Shown here: piece after piece, positions 1 to 64,000 of the stretch
Layout of the letters: every line of letters starts with the position of its first letter
Numbering within the stretch: the stretch's first letter is position 1
Source of the DNA: Nitrosospira sp.
GTDB lineage: Bacteria; Pseudomonadota; Gammaproteobacteria; Burkholderiales; Nitrosomonadaceae
DNA length: 64,000 nt
NCBI GenBank assembly: GCA_013821425.1
Contig: JACDGV010000012.1
Location: 1 to 64,000 of the forward strand
Direction of reading: 5' to 3'
Program-made: the position numbers and the translations under genes
The notes under the pieces: model-generated
What the model was told of the DNA's origin: nothing
The model's input: the letters and a program-made list of their open reading frames with translations, nothing else
Database searches by the model: none

Positions 1-63
1 AGACGCCGCCATCAGCGCCCCACATGTCAGCGTAACCAGCCTCAGCCAAGGCTTCACTACCAT
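1..63 (-). CDS. N-terminus of an exported protein (cut by window edge)
   Basis: Only the first 21 codons are inside the window. The peptide starts MVVKPWLRLV and continues into a hydrophobic stretch ending ALMAAS, which looks like the n- and h-regions of a signal peptide. The ATG at 61-63 follows a strong ribosome binding site (GAAGGAGA, about 6 bases upstream). The stop codon of the preceding 39-codon ORF overlaps this start (ATGGTAG), suggesting coupled translation downstream of the Nif3-family gene. The product cannot be identified from this fragment. Confidence 0.55.
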   Translation of the reverse strand, partial: MVVKPWLRLVTLTCGALMAAS

Positions 64-176
64 CTCTTCTCTCCTTCGTTCCGTATCGATTTTTCGTTGT
101 GCTCCAGTACCGAAAATATAGCCCGCCAATGCCGGTAATCCAGGTTGCCCAGGAAAATTGCTTCGACAGCCCTCAT
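57..176 (-). CDS. putative 39-residue small protein
   Basis: This very short ORF starts at the ATG at 174-176, which overlaps the stop codon of the upstream 88-codon ORF in the coupling arrangement ATGA. It ends in a TAG that overlaps the next gene's start region (ATGGTAG). It begins MRAVEAIFLGNLDY and is mixed hydrophobic and charged, with no membrane segment or recognisable domain. Support is only the chain of start/stop overlaps and the lack of any better explanation for the interval. It may be only a translated spacer that carries ribosomes to the exported-protein gene. Confidence 0.3.
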   Translation of the reverse strand: MRAVEAIFLGNLDYRHWRAIFSVLEHNEKSIRNEGEKRW

Positions 177-439
177 TTCATTGGACGCTCCTGGTTATTC
201 CTTTCAGGCGGACGACCCCTTGTTATTGTTATATGATCATACTGTATCCCGGGTTTATGCGAACCGGTAGCGCCAGTGCCAAGACTCTTTCTGGTACCAC
301 CCCGCGCCTCGGCCGATTGATATGTGCGGGCGGGTGCCGCTAACGGGTGCTGCTTGTCGATGAGTTGCACATATTGCGGCGCCGGCAACCAGGTTTGCAG
401 CGGATGCTGTTTGACCGGGGACCAGATGAACAGTCCCAT
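173..439 (-). CDS. putative 88-residue hypothetical protein
   Basis: The ORF starts at the ATG at 437-439, 13 bases after the Nif3-family stop codon, and ends in ATGA shared with the next small ORF. The first half (MGLFIWSPVKQHPLQTW onward) is rich in G/C-ending codons, like the coding regions around it. The second half is basic, Gly/Arg/Thr-rich and probably disordered. There is no signal peptide, membrane segment or domain I recognise. A longer version starting at 496 would overlap the Nif3 gene and seems less likely. Whether it is expressed is uncertain. Confidence 0.3.
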   Translation of the reverse strand: MGLFIWSPVKQHPLQTWLPAPQYVQLIDKQHPLAAPARTYQSAEARGGTRKSLGTGATGSHKPGIQYDHITITRGRPPERNNQERPMK

Positions 440-452
440 CCAGGATATAGGT

Positions 453-1208
453 CTATACCGGACTGTCAATATCGATGTATTGATGCGCAATTCCAAATTT
501 TTGGGATATGTGTTCCCCTAGAGCCTGTACACCATATCGCTCTGTTGCATGATGTCCGGCCGAGATAAATGCTACCCCCGATTCGCGGGAGACATGGACG
601 GTCCGTTCGGAAATTTCACCGGTGATGAACGCGTCCACATTCAGCCGGACAGCCTCATCGAAATAATCCTGGGCACCGCCGGTACACCAGCCAACACGCC
701 GAACCGGTTTTGCGTCGTCCCCGATTACCAGGGGCGTACGAGAGAGGATGCGTTCCACATTCAAGCGGAGCTTTTTCAGGTTCGACATCGATGGCGGAAG
801 CGTTCCATGCATTGCGAGGTTCTGATCGCCAAACCAGCCGGTTTCAACGAAGCCCAATCTACGGGCCAGCTGGATGTTATTGCCCAATTCCGGGTGTGCA
901 TCCAGCGGTAAATGATAGGAAAGCAGGCCGATCCCGTGCGCCATGAGGAATGCAATGCGGCGTTGCTTTATACCTACGAGGCACGGGTCCTCGCCTCGCC
1001 AGAAATAACCGTGATGTACGAGCACGACGTCCGCATCTGCCAGCATGGCGGCCCGAAGGAAGTCGAAGGAGGCAGTTACGCCGCTAACCAGCCTACGCAC
1101 CTCACTTCGGCCTTCCACTTGCAGCCCATTTGGGCAATAATCATGAAACCTGTCGACATTTAGCAGTTGGTTCAGATAGATTTCGAGTTCCTTCAATTGC
1201 ATCGGCAT
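453..1208 (-). CDS. Nif3-like dinuclear metal centre protein (YbgI family)
   Basis: A 251-residue protein of the Nif3/YbgI (GTP cyclohydrolase I type 2-like) family, which forms toroidal hexamers with a two-metal site in each subunit. Family landmarks are visible: CPNGLQVEG near residue 25, the metal-binding VLVHHGYFW around residue 63, SYHLPLDAH around residue 97, GWCTGGAQDY in the middle, and the C-terminal SAGHHATERYG carrying the remaining metal-binding His and Glu. Length is normal for the short bacterial form. The physiological reaction is not settled for the family. The gene is divergent from the DegS-like protease with only 50 bases between them, so the two share an upstream region. 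Confidence 0.9.
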   Translation of the reverse strand: MPMQLKELEIYLNQLLNVDRFHDYCPNGLQVEGRSEVRRLVSGVTASFDFLRAAMLADADVVLVHHGYFWRGEDPCLVGIKQRRIAFLMAHGIGLLSYHLPLDAHPELGNNIQLARRLGFVETGWFGDQNLAMHGTLPPSMSNLKKLRLNVERILSRTPLVIGDDAKPVRRVGWCTGGAQDYFDEAVRLNVDAFITGEISERTVHVSRESGVAFISAGHHATERYGVQALGEHISQKFGIAHQYIDIDSPV

Positions 1209-1258
1209 TCATCCTGTCCTTATCGAAACCCTTTAGTCTCGAAATCTACATCCCCTAA

Positions 1259-2452
1259 ATGCAAAAACTCTGGCTGATTTTCGCACAAACGACAACGGTC
1301 GTCCTTGCCGCGTTGTTCGTTATCTCCACCCTACGGCCTGAACTGTTACCCTGGAAATCCCCGGGTGGGACGTTGGTAACTATAAAAGAGGCTGTTTCCG
1401 ACCGGCCGTCCCAAGCGGCTCCTCAGCCCGGCAGTTACAGCGATGCTGCGCAAAAGGCCATGCCATCGGTGGTAAACGTTTTTACCACCAAAGAAATCAA
1501 GGTGTCTTCCCATCCGCTACTGGATGACCCCATGTTCCGGCGCTTCTTCGGTGACCGCTTCGAATCCCAGAGCCGTCGTGCATCGAGCCTCGGTTCCGGC
1601 GTAATTGTAAGCCCCGAAGGCTACATACTCACTAATCATCATGTTATTGATGCTGCCGATGAAATCGAAATTGCGCTTGCCGATGGAAGAAAGGCCAAAG
1701 CGCGCGTGATCGGATCAGATCCGGAAACGGATCTCGCCGTTATAAGAGTCGACATGGAAGACCTTCCTACGATGACTTTCGGTCACTCCGATAATGCGCG
1801 GGTCGGCGATATCGTGCTCGCCATCGGTAACCCTTTCGGTGTGGGGCAAACCGTGACCATGGGTATTATTAGCGCACTTGGACGGACTCATCTCGGCATT
1901 AACACTTTTGAAGATTTCATCCAGACTGATGCCGCCATCAATCCGGGTAATTCGGGAGGTGCGCTGGTGGATACGGCCGGTAATCTGATTGGTATCAACA
2001 CGGCGATTGTATCCAGAACAGGTGGTTCGCTCGGCATAGGATTTGCCATCACGGCGAGCGTGGCCACGCAGATAATGGAGCAAATAGTAAAAACGGGTAG
2101 CGTGACCCGCGGCTGGATCGGCGTGGAGGTGCAAGACGTGACGCCCGAATTGGCCGAATCATTCAAACGCCCCAGTACCAGCGGAGCCTTGATTGCAGGA
2201 GTACTTAAGGGCGGGCCTGCAGATCAGGCAGGGGTTAAGCCAGGGGATATAATCGTGGAAGTAAAAGGTGAACCGGTTATTGACTCATCCGGCATGCTTA
2301 ACCTGATCGCGGCATTGTTACCAGGAGAGACGGCCACCATCACGGTAATTCGCAACCAGACGGAAAGATCGATCAAGCTCAAGGTCGGCAAGCGCCCAAT
2401 GCCCTTGTCTCAAGAGCAGTATTTTGATCCGGATGCGGGTGCGATGGAGTGA
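1259..2452 (+). CDS. membrane-anchored serine protease, DegS/HtrA family, single PDZ
   Basis: A 397-residue trypsin-like protease. An N-terminal hydrophobic helix (about residues 6-25) is not followed by a cleavage site, so it probably anchors the enzyme in the inner membrane facing the periplasm. The catalytic triad is visible as His128 (LTNHHVID), Asp158 (PETDLAVI) and Ser232 (INPGNSGGALVD). One PDZ domain follows from about residue 285 (RGWIGVEVQDVTPE). One PDZ plus a membrane anchor matches DegS/AlgW, which cleaves anti-sigma factors in the envelope stress response, but betaproteobacterial DegQ-like proteins can look similar. I see no clear Shine-Dalgarno sequence before the ATG at 1259. 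Confidence 0.88.
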   Translation: MQKLWLIFAQTTTVVLAALFVISTLRPELLPWKSPGGTLVTIKEAVSDRPSQAAPQPGSYSDAAQKAMPSVVNVFTTKEIKVSSHPLLDDPMFRRFFGDRFESQSRRASSLGSGVIVSPEGYILTNHHVIDAADEIEIALADGRKAKARVIGSDPETDLAVIRVDMEDLPTMTFGHSDNARVGDIVLAIGNPFGVGQTVTMGIISALGRTHLGINTFEDFIQTDAAINPGNSGGALVDTAGNLIGINTAIVSRTGGSLGIGFAITASVATQIMEQIVKTGSVTRGWIGVEVQDVTPELAESFKRPSTSGALIAGVLKGGPADQAGVKPGDIIVEVKGEPVIDSSGMLNLIAALLPGETATITVIRNQTERSIKLKVGKRPMPLSQEQYFDPDAGAME

Positions 2453-2593
2453 ATCCAGCCTCGGATAGGTCTCATGGAATGGCACGAATGGCCCGCACTG
2501 CGAACACTCTACCTTCTTCATTCGGAGCCAGATAAGGCAGGTCCGTCCGTGGCATCACCGCACGTTGGGCTGCGGCTACCTGGCGGGCCGTAC

Positions 2594-3412
2594 TCAGACT
2601 TTTTTCTTTTCGCCCATTTCGCCATTATCCAGTTCGGGCTCCTGATCTGTTTCAGTTGCCGGGTGATAAGGCGCTTGGACCGCCCGTGCGGCCCGGTTGG
2701 TTGATTTCTCCAGCAGTCCCGCAACTAGTATGCCAAATTCGTAGAGCAGATAAAGCGGGACAGCCAGCAAGAATTGGGAAACCACGTCCGGAGGAGTGAA
2801 TATAGCGCCTGCCACAAATGCCCCAACGAGTACATAGGGCCGTAGCATCTTCAGTTTCTCGATGGATACGATACCCGCCCGGACCAGTATCACGACGAGT
2901 ATTGGCACTTCAAAGGTTATGCCGAAGGCAATGAACATGGTCAACACGAAGTCGAGATACCGGCCTATGTCCGTCATCACCGCAACGCCCTCCGGCGCGA
3001 AATGGATGATGAACTCAAATACCAGGGGCAGGACCGCGAAATAGGCAAACGCCATCCCGCATACAAACAGGACGCTGCTGGCGAGCACTAGCGGGAGTAC
3101 CAGGCGTTTTTCATGCGAATATAGTCCAGGTGCCACAAATGCCCAGATCTGATAGAGGGTGTGCGGTAGAGTAACGACGAAAGCCGCCATCATGGCCACT
3201 TTCATTGGTACGAAAAATGGCGTGACCACTTCGGTAGCGATCATCTGGCCGCCTTCCGGCAGTTTTTCCAGTAAAGGCTGCGCCAGCAGAGAGTAGAGTT
3301 CCCTCGCGTAGTAGGCGCAAGGCAGAAAGCCAAGCATGATTCCCCCACACGCGCGGATAAGCCTGGAGCGCAGTTCCACAAGATGTGAAATGAATGTTTC
3401 GTCCGCACTCAT
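2594..3412 (-). CDS. tatC: Sec-independent protein translocase TatC
   Basis: A 272-residue integral membrane protein, the signal-binding core of the twin-arginine translocase. It opens with SADETFISHLVELRSRLIRA, matching the TatC signature, in which the HL.ELR loop contacts the RR signal peptide. Six hydrophobic segments follow, with FEVPILVVILVRAG and FTPPDVVSQFLLAVPLYLLYE typical of transmembrane segments 4 to 6. The C-terminus is longer and more polar than in E. coli, ending in a Glu/Lys-rich tail. It is the last gene of the his-tat run, and it converges with the protease gene. Confidence 0.97.
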   Translation of the reverse strand: MSADETFISHLVELRSRLIRACGGIMLGFLPCAYYARELYSLLAQPLLEKLPEGGQMIATEVVTPFFVPMKVAMMAAFVVTLPHTLYQIWAFVAPGLYSHEKRLVLPLVLASSVLFVCGMAFAYFAVLPLVFEFIIHFAPEGVAVMTDIGRYLDFVLTMFIAFGITFEVPILVVILVRAGIVSIEKLKMLRPYVLVGAFVAGAIFTPPDVVSQFLLAVPLYLLYEFGILVAGLLEKSTNRAARAVQAPYHPATETDQEPELDNGEMGEKKKV

Positions 3413-3568
3413 GTTGTCAAAGGGAGCAGGAAAAATTCCGCCAGGTTGTACCGCTTGCCTCGCATCGCCATTGATCCCAAAGCTGAGTTCCTGTCATGTT
3501 CTCGCTGATTGTTCATTATCCGGATCTACCAGCGGCGCGCTTTAAATACGAGTTGGCCAAATGCCAAA

Positions 3569-4006
3569 TTACTCGCGGCGTATAACGGTATCAGTTGTAT
3601 CCGCGCCGGGCGTTAGCCGTTCGGGCGGGGTAGTTGGCGGGGCTGTGGTGGTGGCGGAAGAATGAGGTGGTGGGGAAGGCTCTGCCACAGGTCCAGAGGG
3701 TGATCCGGACGTCATGGCAGCAGAGGGTTTTTTTTCTGTTTCTATCGCCTGCTGAAACTGACTCATTTCTGTCCGCACGGTATTTTCGACGGAGCGCGCC
3801 GCACCCTCGATCGAAGTTTTCCATTTTTTGAGTTCTTCCAACTCCATTTCATGCTGGATGTCATTCCTGACATCATTCGCGTAACGTTGGGCTCGGCCCA
3901 ACAGATGGCCTAGAGTACGGGCCACTTTCGGAAGCCGCTCAGGGCCAATCACGACCAACCCAACTGCCGCTATAACGAGAATTTCCGTGAAACTGATATC
4001 AAACAT
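3569..4006 (-). CDS. tatB: Sec-independent protein translocase TatB
   Basis: A protein of about 145 residues beginning MFDISFTEILVIAAVGLVVIG, the usual TatB start: a short hydrophobic helix, a GPERLP hinge and an amphipathic helix (KVARTLGHLLGRAQRY). A Pro/Thr/Ser-rich tail follows. TatB partners TatC to receive RR signal peptides. I chose the ATG at 4004-4006 rather than the upstream TTG at 4027, because the family begins with MFDI at this point. It sits 156 bases upstream of tatC and 110 bases downstream of tatA. Confidence 0.95.
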   Translation of the reverse strand: MFDISFTEILVIAAVGLVVIGPERLPKVARTLGHLLGRAQRYANDVRNDIQHEMELEELKKWKTSIEGAARSVENTVRTEMSQFQQAIETEKKPSAAMTSGSPSGPVAEPSPPPHSSATTTAPPTTPPERLTPGADTTDTVIRRE

Positions 4007-4116
4007 TTTGCTCAAAGTCACTGACAAGCGTACAAAAAAAACTGCACGGCGTACCAGCGGGATTTATGGGAGGTCACTCGCTCTTACTGGCACGAGCTTT
4101 TCACCGGCGACCCGTT

Positions 4117-4344
4117 TCACGATTTTGTTCGGGACTTGTCCCTGGCCTCGGACTCGATGATCCGGGCATCCGTATGCTGAGATGCCGAGGATATTTCCTC
4201 TTCATCAGCGCTTTTCATGCCTTCCTTAAAGCCCTTTACCGCACCTCCCAGATCGCTGCCGAGATTGCGGAGTTTTTTGGTGCCGAATACCAGAACAACA
4301 ATGACCAGCACGACCAGCCAATGCCAAATACTGAATGATCCCAT
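4117..4344 (-). CDS. tatA: Sec-independent protein translocase TatA
   Basis: A 75-residue TatA: an N-terminal helix ([20 protein letters not shown]) followed by the [14 protein letters not shown] hinge and amphipathic helix, with a charged tail. It forms the pore ring of the twin-arginine translocase. The FGTKKL hinge separates it from TatB in this operon, which has GPERLP. It lies 11 bases downstream of the HIT-protein stop codon on the same strand, so it is probably cotranscribed with the his genes. Confidence 0.96.
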
Positions 4345-4355
4345 TATTTACTCCT

Positions 4356-4709
4356 TTATCCGGGATGAGGAATCATGCCAGGCAGGCGTTCCCTGCCGCC
4401 TAGGATATGAATATGCAAATGGTAGACTTCCTGGCCGCCCACGCGGCCAGTATTAATTACAGTACGAAAGCCGTCCGAACAACCTTGTTGTCTCGCCAGA
4501 CGGGGAATCAGCACCATCATCCCGCCCACCAAGTCCCGGTGCTTGTCTTCGACCTCTGCGAGCGAACTGATATGCAATTTGGGTATCAGCATGAAATGTA
4601 CCGGCGTTGCAGGGTGTATATCGTGAAACGCATATACATCCGCGTCCTCGTATACTTTTTCGCTGGGAATCTCTCCCCCGGCAATTTTGCAGAAAATGCA
4701 GTTGTCCAT
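4356..4709 (-). CDS. HIT family nucleotide-binding protein (HinT-like)
   Basis: A 117-residue histidine-triad protein. It has the N-terminal CIFCKIAGGEIPSEKVYED block and the C-terminal catalytic HLHIHILGG triad. HinT-type enzymes hydrolyse nucleoside phosphoramidates and acyl-adenylates in the cytoplasm. Its place immediately after hisE (1 base between stop and start) and before tatA is common in betaproteobacterial his operons. The length is full for the family. Confidence 0.93.
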   Translation of the reverse strand: MDNCIFCKIAGGEIPSEKVYEDADVYAFHDIHPATPVHFMLIPKLHISSLAEVEDKHRDLVGGMMVLIPRLARQQGCSDGFRTVINTGRVGGQEVYHLHIHILGGRERLPGMIPHPG

Positions 4710-4710
4710 A

Positions 4711-5037
4711 TTATTCCGCTTTCCGCGACGCTTTTTCCTCTATCCCCGAAATTCCTTTCCGGCGCTGCAATTCGTCTAGCACATCTTCAGGCCTCAGGCC
4801 ATGGTGCGCCAACAGTACCATGGAGTGGAACCACAGGTCTGCCATTTCATGTACCACGTGCGGTTTGTCGCCGTCTTTGGACGCCAACAAAACCTCCGCC
4901 AATTCTTCCGCAATTTTTTTGAGAATCTTATCCTGTCCCCCGTGGAACAGTTTCGCCACGTAGGAATCTGCGGGAGCGGAACCTTTGCGCGCCTCAATAA
5001 TGTCAGCTACGCGATAAAGAATAGCCGGGTCGGTCAT
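4711..5037 (-). CDS. hisE: phosphoribosyl-ATP pyrophosphatase
   Basis: A 108-residue HisE that hydrolyses PR-ATP to PR-AMP, the second step of histidine synthesis. The MazG-like fold signature is visible: [18 protein letters not shown] followed by [11 protein letters not shown] with the metal-binding acidic residues, then [14 protein letters not shown]. It overlaps the hisI stop region by 4 bases, so the two consecutive enzymes are likely translationally coupled. In this organism HisE and HisI are separate proteins rather than the fused HisIE of enterobacteria. Confidence 0.96.
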
Positions 5038-5423
5038 TTGCTGTAGATTTCGTCCGGGCTCTTGATGACTGGCTCAACCAACTCCCATTGGCCGCTTTGC
5101 AACATGCGGAAGAAACAGCTGCGTCTGCCCGTATGACAAGCAATACCACCGACTTGTTCCACCCTCAGCAGCAGAACGTCCCCATCGCAATCCAGGCGAA
5201 TTTCCTTTACCTTCTGCACATGCCCCGATTCTTCCCCCTTATGCCAGAGCTTCTTTCGGGACCGCGACCAGTAATGTGCCTCGTTCGTCCGGACAGTAAG
5301 CTTCACCGCCTCGCGATTCATCCAGGCAACCATTAGCACGGTGTCGCTGGCGGTTTCTTGCGTTACCACCTGCACCAGCCCATCGTCAGACCAGTTGATC
5401 TTGTTAAGCCAGATATCGGACAT
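5034..5423 (-). CDS. hisI: phosphoribosyl-AMP cyclohydrolase
   Basis: A 129-residue HisI that opens the adenine ring of PR-AMP, the third step of histidine synthesis. Visible motifs are [29 protein letters not shown], the [13 protein letters not shown] metal-binding acidic block and [11 protein letters not shown] with the zinc-binding cysteines and histidine. It is full length for the monofunctional family. It lies between hisF (32 bases upstream) and hisE (4-base overlap). Confidence 0.97.
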
Positions 5424-5455
5424 AGATGTATTTGAGAATCAGATTGTTGGATCTA

Positions 5456-6217
5456 CTACAATCGTGCTTCGATACCATGTTGCGCCATATACGCTTTGGC
5501 CTCGCGTACGGTGTATTCGCCATAGTGAAAAATGCTCGCTGCAAGTACCGCGTCCGCACGGCCTTCCAGGACGCCTTCGACAAGGTGATGCAAGTTGCCT
5601 ACTCCCCCACTTGCGATTACCGGCACATTCACCGCGTCCGATACTGTTCGCGTCAGCGCCAAATCAAACCCGTTACGTGTTCCATCGCGATCCATACTCG
5701 TAAGCAGTATTTCACCCGCACCCAATGACTGCATCTTCTTCGCCCACTCCACGGCATCCAGTCCCGTAGCCCTGCGTCCGCCGTGGGTGAACACTTCCCA
5801 GCTATTACCTCCCACTTGCTTGGCATCTATCGCTACCACGATGCACTGTGAACCGTAACGGCTTGCGGCTTCCCCGACCAGTTCAGGCTCCTGCACCGCC
5901 GAGGTGTTGATACTTACTTTATCAGCCCCGGCATTTAGCAGCCTCCTCACGTCTTCCACCTTACGAATTCCGCCGCCTACCGTCAACGGGATGAATACCT
6001 GGGTTGCGACTTCCTCAATGATATGCAGGATCAGATCCCGGTTGTCGGAACTGGCGGTAATATCGAGAAAAGTCAGCTCATCTGCTCCCTGGTCATCGTA
6101 GCGGCGCGATATTTCAATGGGATTGCCAGCGTCCCGAAGACCGACAAAATTAACGCCCTTTACAACGCGTCCATTTGTCACGTCAAGGCAGGGAATGATA
6201 CGCTTGGCAAGACCCAT
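5456..6217 (-). CDS. hisF: imidazole glycerol phosphate synthase, cyclase subunit
   Basis: A 253-residue (beta/alpha)8-barrel that, with HisH, turns PRFAR and ammonia into imidazole glycerol phosphate and AICAR. The catalytic Asp is in [15 protein letters not shown]. The phosphate-binding motifs are [13 protein letters not shown] and [13 protein letters not shown], and the second Asp is in [13 protein letters not shown]. It resembles HisA, the expected old paralogue. It is separated from hisA by about 120 bases holding a terminator-like hairpin, an unusual gap in this otherwise tight operon. Confidence 0.98.
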
Positions 6218-6263
6218 ACAGTAAAGACCTTCACCTTAAAGGTAAACAGAAATACAGGAAAGC

Positions 6264-6308
6264 AAAAAACAGGGAACAGGATTAACGGTGTTCCGCTTTT
6301 CCCCCTGT
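6264..6308 (-). terminator. terminator-like hairpin between hisA and hisF
   Basis: Read on the minus (transcribed) strand, ACAGGG at 6308-6303 can pair with CCCTGT at 6274-6269, which runs directly into a T tract (complement of 6269-6264). An alternative inner stem is GGAACA against TGTTCC with a 10-base loop. It is inside the his operon, so it could reduce or modulate readthrough into hisF-hisI-hisE-tat rather than stop it fully. The structure is seen in sequence; its activity is inferred. Confidence 0.45.
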
Positions 6309-6338
6309 GTAAAGGAGAACTTCAGCAGGCAAGGCGTA

Positions 6339-7094
6339 TCACCGGAGGCCTGTTTTCAGGCCTAATTTATCCGCGAGCGCTTGTGCCGACCGAAAATCCA
6401 GCGCACCTTCGTAGATCGCACGTCCCGTGATAGCGCCCACGATACCTTCGGGTTCGATTTCGCAGAGCGCTTTAACATCATCGAGATTACTTATACCCCC
6501 GCTGGCAATGACCGGTATAGTAAGCGCGCTAGCGAGTTCCCTGGTGGCTTGGACATTCACACCACTTAACATTCCATCACGCCCGATATCGGTATAGATG
6601 ATTGCCTCAACGCCGTAATCCTCGAATTTTTTCGCGAGGTCCACTACGTCGTGACCAGTGACTTTTGACCAGCCATCGACGGCTACCTTGCCGTTCTTCG
6701 CATCCAGCCCCACCATGATGTGCCCGGGGAACGCGTTACAGGCGTCGCGGAGGAAGCCAGGTGTCTTGACGGCGGCGGTGCCGATGATAACGTACGTAAT
6801 GCCGTCGTCGAGGTAACATTCAATTGTTTCGAGATCACGTATCCCGCCGCCCAGTTGAGTCGGGATTTCATCGCCGACTGCCCCAACAATGTCGCGGATT
6901 GCGAGCTCGTTTTTCGGCTTGCCGGCAAACGCGCCGTTGAGATCCACGAGGTGCAGTCGCCGCGCGCCCTGGCCCCACCAATGCCTGGCCATGGCGCCCG
7001 GATCCTCCGAGAATACCGTGGCGTTTTCCATAACGCCCTGTTTCAGGCGCACGCAGTGGCCGTCTTTCAGGTCTATCGCAGGGATGATCAGCAT
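6339..7094 (-). CDS. hisA: ProFAR isomerase (HisA)
   Basis: A 251-residue (beta/alpha)8-barrel catalysing the Amadori rearrangement of ProFAR to PRFAR, the fourth step of histidine synthesis. The catalytic Asp is in [20 protein letters not shown] and the second acid in [14 protein letters not shown]. The phosphate-binding sites are [12 protein letters not shown] and [13 protein letters not shown]. The length is normal. The spacing to hisH upstream is 48 bases. Confidence 0.98.
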
Positions 7095-7142
7095 CTTGAG
7101 TCAGAATTAAAATTTAGGCTGAGTTTGAAATGGGACCAGACG

Positions 7143-7811
7143 CTACTTCCCGATATTCTTGTCTGTCGAGGAAGCGGGTTCCCACCGCACGAAGTTGCTC
7201 AGCAGCGTCAAGCCCGCCTCTTGGCTTTTTTCCGGGTGGAACTGAACGGCGAAAATATTATCCTTGGCTACAGCGCAGGTAAACGGAAACGGATAAAGGC
7301 TGTATGCTGCGACGGGCTCCGGGTTATCGGTTTCGACATAATAACTGTGCACGAAATAGAAGCGCGCATCCTGCGGTATGCCTTTCCATAGAGGATGCTC
7401 AGCGGCTTGATGCACCTGGTTCCATCCCATATGCGGCACTTTGAGTCGTTGCTCATTCGTCCCGGCTGCCTCTGGCGCTGGAAAATGCCGAACCTTGCCA
7501 GACACGATGCCAAAACCTTTCACGTTGCCTTCCTCGCTGCTGCCGAGCAGCATTTGCAGGCCCAGGCAAATACCGAGAAACGGCTTGCACATTGCGGCTT
7601 CCATTACCGCGCCACGTAATCCTCGGGCATCGAGTTCACGTAGGCAGTCGGGCATTGCGCCCTGACCGGGAACCACTATGCGGTCAGCCTTGCGCACCGC
7701 GGCCGCATCGCCGGTAACGATGATGGAAGCGGCCGGAGCGACATGTTCCAGCGCTTTTGATACCGAGCGCAAATTGCCCATGCCATAGTCAACGATTGCA
7801 ATATCAGTCAT
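7143..7811 (-). CDS. hisH: imidazole glycerol phosphate synthase, glutaminase subunit
   Basis: A 222-residue class I glutamine amidotransferase supplying ammonia to HisF. It begins MTDIAIVDYGMGNLRSVSK, the family N-terminus, so I start it at the ATG at 7809-7811 and not at the far upstream codon at 7919, which would overlap hisB. The nucleophile Cys is in PFLGICLGLQMLL. The catalytic His and Glu are in AVQFHPEKSQEAG. The oxyanion region is VPGQGAMPDCLREL. It lies 28 bases downstream of hisB. Confidence 0.96.
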   Translation of the reverse strand: MTDIAIVDYGMGNLRSVSKALEHVAPAASIIVTGDAAAVRKADRIVVPGQGAMPDCLRELDARGLRGAVMEAAMCKPFLGICLGLQMLLGSSEEGNVKGFGIVSGKVRHFPAPEAAGTNEQRLKVPHMGWNQVHQAAEHPLWKGIPQDARFYFVHSYYVETDNPEPVAAYSLYPFPFTCAVAKDNIFAVQFHPEKSQEAGLTLLSNFVRWEPASSTDKNIGK

Positions 7812-7839
7812 GCCGCGCGATGAGATGAAGATGAGGAAG

Positions 7840-8427
7840 CTACAGGGAGCCCTTGGTGGATGGAATCGTGCCAGTAGCGCGCGGATCAGACTCCATCGCC
7901 ATGCGCAACGCGCGGCCAAACGCCTTGAAAACGGTTTCCGCCTGGTGATGAGCGTTGTCGCCCGAGAGATTATCGATATGCAACGTTACCAGGGCGTGAT
8001 TGACGAAACCCTGGAAAAACTCGCTGATCAGATCAACGTCGAAGTCGCCGATGCGAGCGCGCACGAACTCCACGTTGAACTCCATGCCGGGCCGTCCGGA
8101 AAGATCCACTACCACCCGCGACAATGCTTCGTCCAGCGGCACATAAGAGTGTCCGTAACGGCGCAAACCCTTCTTATCCCCGATAGCCTGCGTAAATGCC
8201 TGTCCAAGGGTGATGCCGATATCCTCCACCGTGTGGTGGGCATCAATGTGTAAATCTCCCTTGGCGGCAATCTCCAGGTCTATCAGGCCATGACGCGCCA
8301 CCTGATCCAGCATGTGATCGAGAAATGGCACGCCGGTATCGAGCACTGCCTTGCCGGTTCCATCCAGGTTGACGTTGAGATCAATCTGGGTTTCCAGTGT
8401 GTTCCGCTTTACCTGGGATTGCCGCAT
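7840..8427 (-). CDS. hisB: imidazoleglycerol-phosphate dehydratase
   Basis: A 195-residue monofunctional HisB dehydratase, step six of histidine synthesis, converting IGP to imidazole acetol phosphate. The duplicated metal-binding signatures are present: [13 protein letters not shown] with [11 protein letters not shown] in the first half, and [10 protein letters not shown] with [16 protein letters not shown] in the second. The histidinol-phosphatase domain found in enterobacterial HisB is absent, so that step must be done by a gene outside this window. Confidence 0.97.
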
Positions 8428-8463
8428 GGGATTCAGCCGTTAAGTACGGCAGGAATAGTAAAA

Positions 8464-9564
8464 TTAGCCATTAGCCCCGAATTTCGCGTTAGATTGTGGT
8501 AATGAGGCCTGGAGCGCCGCCAAAAACAATATGTTTTCTTCGGGTGTTCCCACGGTCACGCGCAAGCAATTTTTGAGCAATGGGTGGGAGCCATCAAGAT
8601 TCTTGATCAATACGCCGCGCTTCTTGAGGCTCTGAAACACCTGGCCGGCTTCATTTACCCGGAACAAAATAAAATTTGCATCTGTCGGAAAAGCATCAAC
8701 ACTTTCCATCGCCGCCAAGCGCTGACTGATCACCGCTCGTTCGCACTTGATCGCCGCAGCCTGCTGTAGCAGGATATCGCGATGCTTTAAGACCTTCTCC
8801 GCGATCAACTGGGTGACAACCCCCACATTATACGGCAAACGCACCTTTTCCAGCTGTATCAGCCATTCCGGCCTTCCCAACAGGAGTCCAAGTCGTAAAC
8901 CTGCCAGTCCCTGCTTGGAAAGCGTTCGCATCAGCAGCAGGTTGGGGTGCTGTGCAAGCCTGTCCATGAAGCTTGCGTCGGCGAAAGCATGGTAGGCCTC
9001 ATCCACTACCACCACGCCAGGTGCGGCTTCAATAATACGTGAGATCGCCTCGTCGTCAAACAGATTGCCGGTAGGGTTGTTAGGATAGGCAATGAAAATC
9101 ACAGCAGGCTGGCGCCGTGCGATAGCTTCAAGCGTTGCATCCAGATTGAGCGAAAAATCCGCGTTTAGCGGCACACCTACGTAATCCATTCCGGCGAAAG
9201 TGGCGATCATGCGAAACATGACGAACGAAGGCTCAACACCCATCAGGGTGGCACCGGGTTTCGCACAGGCCAAGGCGATGATCTGGATAATCTCATCCGA
9301 ACCGTTGCCCAGCATGATTTCCAGTCCGGGGGGTATCGCCAGCGATTCACGCAATGCGGCCTTGAGTGCGGCCCCGCTTGCGTCGGGATAGCGGTTAATC
9401 GGCGCGTCGGCCGCCAGTCGCGCGATTTCATCCCGCACACCGGGTGGCAGAGAATAGGGATTTTCCATGGCATCCAGCTTCACCATGCCGCTTGCCGGCG
9501 GCACGTGATAGGCGGAAAGCGCAAGAATGGCGGGTCGGATGATGTGATCTGGTGATCTGGACAT
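8464..9564 (-). CDS. hisC: histidinol-phosphate aminotransferase
   Basis: A fold-type I PLP aminotransferase of about 366 residues. Visible features are [11 protein letters not shown] near the N-terminus, [31 protein letters not shown] with the PLP-contacting Asp and Tyr, and [19 protein letters not shown] with the Schiff-base Lys. I use the ATG at 9562-9564 ([11 protein letters not shown]). An upstream ATG at 9640-9642 would add 26 residues and overlap hisD by 20 bases; neither has a strong ribosome binding site, so the start is uncertain. The enzyme transfers an amino group from glutamate to imidazole acetol phosphate. Confidence 0.95.
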
Positions 9565-9622
9565 TCTCGGTATTCGGGTAGGACCTACGATTGCATCAAG
9601 ATTCGCGGGGGCAAAGGCTGCG

Positions 9623-10963
9623 TCAACTTTCGGAAGAGCCATGCGTATCCGCTATTGCAGGCTTGTTCATGAATCGATATTCGGCTGCCATCGCATGCGC
9701 CTGCAAACCCTCTCCGCGAGCCAGGATGGAGGCAATCCTGCCCAGGTTTTCCGAACCCTGTTCCGACACCTGGATAATGCTGCTCCGTTTCTGGAAGTCG
9801 TACACTCCCAATGGTGACGAAAAGCGCGCAGTCCGGGAGGTAGGCAATACGTGGTTCGCGCCTGCGCAATAATCGCCAAGAGCTTCGGAGGTGTGGCGTC
9901 CCAGGAAGATTGCCCCGGCATGCCTTATTTTTTCCGCCCATTTCTCCGGCTGCTCAACCGACAATTCAAGATGTTCCGGGGAGATGCGATTGGCGATGGC
10001 GCAGGCTTCATCCAGGTCGCGTACCTCAATCAGGGCGCCGCGACGTTCGAGCGAGACGCGTATCACCGCTTTGCGGGGCATTGCTTCCAATTGCCGCGCA
10101 AGGCTTGCGGCCACTGCATCAATGAAACGGGCATCGGGAGAAAGCAGGATTGCCTGAGCCATCTCATCGTGCTCGGCTTGCGAAAATAAATCCATGGCGA
10201 TCCAGTCGGGGTCGGTTTTGCCGTCGCAGATCACCAGAATTTCCGAAGGTCCCGCAAGCATGTCGATCCCTACCACCCCGAATACCCGACGCTTGGCTGC
10301 GGCGACATAAGCGTTTCCCGGCCCGACGATCTTGTCCACTTGCGGCACAGCCGCAGTACCATATGCCAGCGCGCCCACGGCCTGGGCACCTCCAATGGTA
10401 AAGACTCGATCAACCCCACAAATTGCCGCAGCTGCAAGTACCAGGTTATTCGTTGTGCCACCGGGAGCGGGAGTAACCATGACAAGTTCGCCTACCCCTG
10501 CGACCTTGGCGGGAATCGCGTTCATCAGCACGGAGGATGGGTACGATGCCTTGCCGCCCGGGACGTACAATCCGACGCGGTCCAGCGGGGTAATTTTTTG
10601 CCCAAGCAGCGTACCGTCGGGATCGACATAACTCCACGATTGCGTCAACTGTTTCGCGTGGTAGGTGTGCACACGCTTCGCAGCCTCTTCCAGGGCATTG
10701 CGCTGATCCAGGGGCAAATCGTGCAGGGCCTGTTGCAGGCGGTCATGCGGCAGTTCAAGCTCCGCTGCGGAGGCGGCTTCCAGGCGATCGAAGCGGCGAG
10801 TGTATTCCAACAAGGCTTCATCGCCGCGTTTTCTGATATCGGCAAGGATACTTGCCACGTCGCCATCCACCTGCCCATCGTGGGCGTCTTCAAAAGCAAG
10901 CAGTTGCGCTAACGCTTCATTGAAGCTCGTATCGGTGGAAGAGAGTCGCCTAATCCGGATCAT
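9623..10963 (-). CDS. hisD: histidinol dehydrogenase
   Basis: A 446-residue zinc enzyme catalysing the last two oxidations from histidinol to histidine with NAD. Motifs include [26 protein letters not shown] (shown only to its key positions: GLYVPGG and SSVLMNA), [25 protein letters not shown] and the zinc/catalytic histidines of SQAEHDE and [10 protein letters not shown] further C-terminal [10 protein letters not shown] block is typical. The ATG at 10961-10963 lacks an obvious ribosome binding site. It is 43 bases downstream of hisG. Confidence 0.97.
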
Positions 10964-11006
10964 GAGAAGGAGTTATAGCTATAAATGTGATGGGTGACCG
11001 GCAGGT

Positions 11007-11660
11007 TCACGGCGCCTGTTTCGTAATTGCCGCCGAGAACGCCTCAAGCATAGGCTGTATTGTTTCCCGCTTTAATTTCAATGCTGCCTGATTGATGACC
11101 AACCGGGCGGAAATCGGCATAATCTCTTCCACCGCCTTGAGATGGTTGGCTTTCAATGTGTTGCCGCTCGAAACCAGATCCACGATAGCGTCTGCCAGTC
11201 CCACCAGCGGGGCGAGTTCCATCGAGCCGTAGAGCTTGATGAGATCTACATGCATGCCCTTTTCAGCAAAGTGTTCACGCGCGGTATGGAGATATTTTGT
11301 CGCCACGCGTACCCGGGCTCCTCGCCGGACTGCTGATTCATAGTCGAAATCGTCGCGCACAGCCACCATCATCCGGCAGCAGGCGATGTTCAGGTCGAGC
11401 GGCTGATAAAGCCCTGCACCTCCGTGCTCCAGCAACACGTCCTTCCCGGCTATGCCCAGATCCGCAGCGCCGTATTGCACATACGTCGGCACGTCTGATG
11501 CGCGCACGATTATAAGGCGCACGTTATCGCGATTGGTCGCGAGAATCAGTTTGCGCGACGTTTCAGGATCGTGCAGCGAGACTATGTCTGCCGCGCTCAG
11601 CAGCGGAGCGGTATCGTCAAAAATACGGCCCTTGGAAAGGGCAATCGTGATGCTTGTCAT
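11007..11660 (-). CDS. hisG: ATP phosphoribosyltransferase, short form
   Basis: A 217-residue HisG, the first and feedback-controlled step joining ATP and PRPP. It begins [21 protein letters not shown] and contains the PRPP-binding stretch [18 protein letters not shown]. At this length it is the short form (HisGS), which lacks the C-terminal regulatory domain and in other bacteria works only with the HisRS-like partner HisZ. No hisZ is in this window, so it must lie elsewhere. I use the ATG at 11658-11660; a TTG at 11675 is possible. The usual betaproteobacterial neighbour murA is not here but at 47 kb. Confidence 0.96.
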
Positions 11661-11707
11661 GGATGGTTCGTGCAAAACAGCATTTTACTCTAAAGCAGTG
11701 GCTAAAG

Positions 11708-11721
11708 CAGGGCTTCCTTAG
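11708..11721 (+). repeat. short dispersed repeat, partial copy
   Basis: CAGGGCTTCCTTAG here matches, with one difference, the right part of the 22-base repeat at 47035-47056 and 61896-61917. All three copies are intergenic. It may be a chance match at this length. Confidence 0.3.
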
Positions 11722-11832
11722 GACCTGCTGTCCTTGGGGAGCGGTTGCGTCGGGTGTGGGAGAAAGCGCGGGAGAAAAGGTGTGAAATAAAAAAAATGGC
11801 TGGCTTACCCGGATGGGGTTGGCTGGCTGAAA

Positions 11833-11862
11833 TGCCACTGGCGTAGGAGAAACCCAGTGGCA
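11833..11862. other. perfect 9-bp inverted repeat
   Basis: TGCCACTGG (11833-11841) and CCAGTGGCA (11854-11862) form a perfect nine-base-pair stem around a 12-base loop in the hisG leader region. No T tract follows on either strand, so it does not look like an intrinsic terminator. A regulator site or RNA structure in the his leader is possible. Confidence 0.4.
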
Positions 11863-11984
11863 ACGGATAAGCTTAGGTCGGTTGTGCAGGAAATTCACGA
11901 TTCCCAATCTTTGCCGGCGAGTTGCGGAGTTATGGGTCCGCCGGCATTTTAGGTGTTTCTCACACTACCCTGCCACATGCAAAC

Positions 11985-12003
11985 AATAATGAGAATGATT
12001 GCT
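11985..12003. promoter_or_regulatory. Fur-box-like site
   Basis: AATAATGAGAATGATTGCT matches the classic 19-base Fur consensus (GATAATGATAATCATTATC) at 13 positions by eye. It lies in an A/T-rich stretch about 325 bases upstream of hisG and 155 bases left of the decayed receptor locus. Together with the similar site at 12632-12650 it suggests iron-controlled transcription of genes that are now degraded. Confidence 0.45.
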
Positions 12004-12157
12004 ATTATACATTATAAACCTGCCGACACAAATCTTTTTGACGGTAAAATACCCCTATTTTCTCAAGCAAGAAAAACAATCTGCGGGCGGGTGATGATCT
12101 TGCCAATTACGATTCAGAATGGCATTAACCATCTGGACTGATGCAGGAGTTACGTCG

Positions 12158-12418
12158 TTAATGAAGCCTTGCTGTAATCCCCCCATAACGAGCCAGAAGG
12201 CCGGTTGCATCCATGCCCGTCTTGCTCGCCATATACAAGGCTGCCTGAACGTCGATAGTGTCTGTTGCCGGATGCAGGACTAGAAGATGAAGGTGATGGG
12301 CAATTGCCAACTGAGTAGCAGGGTCGGGTGCGCGGCCCCGTCGGGTGGTAAGCCAAGCCAACGCTGCCAGCAAGAGCTTTACCGAAGGCTTATCGTCCCG
12401 TTCTTTGGAATTTCGCAT
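12158..12418 (-). CDS. hypothetical protein coupled to the TonB-receptor remnant
   Basis: An 86-residue ORF starting at the ATG at 12416-12418, just two bases after the stop codon of the TonB-dependent receptor remnant. It begins MRNSKERDDKPSVKLLL, has an amphipathic helical middle (AALAWLTTRRGR, LAIAHHLHLLVLHP) and no signal peptide. Such close spacing implies that it was translated together with the receptor. I do not recognise the family. It may be an accessory protein of the uptake system left without its partner. The ORF is intact while the receptor is not. Confidence 0.45.
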   Translation of the reverse strand: MRNSKERDDKPSVKLLLAALAWLTTRRGRAPDPATQLAIAHHLHLLVLHPATDTIDVQAALYMASKTGMDATGLLARYGGITARLH

Positions 12419-12420
12419 GG

Positions 12421-12621
12421 TTAGAAGTGATAATTGAGGTTGATGGAAAAATTGCGGCCGGGCCGCGTGTGTCGGGCTCTCCGATTGAATCGCTGTGTGT
12501 ATGTCTCTGACCGGCACGTTCGCCCAGTGCCAGTATTTTGGTCCAGCAGGTTGAAGACTGTGCGGACTTTCCAGCGCGGCCGCTCAGAAGTAGACCTGCT
12601 TCGCCCGGCCAGCGCTATCAA
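12421..12621 (-). pseudogene. TonB-dependent receptor, 3' remnant with frameshifts
   Basis: The last frame ends in RPGRNFSINLNYHF and a stop, the hallmark terminal beta-strand of TonB-dependent outer-membrane receptors, with aromatic Phe last. Upstream, RWKVRTVFNLLDQ fits the penultimate strands. Between them the natural continuation (KYWHWANVPVRD) is in another frame: one missing A in the AAAA run near 12540 and a compensating shift before RNFSINL would restore it. No plug or barrel upstream exists; a Fur-box-like site lies directly before the fragment. This points to a large internal deletion followed by decay. Sequencing error could explain a frameshift but not the missing body. Confidence 0.6.
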
Positions 12622-12631
12622 TAATATTAAT

Positions 12632-12650
12632 GATAATGAGAACTATACTC
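12632..12650. promoter_or_regulatory. Fur-box-like site before the receptor remnant
   Basis: On the minus strand GAGTATAGTTCTCATTATC matches the 19-base Fur consensus at 13 positions, with a perfect CATTATC right half. It lies just upstream (minus-strand sense) of the receptor remnant, as expected for an iron-repressed receptor promoter. Confidence 0.5.
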
Positions 12651-13064
12651 ATTGTCCACAAGATTGAGGAAAAAGAGATCAGGGACTGACGAGAGTGATG
12701 CTTGACAAAAACCGCGAGAATTTCCGGGAGTAACGGGTATCTCAACGGTGGCCAAGGGCGATCATCTCAAACACGGATGTGTTATGACGGCGCGGCTGAA
12801 GAGGCATTGTACGACGAGTGACGCAAACCGGCGATCCGGCTCATATAGCGAATGGCAGGTACACAGACATTACCGCTGTTTCTTCTTTCTTTGGTTCCCG
12901 TCCCGGCACATCCTCTCCGCAATGATGATGGACCCCATCAGCATTTTGTAGTTGCCTGTGCCTGATGACTTGGATAGGTTATGCCGGTCAATTCGATTAT
13001 TATTGAAAAGCAGAGAGATAAAGGAGTAGGAAGACATGGCCGGCCTGACCGACCCGACACAACT
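12651..13064. other. interval without a convincing gene
   Basis: About 410 bases between the receptor remnant and lpd. No domain is visible on either strand. On the plus strand a strong ribosome binding site (AAAGGAGTAGGAAGAC) precedes an ATG at 13036 that opens only 12 codons, ending inside the lpd 3' end. It may be the scar of a lost gene. Confidence 0.4.
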
Positions 13065-14525
13065 TTATATGTGAATCGCCCGCTTATCCACCCCCAGTGC
13101 GGCCTCATGCAGCACTTCCGACAGCGATGGATGGGCGTGAACGATGCGTGCAATATCTTCGCTGCTGGCCGCAAATTCCATTGCCATTACCGCCTCCGCA
13201 ATCAGTTCGGATGCGTAGGGGCCGATTATGTGAATGCCGAGGATGCGGTCGGTATGGGCGTCTGCAAGTACTTTGACGAAACCGCCTGTCTCCCCCAGGG
13301 CACGTGCGCGCCCGTTAGCCATGAAGGGAAACTGTCCCGCTTTGTATTGAACGCCATCTGTTTTTAATTGTTGCTCGGTTTTTCCCACCCATGCTATCTC
13401 GGGCGAGGTATATATCACCCACGGGATCGTGTCGAGATTAACGTGCCCCGGCTGCCCCGCGATCGTTTCGGCTACTGCGACGCCTTCCTCCGACGCCTTA
13501 TGTGCCAACATGGGCCCACGCACTACGTCGCCCACTGCGAATATATTGGACAGATTGGTGCGGCATTCGCTGTCTACTTCGATGTAGCCGCGGTCATCCA
13601 GCTTCAGACCGATATTTTCCGCGCCCAATCCATGGGTATGGGGAGTCCGGCCTACCGCTATGATCAGCTTGTCCACGTCCAGTTTTTGTACATTTCCATC
13701 GGCATCCCCTGCATTCGCATACTCGATCGTGATGCTCTTTTCGCCGGTTTTGATCCCGCTTATCCTGATCCCGGTGTGGATTACCAGACCTGATTCTCTA
13801 GTGAAGATTTTTTTTGCTTCTTTTGCCACCTGTTCGTCGGCAGCCGTGAGAAACCCGGGTAGCGCCTCAAGAATAGAGACCTCCGAGCCGAGCCTCCGCC
13901 ACATACTGCCCATTTCCAGGCCAATCACTCCACCACCAATTACCCCCAGCCGCTTAGGCGCTTCTGTCATCGCCAATGCGCCGGTATTGTCCAGTATTCG
14001 CTCATTGTCCACTTGCGCGAATGGCAACGGGCGCGGTGTCGAGCCCGTGGCGATAATGATATGTTTTGCCTCGATGGTGTCGGTCTTGTCTCCGTTTTTC
14101 ACTTCGATTTGCCATAGATTATGGTTGCCGCTCTCGTCTTTGCTGCCCTTGAGCAAAATTCCATGTCCATGCATCGATGCGACTTTATTTTTTTTGAGCA
14201 GCATGGCCACGCCGCCGGTGAAGCCTGTCACGATCTTGTCCTTGCGGGACATCATCGTCGGAATATCAATTGACAACCCTTCCACCCTGATGCCATGGCT
14301 CGCAAATTTGTGCGCGGCGCGCTCGAAATTCTCGGATGATTCCAGCAGTGCCTTGGACGGGATGCAGCCGACATTGAGGCAGGTCCCGCCCAGGCTGGGT
14401 TTGCCTTGCGGGCTTTTCCACTCGTCTATGCAAACGGTGTTCAGTCCCAATTGGGCGCAGCGGATCGCGGCTACATACCCGCCGGGACCGGCGCCGATTA
14501 CTGCGACATCGAAGGATTGGGGCAT
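13065..14525 (-). CDS. lpdA: dihydrolipoyl dehydrogenase (E3)
   Basis: A 486-residue FAD/NAD-dependent disulfide oxidoreductase that reoxidises lipoyl groups of the 2-oxoglutarate dehydrogenase complex. The FAD-binding motif is VIGAGPGGYVAAIRCAQLG. The redox disulfide is GGTCLNVGCIPSKALL. The NAD-binding motif is GVIGGGVIGLEMG. The second FAD motif is IFAVGDVVRGPMLAHKA, and the C-terminal dimer interface carries the catalytic His and Glu (VHAHPSLSEVLHEAA). It closes the sdh-suc operon, 71 bases after sucB with a small hairpin in between. Confidence 0.96.
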   Translation of the reverse strand: MPQSFDVAVIGAGPGGYVAAIRCAQLGLNTVCIDEWKSPQGKPSLGGTCLNVGCIPSKALLESSENFERAAHKFASHGIRVEGLSIDIPTMMSRKDKIVTGFTGGVAMLLKKNKVASMHGHGILLKGSKDESGNHNLWQIEVKNGDKTDTIEAKHIIIATGSTPRPLPFAQVDNERILDNTGALAMTEAPKRLGVIGGGVIGLEMGSMWRRLGSEVSILEALPGFLTAADEQVAKEAKKIFTRESGLVIHTGIRISGIKTGEKSITIEYANAGDADGNVQKLDVDKLIIAVGRTPHTHGLGAENIGLKLDDRGYIEVDSECRTNLSNIFAVGDVVRGPMLAHKASEEGVAVAETIAGQPGHVNLDTIPWVIYTSPEIAWVGKTEQQLKTDGVQYKAGQFPFMANGRARALGETGGFVKVLADAHTDRILGIHIIGPYASELIAEAVMAMEFAASSEDIARIVHAHPSLSEVLHEAALGVDKRAIHI

Positions 14526-14558
14526 ATTGGCATTTCAAGAAAAAAGGCAAAAATGAGG

Positions 14559-14573
14559 CAGCGAAAATCGCTG
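14559..14573 (-). terminator. small hairpin between sucB and lpd
   Basis: CAGCGA-TTT-TCGCTG (minus sense) is a perfect six-base-pair stem with a three-base loop. T-rich sequence begins five bases later and continues to lpd. It is a weak candidate for partial termination or for mRNA end protection between sucB and lpd. Confidence 0.3.
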
Positions 14574-14596
14574 GCGAAAGATTTACAGTTTTAGGT

Positions 14597-15877
14597 TCAG
14601 CCGTCCAGCAGGGGGCTCATGGGATATTCCAGGGCCTCTTTCATTGCCACCAGCGAAAGTACCGCTTCGCGCCCATCTATAATGCGATGATCGTAAGACA
14701 GGGCAAGGTAACACATCGGCCGGATTACCACCTGGCCATTCTCAGCCACCGGTCGTTCCCTGGTGGCATGAATGCCAAGAATTGCGCTCTGTGGCGGATT
14801 GATGATGGGGGTCGAGAGCATGGATCCAAATACCCCGCCATTGGTTATTGAGAAGGTGCCGCCGGTCAATTCTTCAATGGTCAGTTTGCCCTCTTGGGCG
14901 CGTTTGCCGAACTCCGCAATTTGGCGTTCAATCTCGGCCTGAGACAACGAGTCCGCATCGCGAATGATAGGGACGACCAGTCCGCGCGGGCTGCTTACTG
15001 CGATGCCGATATCATAGTAGCCGTGATAGACAATGTCATTTCCATCCACGGACGCGTTCACGATTGGAAATCTTTTCAGTGCCGCTACCGCCGCCTTGAC
15101 AAAAAAAGACGTGAGCCCGAGTTTGATACCATGTTCCTTTTCGAACTTCTCCTTGTAGCGGGCGCGCAAATCCATTATTGCCTGCATGTTGACTTCGTTG
15201 AACGTAGTGAGTATCGCCGCGGTGGCTTGCGACTGTACCAGCCGTTCAGCGATCCTTGCCCGCAGGCGCGACATGGGCACCCGTTGTTCGTGCCGACCGC
15301 CCGCAGGTGCGGAAGCCGATGGGGCTGTGGAAGCTGGCTGAGCCGCTAAAGATGGAGAAGGCGTGGGAGAAGCAGAGGTTGCCACGGAGGATGCGGGTTT
15401 TTTTTCCACATGCTCCGCCACATCCTGCTTGGTGATTCGGCCGCTTCGCCCGCTGCCCTTGATCGAGCTAATTTCTTCTGCTTCGAGCTTTGCCTGCGCC
15501 GCCTTGGCACGGGCAGCTGGCATCATTGCCGGGGCCGCCCCAGCCGTTGAGGAGGGTGCGGCAAGGGAATCCGCGTCCGATGGAGCCGGGATTGCCGCTG
15601 CCGTATCGGCGTCAATCTTCGCAGTCTCTGCTGCGGCGGCCTCCGTATCAATGGTGGCGATAATTTCACCGCCGCTAACTGTCGCTCCATCCCCTTTGAT
15701 GATTTTAGCCAGTACACCCGTGGCTGGTGCGGGCAACTCCAGCACGACTTTATCGGTCTCGACATCGATCAGGTTTTCGTCACGGTCGACGTGCTCGCCC
15801 TCCTTTTTACGCCAGGAAAGCAGTGTGGCTTCCGCTACCGATTCGGATAACACAGGAACTTTGACTTCAACGAGCAT
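14597..15877 (-). CDS. sucB: dihydrolipoyllysine succinyltransferase (E2 of 2-oxoglutarate dehydrogenase)
   Basis: A 426-residue E2. A single N-terminal lipoyl domain has the lipoylated Lys in [13 protein letters not shown]. An Ala/Pro/Thr-rich linker follows, then a peripheral-subunit-binding domain near residues 120-155 ([28 protein letters not shown]), a second flexible linker, and the catalytic domain with the active-site [13 protein letters not shown]. One lipoyl domain and the sequence around the active site match succinyl- rather than acetyltransferases. It lies 15 bases downstream of sucA. Confidence 0.96.
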
Positions 15878-15892
15878 AATTCTTCCTTTCGT

Positions 15893-18739
15893 TCAGAGTT
15901 TCTCGCGAAATGCCGCCACTATTAATTCGTTCTGCTGAAAGTTGTGTTTCGCCAGATATCCCGCCGCGGGCGATGCTGACGACGCGCGCAATGCGTAGCC
16001 CAACACCTGATCGGGACGCTTATGCCGCAGCAGATAGTGCTGGATGCGATGCCAGGCTCCCTGGTTGCCGGGCTCCTCCTGGCACCACAGGATATCCCTG
16101 GCCTGGGGATAGCGCTCGACCTCGATCTGGAAATCATCGTGCGGAAAGGGATACAACTGCTCGATACGAATGATGGCCACATCTTCGATTTCTTGTTTTC
16201 GTCGGTGTGCCAACAAATCATAATATACCTTGCCGGAACAGGCGATAACACGGCGCACCTTGCTGGAGTCAAGTTTTTCAGTTTCGGGAATGATGTTCTG
16301 AAAGCTCCCGCTGGCGAGATCTTCCAGACTCGACACGGATTCCTTGTGCCGCAACATGCTTTTCGGACTCATGATGATAAGCGGCTTGCGGATTGGCCGG
16401 ATCATCTGACGCCGGAGCATGTGAAACATCTGCGCGGGCGTCGAGGGAACGCATACCTGGATATTGTATTGCGCGCAAAGTTGCAGATAACGCTCCAGGC
16501 GTGCGGAAGAGTGTTCAGGCCCCTGACCTTCGTAGCCATGGGGAAGCATCATCACCAGTCCGCACAGGCGTCCCCACTTCGCCTCGCCCGAAGCAATGAA
16601 CTGGTCTATTACTACTTGCGCTCCATTGGCAAAGTCGCCGAACTGCGCCTCCCAGACCACCAGTTCATCCGGTTCCGCGGTGGCATAGCCATACTCGAAA
16701 CCGAGCACTGCTTCTTCCGACAATACCGAATCGATAATCGTGAAGTCCGCTTGTTCAGGAGCAATGTGACGCAGTGGAATATATATGCCTTCGTTCCATC
16801 GCTCGCGATTCTGGTCGTGGAGCACGGCGTGACGGTGAAAGAACGTTCCCCGTCCGGAGTCCTGTCCCGAAAAGCGTATGCCGTAGCTATCCTTGAGGAG
16901 TGCCGCATAAGCCAGGTTTTCAGCCATTCCCCAATCCAGCGGGAGCTTTCCCTGGCCCATCAGTCGGCGGTCGGCAATAATCTTTTCCACCCGCGCATGC
17001 AATTTGAACCTGGCGGGGATATCAGTTAGCCGTTCGGCCAGTTTCATGAGCTCCGCTACCGGCAGCCCGGTCTGAACAGGTGCGTTCCAGTTGCTATTTT
17101 TCAGGAACGGCGTCCAGTCCACCGCATGTGCGGATTTGTAACCATATTGAATGGTCTTGTTAGGATTGCGGCCGGCATCCATGTCATCGCGATAGGCTTT
17201 CGCCATTTGCTCAACCTCGTCGACCGCGATGACACCTTCGGCGACCAACCTGTCGGCATAGCGTTTGCGCGCACCTGGATGGCGGGCAATAATCTTGTAC
17301 ATCAATGGCTGCGTCACCATTGGTTCATCCTGCTCGTTGTGGCCCAGAGCTCGAAAACAGACCAGGTCGATGACCACATCCTTATGGAATGTCATCCTGA
17401 AATCAAGTGCGATTTCCGTCACCATAACGACCGCTTCCGGGTCATCACCGTTGACGTGGAAGATAGGCGCCTCGATCATCTTCGACACGTCGGTAGAATA
17501 AAGCGTGGAGCGGGCGTCGCGCGGATCGGATGTTGTGAATCCGATCTGGTTATTGATGACAATGTGCACGGTACCGCCCGTGCCATAACCGCGCGTCTGC
17601 GAAAGATTCAGGGTTTCCATCACAACTCCCTGGGCAGAATAGGCGGCGTCCCCGTGCAGCAGCACAGGCAGCACCAAATCGCCGTTCCTGTCCCGCAGGC
17701 GGTGTTGGCGGGCCCGCACCGAGCCCTGCACCACTGGGTCCACAATTTCCAGATGCGAGGGATTGAACGCCAGCGAGAGTCCCATGATTCCGCCAGGTGT
17801 GGATACTGCCGAGGAAAAACCCTGGTGGTATTTGACATCACCCCCGCTTAGTTCCTGCGCATGCGTACCTTCAAATTCCTGGAAAAGATCGGCCGGCACT
17901 TTACCCAAGGTGTTGACCAGCACATTCAACCGCCCGCGGTGCGCCATGCCGATGACCATCTGTATAACGCCCATACCGCCCGCGCGCTGCAGCAGGCTAT
18001 CCAATAGCGGGATCAGGCTCTCACCGCCCTCGCCGGAAAAACGTTTTTGACCAACATAACGCCTATGAAGGTATTTCTCCAGCCCTTCCGCGGCATTCAG
18101 GCGTTCCAGGATATGACGTTTATATTTGGCGGAAAAATCAGGCTGCGCGCGCGTTCCTTCGATACGATTCTGTATCCAGCGCTTTTGCTCGGTATCGGTG
18201 ATGTACATGTACTCGACGCCGATACTGCCACAGTAGGTTTGTCGCAGTGTCCGCAATATTTCCCCGAGCGGTGCGCGGGGCGGGCCGATTAACGAACCCG
18301 TGCTGAAAACGGTGCTCATGTCGGCCTCGCTCAGGCCGTAATAGAAGGGATCGAGTTCAGGAATATGCGGCTTTTCCTGATGCTTGAGAGGGTCGAGATC
18401 AGCTTGGCGCACACCCAGAAAGCGGTACGCATTGATCATCTGCAGCACGGATATCTGATCGCGCTCGCTGACCAGGCCATATTCGTTTTGCCCTGCTGTC
18501 CGTACTGTTCCTCCTCCGCGCTTCGAATGTTCTCTGGCCGGACGAACAAACGATTCCATTATCGGAGCATGCGCGACATCTCGAGAAGCTGCTTCGCCCT
18601 CGGCTCTTTGTAGTTTGTCGAAGTATTCGTGCCATTCCGGCGGGACTGAGTGGGGACTTTGCAGGTATTGTTCAAAAAGCCCTTCAACGAATGGCGCATT
18701 CGCTCCGAATAGCAGAGAGTCCTCGAACAACTGCTTCAT
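15893..18739 (-). CDS. sucA: 2-oxoglutarate dehydrogenase E1 component
   Basis: A 948-residue thiamine-diphosphate enzyme that decarboxylates 2-oxoglutarate and passes the succinyl group to SucB. The N-terminus has the short E2-contact segment (YLQSPHSVPPEWHEYF). Other landmarks are GMAHRGRLNVLVN, HGDAAYSAQGVV, VINNQIGFTTSDPRDARST and, in the C-terminal half, LPHGYEGQGPEHSSARLERYLQ (key residues GYEGQGPEHSS) and the ThDP motif around GDDPEAV. The length matches the proteobacterial family. It lies 33 bases downstream of gltA and is most likely cotranscribed with the whole TCA run. Confidence 0.97.
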   Translation of the reverse strand: MKQLFEDSLLFGANAPFVEGLFEQYLQSPHSVPPEWHEYFDKLQRAEGEAASRDVAHAPIMESFVRPAREHSKRGGGTVRTAGQNEYGLVSERDQISVLQMINAYRFLGVRQADLDPLKHQEKPHIPELDPFYYGLSEADMSTVFSTGSLIGPPRAPLGEILRTLRQTYCGSIGVEYMYITDTEQKRWIQNRIEGTRAQPDFSAKYKRHILERLNAAEGLEKYLHRRYVGQKRFSGEGGESLIPLLDSLLQRAGGMGVIQMVIGMAHRGRLNVLVNTLGKVPADLFQEFEGTHAQELSGGDVKYHQGFSSAVSTPGGIMGLSLAFNPSHLEIVDPVVQGSVRARQHRLRDRNGDLVLPVLLHGDAAYSAQGVVMETLNLSQTRGYGTGGTVHIVINNQIGFTTSDPRDARSTLYSTDVSKMIEAPIFHVNGDDPEAVVMVTEIALDFRMTFHKDVVIDLVCFRALGHNEQDEPMVTQPLMYKIIARHPGARKRYADRLVAEGVIAVDEVEQMAKAYRDDMDAGRNPNKTIQYGYKSAHAVDWTPFLKNSNWNAPVQTGLPVAELMKLAERLTDIPARFKLHARVEKIIADRRLMGQGKLPLDWGMAENLAYAALLKDSYGIRFSGQDSGRGTFFHRHAVLHDQNRERWNEGIYIPLRHIAPEQADFTIIDSVLSEEAVLGFEYGYATAEPDELVVWEAQFGDFANGAQVVIDQFIASGEAKWGRLCGLVMMLPHGYEGQGPEHSSARLERYLQLCAQYNIQVCVPSTPAQMFHMLRRQMIRPIRKPLIIMSPKSMLRHKESVSSLEDLASGSFQNIIPETEKLDSSKVRRVIACSGKVYYDLLAHRRKQEIEDVAIIRIEQLYPFPHDDFQIEVERYPQARDILWCQEEPGNQGAWHRIQHYLLRHKRPDQVLGYALRASSASPAAGYLAKHNFQQNELIVAAFREKL

Positions 18740-18772
18740 GATGGCTGATGACCCCCCTGCCTCGCCGGCCGG

Positions 18773-20074
18773 TTATCTGCGGGCTGCAATTGGCACCACA
18801 TCGCGGGTAACGGCGCCTGTATAAAGCTGGCGCGGCCGTCCTATCTTGTAATCCGGGTCCCCAATCATTTCGCTCCACTGGGCAATCCAGCCCACGGTGC
18901 GTGCCATGGTAAATATGGCGGTGAACATAGAGGAGGGGATGCCCAGCGCTCGCTGCACGATGCCCGAATAAAAATCGACGTTGGGATACAGTTTCCTGGA
19001 AATGAAATACTCATCTTCCAGCGCAATTTTTTCCAGTTGAAGTGCAAGCTTGAACAACCGGTCATCGTTCAACCCCAGTTCATCCAATACCTCATGGCAG
19101 GTTTCCCGCATCAATTTTGCGCGCGGATCAAAATTCTTGTATACGCGGTGGCCGAACCCCACTAATCTGAACGGGTCGTTTTTGTCTTTCGCGCGGTCGA
19201 TATATTCACCGATACGCGAGTCGTCCCCAATCTCTTCCAGCATATCAAGGCAGGCTTCATTAGCTCCTCCATGAGCTGGCCCCCACAGGCAGGCGATACC
19301 GGCGGAGATACAGGCAAAAGGATTGGCGCCGCTGGAACCGGCGAGCCGGACGGTGGAAGTAGACGCGTTCTGCTCGTGGTCGGCATGCAGGATCAGGATG
19401 CGATCCAGGGCACGGGCCAATACCGGATTCGACCTGTATTCCTCGGATGGGGTGGCGAACATCATGTGCATGAAGTTTTCCGCGTAGCTGAGGTTGTTCC
19501 GCGGGTAGATGAAGGGCTGGCCGATATTGTATTTATAAGCCATCGCGGTGATGGTTGGCAATTTCGCTATCAGGCGAAAGGCCGATAGTTCACGATGCGA
19601 GGCATCGGAAATATCCATTGCGTCGTGATAAAAGGCCGACAACGCACCGACGACACCGACCATTACCGCCATGGGATGTGCGTCGCGCCGAAAGCCTGTA
19701 TAGAAGCGGGCCAGCTGCTCATGCACCATCGTGTGTTCCTTGATGGTGTTATCGAACGATTTCTTCTGCGCGCCATTGGGCAATTCGCCATTCATCAGCA
19801 AATAACAAACCTCCATAAAATCGCACTGCTCGGCTAATTGCTCGATTGGATAGCCGCGGTAAAGCAATATGCCCTTGTCGCCGTCGATAAAAGTTATCTT
19901 CGAACTGCTGCTGGCAGTGGAAAGGTAGCCGGGATCATAAGTAAATACGCCTCCCTTGGCATGCAAGGTCCGAATGTCCACCACATCCGGTCCCATTGTG
20001 CCGGAGAGGATTGGAAATTCGAGCGGCTCACTGCCGTTGCCCAGATCGAGAGTCGCATTACGTTTTTGTTCCAT
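18773..20074 (-). CDS. gltA: citrate synthase
   Basis: A 433-residue type II (hexameric, NADH-sensitive family) citrate synthase that condenses acetyl-CoA and oxaloacetate. Active-site motifs are [25 protein letters not shown] and [16 protein letters not shown]; the HRVYK form separates it from the methylcitrate synthase at 25.9 kb. I start at the ATG at 20072-20074 ([14 protein letters not shown]), preceded by GGGGAACAAAT. This start lies 17 bases inside the end of sdhE, so translation is probably coupled. Confidence 0.97.
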
Positions 20075-20342
20075 ATTTGTTCCCCGGAATTTTTGTTTCT
20101 TGGAAAGCCGCGATGGTCTGCAATAAATGCAATACAGGTTGCGGGTCACTATTTATACGTTCTTTTTTCAGCGCAATCATATCCCATAAATCATTATCCG
20201 GAAGATCCTGCAATGCTTCGAATTGCCGCAACTCCATTTCACCGAGTCCGGAATAATATTCGTCAATAAACCTTTGCAACACGATGTCCAGTTCCAGCAG
20301 GCCGCGACGGCACCGCCAGCGTGCCCGCTCCAGTTCTTTCAT
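20058..20342 (-). CDS. sdhE: succinate dehydrogenase flavinylation factor
   Basis: A 94-residue SdhE/CptB family protein that helps attach FAD covalently to SdhA. The RGLLELD (RGxxE) motif needed for flavinylation is at residues 13-19, followed by a five-helix pattern with [14 protein letters not shown]. It overlaps sdhB by 4 bases at its start and gltA by 17 bases at its end, exactly where betaproteobacterial sdh clusters place it. Confidence 0.94.
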
Positions 20343-21034
20343 ACCGTCCTTTTTACCATCATATCCTTGATGCTCTCAATGGCGCTGGCGGGATTCAAGT
20401 CCTTCGGGCACACATCCGCACAGTTCATGATGGTATGGCACCGGAACAGACGATAAGGGTCTTCCAGATAATCCAGGCGTTCCGGGGTAGCCTGGTCACG
20501 GCTGTCGGCCAGAAAGCGGTATGCCTGCAACAGCCCCGCCGGTCCGACAAATTTATCGGGATTCCACCAGAACGAAGGGCATGCAGTGGAGCAGCATGCG
20601 CAGAGAATGCACTCATACAGCCCATCCAGCTGCGCTCGTTCTTCGGGCGATTGCAGCCGCTCGGTTTCCGGCGGCGGGTCATTATTGATGAGATAAGGCT
20701 TGATTGAATGGTATTGCCTGAAGAACTGCGTCATGTCCACGATCAGGTCGCGTATCACGGGCAACCCAGGCAACGGGCGAACCTCCACCGGTTCTTTCAG
20801 TCCCGGAAGCGGCGTGGTGCAAGCCAGCCCGTTGCGGCCGTTGATGTTCATGCCGTCCGATCCGCAAACCCCTTCCCGGCAGGAGCGGCGCAGACTCAAG
20901 CTGTCGTCCAGGATCTTGATGCGCTCCAACGCGTCCAGCAGCATCCTGTCGGTAGGCTCGAGCTCGATATCGTAATCTTTCATGTAGGGCTTCTCGTCCT
21001 TGTCGGGATCGAAGCGGTAAATTGAGAAATTCAT
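20339..21034 (-). CDS. sdhB: succinate dehydrogenase iron-sulfur subunit
   Basis: A 231-residue subunit carrying three iron-sulfur clusters between the flavin and the quinone site. The [2Fe-2S] ligands are in RRSCREGVCGSDGMN and NGLACTTPL. The [4Fe-4S] and [3Fe-4S] ligands are in CILCACCSTACPSFWWNP and CHTIMNCADVCPKDLNP. It starts MNFSIYRFDPDKDEKPYMKDY with the ATG at 21032-21034, 45 bases after sdhA. Confidence 0.97.
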   Translation of the reverse strand: MNFSIYRFDPDKDEKPYMKDYDIELEPTDRMLLDALERIKILDDSLSLRRSCREGVCGSDGMNINGRNGLACTTPLPGLKEPVEVRPLPGLPVIRDLIVDMTQFFRQYHSIKPYLINNDPPPETERLQSPEERAQLDGLYECILCACCSTACPSFWWNPDKFVGPAGLLQAYRFLADSRDQATPERLDYLEDPYRLFRCHTIMNCADVCPKDLNPASAIESIKDMMVKRTV

Positions 21035-21079
21035 GATTTCTATTCCCGGTATAACGCTAAATGGTAAATTTTTTTACGA

Positions 21080-22843
21080 CTAGTACGTCCTTGCTTTGGG
21101 GGGGAACGACTCCACCGTCAGCGGTTTCAAGCGCACAGGCTTGTAGTCTAGCCGGCGGTCTTCACTGAAATACAAAGTGTGCTTCAGCCACTTGTCGTCA
21201 TCGCGTTGCGGAAAATCATCACGGGCGTGCGCCCCGCGGCTTTCAGTCCGTGCCTCAGCCGAAACCATGGTGGCCATTGCCACCTCAATCAGGTTGTCGA
21301 GCTCCAGCGCTTCGATCCGGGCGGTATTGAATACTCTGCTCTTGTCTTTTATTTCCGTTTGCCTGGCCCGTTTCGCCACTTCACCCATTTTTTCCACGCC
21401 CTGCCTGAGCATGTCCGGAAAACGAAATACCCCACAATGCGCCTGCATGGTCTTCCGCATCGTAGCCGTTACTTGCGCGACGTTCTCGCCATCCTTCTGG
21501 CTATCCAGGCGGGCTAGCCTTGCCAAGGCCTTGTCAGCGGCATCACCAGGTAATGGCTTGTGATGCGGATTCTTTTTGAGATCCTCGATAATCTTGACGG
21601 CGGCCGCCCGGCCGAAAACGAGGATATCGAGCAGCGAATTGGTTCCGAGACGATTGCCGCCGTGCACTGAAACGCAGGCGCACTCGCCCGCCGCATAAAA
21701 GCCCTGGACCACTTCCTCTGGGCCCGTCTTGTACGGCGCTACCACCTGACCCCAAAAATTGGTCGGGATGCCGCCCATCATATAATGTGCGGTGGGTACA
21801 ACCGGAATCGGCGCATGGATCGGATCCGCGTTGGCAAACTTCATCGCGATTTCACGGATGCCGGGCAGTCGCGCCCGGATTACATCCGCTCCCAGATGGT
21901 CGAGCTTGAGCAGCAAATGATCCGCATCCCTGCCACATCCCCGCCCTTCCTTTATTTCCATTGTCAGAGCGCGCGATACAACATCCCGGCTGGCGAGGTC
22001 CTTGGCATGGGGAGCATAACGTTCCATGAAACGCTCTCCATCCTTATTGAGCAGATAACCACCTTCCCCACGCACCGCTTCGCTGATAAGTACGCCGACC
22101 CCATGCACGCCCGTGGGATGGAATTGCCAGAATTCCATGTCCTCCAGGGGGATGCCCGAGCGTGCCGCCATGCCCAACCCATCGCCCGTATTAATGAATG
22201 CGTTCGTGCTGGCATTGAATATCCGCGCGGCGCCGCCGGTAGCGAACAGGGTAGCCCTCGCCAGCAGCGCCATGACTTCGCCGGTTTCAATGTCCAGCGC
22301 GGTTACGCCGCAAACATCACCATCTTCAGCCCGGATCAAATCGAGCCCCATCCATTCTACGAAAAACTGGGTATAGGCCCGCACATTGCGCTGATATAGC
22401 GTGTGCAGCATGGCGTGACCGGTACGATCGGCCGCCGCGCACGAGCGCGTTGCCTGTGCGCCTCCGAAGTTCTGCGATTGACCCCCGAACGGACGCTGGT
22501 ATATTTTTCCGTTCTCCAGACGATCGAAGGGCATGCCGTAATGTTCCAGTTCGTACACGACTTCGCTGGCCTGGCGGCACATGAATTCAATCGCGTCCTG
22601 GTCGCCGAGATAATCGGAACCCTTTACAGTGTCGTACATGTGCCAGTGCCAGTTATCCTCCGTGACGTTACCGAGCGCGGCGGCAATGCCTCCTTGCGCC
22701 GCCACCGTGTGTGAACGAGTAGGAAACACCTTCGACAATACGGCCACTTTTAGTCCTGCCTCCGACAATTGCAATGCAGCGCGCATACCCGCGCCGCCCG
22801 CCCCGACAATGACTACATCGAATTTTCTTTTAATTATTGTCAC
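21080..22843 (-). CDS. sdhA: succinate dehydrogenase flavoprotein subunit
   Basis: A 587-residue flavoprotein oxidising succinate to fumarate. It starts at a GTG (22841-22843), followed by [20 protein letters not shown], the normal family N-terminus; the open frame upstream runs through sdhD in another frame and is not used. FAD is expected on the His of [10 protein letters not shown]. Substrate-binding and catalytic residues are in [15 protein letters not shown] and [13 protein letters not shown]. The GTG lies 20 bases after the sdhD stop with a GAGGTTAACGAT leader. Confidence 0.97.
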
Positions 22844-22862
22844 GCTAATCTCATCGTTAACC

Positions 22863-23225
22863 TCAGAGATTCCATAGAATCTCCACAGACCAGACGGTAT
22901 AGACCAATAAGGACAGAATGACCAGTACCTGTAATGTAAGACGGACGCCGGTATCGTGGACGTAATCCATGAGAATATTGCGCATGCCAATCCATGAGTG
23001 CCAGAATAAACTGACCAGGAACAGGAGGGAGCCGATGCGGATCCACTGGTTACTGAAGATTGCCTTCAATGCGGCATGATCCTGTGGGGGGGAAGCCAGC
23101 ATTGTTGCAACCAGCCATAGGATATAGACTGCCATCACTACAGCAGTCACGCGCTGTGCCAGCCAGTCTCGCAGGCCATAATGCGTACCCGTTATAACAC
23201 GCCTCCCGGGTTTCACCATATCCAT
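22863..23225 (-). CDS. sdhD: succinate dehydrogenase membrane anchor subunit
   Basis: A 120-residue membrane anchor with three helices. [23 protein letters not shown] (key: [11 protein letters not shown]) opens it, and the heme/quinone helix carries [20 protein letters not shown] with the conserved His and Asp-Tyr. It overlaps the sdhC end by 13 bases. The size and hydrophobic pattern match proteobacterial SdhD. Confidence 0.94.
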
Positions 23226-23629
23226 ATTCCGAACAGCACCGTTAAAATAATTCCCGCCGCTATTACCAGCTTGCTGCTCCAGCGGGCCTGCTGCAGCTCG
23301 ATGCCTAGATGCAGATCAAGCGCGAGATGACGGATGCCAGCGCAGAAATGATGCAGAAAGAACCATAGCGAAAGTATGAGCGCGACCTTGCAAAAGGGGC
23401 TCTGGAGAAGTGGCTGAAGCCGGGCGTAACCATGAGGAGAGCCCAACGCCGTGTCCAGGCCGTAAAGCAGGGCGGGAAGGCCGGGAAAGAACAGAAGCGC
23501 GCCGCTGACGCGATGCAGAATCGAAACTACTGCAGGGAGCGGTTGCCTGATTTGCAGCAGGTTCAGATACTTCGGGCGCTTTTTTTGCAATTTGGTTTTC
23601 CGTGGCGAGGGCCGGAGTCGTTGTTTCAA
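23213..23629 (-). CDS. sdhC: succinate dehydrogenase cytochrome b556 subunit
   Basis: A 138-residue membrane subunit with three predicted helices. RPKYLNLLQIRQPLPAVVSILHRVSG gives the family signature (key: SILHRVSG), and FFLHHFCAGIRHLALD holds the heme-ligand His region. No ATG is in frame: an upstream TGA limits the choice to TTG at 23627-23629 or a CTG two codons before. AAGGAAG lies rather far upstream (about 18 bases), so the start is uncertain. It heads the sdh-gltA-suc-lpd run. Confidence 0.9.
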   Translation of the reverse strand: MKQRLRPSPRKTKLQKKRPKYLNLLQIRQPLPAVVSILHRVSGALLFFPGLPALLYGLDTALGSPHGYARLQPLLQSPFCKVALILSLWFFLHHFCAGIRHLALDLHLGIELQQARWSSKLVIAAGIILTVLFGIWIW

Positions 23630-23764
23630 AAACAGGCGATCTCAGGTCTTCCTTAAGTTTAGACGGTTATACTGGGTGTTACAACCGAGCCAGGGTAACC
23701 AGTTGGCCTGGCTTGCAATCCTGATTCCTACTCGTTATTAACCGGAAATGTTATTGATCGAAAA

Positions 23765-23793
23765 TTGACAGTCGAGGTGAATGTTTTTATAGT
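23765..23793 (+). promoter_or_regulatory. sigma-70-type promoter for mdh
   Basis: TTGACA (23765-23770), a 17-base spacer and TATAGT (23788-23793) make a near-consensus promoter pointing at mdh. Initiation would be near 23800, leaving an untranslated leader of roughly 165 bases before the mdh ATG. The divergent sdhC promoter must lie to its left. Confidence 0.6.
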
Positions 23794-23948
23794 CCGGTTC
23801 ATTTGTTCCTACTAAACCTGCCGTTTCAAGGGCTATTGGGAACACGGGGCGAATGTTTTTCGAGTGAAGGTCGGGCCGATTTACCCATACCCGAGGCCCT
23901 CGGACCGCGTTAAGAAATAGCCAGCCAGGTTTTTTCTGTACTGGCAAT

Positions 23949-23960
23949 CTCCTACAGGAG
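23949..23960 (+). promoter_or_regulatory. hairpin that can hide the mdh ribosome binding site
   Basis: CTCC-TACA-GGAG forms a four-base-pair stem in which the 3' arm is the mdh Shine-Dalgarno sequence, 7 bases before the ATG. It lies at the end of the long leader. The pairing is visible; regulation through it is inference. Confidence 0.3.
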
Positions 23961-23967
23961 CGCAGCT

Positions 23968-24954
23968 ATGAATAATAAGCCCATCCGCGTGGCGGTGACT
24001 GGCGCTGCAGGCCAGATCGGTTACAGTCTGTTGTTTCGCGTCGCGGTTGGCGAGATGCTGGGCAAGGATCAGCCTATTATCCTGCAATTGCTGGACATAC
24101 CTCACTTGCTGCCTTCTTTAAAGGGCGTGGTGATGGAGCTGGAAGATTGCGCGTTTCCTCTGCTGGTCAGTGTGGTCGTCACGGATGATCCACATGCCGC
24201 TTTCCGCGACGCCGATATTGCCATTCTGGTGGGAGCGCGCCCCCGCGGGAAGGGCATGGAGCGCAAGGATTTGCTGGAAGCAAACGGCGTAATTTTCAGC
24301 AGCCAGGGCAGGGCGCTAAACGAAGCCGCTTGCCCCGGTGTCAAGGTCCTCGTAGTGGGCAATCCGGCAAATACCAACGCTTATATCGTCATGAAAAATG
24401 CGCCCGGCCTGAAACCGGAGAATTTTTCGGCAATGATGCGACTGGACCACAATCGCGCTCTGGGGCAGCTCGCCGCTAAAATTAGACAACCGGTTGCGGG
24501 CATAAGAAAAATGACCGTGTGGGGAAACCATTCTTCCACCCAGTATCCGGACCTTCATCATGCCGAGATCGACGGTAAAAAAGCTATCAGCCTTGTCAAT
24601 GACGCAGCATGGATAGAAGCGCATTTTATTCCTGCCGTGCAGAATCGAGGTACGGAAATCATTGAGGTGCGTGGCTTGTCAAGTGCAGCCAGCGCTGCGA
24701 ACGCCGCCATTGACCATGTCCGCGACTGGGTTTGCGGCACACGAGAAAATGACTGGGTGTCCATGGGTGTCCTCTCGGATGGCAGCTACGGCATTCCCGC
24801 TGGTGTCATTTACGGATTCCCCGTAACTTGTTGCGAGGGTGCTTACAGAATAGTGGCTGATCTGGAAATCAGCGAATTCAGCAGAGAGAAAATGCAGGCG
24901 ACTTACCGCGAACTGGTAGAGGAGCGAGATTCTGTGAAGCATTTGCTTGGATAA
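23968..24954 (+). CDS. mdh: malate dehydrogenase (NAD)
   Basis: A 328-residue malate dehydrogenase of the long, cytosolic-like type common in betaproteobacteria. The Rossmann motif is [19 protein letters not shown]. The substrate-binding arginine loop is [19 protein letters not shown] and catalytic residues are in [25 protein letters not shown] and the catalytic-His block [12 protein letters not shown]. An AGGAG lies 7 bases before the ATG. It is divergent from sdhC and 30 bases upstream of prpB, so it probably leads the prp transcript. Confidence 0.97.
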
Positions 24955-24984
24955 AACCGGTCGGAGTTCAAAATTTTCCCTTCC

Positions 24985-25884
24985 ATGATCACCTCCGCAG
25001 GTTCACGTTTTCGCGCCGCACTTGTCAAGGAAAAGCCCTTGCAGGTGGCAGGATGCATCAATGCGTATTCGGCACGTTTGGCGGAACGTGCTGGATTTAA
25101 AGCAATTTATGTGTCGGGCGGCGGCGTGGCGGCTGCTTCCCTGGGTGTTCCCGACCTGGGCATTTCCTCGCTGGATGATGTGCTGACCGATGTGCGCCGC
25201 ATTACGGACATCACTGACCTGCCTTTGCTGGTGGATGCGGATACCGGCTTTGGGGGAAGCGTTTTCAATATAGCGCGCACGGTGAAATTGCTGGTGAAAT
25301 CCGGAGCCGGAGCGATGCATATCGAGGATCAGGTGCAGGCTAAGCGCTGTGGTCATCTCCCCGGCAAGGCGATTGTAAGCGAACAGGAGATGTCCGATCG
25401 ACTCAAAGCGGCGGTGGATGCCAGAAGCGATCCTGATTTTGTGATCATGGCGCGCACTGATGCGCTGGCGGTGGAAGGGTTGCAGTCCTCCATTGACCGG
25501 ACGTGCGCCTATGTGGAGGCCGGCGCGGACATGATATTTCCCGAAGCGATGACTAGTCTCGATATGTACCGGCAGTTTGCCGCTGCGGTGAAAGTGCCGA
25601 TCCTGGCCAATATCACCGAATTTGGCGAAACTCCGCTTTATACGGTGGAGGAGTTAAGACGGGCGGATGTCTCCCTGATTCTTTATCCGCTTTCCGCATT
25701 TCGCGCCATGAGCGCCGCTGCATTGAATGTGTACCGGGCAATACGCAACGAAGGCTCTCAGAGAAACGTAATTGCAAGCATGCAGACCCGCGCAGAGCTA
25801 TACGATTTCCTTGATTACAATGCCTACGAAGAGAAGCTGAATATCGTGTTTTCCTCAACGTCCGGAACGCCTGGAAATGAGTGA
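24985..25884 (+). CDS. prpB: 2-methylisocitrate lyase
   Basis: A 299-residue member of the isocitrate lyase/PEP mutase superfamily that splits 2-methylisocitrate to pyruvate and succinate. It has [18 protein letters not shown], the Mg-binding [25 protein letters not shown] with the catalytic Cys (KRCGH) and the late [10 protein letters not shown]. These choose PrpB over AceA, which is much longer. The stop overlaps prpC by 8 bases. Confidence 0.95.
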
Positions 25885-27034
25885 GGCGACGGGAAATTTC
25901 CCTTCCGGACGCAAGAAATCCGTGGTGTTGTCAGGGGTGGTGGCGGGTAATACCGCCATCTGCAGCGTCGGCAAGACCGGCAATGATCTGCATTATCGGG
26001 GCTATGACATTCTGGATATGGCCGATAGCTGTGAGTTTGAAGAGATTGCCTATCTGCTGGTGCATGAGAAGCTGCCCACGCTGGCGGAACTGATTGCATA
26101 CAAGGCGAAACTCAAAAGCCTGCGCGACTTGCCAGAGAGCGTAAAAAACATTCTGGAAAAGATTCCCGAGACGGCTCATCCGATGGATGTCCTGCGCACG
26201 GGCGTTTCCGCGATGGGCACGGTGCTGCCGGAAGCGGAGAAGCATACTGTCGAAGCGGCCCGTGAACTGGCAGATTGGCTCCTTGCATGCCTTGGCTCCA
26301 TGTTGCTGTACTGGTATCACTATTCTCATCACCGCCGCCGCATTGAGGTCGCAACCGACGATGATTCCATTGGCGGGCACTTCCTGCACCTGTTGCACGG
26401 CAAACCGCCCTCTCGTTCATGGTTGAGGGCGATGCATACCTCTCTGGTACTTTATGCCGAGCATGAGTTCAATGCTTCCACTTTTACCGCGCGTGTTATC
26501 GCAAGTACCGGGTCGGATTTTTACTCCGCGATTACCGGCGCCATCGGCGCATTGCGCGGTCCGAAGCATGGCGGAGCCAACGAGGCCGCGTTCGATATCC
26601 AGACACGCTATGCAACACCCGAGGAAGCCGAGGCGGATGTCCGCCGGCGTGTGGCGGATAGGGAAATCATTATCGGATTCGGCCACCCCGTTTATACCAT
26701 CGCCGACCCACGCAACAGAATTATCCGTGAGGTAGCGAAAACACTCTCGACGGAAACGGGTGACATGAAAATGTTCAACATCGCAGCAAAGCTGGAAACG
26801 GTGATGTGGGACGTCAAGAAGATGTTCCCCAACCTCGACTGGTTCTCCGCCGTCAGCTACCACATGATGGGCGTGCCCAGAGCGATGTTTACACCACTGT
26901 TCGCGATCGCGCGCATCAGCGGCTGGGCCGCACATATTATCGAACAACGCGTGGACAACAAGATTATCCGGCCGTCTGCGAATTACGTGGGGCTGGAGGA
27001 GCGGGAGTTTGTGGCGATTGAAAAAAGAGCTTAA
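25877..27034 (+). CDS. prpC: 2-methylcitrate synthase
   Basis: A 385-residue citrate-synthase-fold enzyme joining propionyl-CoA and oxaloacetate. The active-site motifs are [29 protein letters not shown] and [14 protein letters not shown]. The HPVYT form is typical of PrpC, against HRVYK in the true citrate synthase at 18.8-20.1 kb. It starts inside the end of prpB. The last residues ([15 protein letters not shown]) match the family end. Confidence 0.95.
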
Positions 27035-27353
27035 CGATAATACCGGCGGCGATTGCATTTGGTCCATGACCTGAGCAGGCGTGTTCAGATGATGACGTAT
27101 ACCAGATGAAACCGCACAAACAATGTGCAACCAATGGCCTGTGACCAGAATACGGAACTGCTGCTGATTACCGTTTGCCACAGCGTCGGGTTTTTTTGTT
27201 AAATTGATGAAAGCCGATGGAGTTGAGCTAAGGAGCTGAGGAGGCCTTGAAAAGCCAGCCATCCTTCGTTCCGCGAACGCAGCGACATATAATCGCTATA
27301 CTCGCCGCTGATTACCGACTACCGTTTCCTTATGTAATTTTTTCCGACATTCG
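27035..27353. other. interval between prpC and the lipid kinase
   Basis: About 320 bases without a convincing gene. A run of seven T at about 27190-27196 follows G/C-rich sequence but I cannot draw a stable stem before it. A possible -10 box (TATAAT, 27288-27293) lies 60 bases before the lipid-kinase ATG, so the kinase pair may have its own promoter. Confidence 0.4.
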
Positions 27354-28328
27354 ATGTCTCCTATCGCAGACGAATCTGCCCTTCCGCTCTTCATCATTCT
27401 CAATGCCGCATCTGGCCACAACAACATTTCCACCGTTTGCACGACCATTGAGGAAGTGCTGATCCAGTCGGGCCGATCCTACCAAATGATCGTGGTGGAG
27501 GATACGGCTCAGCTTGATTGCATCGCGTGTCAGACAGTTGAGAAAGCCTGTGAATGCAGCGGGGCGGTTGTGGTAGCTGGTGGCGATGGCAGCATAAACG
27601 CCGTGGCCCAGGCGGCGCTGGGCAGGCGTTGCCCTTTTGGCGTGCTGCCTTTAGGCACATTCAATTACTTTGGCCGCGAGCACGGCATATCATCTGATCC
27701 GGCCGAGGCTGTACGAGAGCTGTTGAGCGCTCGCATCCAGTCGGTCCAAGTTGGCTTTGTTAACGATCGACTATTCTTGGTCAATGCGAGCCTGGGACTT
27801 TACCCGCAGTTGCTCGAAGATCGCGAGGCTTTCAAACAGCAATATGGGCGCATCCGTCTTGTCGCATTTGCGTCGGGACTGGTAACCTTGCTGCGACATC
27901 ACCGTCAACTGCTCATTAGCCTGGAGCTTCGCGGTGAGGGTTATGATCTCCGCACGCCCACTCTGTTTGTGGGCAACAATCGGCTTCAGCTGGAGCAGAT
28001 TGGGATCCCGCTTGAAAAAGCGTTTGAGAATGATGAACTCGTTGCCATTGCCTTACGGCCGATCGGTGTGGTGGCGATGCTGTGGTTACTAGTTCGCGGA
28101 GCCTTTGGCGAATTGGGCGAAGCGGGCGATGTCATCAGCTTTGGCTTCAAGCGCATGACGGTAAGACCTTCTCGTGGTCTTGCCCCCCGCGTGAAGGTCG
28201 CGACAGACGGCGAGGTTGGCTGGATGAACATGCCCCTCGAATTTCGCGTTTCTCCGCAACCCTTGTATTTGCTCAAGCCTGACACGATGCCTAAATCTGA
28301 AATTTTGGCTACGGGTTCAGATGCATGA
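27354..28328 (+). CDS. diacylglycerol/sphingosine-kinase family lipid kinase
   Basis: A 324-residue protein of the DAGK catalytic family (YegS/DgkB-like), which phosphorylates lipid hydroxyls with ATP in the cytoplasm. It shows the nucleotide-binding VVAGGDGSINAVAQAAL, LPLGTFNYFGREHGI in place of the usual LGT-N-F-R block, and the late VATDGEVGWMNMP motif. The ATG at 27354 lacks a strong ribosome binding site. Its stop overlaps the metallophosphoesterase start by 4 bases (ATGA). Its lipid substrate cannot be deduced. It splits prpC from prpD. Confidence 0.85.
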   Translation: MSPIADESALPLFIILNAASGHNNISTVCTTIEEVLIQSGRSYQMIVVEDTAQLDCIACQTVEKACECSGAVVVAGGDGSINAVAQAALGRRCPFGVLPLGTFNYFGREHGISSDPAEAVRELLSARIQSVQVGFVNDRLFLVNASLGLYPQLLEDREAFKQQYGRIRLVAFASGLVTLLRHHRQLLISLELRGEGYDLRTPTLFVGNNRLQLEQIGIPLEKAFENDELVAIALRPIGVVAMLWLLVRGAFGELGEAGDVISFGFKRMTVRPSRGLAPRVKVATDGEVGWMNMPLEFRVSPQPLYLLKPDTMPKSEILATGSDA

Positions 28329-29149
28329 AACCGCTGATTCATATTTCCGACCCGCATTTCGGTACAGAGCAGCCGCCGGTAGTCGAAGCGCTGGTGCACC
28401 TTGTGCAGGACGAGGCGCCGGAACTTGTTGTGCTGTCCGGCGATATCACGCAGCGCGCACGCCGGAGTCAGTTTCGCTCTGCCAAAACCTTCACTGATCG
28501 GCTCGGCGTGTCAGCGGTCCTGGTGATCCCTGGCAATCACGACATTCCTCTGTTTAATTTCTTGGCCCGGTTTTTCGATCCCTATGGCAACTACCGCCGG
28601 GAATTCGGCAACGACTTGGAACCGATATTCGAGTCGGCCCGGCTGCTTGCCATTGCTCTTAACACCACTCGCCGTTACCGCCACACGGATGGCGAGGTGT
28701 CAAAAGCACAAATCGAACGCGTGGCCAGCCGCCTGGAGATGGCGTCTGCAAACCAATTGCGTATTGTTATCACGCACCAACCGGTGTGCGTGATACAGGT
28801 AAAGGATGAAACCAATTTGCTGCACGGTTATGAGGCCGCCGTACACCGATGGGCTGCTGCCGGTGCCGACCTGATTCTGGGCGGCCATATCCATCTGCCT
28901 TACGTGTGTCCCCTGCATGAACGCTATGTCGGACTCCGACGCCGCGTCTGGGCCGTACAGGCGGGCACCGCAGTGTCGCGGCGTGTACGTCATGGCGGAA
29001 GCAATTCGATCAACATGATCCGTTACGAGGTCTCGCAACGGCAGCGCTACTGCACGGTTGAACGTTGGGACTACTCCGCGCCGACGCAAAGGTTTGTGAG
29101 GGCCGCAATCGACGCATTGCCCTTTGATGCTTCGGTCGATACAGGCTGA
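28325..29149 (+). CDS. calcineurin-like metallophosphoesterase
   Basis: A 274-residue class of two-metal phosphoesterase related to CpdA-type enzymes. All five family blocks are visible: HISDPHFG, VVLSGDITQRA, VIPGNHDIPL, VITHQPVC and LGGHIHLPYV. No signal peptide, so cytoplasmic. It is translationally coupled to the lipid kinase, which implies a joint role in phospholipid or lipid-phosphate turnover, although members of this family also cleave cyclic nucleotides. The substrate is unknown. Confidence 0.85.
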   Translation: MKPLIHISDPHFGTEQPPVVEALVHLVQDEAPELVVLSGDITQRARRSQFRSAKTFTDRLGVSAVLVIPGNHDIPLFNFLARFFDPYGNYRREFGNDLEPIFESARLLAIALNTTRRYRHTDGEVSKAQIERVASRLEMASANQLRIVITHQPVCVIQVKDETNLLHGYEAAVHRWAAAGADLILGGHIHLPYVCPLHERYVGLRRRVWAVQAGTAVSRRVRHGGSNSINMIRYEVSQRQRYCTVERWDYSAPTQRFVRAAIDALPFDASVDTG

Positions 29150-29329
29150 ATCCATCCGGATAGAAAACACCGACTGGAGACTGCTTTGCCACGCTGCGCC
29201 GCTGGGTTGCCAGCGTCGCTCGTTGCCTTGTACTGCCAATCGCTCATTCATTACTATTTTTGAAGAGTCGGGCATTAAATAGAAATGGTTTAGAGAAGAC
29301 CCTGGTTTCCCGTTTTAAGGGAAAGACAA

Positions 29330-29357
29330 TGCTACGGTCGATGACCCGCTCTATAAT
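29330..29357 (+). promoter_or_regulatory. promoter abutting prpD (possible leaderless mRNA)
   Basis: A perfect TATAAT at 29352-29357 lies only eight bases before the prpD ATG. A weak -35 (TGCTAC, 29330-29335) sits 16 bases upstream. Initiation at the usual distance would fall on or next to the A of the ATG, and there is no Shine-Dalgarno sequence. Confidence 0.4.
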
Positions 29358-29365
29358 ACGCACCC

Positions 29366-30817
29366 ATGTCGCCCGACACCTCCAATATTCGTTCCCAGCC
29401 CGACCAAATTCTTGTTGACATCGCAGACTATGTCGTTGACCGGGAGATTCAAAGCGCGCTCGCCTATGACACCGCCCGTTACTGTCTTCTCGATTCACTG
29501 GGTTGCGCCATGCAAGCGCTTACTTACCAAGCATGTGCGCGACTTGTGGGGCCAATTGTTCCTGGGGCGACCGTCCAATGTGGAGCCCGCATTCCCGGCA
29601 CGGGCTTCCAGCTCGATCCGGTACAAGCTGCGTTCAATATTGGCACGATGATTCGCTGGCTGGATTTCAACGATACGTGGCTGGCCGCCGAGTGGGGGCA
29701 CCCATCAGATAACCTGGGGGGCATTCTCGCCGTTGCTGACTGGTGTTCACGAAACGCGGTGACTGAGGGAAAAAACCCCTTCCTGGTACGCGACGTGTTG
29801 ACAGCGATGATTAAGGCATATGAAATTCAGGGCTGCCTTGCATTGGAGAACAGTTTTAATAAAGTGGGTCTGGATCATGTAGTCCTGGTGAAGGTTGCGT
29901 CGGTCGCGGTGGTGACGCATTTGCTGGGGGGGAGCCGGGATCAGGTGATCGATGCTCTTTCGCAAGCATGGGCGGATGGGCAAGCGCTACGTACGTATCG
30001 TCACGCGCCCAATACCGGCTCACGTAAATCCTGGGCAGCGGGTGATGCCACTAGCCGGGCGGTGTGGCTCGCGCTTATCACGCTGAGAGGGGAAATGGGT
30101 TACCCCACCGTGCTGACCGCTAAAACCTGGGGATTTTATGATGTGCTGTTCAAGGGAAAGCCCTTCGGTTTTCAGAGACCGGTCAGAGAGTGGGGCTCTT
30201 ACGTGATGGAAAACGTCTTGTTCAAGATTTCCTTCCCTGCAGAGTTCCACTCCCAGACCGCGGTGGAATGCGCAATGAAACTGCATCCTTGCGTGAGGGA
30301 GCGGATCGGCGATATCAGCAAAATAACCATTCGAACTCACGAGGCCGCGATCCGCATTATCGATAAAAAAGGGCCGCTCACCAATTATGCCGATCGCGAT
30401 CACTGTATTCAATACATCATTGCGGTGCCACTTATTTATGGACGGCTCACCGCTGAAGATTACGAGGATGCCATTGCCACTGATCCACGCATTGACGAAT
30501 TGCGCGATAAAATGACCTGTGTCGAGGATCCTGAATTTACAAGGGACTATTACAATCCTCAAAAACGGGCTATCACCAATGGTCTCGAGGTGGAGTTCAA
30601 GGATGGCAGCAGACTGAATGAAATCGTGGTGGAGTACCCTATCGGCCACAGATTACGCCGCAACGAAGGTATCCCATTGCTGGAAAAAAAATTCAGAATT
30701 AACCTTGCGCGGCGCTTCCCCGCAAGGCAACAGAGGTCGATACTTGGCCTGTGCCTTGATCAGAAAAAGCTGGAAACCACGCCCGTTAACGAGTTTGTTG
30801 ATATGTTCCTGGTTTGA
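29366..30817 (+). CDS. prpD: 2-methylcitrate dehydratase
   Basis: A 483-residue MmgE/PrpD-family enzyme dehydrating 2-methylcitrate to 2-methylaconitate. Typical stretches are [39 protein letters not shown] (key: LDFNDTW, HPSDN), [22 protein letters not shown] and [12 protein letters not shown]. It lies beyond the lipid-kinase pair and may be expressed from its own promoter. PrpD rather than AcnD/PrpF is used here; hydration of methylaconitate would need an aconitase, for which acnA at 34.3 kb or another gene could serve. Confidence 0.94.
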
Positions 30818-30847
30818 CCCGTTTTTCCCCAGTCGTAAAGCAGGACG

Positions 30848-32275
30848 TCATTTCGATCCATGCCCGGTCGTGCCGCGGTTGCCCGGATTTCCCGGTTCAT
30901 CAGTATTGAGAAATATTTTAAGAGCCGTCAGCCTCACCTTCCACGACGAAGTCAAGGCGGGGTCGCCCGCCAACCCGTTAACCAACTGTTCCACACCATC
31001 GATTTGTGCCGAATCGCACGAGAGTAAATAGCTTCGCAACTCGCCACCAGTCGTGATTCCGGTACGACGCACGAATTCCGGATAATCTTCCCTCAAATGG
31101 GCCGCAAGCCATGCCTCGTCTATCCACTTTATTAGCTGGTTATAACTGAAGCAGGTCCGTACCGCGAGATCGACAGCATCGGCATTGCTCAAATTTTCGA
31201 TGTTATCGAACCCTTCTCGTTCCAGCCTCAATTCATGCGAATAACTGATTCCTGCTAGCATGGAAAGCGGAAGCGCACGGTAACTATCACCGGGAATAAT
31301 ATTCCTCACGACCTTAAGCACGATACGCTCCAGCGCTAGTGACGCCCGTTTTGGATAAAAGCCAAAGAAGAAGGCCACGACGGGAAGCAGGCTCAGGGTG
31401 GCCGGTATTGCCGCGCCTGCTTCATCGGAATAACTTTCGGAACGCTTGTCGGGAATTGGAGCGCCAGCTGCCGAAGACTCGACAGTGGACACGGATCCAG
31501 CAGAATCAGCGCCTTGGGCAACCGTCGAGGCCGGAATGGATTCAAGCTCGACAGGCACGGCAAGGTTGAAAGCAAAGGAGAGCACCAGGGCCAGTATGCT
31601 TGCCACTATCATCCGGATGGAACCATCGACAAAAGTGTGAGCAGTCAAGTCCAGCGTGAAGTATGCGCGGACCACGGAGCCGATGAAATAGACGTAGGCG
31701 CCCAGGAAACCGAATTGGAAGGCGATCTGATTGCGGATAAGATGGGAATAATAGGCGTCTGGATTTTTTTCATATAACTCGGCAAAAGGTCCCATGGTCA
31801 ACATATTTGCGCCAAGACTGAAATCCACGCCTGCTCCGCCACCTGAAGAGACGGGCTTGAACAGAAGCAGGATCGAAACGCCGAGCAGCACGACTGTGGT
31901 GGTTATCCAGACACTTCCCCGGTAGCTGCTAAATGAAGGGCGCCCTCCCATCCTTCTGTTTATTTCCCCGCGACGCTCGACCGGGATCTCGTACTGTAGA
32001 CGGCGTTCCTTTCGGGTCGCCATCGTTTGTATATAGCTTAGAGCAAGCGATGGCACTACCAGTACTGTTAGCAACGCCATGACAAGGTTATACTGAAAGA
32101 ATACGGGGTCAAACCAATGGGCGATTGCCCGGAAATCGCGGTGTATGACTCCGTCGCTCGGTGCTGGACCCAATGCGGACTCCACTCCCAAGCCGATAAT
32201 AAAGAGCGCAGGCACCAGAAAGACCGCCCAGTCGTACCATGACATATCATATTTCTTTCCCCCGTCTTGATCCAT
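30848..32275 (-). CDS. six-helix membrane protein with HhH-like cytoplasmic tail, unknown function
   Basis: A 475-residue protein I do not recognise. Hydrophobic segments lie at about residues 14-34, 60-82, 121-139, 184-206, 219-240 and 288-308, with a Ser/Ala/Glu-rich extramembrane loop between the last two. From about 335 to 390 a helix-hairpin-helix-like pattern is visible (LAGISYSHELRLEREGF, NLSNADAVDLAVRT, IKWIDEAWLAAHL), a fold usually used for nucleic-acid or protein contacts. The ATG at 32273-32275 follows AGAGGGGGAAAGC. It is 18 bases downstream of a lipase gene on the same strand, so the two are likely an operon. The C-terminus is Gly/Asn/Thr-rich. Confidence 0.75.
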   Translation of the reverse strand: MDQDGGKKYDMSWYDWAVFLVPALFIIGLGVESALGPAPSDGVIHRDFRAIAHWFDPVFFQYNLVMALLTVLVVPSLALSYIQTMATRKERRLQYEIPVERRGEINRRMGGRPSFSSYRGSVWITTTVVLLGVSILLLFKPVSSGGGAGVDFSLGANMLTMGPFAELYEKNPDAYYSHLIRNQIAFQFGFLGAYVYFIGSVVRAYFTLDLTAHTFVDGSIRMIVASILALVLSFAFNLAVPVELESIPASTVAQGADSAGSVSTVESSAAGAPIPDKRSESYSDEAGAAIPATLSLLPVVAFFFGFYPKRASLALERIVLKVVRNIIPGDSYRALPLSMLAGISYSHELRLEREGFDNIENLSNADAVDLAVRTCFSYNQLIKWIDEAWLAAHLREDYPEFVRRTGITTGGELRSYLLSCDSAQIDGVEQLVNGLAGDPALTSSWKVRLTALKIFLNTDEPGNPGNRGTTGHGSK

Positions 32276-32293
32276 GCTTTCCCCCTCTCCGTT

Positions 32294-33037
32294 TTAGCCA
32301 GTTTTATCCTCTGCCGAAGCCACAGCCTCGGCAGAGGCCCGCGTCCAGAAAGGGAGGTGATCAAAGGGCCGCGCCGACCGGGCATCGGGAAAACCCAGGC
32401 TCCATCCGATAAGCTCCAGATGATCCGCACGCACGATGCCGCGAAATCTCCCCCATTGGGCGGAGCTAACAGGCACCATGCCGTCGTTCCCCTCGGGAAT
32501 GACCCGTCCGTAGGGACGGAACCAGAATGGAAGCTCCTCAAGAGGGCGGCAGCTTGCGTAGGAGGAATAGTCCACATCCTCGCGGTCCGGAATGGGCATC
32601 GCCGCGCGTGCTTCGGGGGTCAGTTCGCTCAAGCCGGGTTTACCGATGTGCCGGATCCAGGCTGGGATGGGTCCGCGCGATCTGAGAGCCCATTCTGCCA
32701 AGGGCGTGCCCCGGTGTGGTGACGAAATGGTGAGCAGACTTTTTATGCGCCGATCCGGATCAAGATAGGTGATCAGATATCGTCCGTCCAGTCCTCCCAT
32801 GCTATGCCCGATCAAGGCAAACGCAGGGGTACTGCTGCGGAAAAGTCGGCGGGCAAGTATCTCCGCGCGCATGGCTATGGTACCCGCAGCCGGCACCTGC
32901 GGTATGAGGGGAGTGATATCATGTGCCCGGTACAAGGCCCTTTTTACCCCGCGAAAATATTCGATGGGCCCGCAATGTGAAAAACCGAGAAAACCGTGCA
33001 CCAGGACCAGCGTGGGAGAAACCATACATCCGCCCAT
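32294..33037 (-). CDS. alpha/beta-hydrolase lipase or esterase
   Basis: A 247-residue hydrolase of the triacylglycerol-lipase type. LVLVHGFLGFSHCGP gives the oxyanion-hole HG motif and ALIGHSMGGLDGRYLI the nucleophile elbow. GNDGMVPVSSAQWG and RADHLELIGW supply the likely acid and His. No signal peptide or membrane helix is seen, so it is probably cytoplasmic or membrane-associated through its neighbour. The ATG at 33037 has no clear ribosome binding site; the ATG at 33025 four codons later, after GGGCGGATGT, may be the true start. Substrate unknown. Confidence 0.85.
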   Translation of the reverse strand: MGGCMVSPTLVLVHGFLGFSHCGPIEYFRGVKRALYRAHDITPLIPQVPAAGTIAMRAEILARRLFRSSTPAFALIGHSMGGLDGRYLITYLDPDRRIKSLLTISSPHRGTPLAEWALRSRGPIPAWIRHIGKPGLSELTPEARAAMPIPDREDVDYSSYASCRPLEELPFWFRPYGRVIPEGNDGMVPVSSAQWGRFRGIVRADHLELIGWSLGFPDARSARPFDHLPFWTRASAEAVASAEDKTG

Positions 33038-33324
33038 TATTAGTATTCACAGACACTATGCCCCCTGCGCTATAGGCCAGGACTTGCTGCATCACGCCGG
33101 ACGCCAGCGCAAGCGGTGGCCGGCTACAGGCGCTACGCAACTTATTGCCTTTCAGTTTTCATATTACACGATTTTCGGACTGGCGCAGCGTCCATGCCAG
33201 AGACATGCGTGATGGCCCTCCAATCCGGGCTTTCCCCCTTCAGTTGCGCGCTAAAAATGAAAAGAATCAGCTTCAATTCGTGGCAGTCGCGCATTTAACG
33301 GGAATAAAATTGGACGACATATTC

Positions 33325-34122
33325 ATGGTAAAGTCGTTATTCACCAAGGTAAAGGATCGGGAACAAGTGAAGATAACTTGCGACATCAAGGGTAAGATAG
33401 CGCTGGTTACTGGAGCAAATCGTGGAATCGGCAAGGCGATAGCAGAGGCGTTTCTGCATCACGGAGCAGCAGGGATCTATGCGGCGGTTCGTAATCCGGA
33501 CTCCGCCGCGCCCTTGATCGAACGCTACGGCGACAAGGTCGTTCCTGTTCAGCTGGATTTGTCCGAACCGGAGACTATCGCGGCTGCGAGCGGTACGGCG
33601 GGGGATGTCCAGGTAGTAGTCAATAATGCCGCTGTCTTCAGGGCTTCCACCCCGCTGGACAGTGACGCGATAGATGCGCTTGAGCTTGGCATGAAGATCA
33701 ATGTGTGCGGTCTTATCCGCATGGCCCAGGGGTTTGCTCCGATTCTCAAGCAAAACGGGGGTGGCGCGTTCGTGCAACTCAACTCGGTCGCGTCACTGAA
33801 ATGCTCTTCCAACTTCGCGACCCACTGTGCTACCAAAGCGGCCGCTTACTCCATTACACAGGCGTTGCATGAGTTGCTGGGACAAGAGGGCATAGCGGTG
33901 CTTAGTGTACATCCTGGTCTCATTGCCACCGATATGAGTGATGGCGCTGCCCTGAGCGGGACGCCCGAGCCTCCCCAGCTTGTGTCCGAGGGCATTGTTG
34001 CCGCACTGAAAGCAGGGGATTACCATCTCTTTCCCGACAAGATGGCCCGACGTATTGAAAACGCTTACCACGGTTTTGCCGTGAGCGTGATAGAAGCGGA
34101 TCTCGCAGAATATAAAGCCTGA
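33325..34122 (+). CDS. short-chain dehydrogenase/reductase
   Basis: A 251- to 265-residue SDR enzyme. The cofactor motif is ALVTGANRGIGKAIAEAF. VVNNAAVF precedes the active-site Ser (QLNSVASLKCSSNF); the catalytic Tyr-x3-Lys motif is not in the standard YxxxK form, as the expected place reads FATHCATKAA with His in the Tyr position and the Lys kept. That may change or abolish activity. Start: ATG at 33325, or GTG at 33367 after AAAGGATCGGG, which gives the more usual N-terminus. No obvious partner gene; substrate unknown. Confidence 0.82.
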   Translation: MVKSLFTKVKDREQVKITCDIKGKIALVTGANRGIGKAIAEAFLHHGAAGIYAAVRNPDSAAPLIERYGDKVVPVQLDLSEPETIAAASGTAGDVQVVVNNAAVFRASTPLDSDAIDALELGMKINVCGLIRMAQGFAPILKQNGGGAFVQLNSVASLKCSSNFATHCATKAAAYSITQALHELLGQEGIAVLSVHPGLIATDMSDGAALSGTPEPPQLVSEGIVAALKAGDYHLFPDKMARRIENAYHGFAVSVIEADLAEYKA

Positions 34123-34278
34123 AACAATCCAAAAAGAATCTCCAGTCCTTTGACCGAAAATAATTGCAATGGGGCAGCGAGCGTGTCATTAGGCCAGATG
34201 CGTGCAATAACCCGATCCGTCATGGATGATCGTCCGCAAAGCTGGTAAATTTCGCAAATTGTTTTCGAGGAAGCGCTC

Positions 34279-37104
34279 ATGACCCATAACCTTTTCAACA
34301 CCCTGAAGGAACTTCCTCTCTCCGCGAGCAGGACGGCAAGGTTTTATTCTTTGCCGGCCCTTGAGGCATCGGGTGAGGGCAGGATCTCGCGCCTGCCCGT
34401 TTCCATCCGCATCGTGCTGGAATCGGTTCTTCGCAACCACGATGGTAAAAAAGTAACCGAAGCGCATGTAAGACAGCTAGCCAGCTGGCAACCAAACGCA
34501 ACTCGAATGGAAGAGGTTCCCTTCGTGGTATCGCGGATTTTGCTGCAGGATTTCACCGGCATACCGCTCCTGGTCGATCTGGCCACAATGCGCGGTGTGG
34601 CAAAGAAAATGGGGCGGAATCCTAAAGTGGTCGAACCGATGGTACCGGTTGACCTGGTGGTCGATCACTCAGTGCAGGTCGATCACTACGGTAACAACGA
34701 GGCGCTCAAGCTGAACATGGAGATCGAATTCCGTCGCAACAATGAGCGCTACCAGTTCATAAAATGGGGTATGCAGGCTTTCGATACATTCAAGGTGGTG
34801 CCCCCCGGCATCGGTATTGTTCACCAGGTGAACCTGGAATATCTCGCCCGTGGGGTACACCAGAAAGATGGCGTTGTGTATCCCGATACACTTGTCGGCA
34901 CCGATTCGCATACCACCATGATCAACGCGATAGGCGTGGTCGGCTGGGGCGTGGGCGGGATCGAGGCGGAGGCGGGAATGCTGGGTCAGCCGGTGTATTT
35001 TCTTACTCCCGATGTCGTCGGAGTGAATCTTACTGGCCGTTTGCGCGACGGAGTCACCGCTACAGACCTGGTATTGACTGTTACGGAGATGCTGCGCAAC
35101 GCGCACGTGGTCGGCAAGTTCGTCGAGTTTTTCGGCGAGGGTACTGCATCGCTGGCGGTGCCGGACCGTGCCACCATCGCCAATATGGCCCCCGAATATG
35201 GCGCGACGATGGGTTTTTTCCCCGTGGATGACGCTACCATTGAGTATTTTAAGGGTACCGGGCGTAGCGACGAAGAAATCGACGCATTTCGATCCTATTT
35301 CAAAGCCCAGCAACTGTACGGTATCCCTCGTAAGGGGGAGATCGATTACACACGGGAACTGGAGCTTGATCTGGGAACCGTCACGTCGTCGCTAGCAGGG
35401 CCCCGCCGCCCTCAGGACCGCATCGAAATCGGGCACATTAAATCCAGATTTACCGAACTCTTCGCTAAACCCGTCACGGAAGGGGGATATGGTAGAGATA
35501 GGGCCGATCTTGGCCAGCGCCATGCGGTGCATGTTTGTAGTGACCAGCGTATCGACACTGAGGCAGAGGATAGCTCAAGCCAGGATAACGTGAAACCGGG
35601 TACCGAGCGGCATATTGCGGAGATGGTCATCAATCGCCCGACACTGCATTCGGATGACGCGGCAGTGTGCGTGCCTGACGGTCCAATCGACCTTGGTCAC
35701 GGGGACGTTTTGATTGCCGCGATTACCTCCTGCACGAACACTTCCAACCCGAGTGTGCTGCTCGCCGCGGGGTTGCTGGCAAAGAAGGCTGTTGAAAAAG
35801 GACTGACTGTAAAGCCGCATATCAAGACTTCACTTGCGCCGGGATCGCGGGTGGTTACTGAGTATCTTACCGCTACCGGATTGCTGCCCTACCTGGAAAA
35901 ACTCGGTTTTAATCTGGCGGGGTACGGCTGCACCACATGCATTGGCAACTCGGGCCCGCTATCCGGGCCGATCGAGGAAGTGATATTGGAGAGTGACCTG
36001 ATCTGTGCGGCGGTGCTCTCCGGCAATCGCAATTTCGAGGCACGAATACATCCCAATATCCGGGCGAATTTCCTCGGTTCGCCACCCCTGGTAGTGGCCT
36101 ATGCGCTGGCGGGAACCATGCTCAGGGATCTGGCAACTGAGGCGCTGGGTGTGGGGAAGGACGGCAAAGCTGTATGGCTTGCGGATCTATGGCCGAGCGA
36201 GGACGAGATTCAAAAACTGATGAAATTCGCTGCCAATGGGGACACGTTTCGCAGGCTTTACAGCAATTTAACAAAAGATCACCCACTGTGGAATGGCGTG
36301 TCATCTGTTTCGGGCCAAGTTTACAATTGGCCGGAATCCACATATATTGCCGAGCCGCCGTTCTTCGAGGATTTTTCGATGCGCCCGCGCGAACCGGGGA
36401 AAATAACTGATGCGCGTGTCCTGGCAATATTCGGCGACTCGGTCACTACCGATCACATCAGCCCTGCCGGCGCCATCAAGGATACTTCTCCTGCTGGAAA
36501 ATACCTGCTTGCAAGCGGGGTATCAAAGCCCGATTTCAATAGTTACGGCGCCCGGCGCGGCAACCACGAGGTGATGATGCGTGGCACCTTCGCCAACGTG
36601 CGCATCAAGAACCTGATGCTGCCTGGCAGCGAAGGGGGAATTACTCCGCATTATCCGAATGGCCAGCAGATGAGCATTTACGACGCGGCGATGAGGTATA
36701 TCGCAGACGGGGTCTCGACCCTGGTATTTGGCGGAGAGGAATATGGCGCCGGGTCCAGCCGTGACTGGGCTGCGAAAGGCACCCAGCTACTGGGGGTCAA
36801 GGCTGTGATCGCGAGGAGTTTTGAACGCATACACCGCAGCAATCTCATCGGCATGGGCGTGCTGCCATTGCAATTTAAAGGTAATGACAGCGCTCAATCG
36901 TTAGGGATCAAAGGCGACGAACAATTCGATGTCCTGGGCTTGCAGGGCATCCAGCCACAGCAGAATGTGCTGCTTGTCATTCATGACGGAGACGGTTCAC
37001 GCCGTGAAATTGACTTGCTATGCAGGATTGATACAGCCACCGAGGTAGACTACTATCTGCACGGAGGCATATTACCCTACGTCCTCAGGGAGCTTTTGAC
37101 TTGA
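34279..37104 (+). CDS. acnA: aconitate hydratase A
   Basis: A 941-residue aconitase interconverting citrate and isocitrate through a [4Fe-4S] cluster. The cluster Cys ligands are in [16 protein letters not shown] and [16 protein letters not shown]. Other landmarks are [20 protein letters not shown] (key: GTDSHTTM), [22 protein letters not shown] (key: GNRNFEGR-like), [13 protein letters not shown] and the swivel-domain [18 protein letters not shown] polar insertion around residues 410-440 is common in AcnA. GGAAGC lies upstream of the ATG. It completes citrate-to-malate coverage with the genes at 13-25 kb. Confidence 0.97.
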
Positions 37105-37138
37105 TAAAGGAAGAATGCTGGCTGCCGCTTGCGACAAG

Positions 37139-37199
37139 CCGGGCTTCTCGGTGAACCGGGTGAGGGGAGGGTGAATCTGGTTCTTGCCGAGTAGCCCGG
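37139..37199. terminator. long hairpin between convergent acnA and the Crp-family gene
   Basis: CCGGGCTTCTCGG (37139-37151) pairs with CCGAGTAGCCCGG (37187-37199): twelve base pairs with one T-T mismatch. Inside, GAACC (37153-37157) pairs with GGTTC (37179-37183), making a long extended hairpin. There is no strong T tract, but its position between two convergent genes suggests a bidirectional transcription barrier. Confidence 0.55.
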
Positions 37200-37207
37200 G
37201 GCTCTCC

Positions 37208-37984
37208 TCAGTTTACAGCCCACAGCCTTTCACTGGTGTCCCGCTTAGCCGGCTCCCGCAAGGGTTCGGTGGCAACGCCGTTCCAGAGCAGACGCTCGTA
37301 CTCATTATTCACGACTGCATAACATTCGCAGACAGAATTTTCCAGTTCTTCACGGTCTACAACGGTAATATGTCCGCGGCTATACCGGATGGCGCCGACT
37401 GTTTGCAATTTAAGCGCGGCCTGAGTCACGCTTTCGCGGCGAACGCCCAGCATAATCGCAATTTGCTCGTGCGTCATCAGCAACTCATAGCCTCGCAACC
37501 GGTCCAGGCTCATCAAAAGGAAACGGGATAGCTGTTGCTCTACATTATGGTGCCGGTTGCAAACGGCATTCTGCGCCGTTTGCGTCATCAATGCCTGTGT
37601 GAAACGCAATACCAAGTCCTGCAGCTTTCCCTTGAAACCGAATTCCTTTCTTAGCGCGTCCGCCTTTACCCGGTATCCATTGCCCGCGCTTTGCACCACC
37701 GCTCCCGCAGGCGTACCGCCTCCACCCAAAAGAAACGACGTGCCGGTGAGCCCCTCATTGCCAATAACAGCAAGCCGCACGGATGCACCATTCTCCATGT
37801 AGTACAGAGGCGCGACAATGCTACTGGCGGGAAAGTACAGGTGAGTTATGGAGGAGCCGGGCTCATAAATGATCTGTCCCAGCGGCATCGGCGTGAATTC
37901 GAGATAAGGGCTAAGTCGTGCATAATCTTCCGCAGGGAGGGCGGCAAGAATTCGGTTTTGCTTCGGGCTCTGTAGTGAAAACAT
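37208..37984 (-). CDS. Crp/Fnr-family transcriptional regulator
   Basis: A 258-residue regulator. The N-terminal half has a cyclic-nucleotide-binding-like beta roll (IIYEPGSSITHLYFPASSIV, key: EPG and YFP). A long dimer helix follows, and the C-terminal winged helix has THEQIAIMLGVRRESVTQAALKLQ (key: GVRRESVT recognition helix) and IRYSRGHITVVDREELE. The N-terminal cysteine cluster of oxygen-sensing FNR is absent and the Arg-Ser cAMP-contact block of true Crp is not seen, so its signal is unknown. It converges with acnA; targets cannot be stated. Confidence 0.88.
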   Translation of the reverse strand: MFSLQSPKQNRILAALPAEDYARLSPYLEFTPMPLGQIIYEPGSSITHLYFPASSIVAPLYYMENGASVRLAVIGNEGLTGTSFLLGGGGTPAGAVVQSAGNGYRVKADALRKEFGFKGKLQDLVLRFTQALMTQTAQNAVCNRHHNVEQQLSRFLLMSLDRLRGYELLMTHEQIAIMLGVRRESVTQAALKLQTVGAIRYSRGHITVVDREELENSVCECYAVVNNEYERLLWNGVATEPLREPAKRDTSERLWAVN

Positions 37985-38522
37985 AAGAAATACCCTCTTT
38001 TATTAGGCTGTTGGTAGACTGTAATGTTGCCTTCAATCACAGATCGGGATGTTTGCCGGGAACACGAGTCCTCCTTTTTCATTGCCGCACCCGCGAGGCT
38101 ACGCTATCCTGCTACTACAGCTGTAAGCACATATCGTGCCAGGATATATTTAGCCAAAAAAACAGTAGCTTAGTCCGAGGATAGAAAAGAAAAGCGTTTG
38201 CTTATTGTTGCTTATCAGCAACGAGAAACGGCTTTTTGATATTAACCTGCTGAGAACAAAGGATTATTACATGTCGCCAAAAAGCGACTTTTTCAACGTT
38301 TGTAAAATCAGCAAGTTATTGCGTTCCGTGCGGCTGGGGGGCGCCGATTTACCAGGTTAAATTCTAGGGTGAAATCGATTGAAAGTAGTACCATTATTAA
38401 CCCTATCCACAAAGGTCTTGCAACGTAGCTCCAAATTCGTTCAGGCATGGGAACCTCGCTTGTCGCCAGTATTTGGGGAAACTCGACTATGAAGCAAGCC
38501 ATGCGTTGAATAAAAGACAGGA
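37985..38522. other. A/T-rich interval without a convincing gene
   Basis: About 540 bases between the regulator and the lipoprotein gene. A 29-codon ORF from 38272 (after AAAGGATTATTAC) begins MSPKSDFFNVCK; its first codons also form GTCGC-CAAAAA-GCGAC followed by five T, so it may be a terminator rather than a gene. A minus-strand ORF with a hydrophobic segment ends at 38308 but overlaps the next gene's start and lacks support. Confidence 0.4.
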
Positions 38523-39131
38523 ATGAGTTCAATCCACCGCGCCATAGTCCTGATTATGTCCGTCAGCGTATCTGGTTGCGCGTTCCTTGGTCCTCGCTAC
38601 CAGATAACTCATCGCTATGAACCGCCTACCCATCCCGCAGCTGTTGCGTGCCTGGAGAAGTGCGCCGGACGGCTGAAGTCATGCCAGCAAAGTTGCGCGT
38701 CCACGTACCAGGCGTGCCTGAGAAGGATCGAGCCGCTCGTGGAAGAGCGGTACAATAGCGCCATCCAGCGCTACGAAAGAGAACTCGATACCTATCGACG
38801 GCAAATGAGCCCAAGATATTTGGGCGGAGGACGTGCGATGTTAGGATGGGGACGTTCCGCCTGGGGTTGGGGAGGATATCCGTGGGGTTGGGGTGGGTCG
38901 CCATGGGGCGGGGGGTGGGGAGGACCCTATTATGGACTGGGCTATTCGTATCCCTTCTATTACGCCCCTCCACCGCCATCCAGGCCGAGCCGGGACAGGG
39001 AGTTTGACAGGTTACGCCAGGAGCAGTGTGAGGTGGAATGCGGGTGTCAGTCCGTCCAGGACGCTTGTTTCTTGAGCTGCGGCGGCAGGAAAATCATAGA
39101 AGAACGCTGTATTGCAAATTGTCCCAAGTAA
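38523..39131 (+). CDS. Cys-rich, Gly/Trp-rich lipoprotein, unknown function
   Basis: A 202-residue protein with a lipobox (VSVSGC, lipidated Cys19), so likely anchored in the outer or inner membrane on the periplasmic side. Two cysteine modules flank a central linker. The first has Cys43, 47, 54, 58 and 65 (CX3C-X6-CX3C-X6-C). The second has Cys169, 173, 175, 182, 186, 196 and 200. The linker, residues about 101-150, is dominated by WGWGG-type repeats and Tyr/Pro. Twin-CX3C spacing suggests disulfide-pinned helical hairpins. I do not recognise the family; no operon partner is evident. Confidence 0.75.
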   Translation: MSSIHRAIVLIMSVSVSGCAFLGPRYQITHRYEPPTHPAAVACLEKCAGRLKSCQQSCASTYQACLRRIEPLVEERYNSAIQRYERELDTYRRQMSPRYLGGGRAMLGWGRSAWGWGGYPWGWGGSPWGGGWGGPYYGLGYSYPFYYAPPPPSRPSRDREFDRLRQEQCEVECGCQSVQDACFLSCGGRKIIEERCIANCPK

Positions 39132-39187
39132 GGGAAGAGATCGCTTCCTGACGCTCTGATGGGGAAGGTGAAAGAATTTAGCGAGGG

Positions 39188-40039
39188 TTAACGCTTCCTG
39201 GTGAAACCCCTTGCGCACGCTTCCACATTGTCTATCAAGCGGGTGTTTCCCAGCCGGGCTGCTCCGAGCACTACCAGGTTCCGGTCCCCCTCGCATGCCG
39301 GGGCAAGCGTATCGCGATGCCGCACTGCAATGTAGTCGACTCTCCATCCGCGGTGGCAAAGCGCTTCTTTTGCGTTTTCCTCCAGATCACCAAAACGTGT
39401 GTTGCCGTCCTCTATTCCGCGTTTGACCCGTGCCAATGCCTGATAAAGCCGAGGTGCTTCGGCACGCTCCTCGCTTGTCAGGTAGCGGTTACGGGAGCTT
39501 AATGCCAGATTATCCGGCGCCCGCACGGTTTCTCCCACGACAATTTCCTCCGGAGAGTTAAACTGCCTTACCATCTCGCGCACCATATGAAACTGTTGAT
39601 AATCCTTTTTGCCAAACACCGCGATCTGGGGTTGCACAATATTGAAAAGCTTCAGCACTACCGTGGCCACTCCCTGCAAGAATCCGGGTCGGAATTCGCC
39701 TTCCAGGGTCTCCGCTAGCGGCGGCGGCTTCACCATGAATTCCTGCCGCACGGGGTAGAGAGTGTTTTCGTCGGGAGCGAAAACCACGTCGACGCCCTGT
39801 TGTTGCAATAGCTCGCAGTCCACGGCGAGCATGCGCGGATATCGGTCAAAATCATCCGTTGGTGCAAACTGCAGACGGTTGACAAAAATACTCACCACGC
39901 CGCACTGCGCTTTTTGTTGTGCTAGGCGTACGAGGGATACGTGGCCTTCATGCAAGCCGCCCATGGTCGGCACAAACGCAATGGAGGATTCACGCCTAAG
40001 CCGGGCGCGCATGGATGAGATGTCCGCGATAACTTCCAT
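39188..40039 (-). CDS. panC: pantothenate synthetase
   Basis: A 283-residue pantoate-beta-alanine ligase, the last step of pantothenate synthesis. It has the nucleotidyltransferase VPTMGGLHEGHVSLV (HxGH), SIFVNRLQFAPTDDFDRYPR (key: QFAP.DDF), FGKKDYQQFHMVR and LALSSRNRYLT. It starts MEVIADISSMRARL at 40037-40039. It is 11 bases downstream of panB, so the two are cotranscribed. Confidence 0.96.
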   Translation of the reverse strand: MEVIADISSMRARLRRESSIAFVPTMGGLHEGHVSLVRLAQQKAQCGVVSIFVNRLQFAPTDDFDRYPRMLAVDCELLQQQGVDVVFAPDENTLYPVRQEFMVKPPPLAETLEGEFRPGFLQGVATVVLKLFNIVQPQIAVFGKKDYQQFHMVREMVRQFNSPEEIVVGETVRAPDNLALSSRNRYLTSEERAEAPRLYQALARVKRGIEDGNTRFGDLEENAKEALCHRGWRVDYIAVRHRDTLAPACEGDRNLVVLGAARLGNTRLIDNVEACARGFTRKR

Positions 40040-40050
40040 GTTAAAGCGAA

Positions 40051-40842
40051 CTAGAACGCGTGCTCCGGACCCGGGAACTCGCCGGCTTTCACCGCCCTGA
40101 CATAGTTTTCCACTGCTTCGCGAATACTGTCTGCTCCAGCCATGAAGTTCTTCATGAATCTCGCTTTCTTGCCCGAATAGATGCCCAGCATGTCATATAA
40201 CACCAGTACCTGTGCGGAGCAATCGATGCCCGCGCCGATACCGATGGTGGGAATGGATAGTTTCTCGGTGACCTTTCTAGCCAGCACGGCGGGAACAACT
40301 TCCATAAGAAGCATCCCCGCTCCCGCCTTTTCCAGCGCAACTGCGTCCTCCAGCAACTGTTCCGCCTGATAGTCAGTGGTGCCTTGTACCTTGTAACCGC
40401 CTAACTGATGAACTGACTGGGGTGTCAAACCGATATGCGCGCTAACCGGGATGCCGCGCCGTGTGAGGAACTCGACTGTTTCAGCCATAATGGAGCCCCC
40501 TTCAAGCTTGACCATGTGCGCACCTGCGGCCATTAGCTCAGCAGCGTTTACGAAGGTGTTTTGCGGGCTTACCTGCGAGGTGCCGAAGGGCATGTCAGCC
40601 ATGATGAATGCCTCGCCAGAACCACGCGCGACGCAACGGGTGTGATAGACCATGTCTTCCAGCGTTACCGGCAAAGTGCTTTCCTCCCCCTGCAGCACAT
40701 TGCCCAGCGAGTCTCCAACCAGCAGGATGTCAACGCCGGCACTTTCGAGCAATGCCGCGAAACTTGCATCATAGCAAGTAAGGATGGCAATTTTCTCTCC
40801 ATCATCCCGCATTTTTTGCAAAGCGCCGTATGTAGTACGCAT
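40051..40842 (-). CDS. panB: 3-methyl-2-oxobutanoate hydroxymethyltransferase
   Basis: A 263-residue TIM-barrel enzyme making ketopantoate from ketoisovalerate and methylene-tetrahydrofolate. It has [32 protein letters not shown] with the Mg-binding Asp, [12 protein letters not shown] and VKLEGG, followed by [21 protein letters not shown] (key: HIGLTPQS) and [22 protein letters not shown] lies 8 bases before the ATG. A 220-base non-coding gap separates it from the kinase gene upstream. Confidence 0.96.
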
Positions 40843-41065
40843 AACTGGACTCCTGGTGGGTGTGTCGGAAATATCGCCGGGTAACAGATTCTAGCGGATG
40901 TGCCGCATATGTCAGATTTGGGGGCACGTTTTATTCATAGTCAACAAAGCAACCAAGCAATAAAGGAAAAGCAGCAAATAAAACGAATGAAGCAAGAAGC
41001 AGATGTGCAACCGGCACGGCCGTTATCTGTCCGGAGCCTGAATCACGATATCGCGGCAAACTGGG

Positions 41066-41707
41066 CTAGATTCCGAGGTTGAAGTATTCTCTGGGACCGC
41101 GCATCCCCTCCACCTGCCTCAAAAATAGGTCAAAATCCGCCTGCCTATCAACAAAATTAAGATTTTCGCTGTTGATTATCATCAACGGCGCCTCTTCATA
41201 CTGGTGAAAGAATCGGGCGTAGCTGTCCGCCAGCCGCCATAAGTATTCCTCTGAAATTTTTTTTTCAAAAATGCTGCCGCGCCGTTTTACCCGTCCGATC
41301 AAAGTGGCGGTAGATGCCTGCAAATAGATTACGAGGTCGGGCCGTGGCGCTTTCGGTTGCAGGTGATGATAAATTTTCCGGTACAGATCGTATTCAGCGT
41401 CACTCAATGTCAGTCGGGCGAACAAATGATCCTTGTCGAGCATGAAATCACTTACGGTTGTGGTGGCGAACATGTCGGTTTGCGCCAGTCCTTGTAACTG
41501 ATTGGCGCGCTGGAACAGAAAGAACAGCTGCGCCGGCAGCGCGTAACGAGGAGGATCGTCGTAGAATTTTTCCAGGAACGGGTTCTCTCCGGGTTTTTCG
41601 AGTAGAAGTTCGCTCCCGAGGCGATCTGCCATGCGTTGTGCCAGACTGGTTTTGCCGGCGCCTATCGGCCCCTCGATAACGATATAACGAAATTCTTCCA
41701 GGTTCAC
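41066..41707 (-). CDS. deoxynucleoside kinase family protein
   Basis: A 213-residue deoxyadenosine/deoxyguanosine kinase-like P-loop protein. The P loop is IVIEGPIGAGKTSLAQ, followed by the substrate-region EKPGENPFLEKFY and PDLVIYLQASTATLIGRVKRRG (key: YL.AS...RV..RG lid with arginines). It overlaps folK by 4 bases. The pcnB-folK-dNK-panB-panC order is widespread in betaproteobacteria. Its true substrate in this group is not established from sequence. Confidence 0.88.
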   Translation of the reverse strand: MNLEEFRYIVIEGPIGAGKTSLAQRMADRLGSELLLEKPGENPFLEKFYDDPPRYALPAQLFFLFQRANQLQGLAQTDMFATTTVSDFMLDKDHLFARLTLSDAEYDLYRKIYHHLQPKAPRPDLVIYLQASTATLIGRVKRRGSIFEKKISEEYLWRLADSYARFFHQYEEAPLMIINSENLNFVDRQADFDLFLRQVEGMRGPREYFNLGI

Positions 41708-42222
41708 TTGGCCTGCTCTCGTTCGAGCCTCTGCCCTGTACAGGCGGCCAGCAGTTCTGCAACAGTGCCGCGCCCGGGAACCCGGCCCTCGGGGGCAATT
41801 TCCAAAAGCGGTTGCAACACAAAGGCCCGCTGATGCATGCGCGGGTGCGGCAAGATCAGGCCATCCCCGACATATTGGAGGTTATCAAACATCAGTATGT
41901 CAAGATCAAGCGTTCGCGGGGCATTCGCGTATTCGCGCAGTCGCCCGTGATTATACTCAATCTCGAGCAGAGCCTTGAGCAGGCTGCGTGGAGACAAAGT
42001 GGTTTCGATCAGAGCCGCCCCATTGATAAAATCGGGTTGATCCAGCCACCCTAGCGGCGCGCTGCGATAGAGTGAAGATCGGGCAAGCAGGCGGCTTAAG
42101 GGAAGACGCGCCAGTTCCTCGAATGCGCGCTGCACATGGGCCCTCGGGTCATCCAGATTACTGCCCAAGCCTATGTAAGCGCGAAAAAAGACTGGGGGGT
42201 CTACAGCCTGGTGCGGTGCCAT
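41704..42222 (-). CDS. folK: 6-hydroxymethyl-dihydropterin pyrophosphokinase
   Basis: A 172-residue HPPK of folate synthesis, moving pyrophosphate from ATP to the pterin. It has AYIGLGSNLDDPRAHV, SSLYRSAPLGWLDQPDFIN, the Mg-binding APRTLDLDILMFD and LPHPRMHQRAFVLQPL. It is a few bases downstream of pcnB and overlaps the kinase gene by 4 bases. Confidence 0.96.
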   Translation of the reverse strand: MAPHQAVDPPVFFRAYIGLGSNLDDPRAHVQRAFEELARLPLSRLLARSSLYRSAPLGWLDQPDFINGAALIETTLSPRSLLKALLEIEYNHGRLREYANAPRTLDLDILMFDNLQYVGDGLILPHPRMHQRAFVLQPLLEIAPEGRVPGRGTVAELLAACTGQRLEREQAK

Positions 42223-42227
42223 TGAAG

Positions 42228-43625
42228 TTATTCCAGGTTTTCAGCAGCTGAGTTGCCGATGGTTCCAGCCTCGTTTTTTTTGCGGCCGCGGCTTCTCCCT
42301 CGCTTCTTTTGCGTTTCATCCTTGAGCAGCATGGCTTCGCGCTCCCCTGGACCGGCATGCTGGAACGCTTCCCACCACCGGGCCAGCTCCATATCGGCCT
42401 CACCACTTTCACAACGCAGCAACATGAAGTCATACGCGGCACGAAAGCGCGGGTGTTCCAGGAGACGGAAAGGTCTCCGTCCTGACCGGCCAGTAAAGCG
42501 CGGCTGCATTGCCCATATTTCCTTCATGATTGCATCATACCTGCGAGGAATTGCTAGCTTTCCGTTTTGTACCGCTAGCACATCGTCCATCGCCTGATGT
42601 AAAGCAGGAATCAGTTTTTCGCCCGAACCTTGACGGACATTCCACGCCGCGAGGACCTCGTGCCACAACAGGGCTGCAAAGAGAAATCCGGGTGAGACGG
42701 GCTTTCCCTGGCGCACGCGATCGTCCGTATTTTTGAGCGCCAGCGTGATGAAGCGCTCCCCTAGCGGCTGTTCCAGGATTACGTCCAGCATTGGCAGCAA
42801 GCCGTGATGCAATCCACGTTTGCGCAAGTCAATCACACAGGGTAGCGCATGGCCGGATAGCAGCAGTTTCAACATTTCGTCGAATAGCCGCGAAGGCGGA
42901 ACGTTTTGCAACAGAGGGGCAAGATCCCCGATGGGCGCGGCGGTGTTCGGGTCTATCTGCATGTCGAGCTTCGCTGCAAGCCGGACTACTCGAAGCATGC
43001 GTACCGGATCTTCACGATATCGGCGCTCAGGGTCGCCAATAATTCGCAGGCGACGTGCCTCGATATCCTGATAGCCGTTAAGATAATCCCAGATTTCCTC
43101 GTGGACGGGATCAAAGAACAATGCATTAACAGTGAAATCGCGCCGCTTGGCATCCTCCTCCTGGCTACCAAATATATTGTCGCGCAGCAGACGTCCGTGC
43201 TCGTCCGCATGCGCGGCGCCGCCATTCGTTCCTTCGGCTTCGTCTCCGGATGGGCCACGGAAAGTGGACACTTCCACTGTCTCACCGCCGCACATGACAT
43301 GCACCAGGCGAAAGCGCCGACCGATGATGCGCGAGCGGCGAAAAATCGCTCGTACTTCCTCAGGCGTAGCATTGGTTACGACGTCAAAATCTTTCGGCTC
43401 CAGCCCCATGAGCAAATCGCGAGCCGCACCGCCCACAACGAAAGCGGAATATCCCGCTTCCTGCAGGCCGGATGTCACTTTAAGGGCGCACGGACTAATA
43501 TTAGCGTGCGTGATGCCGTGTTGTTCCCGAGGGATGATACGCAGCTTGGAAGACGAGGGACGCGTAGTAGAAACGGGAACAGATGGGTTACGGCCAAAGA
43601 CGCGATGGAGAAGTTTACGGATCAT
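42228..43625 (-). CDS. pcnB: poly(A) polymerase I
   Basis: A 465-residue class II nucleotidyltransferase adding poly(A) tails that mark RNA for decay. The nucleotidyltransferase motif is FVVGGAARDLLMGLEPKDFDVVTNA (key: GGxxRD and DFD). The RNA/ATP-binding DNIFGSQEEDAKRRDFTVNALFF block (key: RRDFTVNA) and EDPVRMLRVVRLAAKL follow. The basic C-terminal tail (KKRGRSRGRKKNE) probably binds RNA. The ATG at 43625 has no clear ribosome binding site. Confidence 0.94.
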   Translation of the reverse strand: MIRKLLHRVFGRNPSVPVSTTRPSSSKLRIIPREQHGITHANISPCALKVTSGLQEAGYSAFVVGGAARDLLMGLEPKDFDVVTNATPEEVRAIFRRSRIIGRRFRLVHVMCGGETVEVSTFRGPSGDEAEGTNGGAAHADEHGRLLRDNIFGSQEEDAKRRDFTVNALFFDPVHEEIWDYLNGYQDIEARRLRIIGDPERRYREDPVRMLRVVRLAAKLDMQIDPNTAAPIGDLAPLLQNVPPSRLFDEMLKLLLSGHALPCVIDLRKRGLHHGLLPMLDVILEQPLGERFITLALKNTDDRVRQGKPVSPGFLFAALLWHEVLAAWNVRQGSGEKLIPALHQAMDDVLAVQNGKLAIPRRYDAIMKEIWAMQPRFTGRSGRRPFRLLEHPRFRAAYDFMLLRCESGEADMELARWWEAFQHAGPGEREAMLLKDETQKKRGRSRGRKKNEAGTIGNSAAENLE

Positions 43626-43655
43626 TACGCGCTAAGAAGAGCATCAAGCTGTGAA

Positions 43656-44462
43656 TTATACACTTGACGCCTTGTCCGGTACGAAATGACGCGCGCTTCC
43701 AGCGGCAAATTCGCTTATGCCGCACTGGTATAGCGTCTCGAGATCGTTACGGTTGAGTACCTCCTCGGTGCGGCCGGCAATCGTGCGGCCGTTCTCGAAC
43801 AGCATCAGGACATGGTCGCAGAAACGGCTTGCCCAGCCAATGTCGTGGAGTACCATCACGACCGCTTTACCTTGTCTTGCCAATTCGTTAAACAGTGTCA
43901 TGGCACTGAACTGGTGGCGCAGATCCAGGTGTTGCAGAGGTTCATCCAGGAGAAAGCATTGCGGCGACTGGGCCAGTAACAGTGCGATACGCGCGCGCTG
44001 GCGCTCGCCGCCAGAAAGAGTCGCGAGCGGACGACGGGCGAGACTTGCCAATTCCATGCGCTCGATGGCCCGGGCCGCCATTTCATGGTCAACGGCTTGC
44101 CAGCCAGACATGTATTTCGCGTGGGGGTATCGCCCCAGTAATACATACTCATGCACGTCGCCCCAGAATTCACCGGGTTCTTCCTGCAACAGAATACCGA
44201 GATGGCGTGCAATTTCCCGCCGCGTCCAGGTTTGCGCTGCCTTTCCCGCCACCATTACCGATGGCGCCGGGTTCCTGTCCGGCCGATGCAGGCCGCCTAG
44301 CGCGTGTAGCAGAGTAGTCTTGCCGCAACCGTTTTGACCGAGTACGGCCCAGCATTCTCCCGGATTTATGGCCAGGCTCAAATCCTGGCACAGCACTTTG
44401 CCGGGGTATTGCAGGGTCAGGTTGCTGATTTCCAGTGGCACTATGCGGCGATCCGTTTGCAT
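43656..44462 (-). CDS. orphan ABC transporter ATP-binding protein (FecE/BtuD type)
   Basis: A 268-residue ATPase of the iron-siderophore/cobalamin importer family. Walker A is VLGQNGCGKTTLLHAL. The Q loop is LGILLQEEPGEFWG, the signature LATLSGGERQRARIA and Walker B CFLLDEPLQHLD, with VVMVLHDIGWASRF carrying the switch His. No permease or binding protein lies beside it, so its partners must be elsewhere or lost. It starts 31 bases from the pcnB start-proximal gene order and precedes nothing obvious. Substrate is unknown; metal-chelate or B12 uptake is the family guess. Confidence 0.85.
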   Translation of the reverse strand: MQTDRRIVPLEISNLTLQYPGKVLCQDLSLAINPGECWAVLGQNGCGKTTLLHALGGLHRPDRNPAPSVMVAGKAAQTWTRREIARHLGILLQEEPGEFWGDVHEYVLLGRYPHAKYMSGWQAVDHEMAARAIERMELASLARRPLATLSGGERQRARIALLLAQSPQCFLLDEPLQHLDLRHQFSAMTLFNELARQGKAVVMVLHDIGWASRFCDHVLMLFENGRTIAGRTEEVLNRNDLETLYQCGISEFAAGSARHFVPDKASSV

Positions 44463-44508
44463 GTCTCGGACCTGATTTTAGATGGAGAACGCGATAACTG
44501 ATGTATTG

Positions 44509-46614
44509 TCATACCCGCAGGTATTCACTTTTCCTCCCAAGCCAGCGCTGAACATGCTTTCGGGCCGCGGTTGGGTGGTCGCGCATTAATTCCGTCGCGG
44601 CAACGCGGGCGGCATTAAGCAGGTCCTCGTCCTGCTCCAGATCGGCAAACCGAAGCATGGGTACGCCGCTCTGGCGCTCGCCCAGAAACTCGCCCGGCCC
44701 GCGAAGACGTAAATCATGACGCGCTATCTCAAAGCCATCAGTTTGCTCGAAAATAATCTTGAGTCTCTCTTGCGCCGTCGTGGACAAGGGTTTCCGGTAC
44801 ATCAATATGCATATGCCGCCTGCGTCCCCGCGACCTATGCGGCCTCGTAGCTGATGCAATTGCGCCAGCCCCATGCGCTCTGCGTGTTCAACGACCATTA
44901 GCGAGGCATTGGGCACATCCACACCGACTTCAATTACCGTCGTTGCCACCAGTAGCTGAATCTCGCCTTGGGCGAACGATTTCATCACAGCGGATTTTTC
45001 CTGGGGAGGAAGCCGTCCATGCACTAACCCTATCTTCAAATCAGGAAACGTGGCGCTCAGCGATTCGTAAGTCTCCAGGGCTGTTTTAAGCTGCAAGGCG
45101 TCGGATACCTCAATCAGCGGACACACCCAGTAGGCCTGTGTCCCGCCATCGCAAGCCTCCCGGATGCGGGCGGTGATTTCATCCCGGCGAGTATCTGCAA
45201 TCAGTTTTGTGACTACCGGGGTTCGGCCCGGCGGCAATCCCTCTATTGCCGATACATCCAGATCGGCAAAGTAGCTCATCGAAAGTGTGCGTGGAATGGG
45301 CGTCGCGCTCATCATCAATTGATGCGGGAGATAGCGTGCTCGGGCCCCTTTCCCTCGTAGCGCCAGACGCTGATGCACCCCGAACCGGTGCTGTTCGTCG
45401 ATGATGGCCAGCCCCAACCTGTCGAACTCTACCTGCTCCTGGAACAATGCGTGCGTGCCGACGACAAGCATGGCATTGCCGGAGGCGATATTCGCGAGCA
45501 TGGTTTCCCGTTGCTTTTTTTTTTGATTTCCGGCTAACCAGGCTATCGTCATGCCCAATGGAGCCAACACCGGCTCAAGCCAGGCAGTAAATTTCAGATA
45601 GTGCTGCTCGGCAAGGATTTCTGTCGGGGCCATCAAAGCCGCCTGATAATCGTTTTCAATTGCCTGAAACACAGCCAATGCGGCAACAACGGTCTTGCCG
45701 CTGCCTACGTCTCCCTGCAATAGCCTTTGCATCGGGTGTGCCGTGGAGAGATCGCGGCTGATTTCCGAGAAAGCCTTCTTTTGCGCGCTGGTGAGTTCAA
45801 AAGGCAGCGATTCGAGAAGCGCTTTGGTCAAGCTGTTTTTTGCATCCAGGACCGGCGCGCTGCCTTCGCGGCGCTGCCGGTAATGGAACAGCATGGACAG
45901 TTGCTGGGCCAGCAACTCGTCGAACTTGACCCGCCGCCAGGCGGGGTGGCTACGTTCCTGCAGCAAATTTGCTGGCGCATCTGGTGGCGGCTGATGTAAC
46001 AAAATCAGGCTGTCCTTGAAGCCATGAAGCTGGTAACGCCGTAAAAGGGCATCAGGCAGAGTTTCAGACAAATACCTTTGCTGCTTTTCCTTATTCCCCG
46101 GTTGTCTCAGCAGGTGCTGGACCCATTTTCGTATCGTTTCCGAAGAAAGCCCCGCAGTGGATGGGTATACCGGCGTTAACGCATCCGCCAATGGCTCATC
46201 TTCACTCACAACGCGGCATTTGGGGTGTACCATTTCTACGCCGAAAAAGCCTGTGCGTGCTTCACCCCGCAACCGCACCCGCTTGCCGACCGAATACGCT
46301 TTCAACTGGCTGCCATAGAAATTGAGAAAGCGCATGAATAGCACCCCGGTGCCGTCTTCCACCTGACATACCAGTTGCCTCCGCGGCCGGTACATGACGT
46401 GGCTATCGATAATGATGCCTTCAACCTGCACCGTCTTGTTTTCCGGCACATTGTTGATGGGATAAAGATGTGTTTCGTCTTCGTAGCGCAGCGGCAGATG
46501 CAACAACAGATCGAACTCATCGGCGATGCCTAGCCTGGCGAATTTTTCCTGCACCGTCTTGCTGCCAAGAGGAGCGGAGACACCGGGCGTTGAAGTATAT
46601 CCGGTATTCCCCAT
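44509..46614 (-). CDS. recG: ATP-dependent DNA helicase RecG
   Basis: A 701-residue branch-migrating helicase that rescues stalled forks. After an N-terminal wedge/OB domain (TVQEKFARLGI, LPLRYEDET, VSGxx region near FGVEMVHPKCRVV) come the helicase motifs: LLQGDVGSGKTVVAALA, MAPTEILAEQH, IIDEQHRFGVHQR, MSATPIPRTLS, and the C-terminal LVHGRLPPQEK and QLRGRIGRGD. I start at the ATG at 46612-46614, which overlaps the ridA stop as TAATG; the longer open frame upstream merely runs through ridA in another frame. Confidence 0.96.
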   Translation of the reverse strand: MGNTGYTSTPGVSAPLGSKTVQEKFARLGIADEFDLLLHLPLRYEDETHLYPINNVPENKTVQVEGIIIDSHVMYRPRRQLVCQVEDGTGVLFMRFLNFYGSQLKAYSVGKRVRLRGEARTGFFGVEMVHPKCRVVSEDEPLADALTPVYPSTAGLSSETIRKWVQHLLRQPGNKEKQQRYLSETLPDALLRRYQLHGFKDSLILLHQPPPDAPANLLQERSHPAWRRVKFDELLAQQLSMLFHYRQRREGSAPVLDAKNSLTKALLESLPFELTSAQKKAFSEISRDLSTAHPMQRLLQGDVGSGKTVVAALAVFQAIENDYQAALMAPTEILAEQHYLKFTAWLEPVLAPLGMTIAWLAGNQKKKQRETMLANIASGNAMLVVGTHALFQEQVEFDRLGLAIIDEQHRFGVHQRLALRGKGARARYLPHQLMMSATPIPRTLSMSYFADLDVSAIEGLPPGRTPVVTKLIADTRRDEITARIREACDGGTQAYWVCPLIEVSDALQLKTALETYESLSATFPDLKIGLVHGRLPPQEKSAVMKSFAQGEIQLLVATTVIEVGVDVPNASLMVVEHAERMGLAQLHQLRGRIGRGDAGGICILMYRKPLSTTAQERLKIIFEQTDGFEIARHDLRLRGPGEFLGERQSGVPMLRFADLEQDEDLLNAARVAATELMRDHPTAARKHVQRWLGRKSEYLRV

Positions 46615-47003
46615 TACCCCGGCAATACCACAACCGCATCCATCTCCACGAGCGCCCCCCGCGGTAGCGCTACGACACCTACCGCGGCCCGTGCAGGATA
46701 AGGAGCAACGAAGTAGCCCGCCATGATTTCGTTTACTTTCTGAAAGTTCGCGAGATCGGTCAAATAGACATTCAATTTGACAATATCGCTCAGGTTGCCG
46801 CCGCTGGCAGCTACAACCGCCGTAATATTCAAAAACACCATGTGGATCTGCTGCTCGATTCCGGCCACCATTTCCATGGACACGGGATCCAGCCCTATCT
46901 GGCCGGAAACGTATACTGTTTCTCCACCACTCACGCGTACGCCCTGCGAATAAGTGCCGATGGCTTGAGGTGCTTCGGACGTCTGAATCGTTTTTTTTAT
47001 CAT
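46614..47003 (-). CDS. ridA: RidA family imine/enamine deaminase
   Basis: A 129-residue YjgF/RidA protein that hydrolyses reactive enamines such as 2-aminoacrylate. It begins [20 protein letters not shown] and includes [34 protein letters not shown] and [24 protein letters not shown] with the substrate-binding Arg and Glu (key: PARAAV, EMDAV). Its TAA overlaps the recG ATG. It is divergent from murA. Confidence 0.96.
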
Positions 47004-47034
47004 CTGATATCTCCTTCAATTATGAAATCGCCCG

Positions 47035-47056
47035 GACTTGTTCAGGGCTTCCCTAG
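47035..47056 (+). repeat. dispersed 22-base repeat, copy 1
   Basis: GACTTGTTCAGGGCTTCCCT plus AG matches 61896-61917 at 20 of 22 positions. It lies in the ridA-murA divergent region. It could be a remnant end of a mobile element or a shared regulatory motif. Confidence 0.45.
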
Positions 47057-47108
47057 CAAGGGGGCGTTGTTTTCTGGAACTATAAGGGCGTCCTTTACGA
47101 TATGATGA

Positions 47109-48380
<1,272 letters not shown>

Positions 48381-48523
48381 TTGGAGGCAAGTTCCAATCA
48401 AGGTAAAAAAGCGGGAAGTTTATTTGAAACGAAGTACGACGTGAATTGGGAGCTGTTTTCCAAGTCTTTCGCTTACCTGCGACAATTTTGACAAGCTTGC
48501 ATGGCTCGTCCGGGATCCTGGTG

Positions 48524-49486
48524 TTAGGGGAGTGTCCGGGCGAGACGAAATCCGAGGTAGCGCATACGCTTGCTTGTATCAAACCACTTGCAGGCTGAAG
48601 CCCGCATATCCTCCGGTCTGTGATTCCACGAGCCTCCGCAAAACATGCGCCTTGCGCAATTTTCTTTCCAGCAACTATCTGTCCATTGCCATACATTCCC
48701 CATCATATCGTAGAGCCCAAAAGCATTGGGTTTAAAGCTGCCTGCCGGCGCGGTTCGTTTATTATCCCACTCGCTTCCGCAGCCGTCGCAGTTAGCGTTA
48801 TTGCGTCCCGCATCGTCGCCCCAGTAATACTTCGTGGTAGAACCCGCGAGTGCTGCAATTTCCCATTCCTTCGCGGTTGGCAAACGGTAGGCCTTGCCGG
48901 TTTTGTTTGACAGCCATTCGATGTAGGCTTGCGCATCGTTCCAGTTTACATTGATCACAGGTCTGTTGCCGCGGCCCCAGCCGTTATCCGAAGGGTGATA
49001 CCCGCCGCAGCCACCCTCCGCCACGCAGGCATCCCACTCTGCGAAGGTGACGGTGTATTTACCCAGGGCGAACTTATTACCCGGAATAGGTATCAGTTCA
49101 GGGCAATCAGGACACGCGCCGCTATCCGCTTCCTGGCCTTTAACAGCGTTGGGCACCGCGCTTTCGCTTTCGCCAAGCGTCTCTCGTTCATGCTGGGCGG
49201 CAAGCTGGATTTCAGTTCCGGAGGTTCCTGTATGCTCGACGAAGCCTTGGGCTGTGTCAAATTCCGTCCAGCGTTCATTTTCAGATGCTTCGCCGCTGGC
49301 ACCCCTGGCACCCCTGTCGGTCTTCACCGCCAGCCTCATGACTTCCACACATTCAGGGTTCGTCGGCGCCCCTGCGATCGTGGTATTACTCTCGCACCCG
49401 GACGTGTCGCTGGGCGCCAACGCGCCTGCTTCCGCGGATACCAAAAAAATAAAGCCAAGCAGGCAAGTCGAGTAAACGGATTTCAT
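48524..49486 (-). CDS. exported SUMF/FGE-fold protein without the formylglycine-generating cysteines
   Basis: A 320-residue protein starting MKSVYSTCLLGFIFLVSAEAGA, a signal peptide, after GAAGGGAACAC. A low-complexity, Ser/Glu-rich region of about 100 residues is followed by an FGE-sulfatase domain (about residues 128-320): GKYTVTFAEWDACV, PVINVNWNDAQAYIEWL, YRLPTAKEWEIAA, GLYDMMGNVWQWTD, CGGSWNHRPEDMRAS and YLGFRLART. The active-site Cys pair of true formylglycine enzymes is not at its usual place, so it is not likely a sulfatase activator; eight or more other Cys in the domain may form disulfides. Function unknown. Confidence 0.85.
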   Translation of the reverse strand: MKSVYSTCLLGFIFLVSAEAGALAPSDTSGCESNTTIAGAPTNPECVEVMRLAVKTDRGARGASGEASENERWTEFDTAQGFVEHTGTSGTEIQLAAQHERETLGESESAVPNAVKGQEADSGACPDCPELIPIPGNKFALGKYTVTFAEWDACVAEGGCGGYHPSDNGWGRGNRPVINVNWNDAQAYIEWLSNKTGKAYRLPTAKEWEIAALAGSTTKYYWGDDAGRNNANCDGCGSEWDNKRTAPAGSFKPNAFGLYDMMGNVWQWTDSCWKENCARRMFCGGSWNHRPEDMRASACKWFDTSKRMRYLGFRLARTLP

Positions 49487-49748
49487 GTGTTCCCTTCTGA
49501 AAATCGGGCAGGAAATTTTTAACCATCCATCCCGGGACGGATTGACCGAAAAATCACCGCCCGCATCTCGCATGGGCTTTGCCAGACATACCGTACAAGC
49601 TACATGTTAGCCTATGCCAACAAGGATGGCGAGAATCCCGCCTCGTCTTTGGATGGAGAGCCCATCCTGGTGAAAGCGGTGGCAAGTGGCGGTATTTGTC
49701 GCGTAAAGATTCCGATGGGTAAGGTTATTTTACTGCCCAGCCGGGGTA

Positions 49749-50237
49749 TTAACTACCGATCCGTAGCACCATTTCGTCTCCTGACTGGAGAACATCCACC
49801 TTGCGCAAGAAATTTTGCCCAAGCAGCCCGATGTTTCCATGGATACCCACGCCGATACTGAGGCCCTGCAAGGCTATGCCGCCCGCCTCGATGGTTTGCC
49901 CGGGTATAACCTTCCCCATGACCGTACCGCTTGCGGTTATAAAATTAGCCTGCATCCCCTCGCCCAGTCCGGCACGCTGTGCGATGTCGTGACTGATAGA
50001 AACAATGCTGGCGCCCGTGTCCACCATGAAATCGACAGGATAGCCGTTAATTGCGCCGCGGACATAATAATGTCCATCTCTTGATCTCGGAATGACGACT
50101 TCACCACCCGTCAGATCTGCTCTCGCTACGACAATCTCCGGTTTTTGCCAGGCGTCAAGATATACGTAAATTGCGCTGAAGATGGCAATCCATATTGCGA
50201 GAGCGAAAAAATGGCCCCAAGCTGCGCGGCTACTCAT
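49749..50237 (-). CDS. membrane-anchored retropepsin-like aspartic protease
   Basis: A 162-residue protein. An N-terminal hydrophobic helix (about residues 8-26) is followed by a retropepsin domain facing the periplasm: HYYVRGAINGYPVDFMVDTGASIVSIS (key: DTGAS), IPGQTIEAGG and IGLLGQNFLRKVDVL. One catalytic Asp per chain, so it must act as a dimer. It belongs to the clan AA aspartic protease group (TIGR02281-like). Its substrate is unknown. The 260 bases upstream of the SUMF gene and before it hold no clear gene. Confidence 0.88.
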   Translation of the reverse strand: MSSRAAWGHFFALAIWIAIFSAIYVYLDAWQKPEIVVARADLTGGEVVIPRSRDGHYYVRGAINGYPVDFMVDTGASIVSISHDIAQRAGLGEGMQANFITASGTVMGKVIPGQTIEAGGIALQGLSIGVGIHGNIGLLGQNFLRKVDVLQSGDEMVLRIGS

Positions 50238-50396
50238 CGTAATCCGGATCAGGGTTGCAACAAGCCGGCGCGTGCTGCTTGTCGGGCTGGCTGAAGCATG
50301 GCCAGTCTACAAATCCCGCCGGCTGGGGGTCGTCCAGTAACGTTGAAACAGTTCTCGGCATATGCGTGGCGTTTGTTCCGAGTCCTTGAAGCAATA

Positions 50397-52061
50397 TCAC
50401 CGGTTAATCGGCTTGAACCTTATCCGTTTTGGCTTGGCGCCTTCGTCGCCCAACCGCTTCCGCTTGTCGGCTTCATATTCCTGATAATTTCCGCTAAAGA
50501 ATGTCACCTGCGAGTTGCCTTCAAACGCCAGGATATGCGTAGCAATGCGATCGAGAAACCAGCGGTCATGCGAGATGACCAGTACGCACCCGGCAAACTC
50601 GAGCAATGCGTCCTCGAGGGCACGCAGGGTTTCGACATCGAGGTCGTTGGAGGGTTCGTCCAGCAGTAGCACATTACCCCCGGAAATGAGTATTTTTGCA
50701 AGATGAAGCCGTCCGCGCTCACCGCCAGACAGATTGCCGACGATTTTCTGCTGATCGCCGCCCTTGAAGTTGAAACGTCCAAGATAAGCACGCGCGGGCG
50801 TTTCGTATCTGCCCACGGTCAGCATGTCGTGTCCGCCGGAAATGGTATCGAACACGGTTTTACCGTTCTCCAAAGCATCGCGTGACTGGTCCACATGCGC
50901 TATTTTGACGGTTGCGCCTATATCTATTTCACCTGAGTCCGGTTGTTCTTTTCCCGTGATCATGCGAAACAGGGTGGACTTGCCTGCTCCGTTAGGGCCT
51001 ATAATGCCGACGATGGCTCCCGGCGGCACCCTGAAGCTCAAATTATCGATCAGCAGGCGCTCGCCGTAGGCTTTAGAGATACTCTTGAATTCAATCACTT
51101 CATTACCCAGCCTGTCGGCCACGGGAATGAATATCTCCTGCGTTTCGTTACGTTTCTGGTATTCCTGCGAATTAAGCTCTTCAAAGCGGGCAATACGCGC
51201 CTTTGATTTGGTCTGCCGTCCTTTCGGGTTTTGCCGTACCCAGTCAAGCTCTTTTTTCAGCGATTTCTGACGGGCCGATTCAGACGATTCTTCCTGTTTC
51301 AAGCGATTTTCCTTCTGCTCCAGCCATGAGCTGTAGTTACCCTTCCAGGGGATGCCATGACCACGATCAAGCTCCAGGATCCATTCTGCTGCGTTATCGA
51401 GAAAATAGCGGTCATGCGTGACAGCGACGACTGTTCCCGGAAATCGTGTGAGGAATTGTTCCAGCCATTCCACTGACTCGGCATCCAGGTGGTTGGTGGG
51501 TTCGTCCAGTAACAGCATGTCGGGCCTGGAAAGCAGAAGTGTGCACAATGCAACCCGGCGTTTCTCGCCGCCCGAAAGATTCTGGATAACGGCATCCCAT
51601 TCTGGTAAGCGCAGCGCATCGGCGGCGATCTCCATCTGTTGACCGCCATCTCCCCCGCTGGCGGCAAGGATGGCTTCCAGACGAACCTGTTCGGAGGCAA
51701 GCGCATCGAAGTCCGCGTCCGGCTCGGCATAGGCGGCGTATACCTCTTCCAGCCGCCGCTGCGCACCGAGCACTTCGCTTAATCCTTCCTGCACTGCATC
51801 GCGCACGGTCTGGCGGGGCTCGAGCTGCGGTTCCTGCGGGAGATAGCCGATTTTGAGGTTAGGCATTGCCGTAACCTCGCCTTCAATATCCTTGTCCAAT
51901 CCCGCCATGATTTTCAGCACGGCGGATTTGCCGGAACCGTTCAAACCCAGCAACCCTATCTTGGCGCCGGGAAAGAAACTGATGGAAATATCCTTGAGAA
52001 TCGTACGCCTGGGCGGAACAACTTTGCCCACACGATTCATCGTAAGCACGTATTGAGCCAT
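50397..52061 (-). CDS. ettA: energy-dependent translational throttle protein (ABC-F)
   Basis: A 554-residue ABC-F ATPase that binds the ribosomal E site and gates the first elongation steps by energy state. Two ABC domains are seen: Walker A GLLGLNGSGKSAVL and GIIGPNGAGKSTLF, signatures NLSGGEKRRVALCTL and NLSGGERGRLHLAKI, Walker B LLLDEPTNHLDAESVEWL and LLLDEPSNDLDVETLRAL. The inter-domain P-site tRNA motif region (RQNPKGRQTKSKARI) and a basic tail (KRIRFKPINR) match EttA. It starts at the ATG at 52059-52061 (MAQYVLTMNRVGK); upstream codons are not family sequence. Confidence 0.96.
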   Translation of the reverse strand: MAQYVLTMNRVGKVVPPRRTILKDISISFFPGAKIGLLGLNGSGKSAVLKIMAGLDKDIEGEVTAMPNLKIGYLPQEPQLEPRQTVRDAVQEGLSEVLGAQRRLEEVYAAYAEPDADFDALASEQVRLEAILAASGGDGGQQMEIAADALRLPEWDAVIQNLSGGEKRRVALCTLLLSRPDMLLLDEPTNHLDAESVEWLEQFLTRFPGTVVAVTHDRYFLDNAAEWILELDRGHGIPWKGNYSSWLEQKENRLKQEESSESARQKSLKKELDWVRQNPKGRQTKSKARIARFEELNSQEYQKRNETQEIFIPVADRLGNEVIEFKSISKAYGERLLIDNLSFRVPPGAIVGIIGPNGAGKSTLFRMITGKEQPDSGEIDIGATVKIAHVDQSRDALENGKTVFDTISGGHDMLTVGRYETPARAYLGRFNFKGGDQQKIVGNLSGGERGRLHLAKILISGGNVLLLDEPSNDLDVETLRALEDALLEFAGCVLVISHDRWFLDRIATHILAFEGNSQVTFFSGNYQEYEADKRKRLGDEGAKPKRIRFKPINR

Positions 52062-52253
52062 AAGTAATGTCAGGGTAAGAAAACCATTCAAGTTTAACCC
52101 ATGGGATGCTGCGCATGAGAACCTTTGCGAAAAAGTCGTAGGGGTAGGTCCCACAAATTCAACCAGCCAACAGACAACTGCTCTTCTACGAATTCGATTC
52201 CTGACTGCCAGGACGGCTGCGATCTGACAGCTATGAAGCGGTGGAGCGAATCG

Positions 52254-53033
52254 TCAGGAGTCCCCGAGGCTGCTCAAGAGGTGGTCCGGGATATCACATG
52301 CTTTCTTTCCGACCAGTGCGTAATAGAATAACTGACGCCCATCAATGGAGATACGATGCCTGTACCGTTCCAAATGATGAACCTCCAGTGCATCGTTTAC
52401 GAGCAGCGACTTGATCAAGCGGGAGAAACCCGAAGTATCGCTCTCAAGCAGAAATGATTCTTTGATATTGAAGGCAACCCATCCGGACGGCGCAACCAGA
52501 TTGAATGCATTGGCAAAGGCTTTTGCTGGAATATCGCCAAAACCGAGTGCGGCGACACAAGAAAGACAATCGATCCGCCACGCGGCAAGTTCTTGCCGTG
52601 TGGAAGCGTCCAGATTGGAGAAGTCGCAGACATAATACGCATCATATACACCCGGTCTGTCGCGCTCGCAGGCGATATGGGCTTCTTCGGAGATGTCAAC
52701 GCCAATAACGCGAGCTACACCCACCGTATGCAATTGCTCTCCAAACATACCATTTCCAGCTCCCAAATCAAGCACTCGCAACTCTGTCATCTCGACGCGG
52801 TTGTCTCTCAGAACTTTGCCCAGGATATGGGCAACTTTTTGGGGTGAATTGCACCGGAGGCGGTGATAAAAAAGCTGTTCGTACAAGCCGGGGCGCTTGT
52901 AGATTTCGCCATATTCATGAAAACGGAACTTAATGTCCTGTCTGTTTTGGGTGAGGTGGAAAAAGACCTCGTCCTGGCCAAGCTGATGAGATTCGGTGAC
53001 AGGGAACTTGATGTTGTATTGCTGATGTTTCAT
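52254..53033 (-). CDS. class I SAM-dependent methyltransferase
   Basis: A 259-residue methyltransferase starting at the ATG at 53031-53033 behind GGAGGAAAG. Motif I is LRVLDLGAGNGMFGEQL and motif II IGVDISEEAHIACE. ADCDFSNLD-like acidic residues (VCDFSNLDAS) and SGWVAFNIKESFLL complete the Rossmann fold. The N-terminal 80 residues are a charged extension with FHEYGEIYKRPGLYEQLFYH. The substrate cannot be told; it is not a clear match to a named family. A 270-base non-coding gap lies upstream. Confidence 0.85.
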   Translation of the reverse strand: MKHQQYNIKFPVTESHQLGQDEVFFHLTQNRQDIKFRFHEYGEIYKRPGLYEQLFYHRLRCNSPQKVAHILGKVLRDNRVEMTELRVLDLGAGNGMFGEQLHTVGVARVIGVDISEEAHIACERDRPGVYDAYYVCDFSNLDASTRQELAAWRIDCLSCVAALGFGDIPAKAFANAFNLVAPSGWVAFNIKESFLLESDTSGFSRLIKSLLVNDALEVHHLERYRHRISIDGRQLFYYALVGKKACDIPDHLLSSLGDS

Positions 53034-53305
53034 CTTTCCTCCATTGAAAAAAGCCTGTCGACAGGCTGACTGCGGGTTTGCAGGCTGTCCCGGTAGCATC
53101 TGACCTTTGTAGCCTTGTGTGTGATATGCCCCGGGGCGGTGTCATTGACCCGCTCTTTTAAACCTCCGCTTCTGCGCAGGAAACTCGGTTCATGCGAGTC
53201 CTGGTTTCAGCTTAAGCTGACGCACATTGCGGATCAGTTTGAGTTGCTGCTTATCAGGCAACACTAGTGAATATCGGTACAGCAGAATATGCAGGAGGCG
53301 TCGCC

Positions 53306-54034
53306 TTAGCGCGGTTCAGTGGATTTAGCGCGAGCGAGCCGCTCGGCATTATCTTTGGTATCGTAGATGTTGATCGCCGGCTTATCCTTTGCCGCCTTTT
53401 CCATGTGCGCCCGGATTGCGGCCGCCAATTCGTTGTTGCGCTTCACCGCCGGGCGCGCTTCCATGCTCTCGAACCAGCACATGAAATTCGGGAAAGAAGA
53501 TTCCTCGATGCCGAGATCGGCGTGACCCTTGCACCATGGATAAGTGGCGATATCCGCAATGGTATATTCGTCGCCAGCAAGCCATTTACATTCGCTCAGC
53601 CGATTGTCCAGCACCCGGTAAAGACGCGCCGACTCGTTATTATACCGGTCCTTGGCGTATTGATTGTCTCTGACCTGCTGGTTGAAGTGGTTTGCCTGGC
53701 CGAACATGGGGCCGATATGCGCTACCTGGAAAAACAGCCACTGTAGCGAGTCATAGCGCTTGCGCGCATCCATCGGCAGAAAGCGTCCGGACTTTTCGGC
53801 GAGATAAACGAGGATCGCGCCAGATTCCATCATTGTGTATAGCCCGCCGTCAGGCCCCTCCGTATCCACGATCGCGGGAATCTTGTTATTGGGGTTGAGT
53901 TTCAAGTGCTGCGGCTGGAACTGCTCGCCGACTCCGATGTTAACATCGATATGCTTCCATTCGATTCCGATTTCTTCAAGCATGATCATGACCTTCTGAC
54001 CGTTAGGCGTTGGGGTTGAATGCAATTCAATCAT
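53306..54034 (-). CDS. glutathione S-transferase, YfcG/YghU-like
   Basis: A 242-residue GST. The N-terminal thioredoxin fold carries LHSTPTPNGQKVMIMLEE, with the Thr-Asn active-site residues of the nu class (TPNG), and LNPNNKIPAIVD with the cis-Pro. GAILVYLAEKSGRF binds glutathione. The C-terminal helical domain has WLAGDEYTIADIATYPWC. Nu-class enzymes act on organic hydroperoxides and disulfides. It is divergent from djlA with about 240 bases between. Confidence 0.9.
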   Translation of the reverse strand: MIELHSTPTPNGQKVMIMLEEIGIEWKHIDVNIGVGEQFQPQHLKLNPNNKIPAIVDTEGPDGGLYTMMESGAILVYLAEKSGRFLPMDARKRYDSLQWLFFQVAHIGPMFGQANHFNQQVRDNQYAKDRYNNESARLYRVLDNRLSECKWLAGDEYTIADIATYPWCKGHADLGIEESSFPNFMCWFESMEARPAVKRNNELAAAIRAHMEKAAKDKPAINIYDTKDNAERLARAKSTEPR

Positions 54035-54277
54035 GGTTCCTCCTCTGTGTTGTATGCAAGGCTCGGGGTCTTGCGCTGCTTTAACGGACCTTCATCCTGT
54101 TTTCATGCGTCTTCGAGAAGACGCATCACGCAAAGGTAACCCATCGCGCTCCCTCGCCGCGAAGCGAGCCGAGCTCGGTTTGAAGGGGTTTCCTGATATT
54201 ATCGTGCCTGAACGTCGAGACCCCGCCGGTAGTGGTCTCATGCTCGTCATATTTCATATTCATCGCAGGAATTTCGC

Positions 54278-55051
54278 TTGTTCAAAATAATTCTAGCTTT
54301 ATTAGGCTATTACCTCTTCGGTATTTTAGGTGCGATCCTGGGTTATATCGCCGGAAGTATTATCGATCGTTATAGAGCTTACGGCGTCGGGGCAGTCAAT
54401 CCTTTGACCGGCGCTCATCGTCAAACCGTTTTCCTTGAAACCGTATTCATGCTGATGGGGAAGCTTGCCAAGGCAGACGGCCATATTTCCCAGAATGAGA
54501 TTACGCATGTTGAAGAGTTCATGCAAAAGCTAGGAATGTCCCCAACGCACCGGCAACTCGCAATTGTTCTATTCAAGCAAGGGACTGCGACGGATTTTGA
54601 TGCCGGGCCCAAGCTTAACGAATTCATGGCTGTGTGCGGACATACGAACAGCCTGAAGCAGATGCTGCTGGTTTACCTCGTTGTCATGGCATTGGCAGAC
54701 GGACATCTGGACGCGGCCGAAGAAAACGTATTAGAAGGAGTGGCGCTGCATCTCGGCTATGAGGAGCAGGCTTTCAAGCAGCTGCTCGAGATGATTTTAA
54801 ATCAATCGCACTTTGCAGGGGGTCAGGTAACGTCAGCCAGCGCTCTGGAAGATGCCTACAAGGCCTTGGGCGTGAGCAAGGAAAGCAGCGATCAGGAGAT
54901 CAAGCGCGCTTACCGCAAGCTGATAAGCCAGTATCACCCCGATAAACTGATGGGCCAGGGTGTTCCGGAAGATATGATCGCCATGGCCACGGCGCAAACC
55001 CAGGAAGTGCAAACTGCCTACGATTTGATTAAAAAGAGCCGCAATATGTAG
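54278..55051 (+). CDS. djlA: DjlA-like membrane-anchored J-domain co-chaperone
   Basis: A 257-residue protein. A hydrophobic N-terminal helix with Gly-rich LLGYYLFGILGAILGYIAG anchors it. A TerB-like helical domain follows (about residues 50-165, LAKADGHISQNE and LADGHLDAAE), and a C-terminal J domain (about 190-257) ends the protein with the DnaK-activating His220-Pro-Asp. The start is a TTG at 54278-54280 with AGGA seven bases upstream; no ATG gives the family N-terminus. It converges with the AttH-type gene. Confidence 0.93.
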   Translation: MFKIILALLGYYLFGILGAILGYIAGSIIDRYRAYGVGAVNPLTGAHRQTVFLETVFMLMGKLAKADGHISQNEITHVEEFMQKLGMSPTHRQLAIVLFKQGTATDFDAGPKLNEFMAVCGHTNSLKQMLLVYLVVMALADGHLDAAEENVLEGVALHLGYEEQAFKQLLEMILNQSHFAGGQVTSASALEDAYKALGVSKESSDQEIKRAYRKLISQYHPDKLMGQGVPEDMIAMATAQTQEVQTAYDLIKKSRNM

Positions 55052-55355
55052 AAAATAATAATGGAGCATCGAGTCCTGAACAGGCAAAAAGCGGGCATTG
55101 CTGTGAAATTATTCCCGCTTCACCCGGCCCCGTCGCAGGAAAAAAGCAGAGACTCGTTGTCAAAACCCCGCCAACAACCGGTGGGGTTGCGGCCCGTCCG
55201 GTTACTAAATATCGACTCATGTTCCCTCAATGTAACTCGCCAGAGATATAAAACTATTGTGTTAGTGGGAGAAATTATGTCTGCGAACCGTCTGCTGCCG
55301 AAGGTTCCCTAATATTTTCACTCATCTTCGCCTGAAGGTATTGCTCTCATGGTAC
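55052..55355. other. interval between djlA and the lipocalin-like gene
   Basis: About 300 bases between convergent genes. It holds the hairpin at 55164-55188 and an 11-codon ORF at 55277 that I do not regard as a gene. Nothing else is visible. Confidence 0.4.
55164..55188 (-). terminator. hairpin downstream of the AttH-type operon
   Basis: AACCCCGCC (55164-55172) pairs with GGTGGGGTT (55180-55188), nine pairs with one G-T, around a seven-base loop. On the minus strand the stem ends in GGGGTTTTG, a short T tract, so it may end the ABC-permease-lipocalin transcript. Confidence 0.4.
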
Positions 55356-56528
55356 TCAAAGCCTTAATGGTTTCACGTATCCCGTCATCTCAAAATATCC
55401 GCGGCCGGCGGGTTTGCCATCTCGGGTAACAGTTACCGCGCCTTCCCAATAGACTGCGCCGATTGAGTGCCGCGAGTCGAGTTCCTGGTCGTCCAGGAGC
55501 GGGGTAAGCACCCATACGGTCGAGCCGGTCTGAATCCGCATTGCCACGGGATATTCCGCGTCGGTACGCGGCGAGCGCCACATGCGCTGCGGTTCGAATT
55601 TCACCTGTTCCGGTGTAAATTGCGTGAAGCGGCCATGAGCATCGCGCAAGCCGGCATAAGCCCACACCTTGGTGCCATCCCTCCCGCGTATCTGAAACGC
55701 TACCAGCGCGGAGCCATCGTCGAGATTGATTCCTATCCAATCCCATCCATCGGCATCGGGGTCGAGAATTTCGGTCGACCACTCATGGTCGAGCCAGGCG
55801 ATGCCGCTGACAGCCGTCTCCTTGTTATTGCGAATCACGCTACCCGAAACCTTGAGCTGGGGCTGGCTATAGTAATAACTGGCCTGTTCCGGCCGTGGTC
55901 CCTTGCGTGAAAATCCGTCCTCGCCCTGCAACATAGGCTTTTGTGTAGGGGTCAGCGAGAAGCGTAACGTAAAGTCGTTCGCGTTGATGCTCGTCTGGTA
56001 ACGTCCGTCTTCCTCGCGCAACATACGCCAGCCGTCCAGCTTTACGTCGGTGTTGCCTTCTTTGGCATAGGCCAATCCCAAGCCCGAACGCGCGCTTTTC
56101 TGGTCATGCAGCAGTTTGCCGGCGGCCGGGTCAGTCAATGCCGCGTGCGCGATGATAAGCTGGCTGGGCGCAAATCGGCTCGGGTTATCCCTGTCGTGCT
56201 CCGTCGCTGAACGGAAAAAAGTGATTTGGAAGCCAAGAGGCTTGTTATCAGGGGTCTCCAGCCAGCCCGTCACGTACCACCACTCCGTGCGGAAATCCGG
56301 ATGGGCGCCGAAGTCGCGGGGGAAGGTAATCGGTTTGCCTTTTATCACCTGGGAAAACTGGGGAGGGGCGGCAAGAACGCAAGTGGCGACAAAACAGATT
56401 GCGAGGAAACCGGATGAAGAAATTGCAATTCGTTTGAATGCGGCGATGCGGAGTCGAGCGAGAGAACAGGAGGTGTGCGCAGTGTGCGCATGCGAAGTGT
56501 GCGTACGATCGCGTGTGAAAAGTTGCAT
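55356..56528 (-). CDS. exported lipocalin-like carotenoid-hydratase-family (AttH-type) protein
   Basis: A 390-residue protein of the AttH/CrtC lipocalin-like family. I start at the ATG at 56526-56528, which overlaps the permease stop (TAATG). A hydrophobic segment near residues 38-55 (FLAICFVATCVLAAPP) looks like a signal peptide with a long basic, His/Thr-rich lead. The mature part has PRDFGAHPDFRTEWWYVTGWL and LDHEWSTEILDPDADGWDWIG (key: TEWWYVTG, DHEW). In other bacteria such proteins follow AttE/AttF/AttG-like ABC genes, as here. Its ligand is unknown. Confidence 0.88.
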   Translation of the reverse strand: MQLFTRDRTHTSHAHTAHTSCSLARLRIAAFKRIAISSSGFLAICFVATCVLAAPPQFSQVIKGKPITFPRDFGAHPDFRTEWWYVTGWLETPDNKPLGFQITFFRSATEHDRDNPSRFAPSQLIIAHAALTDPAAGKLLHDQKSARSGLGLAYAKEGNTDVKLDGWRMLREEDGRYQTSINANDFTLRFSLTPTQKPMLQGEDGFSRKGPRPEQASYYYSQPQLKVSGSVIRNNKETAVSGIAWLDHEWSTEILDPDADGWDWIGINLDDGSALVAFQIRGRDGTKVWAYAGLRDAHGRFTQFTPEQVKFEPQRMWRSPRTDAEYPVAMRIQTGSTVWVLTPLLDDQELDSRHSIGAVYWEGAVTVTRDGKPAGRGYFEMTGYVKPLRL

Positions 56529-59095
56529 TACCAGTCCTCCCGTACCGAGCGGATAACATCGCTCGAAACGGTGTGCCGTCCCGAAGCCAGCGCAGTCAAT
56601 GCGGCAGATAACAGTAATGCCGCGGCCACGGAGAGCAAGGCGCTCCATGGCAGGCTCAAGCGCATCGTCCAATGGAATGATTGCGGGTTCACCACGAAGA
56701 CGAGAATGAGGCTGATGCACCAGCCCAGCGCGAATCCCAGCACAATGCCGAGTGTCGTCAAAAGCCCGCCTTCCGCGGCCAGCATACCGAGGATCTGGCG
56801 GCGAGTCACGCCGATATGGCGCAACATGCCGAACTCCTTGCCCCGCGCCAGAGCCTGCGCGGAAAAGCTTGCCGCCACGCCGAGCAGTCCGATGATGATG
56901 GCCACCCCTTCCAGTAGGTAGGTTACCGCAAAACTGCGGTCAAAAATACTCAGGCTTAACGCGCGTATCTGCGCGGGCTCGGAAAATTCCAGTGCTTCAC
57001 CGAAAGGCAGGCGTTTCAACGATGCAATTGCTTCCTCAGGTGTTACGCCGGCTTCCAGCCAAAGCGCCGCATCGTTTACTTTCTGATCCCCCGATAGCGC
57101 TTGATAGTCCGCCAACCGCATCTGAATCGCGCCAAACTGGCGTCCGTAGTCGCGCCATACACCCGCCACAACGAAATCAGGCGGAGGAATCGCTACGGGT
57201 AATGTTACGCGTCGACCTGGCGTATAAGCATACAGATCAACCATTGCTTCGGATACCCAGATTGGCGTTGCGTCCTCTCGGAGCAAGTCAGCGTCGATTG
57301 CGTCTCCCGTCATCGGCAAGGTATTGCCGGGATCGGCCATATCTATGGGACGGGCAATCAACGCAACATTGGGTCGGCTTGGGTCCAGCACCAGTTGCGA
57401 CGAGCGGAAGAAATCGGCGCGCGCTATGCCGGGTGTGGCGGCAAGTGCTTTTGTCTCATCCGGCCTGAGGCCGCGCGTATCTCCGCTTGCCGCCGTCCGT
57501 ACATATAAATCGGCGGGAAGGATGTGTTTCAGCCACTCATCAACTGATACGCGAAAACTCGCGACCATGATTGCCATCGCCACCACCAGGGTAAAACTTG
57601 CCAGTACTCCGCCCAGCGCTACTGATGCCTGGTTGGGGGCATTAGCCAGCCGGGCCAGCGCAAGTGTCGGCATGGCGCCATGTCCGCGCCGGGTTACTGC
57701 GTCAAGTATCGCGCTGAATACCAACGCAGAGAGGCGCGGCATGAGCGCGATGCCACCAATCAATAGCAGCGCCACCGCGAGATAACCAAAAACCGGCAAA
57801 TCAAAAACCGGAGGCAATTGCGAGAGCATGCCACCGGCGCCCAGACACACCACGGCGGGCCAAGGCGTAGCCAATTTCGAAAATGCGGCATCTTCGCTGC
57901 CGGATTTCAGCGCTGGGGCGGGGGTAGCTGACGCCGCTTCCAGAGCGGGTGCGGCGCTGCCCAGCAAGGTAATGCCCAGTCCGAGAATGAAAAAGACAAT
58001 GGTGGTCGATGGGTCGAAATGTACACTTGGCCGCACCCCTGGAAAAAACCCGCCTCCGAGGTCCCCGCCAAAATAATACAGGGCGGTAGCGGCGATGAGA
58101 TAGCCAAGGACAAGCCCGGCCAGCGAGCCGATGGAGCCGAGGGCCGCTCCCTCGAATAGAATTTGTTTCAGCAGCTGCCTGCGCGTTAGCCCGAGCACAC
58201 GCAACAGCGCGAATTGGTGACGCCGCCGGACGACGGATAGCGCCTGAGTCGAGAACACCAGAAATGCGCCGGTAAACAGCGCAACCATGGCGAGCATGTT
58301 CAGGTTGACCCGGTAGGCGCGCGACATATTGGCGATGCGTGCTTCCTGGTCTGCCGTGTCGGTGACCAGGTATTGTCCGCGCAACTCCAGCTCTTGTCCC
58401 AGCGCCGCTGTGAAGACCGCCCGGTCGATGCCGGGCACCAGTTTCAGTTCGATGCGCGACAACTGACCGAGATGGTGGAAGTGCCATTGCGCCGCGCCGA
58501 TATCCATGATTCCAATACGTTGGCCCGCACGCGCCCGCCTCAAACCCCCTGCAATCCGCAGCGTGATCGTTTGGGTGCCGACACGCAGTTGCAGGGGATC
58601 GCCCTGCTTTACCCCCAGCCATTCCATCGCGGCGGGCGAGAGGAAAATCGCATCGTCCGCGAGGATATCGAGTAACTTGTCTTCAGCCGGAATACCGATG
58701 AGGTCCGGTGCCATGTCCGAAGCGCGAAAAATGTCCAGTCCGAGAATTTTCAAAGTGCTGTTTTTTCGTTCCCCCGAATTGCCGGGGAGAGCGACATCGA
58801 GTTCCAGCACAGGGTTGGCGAGTTCCACATTAGTGTGCTGCGCCAGCATGGGATAGAGCGACTCGTCGAAGGTAGGCTGCGGACCGCGTACTTGCAGATC
58901 GGCCTGGCCGGAAAGACTTCTGGCGGCCGCAGAAAATTCGTTAAAGGCTGCGGTATTGATCAGATGGATCGCAAAGCCGAGCGCCACCCCGAGCGCGATC
59001 GCAACGATAGCGGTTCCAGCCTGTATCCTGTGGGCGCGCCATTCTCCCAAAAACAGCCATCGCGACAGCGTGCCGCCATGGGTCCGCGTTGTCAT
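56528..59095 (-). CDS. FtsX-family ABC transporter permease
   Basis: An 855-residue permease with two FtsX-type membrane halves, about ten helices in all. The N-terminal helix (residues 23-45) is followed by a periplasmic domain and helices around 270-390. The central block 420-520 has further helices. A second large periplasmic domain lies around 530-730, and the last helices are near 735-845. It overlaps the ATPase gene by 4 bases and the lipocalin gene by one, so the three form an operon. The family moves lipids, lipoproteins or peptides out of the inner membrane; I do not know the substrate. Confidence 0.92.
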   Translation of the reverse strand: MTTRTHGGTLSRWLFLGEWRAHRIQAGTAIVAIALGVALGFAIHLINTAAFNEFSAAARSLSGQADLQVRGPQPTFDESLYPMLAQHTNVELANPVLELDVALPGNSGERKNSTLKILGLDIFRASDMAPDLIGIPAEDKLLDILADDAIFLSPAAMEWLGVKQGDPLQLRVGTQTITLRIAGGLRRARAGQRIGIMDIGAAQWHFHHLGQLSRIELKLVPGIDRAVFTAALGQELELRGQYLVTDTADQEARIANMSRAYRVNLNMLAMVALFTGAFLVFSTQALSVVRRRHQFALLRVLGLTRRQLLKQILFEGAALGSIGSLAGLVLGYLIAATALYYFGGDLGGGFFPGVRPSVHFDPSTTIVFFILGLGITLLGSAAPALEAASATPAPALKSGSEDAAFSKLATPWPAVVCLGAGGMLSQLPPVFDLPVFGYLAVALLLIGGIALMPRLSALVFSAILDAVTRRGHGAMPTLALARLANAPNQASVALGGVLASFTLVVAMAIMVASFRVSVDEWLKHILPADLYVRTAASGDTRGLRPDETKALAATPGIARADFFRSSQLVLDPSRPNVALIARPIDMADPGNTLPMTGDAIDADLLREDATPIWVSEAMVDLYAYTPGRRVTLPVAIPPPDFVVAGVWRDYGRQFGAIQMRLADYQALSGDQKVNDAALWLEAGVTPEEAIASLKRLPFGEALEFSEPAQIRALSLSIFDRSFAVTYLLEGVAIIIGLLGVAASFSAQALARGKEFGMLRHIGVTRRQILGMLAAEGGLLTTLGIVLGFALGWCISLILVFVVNPQSFHWTMRLSLPWSALLSVAAALLLSAALTALASGRHTVSSDVIRSVREDW

Positions 59096-59787
59096 CCGCT
59101 CTGATGTAGTGCTGCTGAATTCACCGCACCCAGCGGATGCAACCCATCTTTTGTCAGAACCAGAATCCGATCTGCCGTTGCGGCAGCCATGCGGGAATGA
59201 GTGACGAGGATGCCAGAGGCACCATTCACCTTAATTTCGGTCCTCATGAGCATGAGGATGTCGCGGGCGGTGTCGGGGTCGAGGTTGCCGGTCGGTTCAT
59301 CGGCCAGAATGAGTTTGGGGTGATGGATCAACGCCCGGCCAATGGCAACACGCTGTAGTTCGCCGCCGGATAACTGGCGCGGGAAATGTGCACCTCTGCC
59401 ATTTAGGCCAACAGCATCCAGCATTTTCTCAGCAGCTTCTATCGCGCCTTCAACCTGAACCCCATTGAGCAGCAGGGGCAGGGAGACGTTTTGCCTTAGC
59501 GTCAGATGCGGGAGGATATGAAAAGCCTGAAACACGAAGCCAAGTTCCTTGCGCCGCCGCCGCGTGGCTGCGTCGTCATCCAGCGATGACATGACTACGC
59601 CATTAATCAGTATTTCGCCCGTATCCGGGGCATCCAGGCCGGCAATCAGATTCAATAGCGTGGATTTCCCCACACCTGATTCGCCCATTACGGCCACATA
59701 CTCGCCGGCCTCCAGCGTGTAGGATAAATCAGCCAGCACCCGCCGCCCGTTCGAGTACGCTTTGCCGATATTTCTCAGTTCCAGCAC
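59092..59787 (-). CDS. ABC transporter ATP-binding protein (LolD/MacB type)
   Basis: A 231-residue ATPase of the o228/LolD class that pairs with FtsX permeases. Walker A is VMGESGVGKSTLLNL, the Q loop LGFVFQAFHILPHLT, the signature PRQLSGGELQRVAIGRAL and Walker B LILADEPTGNLDPDTA. It opens the three-gene operon and overlaps the permease by 4 bases. With the permease and the AttH-type protein it probably builds an envelope export or extraction machine. Confidence 0.94.
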   Translation of the reverse strand: MLELRNIGKAYSNGRRVLADLSYTLEAGEYVAVMGESGVGKSTLLNLIAGLDAPDTGEILINGVVMSSLDDDAATRRRRKELGFVFQAFHILPHLTLRQNVSLPLLLNGVQVEGAIEAAEKMLDAVGLNGRGAHFPRQLSGGELQRVAIGRALIHHPKLILADEPTGNLDPDTARDILMLMRTEIKVNGASGILVTHSRMAAATADRILVLTKDGLHPLGAVNSAALHQSG

Positions 59788-60077
59788 AGTTGCTTTTCTG
59801 TGGATCTCCGCATCGCGAAGGATGAGGCTTGTTTTCCAAAGATGGCTTCACACGGCGAGTGGAGTAGGGGATAAATGGAAATAGTCCGGCTCCACGTGGA
59901 AATAATCATGAGAAAAAACTATTATTGTAACTGTTGCGCGCCGTATCAGGCACTTCCCCGATTTTCCGGCTGGCGGGGCCATACGGGCTGGGATTTGACG
60001 CGGCGCGGAAAACCGCACCAGGCAAGCACCCGGTGTCATTCCGAAATGTCATGAGAGGAACAGGAAAAGGTCAGACA

Positions 60078-60305
60078 ATGCGCCATCTAAACGCGATTAG
60101 GTCCTCCATTAAAGATAGAAATGCCAGATTAGTCGCACTTGTCGTTGCCTTGGTAGTGGGCTCATGCCTGAATGTGATAAATCAGGGGATACCGTTATTC
60201 TTGGGAGAGCCGATGACGTTCGGCCGCTGGATTTCGGCCATTATTACTCCAGTGGTTCCCTTTTTCGTCAGTTGTCACGGCCAGGGAATGAGGAGAAACG
60301 GATAA
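60078..60305 (+). CDS. nrtS: NrtS-like nitrate/nitrite transporter
   Basis: A 75-residue membrane protein with two helices. VALVVALVVGSCLNVINQG and the second helix ending PVVPFFVSCHG match the NrtS pattern (VVG..LN.INQG and VP..VS). Such proteins are small nitrate/nitrite carriers that may act as oligomers. I start at the ATG at 60078 behind GGAAAAGG; a longer frame from 59934 adds unrelated sequence. It stands alone, divergent from the ABC operon. For a nitrite-producing organism, a nitrite carrier would make sense, but that link is inference. Confidence 0.7.
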   Translation: MRHLNAIRSSIKDRNARLVALVVALVVGSCLNVINQGIPLFLGEPMTFGRWISAIITPVVPFFVSCHGQGMRRNG

Positions 60306-60356
60306 CGAACAAACACGAGCCGATCCGGCGGCTGGAGGCGCTGGAGCGCTGCCGCG

Positions 60357-60857
60357 TCACTCGTAACGCAAAAACTCTTCCGCCGGAGAGTCCGCTCCAT
60401 ACCGCCTGATCAGTCCTTCTATCTCGGAGAGCAAGGTATCGTCTTCGTCATCCTCCAGCACGCCCTCGCCGATCAGCCTTGCAGGCAGACCGGAGATAAT
60501 CGCTTCCCTCGCCGTCTCAAGGGTAGGTGGGTTTTCCCGATTCTCGTCATTCACCACCGCTTCAATCACGCGCGAAAGAGGTTCGCTGGCGTTACTGCGT
60601 GCAAAGTCGATAGCCAGCGCGGTTTCGCCATATTCTTCGATCAACGCATCCAGTTCGTCCAGCAACGAAGCATCGATATCGAAATGATGTAGCCGTTCAG
60701 TCTCGTTCCATGTGGGAGGTACCAGGTCGCCCGCAAAGGCGCGAATAGTGGCTAACGTGGGGGGTTCCTCGGCATCGGCATCGTTGACCCGGCTTTCGAT
60801 AAGCGCCGAAAGATTGGGGCTGACCCGAATGGCAACATCAATGGGATTGCGGATCAT
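60357..60857 (-). CDS. acidic protein with an internal duplication, unknown function
   Basis: A 166-residue, strongly acidic, soluble protein. Residues about 16-87 and 94-164 are two copies of one module: N..ALIESRVNDADAEEPPTL against SRVIEAVVNDENRENPPTL, and LLDELDALIEEYGETALAIDF against LLSEIEGLIRRYGADSPAEEF. Each module predicts helices around a PPTL turn. No signal peptide, no catalytic motif and no domain I recognise. It converges with nrtS. The duplication suggests a scaffold or binding protein, but nothing shows its partner. Confidence 0.7.
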   Translation of the reverse strand: MIRNPIDVAIRVSPNLSALIESRVNDADAEEPPTLATIRAFAGDLVPPTWNETERLHHFDIDASLLDELDALIEEYGETALAIDFARSNASEPLSRVIEAVVNDENRENPPTLETAREAIISGLPARLIGEGVLEDDEDDTLLSEIEGLIRRYGADSPAEEFLRYE

Positions 60858-61108
60858 GGTTGTACGCTCGCTATTTATGTCTTCTTGAGCGCCGCCAGCA
60901 TCATAGTCCTGCCAGCCAGCGGCGAGGGAAGCGGCTGCGTGAGTCGGGATGACATGTACTTCAGTTTAGGGCCCGCCGCAAAAAAGTCAACATTGGCCAC
61001 ATTCCGCCGGTAGCTTGCGGCGGCTTTTCCAGGCAGTCGTGCTTACTCCGGCAACATCGGCTTGGTGAAGAGTCAAAAACAACGCAGGGAGGGCAGCTGG
61101 CGGCTCGA

Positions 61109-61747
61109 TCAGTGCGCATGGCCACTAGCGGCGAGAACGGCGATAACCTCTTCGTCTGTCACTTGCGGGAAATCCATATAAAACTGCGCGACTGCCCCGA
61201 AATTAAGGGGAGCCGAAAGACATACTACACGATCGGCGTTTTTGCGCACTTTCTCCAGCGTGTCGGGCGGCGCCACGGGTACTGCACACACCAGTTCCGC
61301 AGGTTGATTTGCTCTGAGCGCATGCAGTGCTGCAATCATGGTTGAACCAGTAGCCAGGCCATCGTCGATTACGATGACGACGCGCCCGGCAGGAGCAATG
61401 GGTTCTCGCACGGGTGTGTACTGGGTTCGGCGCTGCCGTATTGTCTCCAGTTGCGTCGAAACTTCCATCCTGATGTATTCTTCGCTCGCACCCGCTTGGG
61501 TAGCATAATCCGCAACGTAAACCCATCCACTCTCGTCAACTGAACCGATGGCGAATTCCGGATTTCCGGGGGCGCGCAATTTACGTACAAGCACCACGTC
61601 CAATTCACCGTTCAACTCGTCCGCAATCATTTTTGCCATTGGTACTGCGCCTCTCGGGATGGCCAGTACCAGTGGATGTTTTCCGCGGTATTCCGAAAGA
61701 GCCGCGGCAAGATCTCGGGCGGCCGCCGCCCGGTCTGCGAAAATCAT
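61109..61747 (-). CDS. phosphoribosyltransferase family protein
   Basis: A 212-residue PRTase-fold protein starting at the ATG at 61745-61747 after AGAGGAGTTGTT. The PRPP-binding loop is VVIVIDDGLATGSTMIAAL. The N-terminus has VLAIPRGAVPMAKMIADEL and VVLVRKLRAPGNPEFAIGSV, as in the family often annotated as a phosphoribosyltransferase near dienelactone-hydrolase-like proteins. Its base substrate is not known. It is divergent from archease. Confidence 0.88.
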   Translation of the reverse strand: MIFADRAAAARDLAAALSEYRGKHPLVLAIPRGAVPMAKMIADELNGELDVVLVRKLRAPGNPEFAIGSVDESGWVYVADYATQAGASEEYIRMEVSTQLETIRQRRTQYTPVREPIAPAGRVVIVIDDGLATGSTMIAALHALRANQPAELVCAVPVAPPDTLEKVRKNADRVVCLSAPLNFGAVAQFYMDFPQVTDEEVIAVLAASGHAH

Positions 61748-62069
61748 AACAACTCCTCTGCGCGGATATTTGCACTCGAGCACTCATCCTGCGTAAATGG
61801 AAAAGGGTGAACTGTTTCAAGTATAGGCGGCCGGGATATGTTTTTTTCAATTTTCTTATCACGTCCTTTGCAACAGGGGCAACGGGCTCGCGGAAGACTT
61901 GTTCAGGACTTCCTTAGTTATATATCCTGTGGCTTATCACAATGGGACCGACTCAGGTCGGGCTTGCGCTGGCTTGAGAGCCGGCTAACGGGCGTTCCCA
62001 AAGCTACTATAATTATATGATCTTGGCCGAAGATGATTACGGCGGATACGGTAGACTAGCGGAACTAAT
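61748..62069. promoter_or_regulatory. divergent region of the PRTase and archease genes
   Basis: About 320 bases without a gene. It holds repeat copy 2 (61896-61917), a CCGAC-TCAG-GTCGG hairpin near 61948, and a perfect TATAAT at 62008-62013 with a poor -35, 57 bases before archease. No -24/-12 sigma-54 site of the RtcR type is seen. Confidence 0.4.
61896..61917 (+). repeat. dispersed 22-base repeat, copy 2
   Basis: GACTTGTTCAGGACTTCCTT plus AG differs from 47035-47056 at two positions. It lies in a non-coding region like copy 1. Confidence 0.45.
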
Positions 62070-62486
62070 ATGCGCACCCAGTCCAGCGGATATTTCGAGC
62101 ACGACGCCGATGTGGGTATCATCGGACGCGGCGGTACTGTCGAGCAGGCATTTGAGGCAGCAGCGGAAGCGATGTTTGGCATCGTTACCGATCTGGATAC
62201 GGTCCGGCCGTCAATAGCGGTAACGATTGAGTTCGAAGAAACCGATCCCGAGTTTGCTCTTATCTCCTGGTTGAATTTATTGCTGGGGAGGGGACGTGAG
62301 TTAGGCGTGGTTTTCAGCCGTTTCCATTTACGGCGCGACGGCGACAGATGGCGTGCCGAAGTGTCGGGAGAAAAGTGGCGTGCCGGTCTCGAACGTGGAG
62401 TCGAAGTTAAAGGTGCAACCCTGACCATGCTTTCGGTGAAGCAGACCGGGCCAATATGGGAAGCACGCTGCATTGTGGACGTGTGA
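62070..62486 (+). CDS. archease, RtcB-activating protein
   Basis: A 138-residue archease. It begins MRTQSSGYFEHDADVGIIG, with the metal-binding His-Asp-Ala-Asp (EHDADVGI), and includes AFEAAAEAMFGIV, a LISWLNLLLG block and an Asp-containing C-terminus (ARCIVDV). Archease speeds RtcB turnover by helping GTP attach to it. A GGA lies 8 bases upstream of the ATG. The gene ends two bases before the rtcB start, fitting a shared role. Confidence 0.93.
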   Translation: MRTQSSGYFEHDADVGIIGRGGTVEQAFEAAAEAMFGIVTDLDTVRPSIAVTIEFEETDPEFALISWLNLLLGRGRELGVVFSRFHLRRDGDRWRAEVSGEKWRAGLERGVEVKGATLTMLSVKQTGPIWEARCIVDV

Positions 62487-62487
62487 A

Positions 62488-63915
62488 ATGAATTTGGACC
62501 AGTTGCGCCAACTGCGAGCCTACCTCTGGACCTTTCCGCGCCAACCTGGCGAGAAGCGGGCGGAAGTGCTGCTGTATGGTACCGCACCTTTGCTGGGCAG
62601 CATGGACGATAAGGTACTGGAGCAGATAGCGCAAGTCGCCAGCCTCCCTGGTCTGGTTGGTGCTGCCCTGACTATGCCGGACGCGCATTGGGGCTACGGG
62701 TTTCCCATAGGAGGTGTCGCTGCGTTCGATGCGGAGCAAGGCGGAGTAATTTCCGCCGGCGGTGTCGGCTTCGATATTTCATGCGGCATACGCTTCCTGC
62801 GCAGTAATCTCGATTTGGGTGATGCGACGTCGCGTTTCGGCCAGCTTGCAAATACCTTGTTCCAGGCCATTCCTGCTGGCGTAGGGGAAGAGGGGCACAT
62901 AAAACTGAATCCGGCGCAGCTTGATCAATTACTTCAGGAGGGCGCTTACTGGGCAGTAAAGCATGGCTACGGCAACACTGCGGATCTCGAATATATTGAA
63001 GAGCGTGGCCGCGTCGCCGGTGCAATGCCGGATCATGTATCGGAATTGGCTAAAAAACGTCAGCGTGGGGAGATGGGAACGCTCGGTTCCGGCAATCACT
63101 ATCTTGAAGTTCAGGTGGTGGACCGAATCCACGACGCTGCAGCCGCTGCCGCCTTTGGCCTGCATGAAGGGCAAATCGTCATTTCCATACACTGCGGCTC
63201 GCGTGGCCTGGGCCATCAGATCGGTACGGATTATCTGGTCATGCTGGCAAAGGCGGCCGGCCGCGTTGGCATTCGCGTGCCCAGCCGGGAACTCGCCTGT
63301 GCGCCAATCAAGTCTCCTGAAGGCCAGCAATATATCGGTGCGATGAATGCCGCGATCAACTGCGCACTTGCCAACCGGCAGATCCTGACCCATCTGACGC
63401 GCATTGCCTGCGCTAAAGTTTATCCCCATGCGGAGTTCGAAACGCTGTTTGATGTTTCGCACAACACTTGCAAGGTGGAAATGCACGAAATCGACGGCAA
63501 CCCCAGACTCCTGCATGTCCACCGGAAAGGCGCGACGCGAGCATTGGGTCCGGGTAACGCCATGCTGCCTGAACGCTACCGCGCAGTCGGGCAGCCAGTC
63601 GTTATAGGCGGCAGCATGGGAACTGGTTCCTACGTGCTTGCCGGTGCCAGCGGAAATGCGGCATTTGACTCCGCAAGCCATGGCGCAGGCCGGGCCATGA
63701 GCCGCAACAAGGCGCTGGCACGCTGGAACGGACGTGAACTGGTGGATGATCTCGCGCATCAGGGTATCCTCATTCGCACACGCTCGCTGCGAGGGGTGGC
63801 GGAAGAAGCCCCGGGGGCCTATAAGGATGTTGATCTGGTTGCAGAGGTCACGGAACAAGCCGGGCTCGCCCGCCGGGTTGCTTTCCTTCGGCCGAAAGTA
63901 TGCGTCAAGGGGTAA
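62488..63915 (+). CDS. rtcB: RNA-splicing ligase RtcB
   Basis: A 475-residue GTP-dependent 3'-phosphate RNA ligase. It starts at the ATG at 62488; a GTG at 62473 would overlap archease. Metal and GTP motifs are present: MPDAHWGYGFPIGG, SAGGVGFDISCGIRFLR with the metal Cys, GSGNHYLEVQ, SIHCGSRGLGHQIG and the SHGAGRAMSR motif whose His398 is the likely guanylylation site. The form GGVGFDISCG resembles archaeal RtcB more than the GVDIGCG of E. coli. It seals RNA ends in repair or tRNA maturation. Confidence 0.95.
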   Translation: MNLDQLRQLRAYLWTFPRQPGEKRAEVLLYGTAPLLGSMDDKVLEQIAQVASLPGLVGAALTMPDAHWGYGFPIGGVAAFDAEQGGVISAGGVGFDISCGIRFLRSNLDLGDATSRFGQLANTLFQAIPAGVGEEGHIKLNPAQLDQLLQEGAYWAVKHGYGNTADLEYIEERGRVAGAMPDHVSELAKKRQRGEMGTLGSGNHYLEVQVVDRIHDAAAAAAFGLHEGQIVISIHCGSRGLGHQIGTDYLVMLAKAAGRVGIRVPSRELACAPIKSPEGQQYIGAMNAAINCALANRQILTHLTRIACAKVYPHAEFETLFDVSHNTCKVEMHEIDGNPRLLHVHRKGATRALGPGNAMLPERYRAVGQPVVIGGSMGTGSYVLAGASGNAAFDSASHGAGRAMSRNKALARWNGRELVDDLAHQGILIRTRSLRGVAEEAPGAYKDVDLVAEVTEQAGLARRVAFLRPKVCVKG

Positions 63916-63934
63916 CTTTCGCCGGGAAAGGTAA

Positions 63935-64000
63935 TATAAGCACATACTGGTTCCAGTCGATGGCAGTACAATTTCCGAGCGTGCGCTGCAGGAAGCATGC
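63935..64000 (+). CDS. universal stress protein family, 5' end (cut by window edge)
   Basis: The frame reads YKHILVPVDGSTISERALQE, the hallmark first strand of UspA-type proteins. No ATG, GTG or TTG is in frame: a TAA at 63932-63934 directly precedes TAT, where family members normally have ATG-TAT. A ribosome binding site-like GGGAAAGG sits at 63924-63931. Translation might begin at an unusual codon (ATA at 63944 or CTG at 63947), or a base was lost. The coordinates mark the visible frame, not a proven start. Confidence 0.5.

Follow-up and report, generated by a model that had tools for sequence, protein, structure and literature searches.

A Nitrosospira lipoprotein with a predicted disulfide-ladder hairpin and a variable loop, belonging to a protein family absent from the libraries searched

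Introduction

In the small Tim and CHCH proteins of mitochondria, pairs of cysteines are carried on two helices and are bonded across them. Two bonds are generally ascribed to these proteins, a number also given in an abstract on CHCHD4. Their motifs are of the twin CX3C or twin CX9C type, according to excerpts of two papers (PMC3759932, PMC12114033). The alpha-hairpinins are plant helix-loop-helix peptides with four or six cysteines; in the sections of the source available, the four-cysteine motif is written CX3C-X4-20-CX3C, and the presence of three or more further cysteines leads to exclusion (PMC11591084). Csp1 and Csp3 (DUF326) are four-helix bundles whose thiols bind Cu(I) and which carry a Tat signal when exported, as stated in extracts of PMC12510493.

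Here we describe a gene from a window of 64,000 nucleotides of DNA of Nitrosospira, an ammonia oxidiser of soil (contig JACDGV010000012.1), the window being the whole stretch that was analysed. Its product would be a lipoprotein directed to the outer membrane, in which a hairpin of helices is stapled by a ladder of disulfides and presents a loop to a partner in the cell envelope, a reading that we hold at somewhat better than an even chance. The proposed model has in common with the alpha-hairpinins the antiparallel helices and the disulfides running from CX3C to CX3C across a loop (PMC11591084, in part), with the small Tim and CHCH proteins the oxidation outside the reducing cytosol, and with Csp the placement of cysteines on one side of the helices (PMC12510493, in part).

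The differences are as follows. Cysteines 43 to 58 (CX3C-X6-CX3C) fit the alpha-hairpinin motif by their letters, but both CX3C pairs lie here within one predicted helix and not across a loop, which is also how the protein differs from the small Tim and CHCH proteins. The eight further cysteines that follow the lipid-bearing one break the exclusion rule as worded in the available sections of PMC11591084. Whereas the alpha-hairpinins of those sections are short plant peptides with four to six cysteines, we are dealing with a bacterial lipoprotein that has twelve cysteines, five proposed rungs, a gap of 104 residues between its two cysteine modules and a predicted strand at each end; the sequence itself was compared with them through family libraries only. 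In place of the two bonds of the small Tim and CHCH proteins six are proposed, and neither family figures in the 16 that 34 aligned members match in Pfam up to E 1. Finally, the exported Csp of the PMC12510493 extracts has a Tat signal, whereas the protein described here has a lipoprotein signal and no twin arginine.

The gene and its product

Re-reading of the frame (Table 1) confirms the position of the gene and of every cysteine as given in a preliminary description of the DNA. Besides the lipid-bearing Cys19, the protein of 202 amino acids has 12 cysteines, at positions 43, 47, 54, 58 and 65 and at 169, 173, 175, 182, 186, 196 and 200. The gene is under purifying selection: comparison with the orthologue L002 gives dN 0.113 and dS 1.655, the latter near saturation, and against six orthologues of the window's own family dN ranges over 0.11-0.21, dS being higher than 1.6 or too saturated to compute. 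One reverse frame that was translated is interrupted by stops, and the list of open reading frames also holds antisense frames, such as 38626-38979 (117 aa) and 39012-39359 (115 aa). The gene is single-copy, the sole other match in its own genome having E 0.05.

Table 1. Features of the lipoprotein gene and its flanks, in window coordinates
Feature	Coordinates	Strand	Evidence
Lipoprotein gene, 202 codons and stop	38523..39131	+	Open frame; orthologues; purifying selection
Signal peptide with lipobox V-S-G-C19	38523..38579	+	Sequence
Predicted strand 1, residues 25-33	38595..38621	+	AlphaFold models; conservation
Predicted long helix 1, residues 38-95, with Cys43, 47, 54, 58 and 65	38634..38807	+	AlphaFold models; cysteine spacing
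Gly/Trp/Tyr/Pro loop, residues 97-156, variable in length and sequence, low model confidence	38811..38990	+	Composition; alignment; AlphaFold
Predicted helices 2 and 3 (residues 157-172 and 176-185), with Cys169, 173, 175 and 182	38991..39077	+	AlphaFold models
C186-G-G, predicted strand 2 (residues 189-198) and C-terminal Cys196-X3-Cys200	39078..39122	+	AlphaFold model; cysteine table
Crp-type regulator, divergent	37208..37984	-	Pfam HTH_Crp_2; synteny
panC-like gene, convergent	39188..40039	-	Open reading frame list; synteny

The consensus of the lipobox is [LVI]-[ASTVI]-[GAS]-C, and VSGC at residues 16-19 agrees with it, which bears out the earlier assignment as a lipoprotein. The lipobox stands at the end of an N-terminal stretch that has no pair of arginines. 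Comparable lipoboxes are found across the collected relatives, a few of them looser and one sequence (L049) truncated ahead of its box; the Pfam family LPAM_1 matches weakly in 3 of the 34 aligned members (best E 0.096). Under the Lol rule of E. coli, the residue that follows the lipid cysteine, aspartate or not, sets outer-membrane sorting. This residue is alanine in the protein of the window and is aspartate in none of the 59 proteins collected, so that the outer membrane is the expected destination.

The cysteine pattern

The first cysteine module is CX3C-X6-CX3C-X6-C, with five cysteines, and the second is CX3C-X1-C-X6-CX3C-X9-CX3C, with seven. The second is thus longer than the CX3C-X6-CX3C type noted earlier. 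The whole pattern is beyond chance. It did not occur in any of 200,000 residue shuffles of the mature protein, in which five or more CX3C occurred 32 times and a single CX3CX6CX3C 357 times. The window has 540 frames that run from stop to stop over 60 codons or more, and CX3CX6CX3C is found in this one only.

The spacing is kept in distant relatives; a loss of the spacing, named in the preliminary description as grounds for refutation, was not observed. Counted from Cys43, the N-side offsets are 0,4,11,15,22 in 54 of the 59 proteins. None of the 59 lacks C47, C54, C175 or C186; C43 and C182 are each found in 58 (L074 is without the former and L049 without the latter) and C196 and C200 in 57; the two proteins without the latter pair (L100 and L101) keep the ten other cysteines. 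Alignment A2, with 34 proteins, shows no change at 11 of the 12 cysteines, the exception being C182, which is absent in L049; the lipid cysteine, P35 and the two glycines that follow C186 are invariant as well. Alignments A2 and A3 together with the 59 proteins define a signature of the superfamily, which the protein of the window carries: a lipobox, CxxxCx6C in the N-terminal module and Cx6CxxxCGG in the C-terminal one, with C43 in L074 and C182 in L049 as the exceptions.

The C-terminal spacing mirrors the N-terminal one. Counted back from Cys186, the offsets are 0,4,11,13,17 in the window type and 0,4,11,15,20 in most of the short forms that keep C58; in L099 and L129 they are 0,4,11,15,22, the exact mirror of the N side. 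Beyond the lipid cysteine, 56 of the 59 proteins have an even number of cysteines (12 in 47 proteins, 14 in five, 10 in two and 18 in two). The odd totals belong to L049, which has 11 and has lost C182 while keeping C47, and to L061 and L124, which have 13, with one extra cysteine each. Five proteins (L064, L068, L069, L072 and L097) have two added cysteines, both in the loop.

L131 and L132, from genomes G1228 and G1252, have six extra cysteines in the loop with the palindromic spacing 7,4,6,4,7, that is, a mirrored insert of three and three. By its spacing this insert reads as a second stapled mini-hairpin of three rungs.

Predicted fold

AlphaFold was run with two alignments. With A1 the mean pLDDT is 67.0 and the pTM 0.42; with the more diverse A2 they rise to 79.7 and 0.57, and 112 of the 202 residues are at 90 or above. 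Both models have the same main elements (Table 1) around a loose loop: the mature part is predicted to have a long helix, two shorter ones and two strands. In the A2 model, the mean pLDDT of ten-residue blocks is 95-98 over residues 31-90 and 91-96 over residues 151-200, and is below 50 for most of the loop. The model is that of a single domain in which the strands bracket the helices, and all five N-terminal cysteines fall within one continuous predicted helix.

The preliminary description had proposed that two disulfide-bound hairpins are joined by a sticky linker. The 104 residues that separate the two clusters of cysteines speak for this, but the counts of five and seven, the continuous helix through the first module, the single-domain model and the mirrored spacing all speak against it. 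As each module holds an odd number of cysteines, two closed and independent hairpins are impossible if all the cysteines pair, and full pairing needs a bond between the modules. The two modules are thus probably not two separate hairpins, and we regard the proposal of two independent ones as very improbable.

The proposed disulfide ladder

In the ladder proposed instead, five rungs (C43-C186, C47-C182, C54-C175, C58-C173 and C65-C169) would staple the long helix to the two shorter antiparallel helices, and a C196-C200 clasp would close the C-terminal end. The protein would be exported, lipidated at Cys19 and sorted to the outer membrane, where it would face the periplasm, and its cysteines would be oxidised after export by DsbA and DsbB. 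DsbB is encoded in the same genome, which makes periplasmic oxidation plausible. The result would be a hairpin, rigid and stable, that rises from its base at the membrane and carries the flexible, sticky loop at its far end. As a prediction from models and spacing, this architecture is fairly supported.

The geometry of the rungs was evaluated on two ideal straight helices. With the exact-mirror spacing, none of 120 pairings does better than the in-order ladder, whichever the orientation: its rms from the target of 3.8 Å is 0.06 Å, as against 1.78 Å for the next pairing. The parallel arrangement fits as well as the antiparallel one here. Such a fit is weak evidence and only ranks the pairings, since five free parameters stand against five (or three) distances. 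The orientation is judged from the invariant ends, since the antiparallel arrangement sets the invariant 0,4,11 of one side against the invariant 0,4,11 of the other. For the first three N-side rungs taken alone, the antiparallel fit is 0.00 Å in all five type spacings; the parallel one equals it in a single spacing and is 0.74-1.54 Å in the four others. When all the rungs are fitted with the spacing of the window's protein, the values are 0.90 Å antiparallel and 1.44 Å parallel; as helices 2 and 3 are separate in this type, a single straight helix represents them only crudely. The three rungs placed closest to the base (C43-C186, C47-C182 and C54-C175) hold their spacing.

Changes that occur together on the two sides are consistent with the proposed bonds. 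The fourth C-side cysteine is displaced, to an offset of 17-20, in all five proteins without C58 and in none of the 54 with it, where the offset is 13 (43 proteins) or 15 (11 proteins); this correlation represents few independent events, as the five fall into two groups of the core tree. In the forms without C58, rungs 4 and 5 fit straight helices badly (3.2-4.1 Å). A C196-C200 bond agrees with the joint loss of these two cysteines in L100 and L101. Against the ladder stand L074, in which C43 is missing and C186 is kept, L049, in which C47 has lost its proposed partner, and the single extra cysteines of L061 and L124.

The variable loop

The preliminary description had also noted a WGWGG-rich linker. 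A stretch rich in Gly, Trp, Tyr and Pro is indeed there (Gly, Pro, Tyr, Trp and Phe make up 43 of the 61 residues 98-158), but it is not the conserved part of the protein, it is modelled with low confidence and it is replaced elsewhere. Among the aligned relatives, WGWGG repeats occur only in the window's own family, the Nitrosospira relatives. In families f15, f28, f43, f50, f184 and f208 the loop differs and is mostly shorter, though still rich in aromatic residues, Gly and Pro; in many distant relatives it is much shorter. The variants differ between lineages: the loop is aromatic in some, has an extra pair of cysteines in others and an extra insert of six cysteines in two. From these alignments the loop thus appears as a variable tip on a constant frame of cysteines.

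It is conceivable that the protein is a surface-exposed adhesin, with the aromatic loop turned outward and binding surfaces or polymers. Ten proteins (labels f1, f15, f28, f43, f50, f184 and f208), in which W, F, Y, G and P make up a fraction of 0.49-0.72 of the loop, would suit such a role, but no surface-export signal could be recognised by eye. The same fraction is only 0.16-0.24 in L068, L069 and L072 and 0.0 in L130, and since the loop of these four is not aromatic, surface adhesion of this kind is not the common function of the family. We consider the adhesin unlikely.

The case for a function is weaker than that for the structure. In the most likely reading, the protein stands as a stable spike in the periplasm, anchored to the outer membrane, and holds out a variable loop for binding. 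Its job would be structural and adhesive, the loop being shown to an envelope partner such as peptidoglycan, another envelope protein or a polymer; against a binding role of the loop stand the lack of a conserved neighbour and the dispensability of the gene in the genus. More broadly, the relatives may form a Proteobacterial superfamily of outer-membrane lipoproteins built on a five-rung antiparallel disulfide hairpin, a fold that would be without a solved example, with the loop swapped between lineages as an exchangeable binding tip; we put this forward tentatively, as somewhat short of an even chance.

If the ladder is true, it would mean that envelope proteins of a family that is widely scattered and in no catalogue follow a simple design rule, in which the mirror spacing of the cysteines predicts every bond. 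Research on oxidative folding would gain a substrate with six ordered disulfides, and envelope biology a rigid, modular stalk. It would also be a warning that a pair of cysteine motifs joined by a linker may be opposite sides of a single ladder.

Library searches and distribution of the family

The preliminary description could not match the protein to a known family, and the remote homology searches agree, in that nothing convincing was found in Pfam, NCBIfam, PHROGs, the sequences of the PDB or the fold libraries. In Pfam, the protein of the window matches only Vac_Fusion (E 0.24). The best Pfam matches of the 34 members are Strep_SA_rep, which 4 members match (E 0.0008 at best), and MNNL, with 2 (E 0.0045 at best); both were set aside as helix and cysteine bias. 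In NCBIfam, the protein matches amorph_syn at E 0.018, and 4 of the 34 members match the Sbal_3080 family lipoprotein (best E 0.0086). The best match in PHROGs has E 0.055, and in the PDB sequences E 1.8 with the single protein and 0.31 with the profile. Foldseek gave three matches in the PDB (best E 5.9), and a search of viral models gave nine (best E 1.2). Alignment by VIA-align to 12 chains gave a best Z of 4.8, over 73 residues at an rmsd of 5.9, the chain in question coming from an entry for RNA polymerase. Since the loose loop may spoil fold searches, we do not claim that the fold is new. In the open-licence literature, no paper recognisably on the protein or its family was found, nor any on a cysteine-rich lipoprotein of Nitrosospira. 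The protein is real, conserved and without a name in the libraries searched; judged by its sequence, it belongs to a superfamily that is absent from them.

The 59 distinct proteins, the window's included, carry 21 family labels and come from one phylum. Among 150 relatives, 22 genomes match at E 0.001; one of these (G021) has a remnant and another (G145) has no such gene in its frames, which leaves 20. At the level of the order, a 20-row profile (A1) matches 18 of the 399 genomes searched; for the class the figure is 12 of 369, some of these matches being fragmentary or weak, and for the phylum, with the 34-row profile (A2), it is 6 of 398. In a more distant order, searched with a short relative, 10 genomes out of 105 match, and in another order profile A3 finds 3 of 11. 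These tallies include the own genome and also, where there was one, the query genome. The carriers, as listed from 19 loci among 30 candidate stretches, are Nitrosospira, Nitrosovibrio, bins of Nitrosomonadaceae and Nitrosomonadales, Sulfuricella sp. T08, and bins of Proteobacteria and Gammaproteobacteria. No relative was found by tblastn in plasmid records.

Left out of the 59 are duplicates (L001, L019, L020, L023, L024, L026-L040, L045-L047, L075, L096, L102, L103, L123, L134-L136 and L140), a second short match beside the gene of L052 (L063), one gene with a middle of N (L060, L062), fragments (L070, L133), the remnant (L021, L105), a gene not seen in the frames (L022), weak matches (L025, L104, L106, L107) and two further genomes (L137-L139, L141). 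L076-L095 are longer stretches around counted genes, L108-L122 panC loci and L142 the DsbB locus.

Within the genus, to which the window's genome belongs together with the Nitrosospira and Nitrosovibrio genomes, the presence of the gene is patchy. Of 23 genomes (G000-G022), 11 have an intact gene, one (G021) has a remnant broken by stops and 11 have no convincing match, which holds with the profile too; one of these last, G002, is 80% complete. In the window the gene lies between the Crp-type gene and panC, and these two are within about 1.5 kb of each other in G021 and in 10 of the 11 gene-less genomes, panC of the eleventh (G002) being at a contig end. The partial absence together with the remnant indicates that some members of the genus have lost this gene, which cannot then be essential to them; it is dispensable in the genus. 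A partner in ammonia oxidation was also rejected, in view of the 11 genomes without a match, the remnant, and the presence of the gene in Sulfuricella and in distant lineages.

The remnant (G021:C1:1482725-1483015) is at the syntenic site and was found at E 4e-7 by tblastn and 0.011 with the profile. In G016 and G022, a weak trace of 19 residues (E 0.04 and 0.02) lies in the right orientation between the Crp gene and panC (L108 and L110).

Neighbouring genes and rival functions

The neighbours of the gene vary with the lineage, and no conserved gene partner was found among the loci read; the neighbourhood was for this reason rejected as a clue to function. In several Nitrosospira types the gene is surrounded by acnA, the Crp-type gene and panC. 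The Crp-type regulator, whose helix-turn-helix is above the Pfam cut-off and whose nucleotide-binding domain is below it, is not a dedicated partner, since genomes of the genus that lack the lipoprotein gene still have it at this site. The name panC for the convergent gene is presumed from its sequence, and leuS, acnA, thioredoxin and the peptide transporter are likewise names that we take from the sequences. In L092 and L093, a presumed peptide-transporter region surrounds the gene.

An SCO1/SenC-like gene lies opposite the lipoprotein gene in L043, L044, L078 and L080, all of the Sulfuricella type (label f15), identified by Pfam in L043 and by eye in the other loci. In L043 and L080, a small exported protein, which in L043 has no Pfam match, is encoded between the two, and a gene that we take to be thioredoxin-like follows. 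Among the loci read, this neighbourhood occurs only in f15, and L081 and L083 of the same label are without it.

The SCO1/SenC gene could point to a store or chaperone of Cu(I) or another metal, in which reduced cysteines line a helical core as in Csp and supply the copper enzyme of ammonia oxidation. The helices are rich in CX3C, and ammonia oxidisers need copper. The signal, however, is that of a lipoprotein, without a twin arginine; the mature part of 184 residues has only 2 His and 2 Met; and the cysteine totals are even in nearly all members (56 of 59). DUF326 (PF03860) has no match up to E 1 in the 34 aligned members and none in the own genome, the same search matching 1 of 14 genomes, Bacillus subtilis, as the control. 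Moreover, the gene is missing or decayed in 12 of the 23 same-genus genomes and is present in Sulfuricella, which we take to be a non-nitrifier. A metal store is unlikely on these grounds.

The SCO1 and thioredoxin genes near several f15 members, together with the odd cysteine counts of three proteins, could also be explained if part of the ladder were redox-active and cycled as a system of disulfide exchange or sensing. The protein of the window has no CXXC, though, and the restriction of this gene context to f15, where it is again absent from two loci, also argues against such cycling, which we hold to be quite improbable. The structural ladder with its loop remains our preferred reading.

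In L090 and L094, from two distant lineages, the gene adjoins what is presumably leuS; this is perhaps an older gene order. In L087, L088 and L089 (f43), a similar short stretch recurs near the gene, and its translations share GKRLPEVPQF or SRDLKP-like text. This stretch is probably a dispersed repeat.
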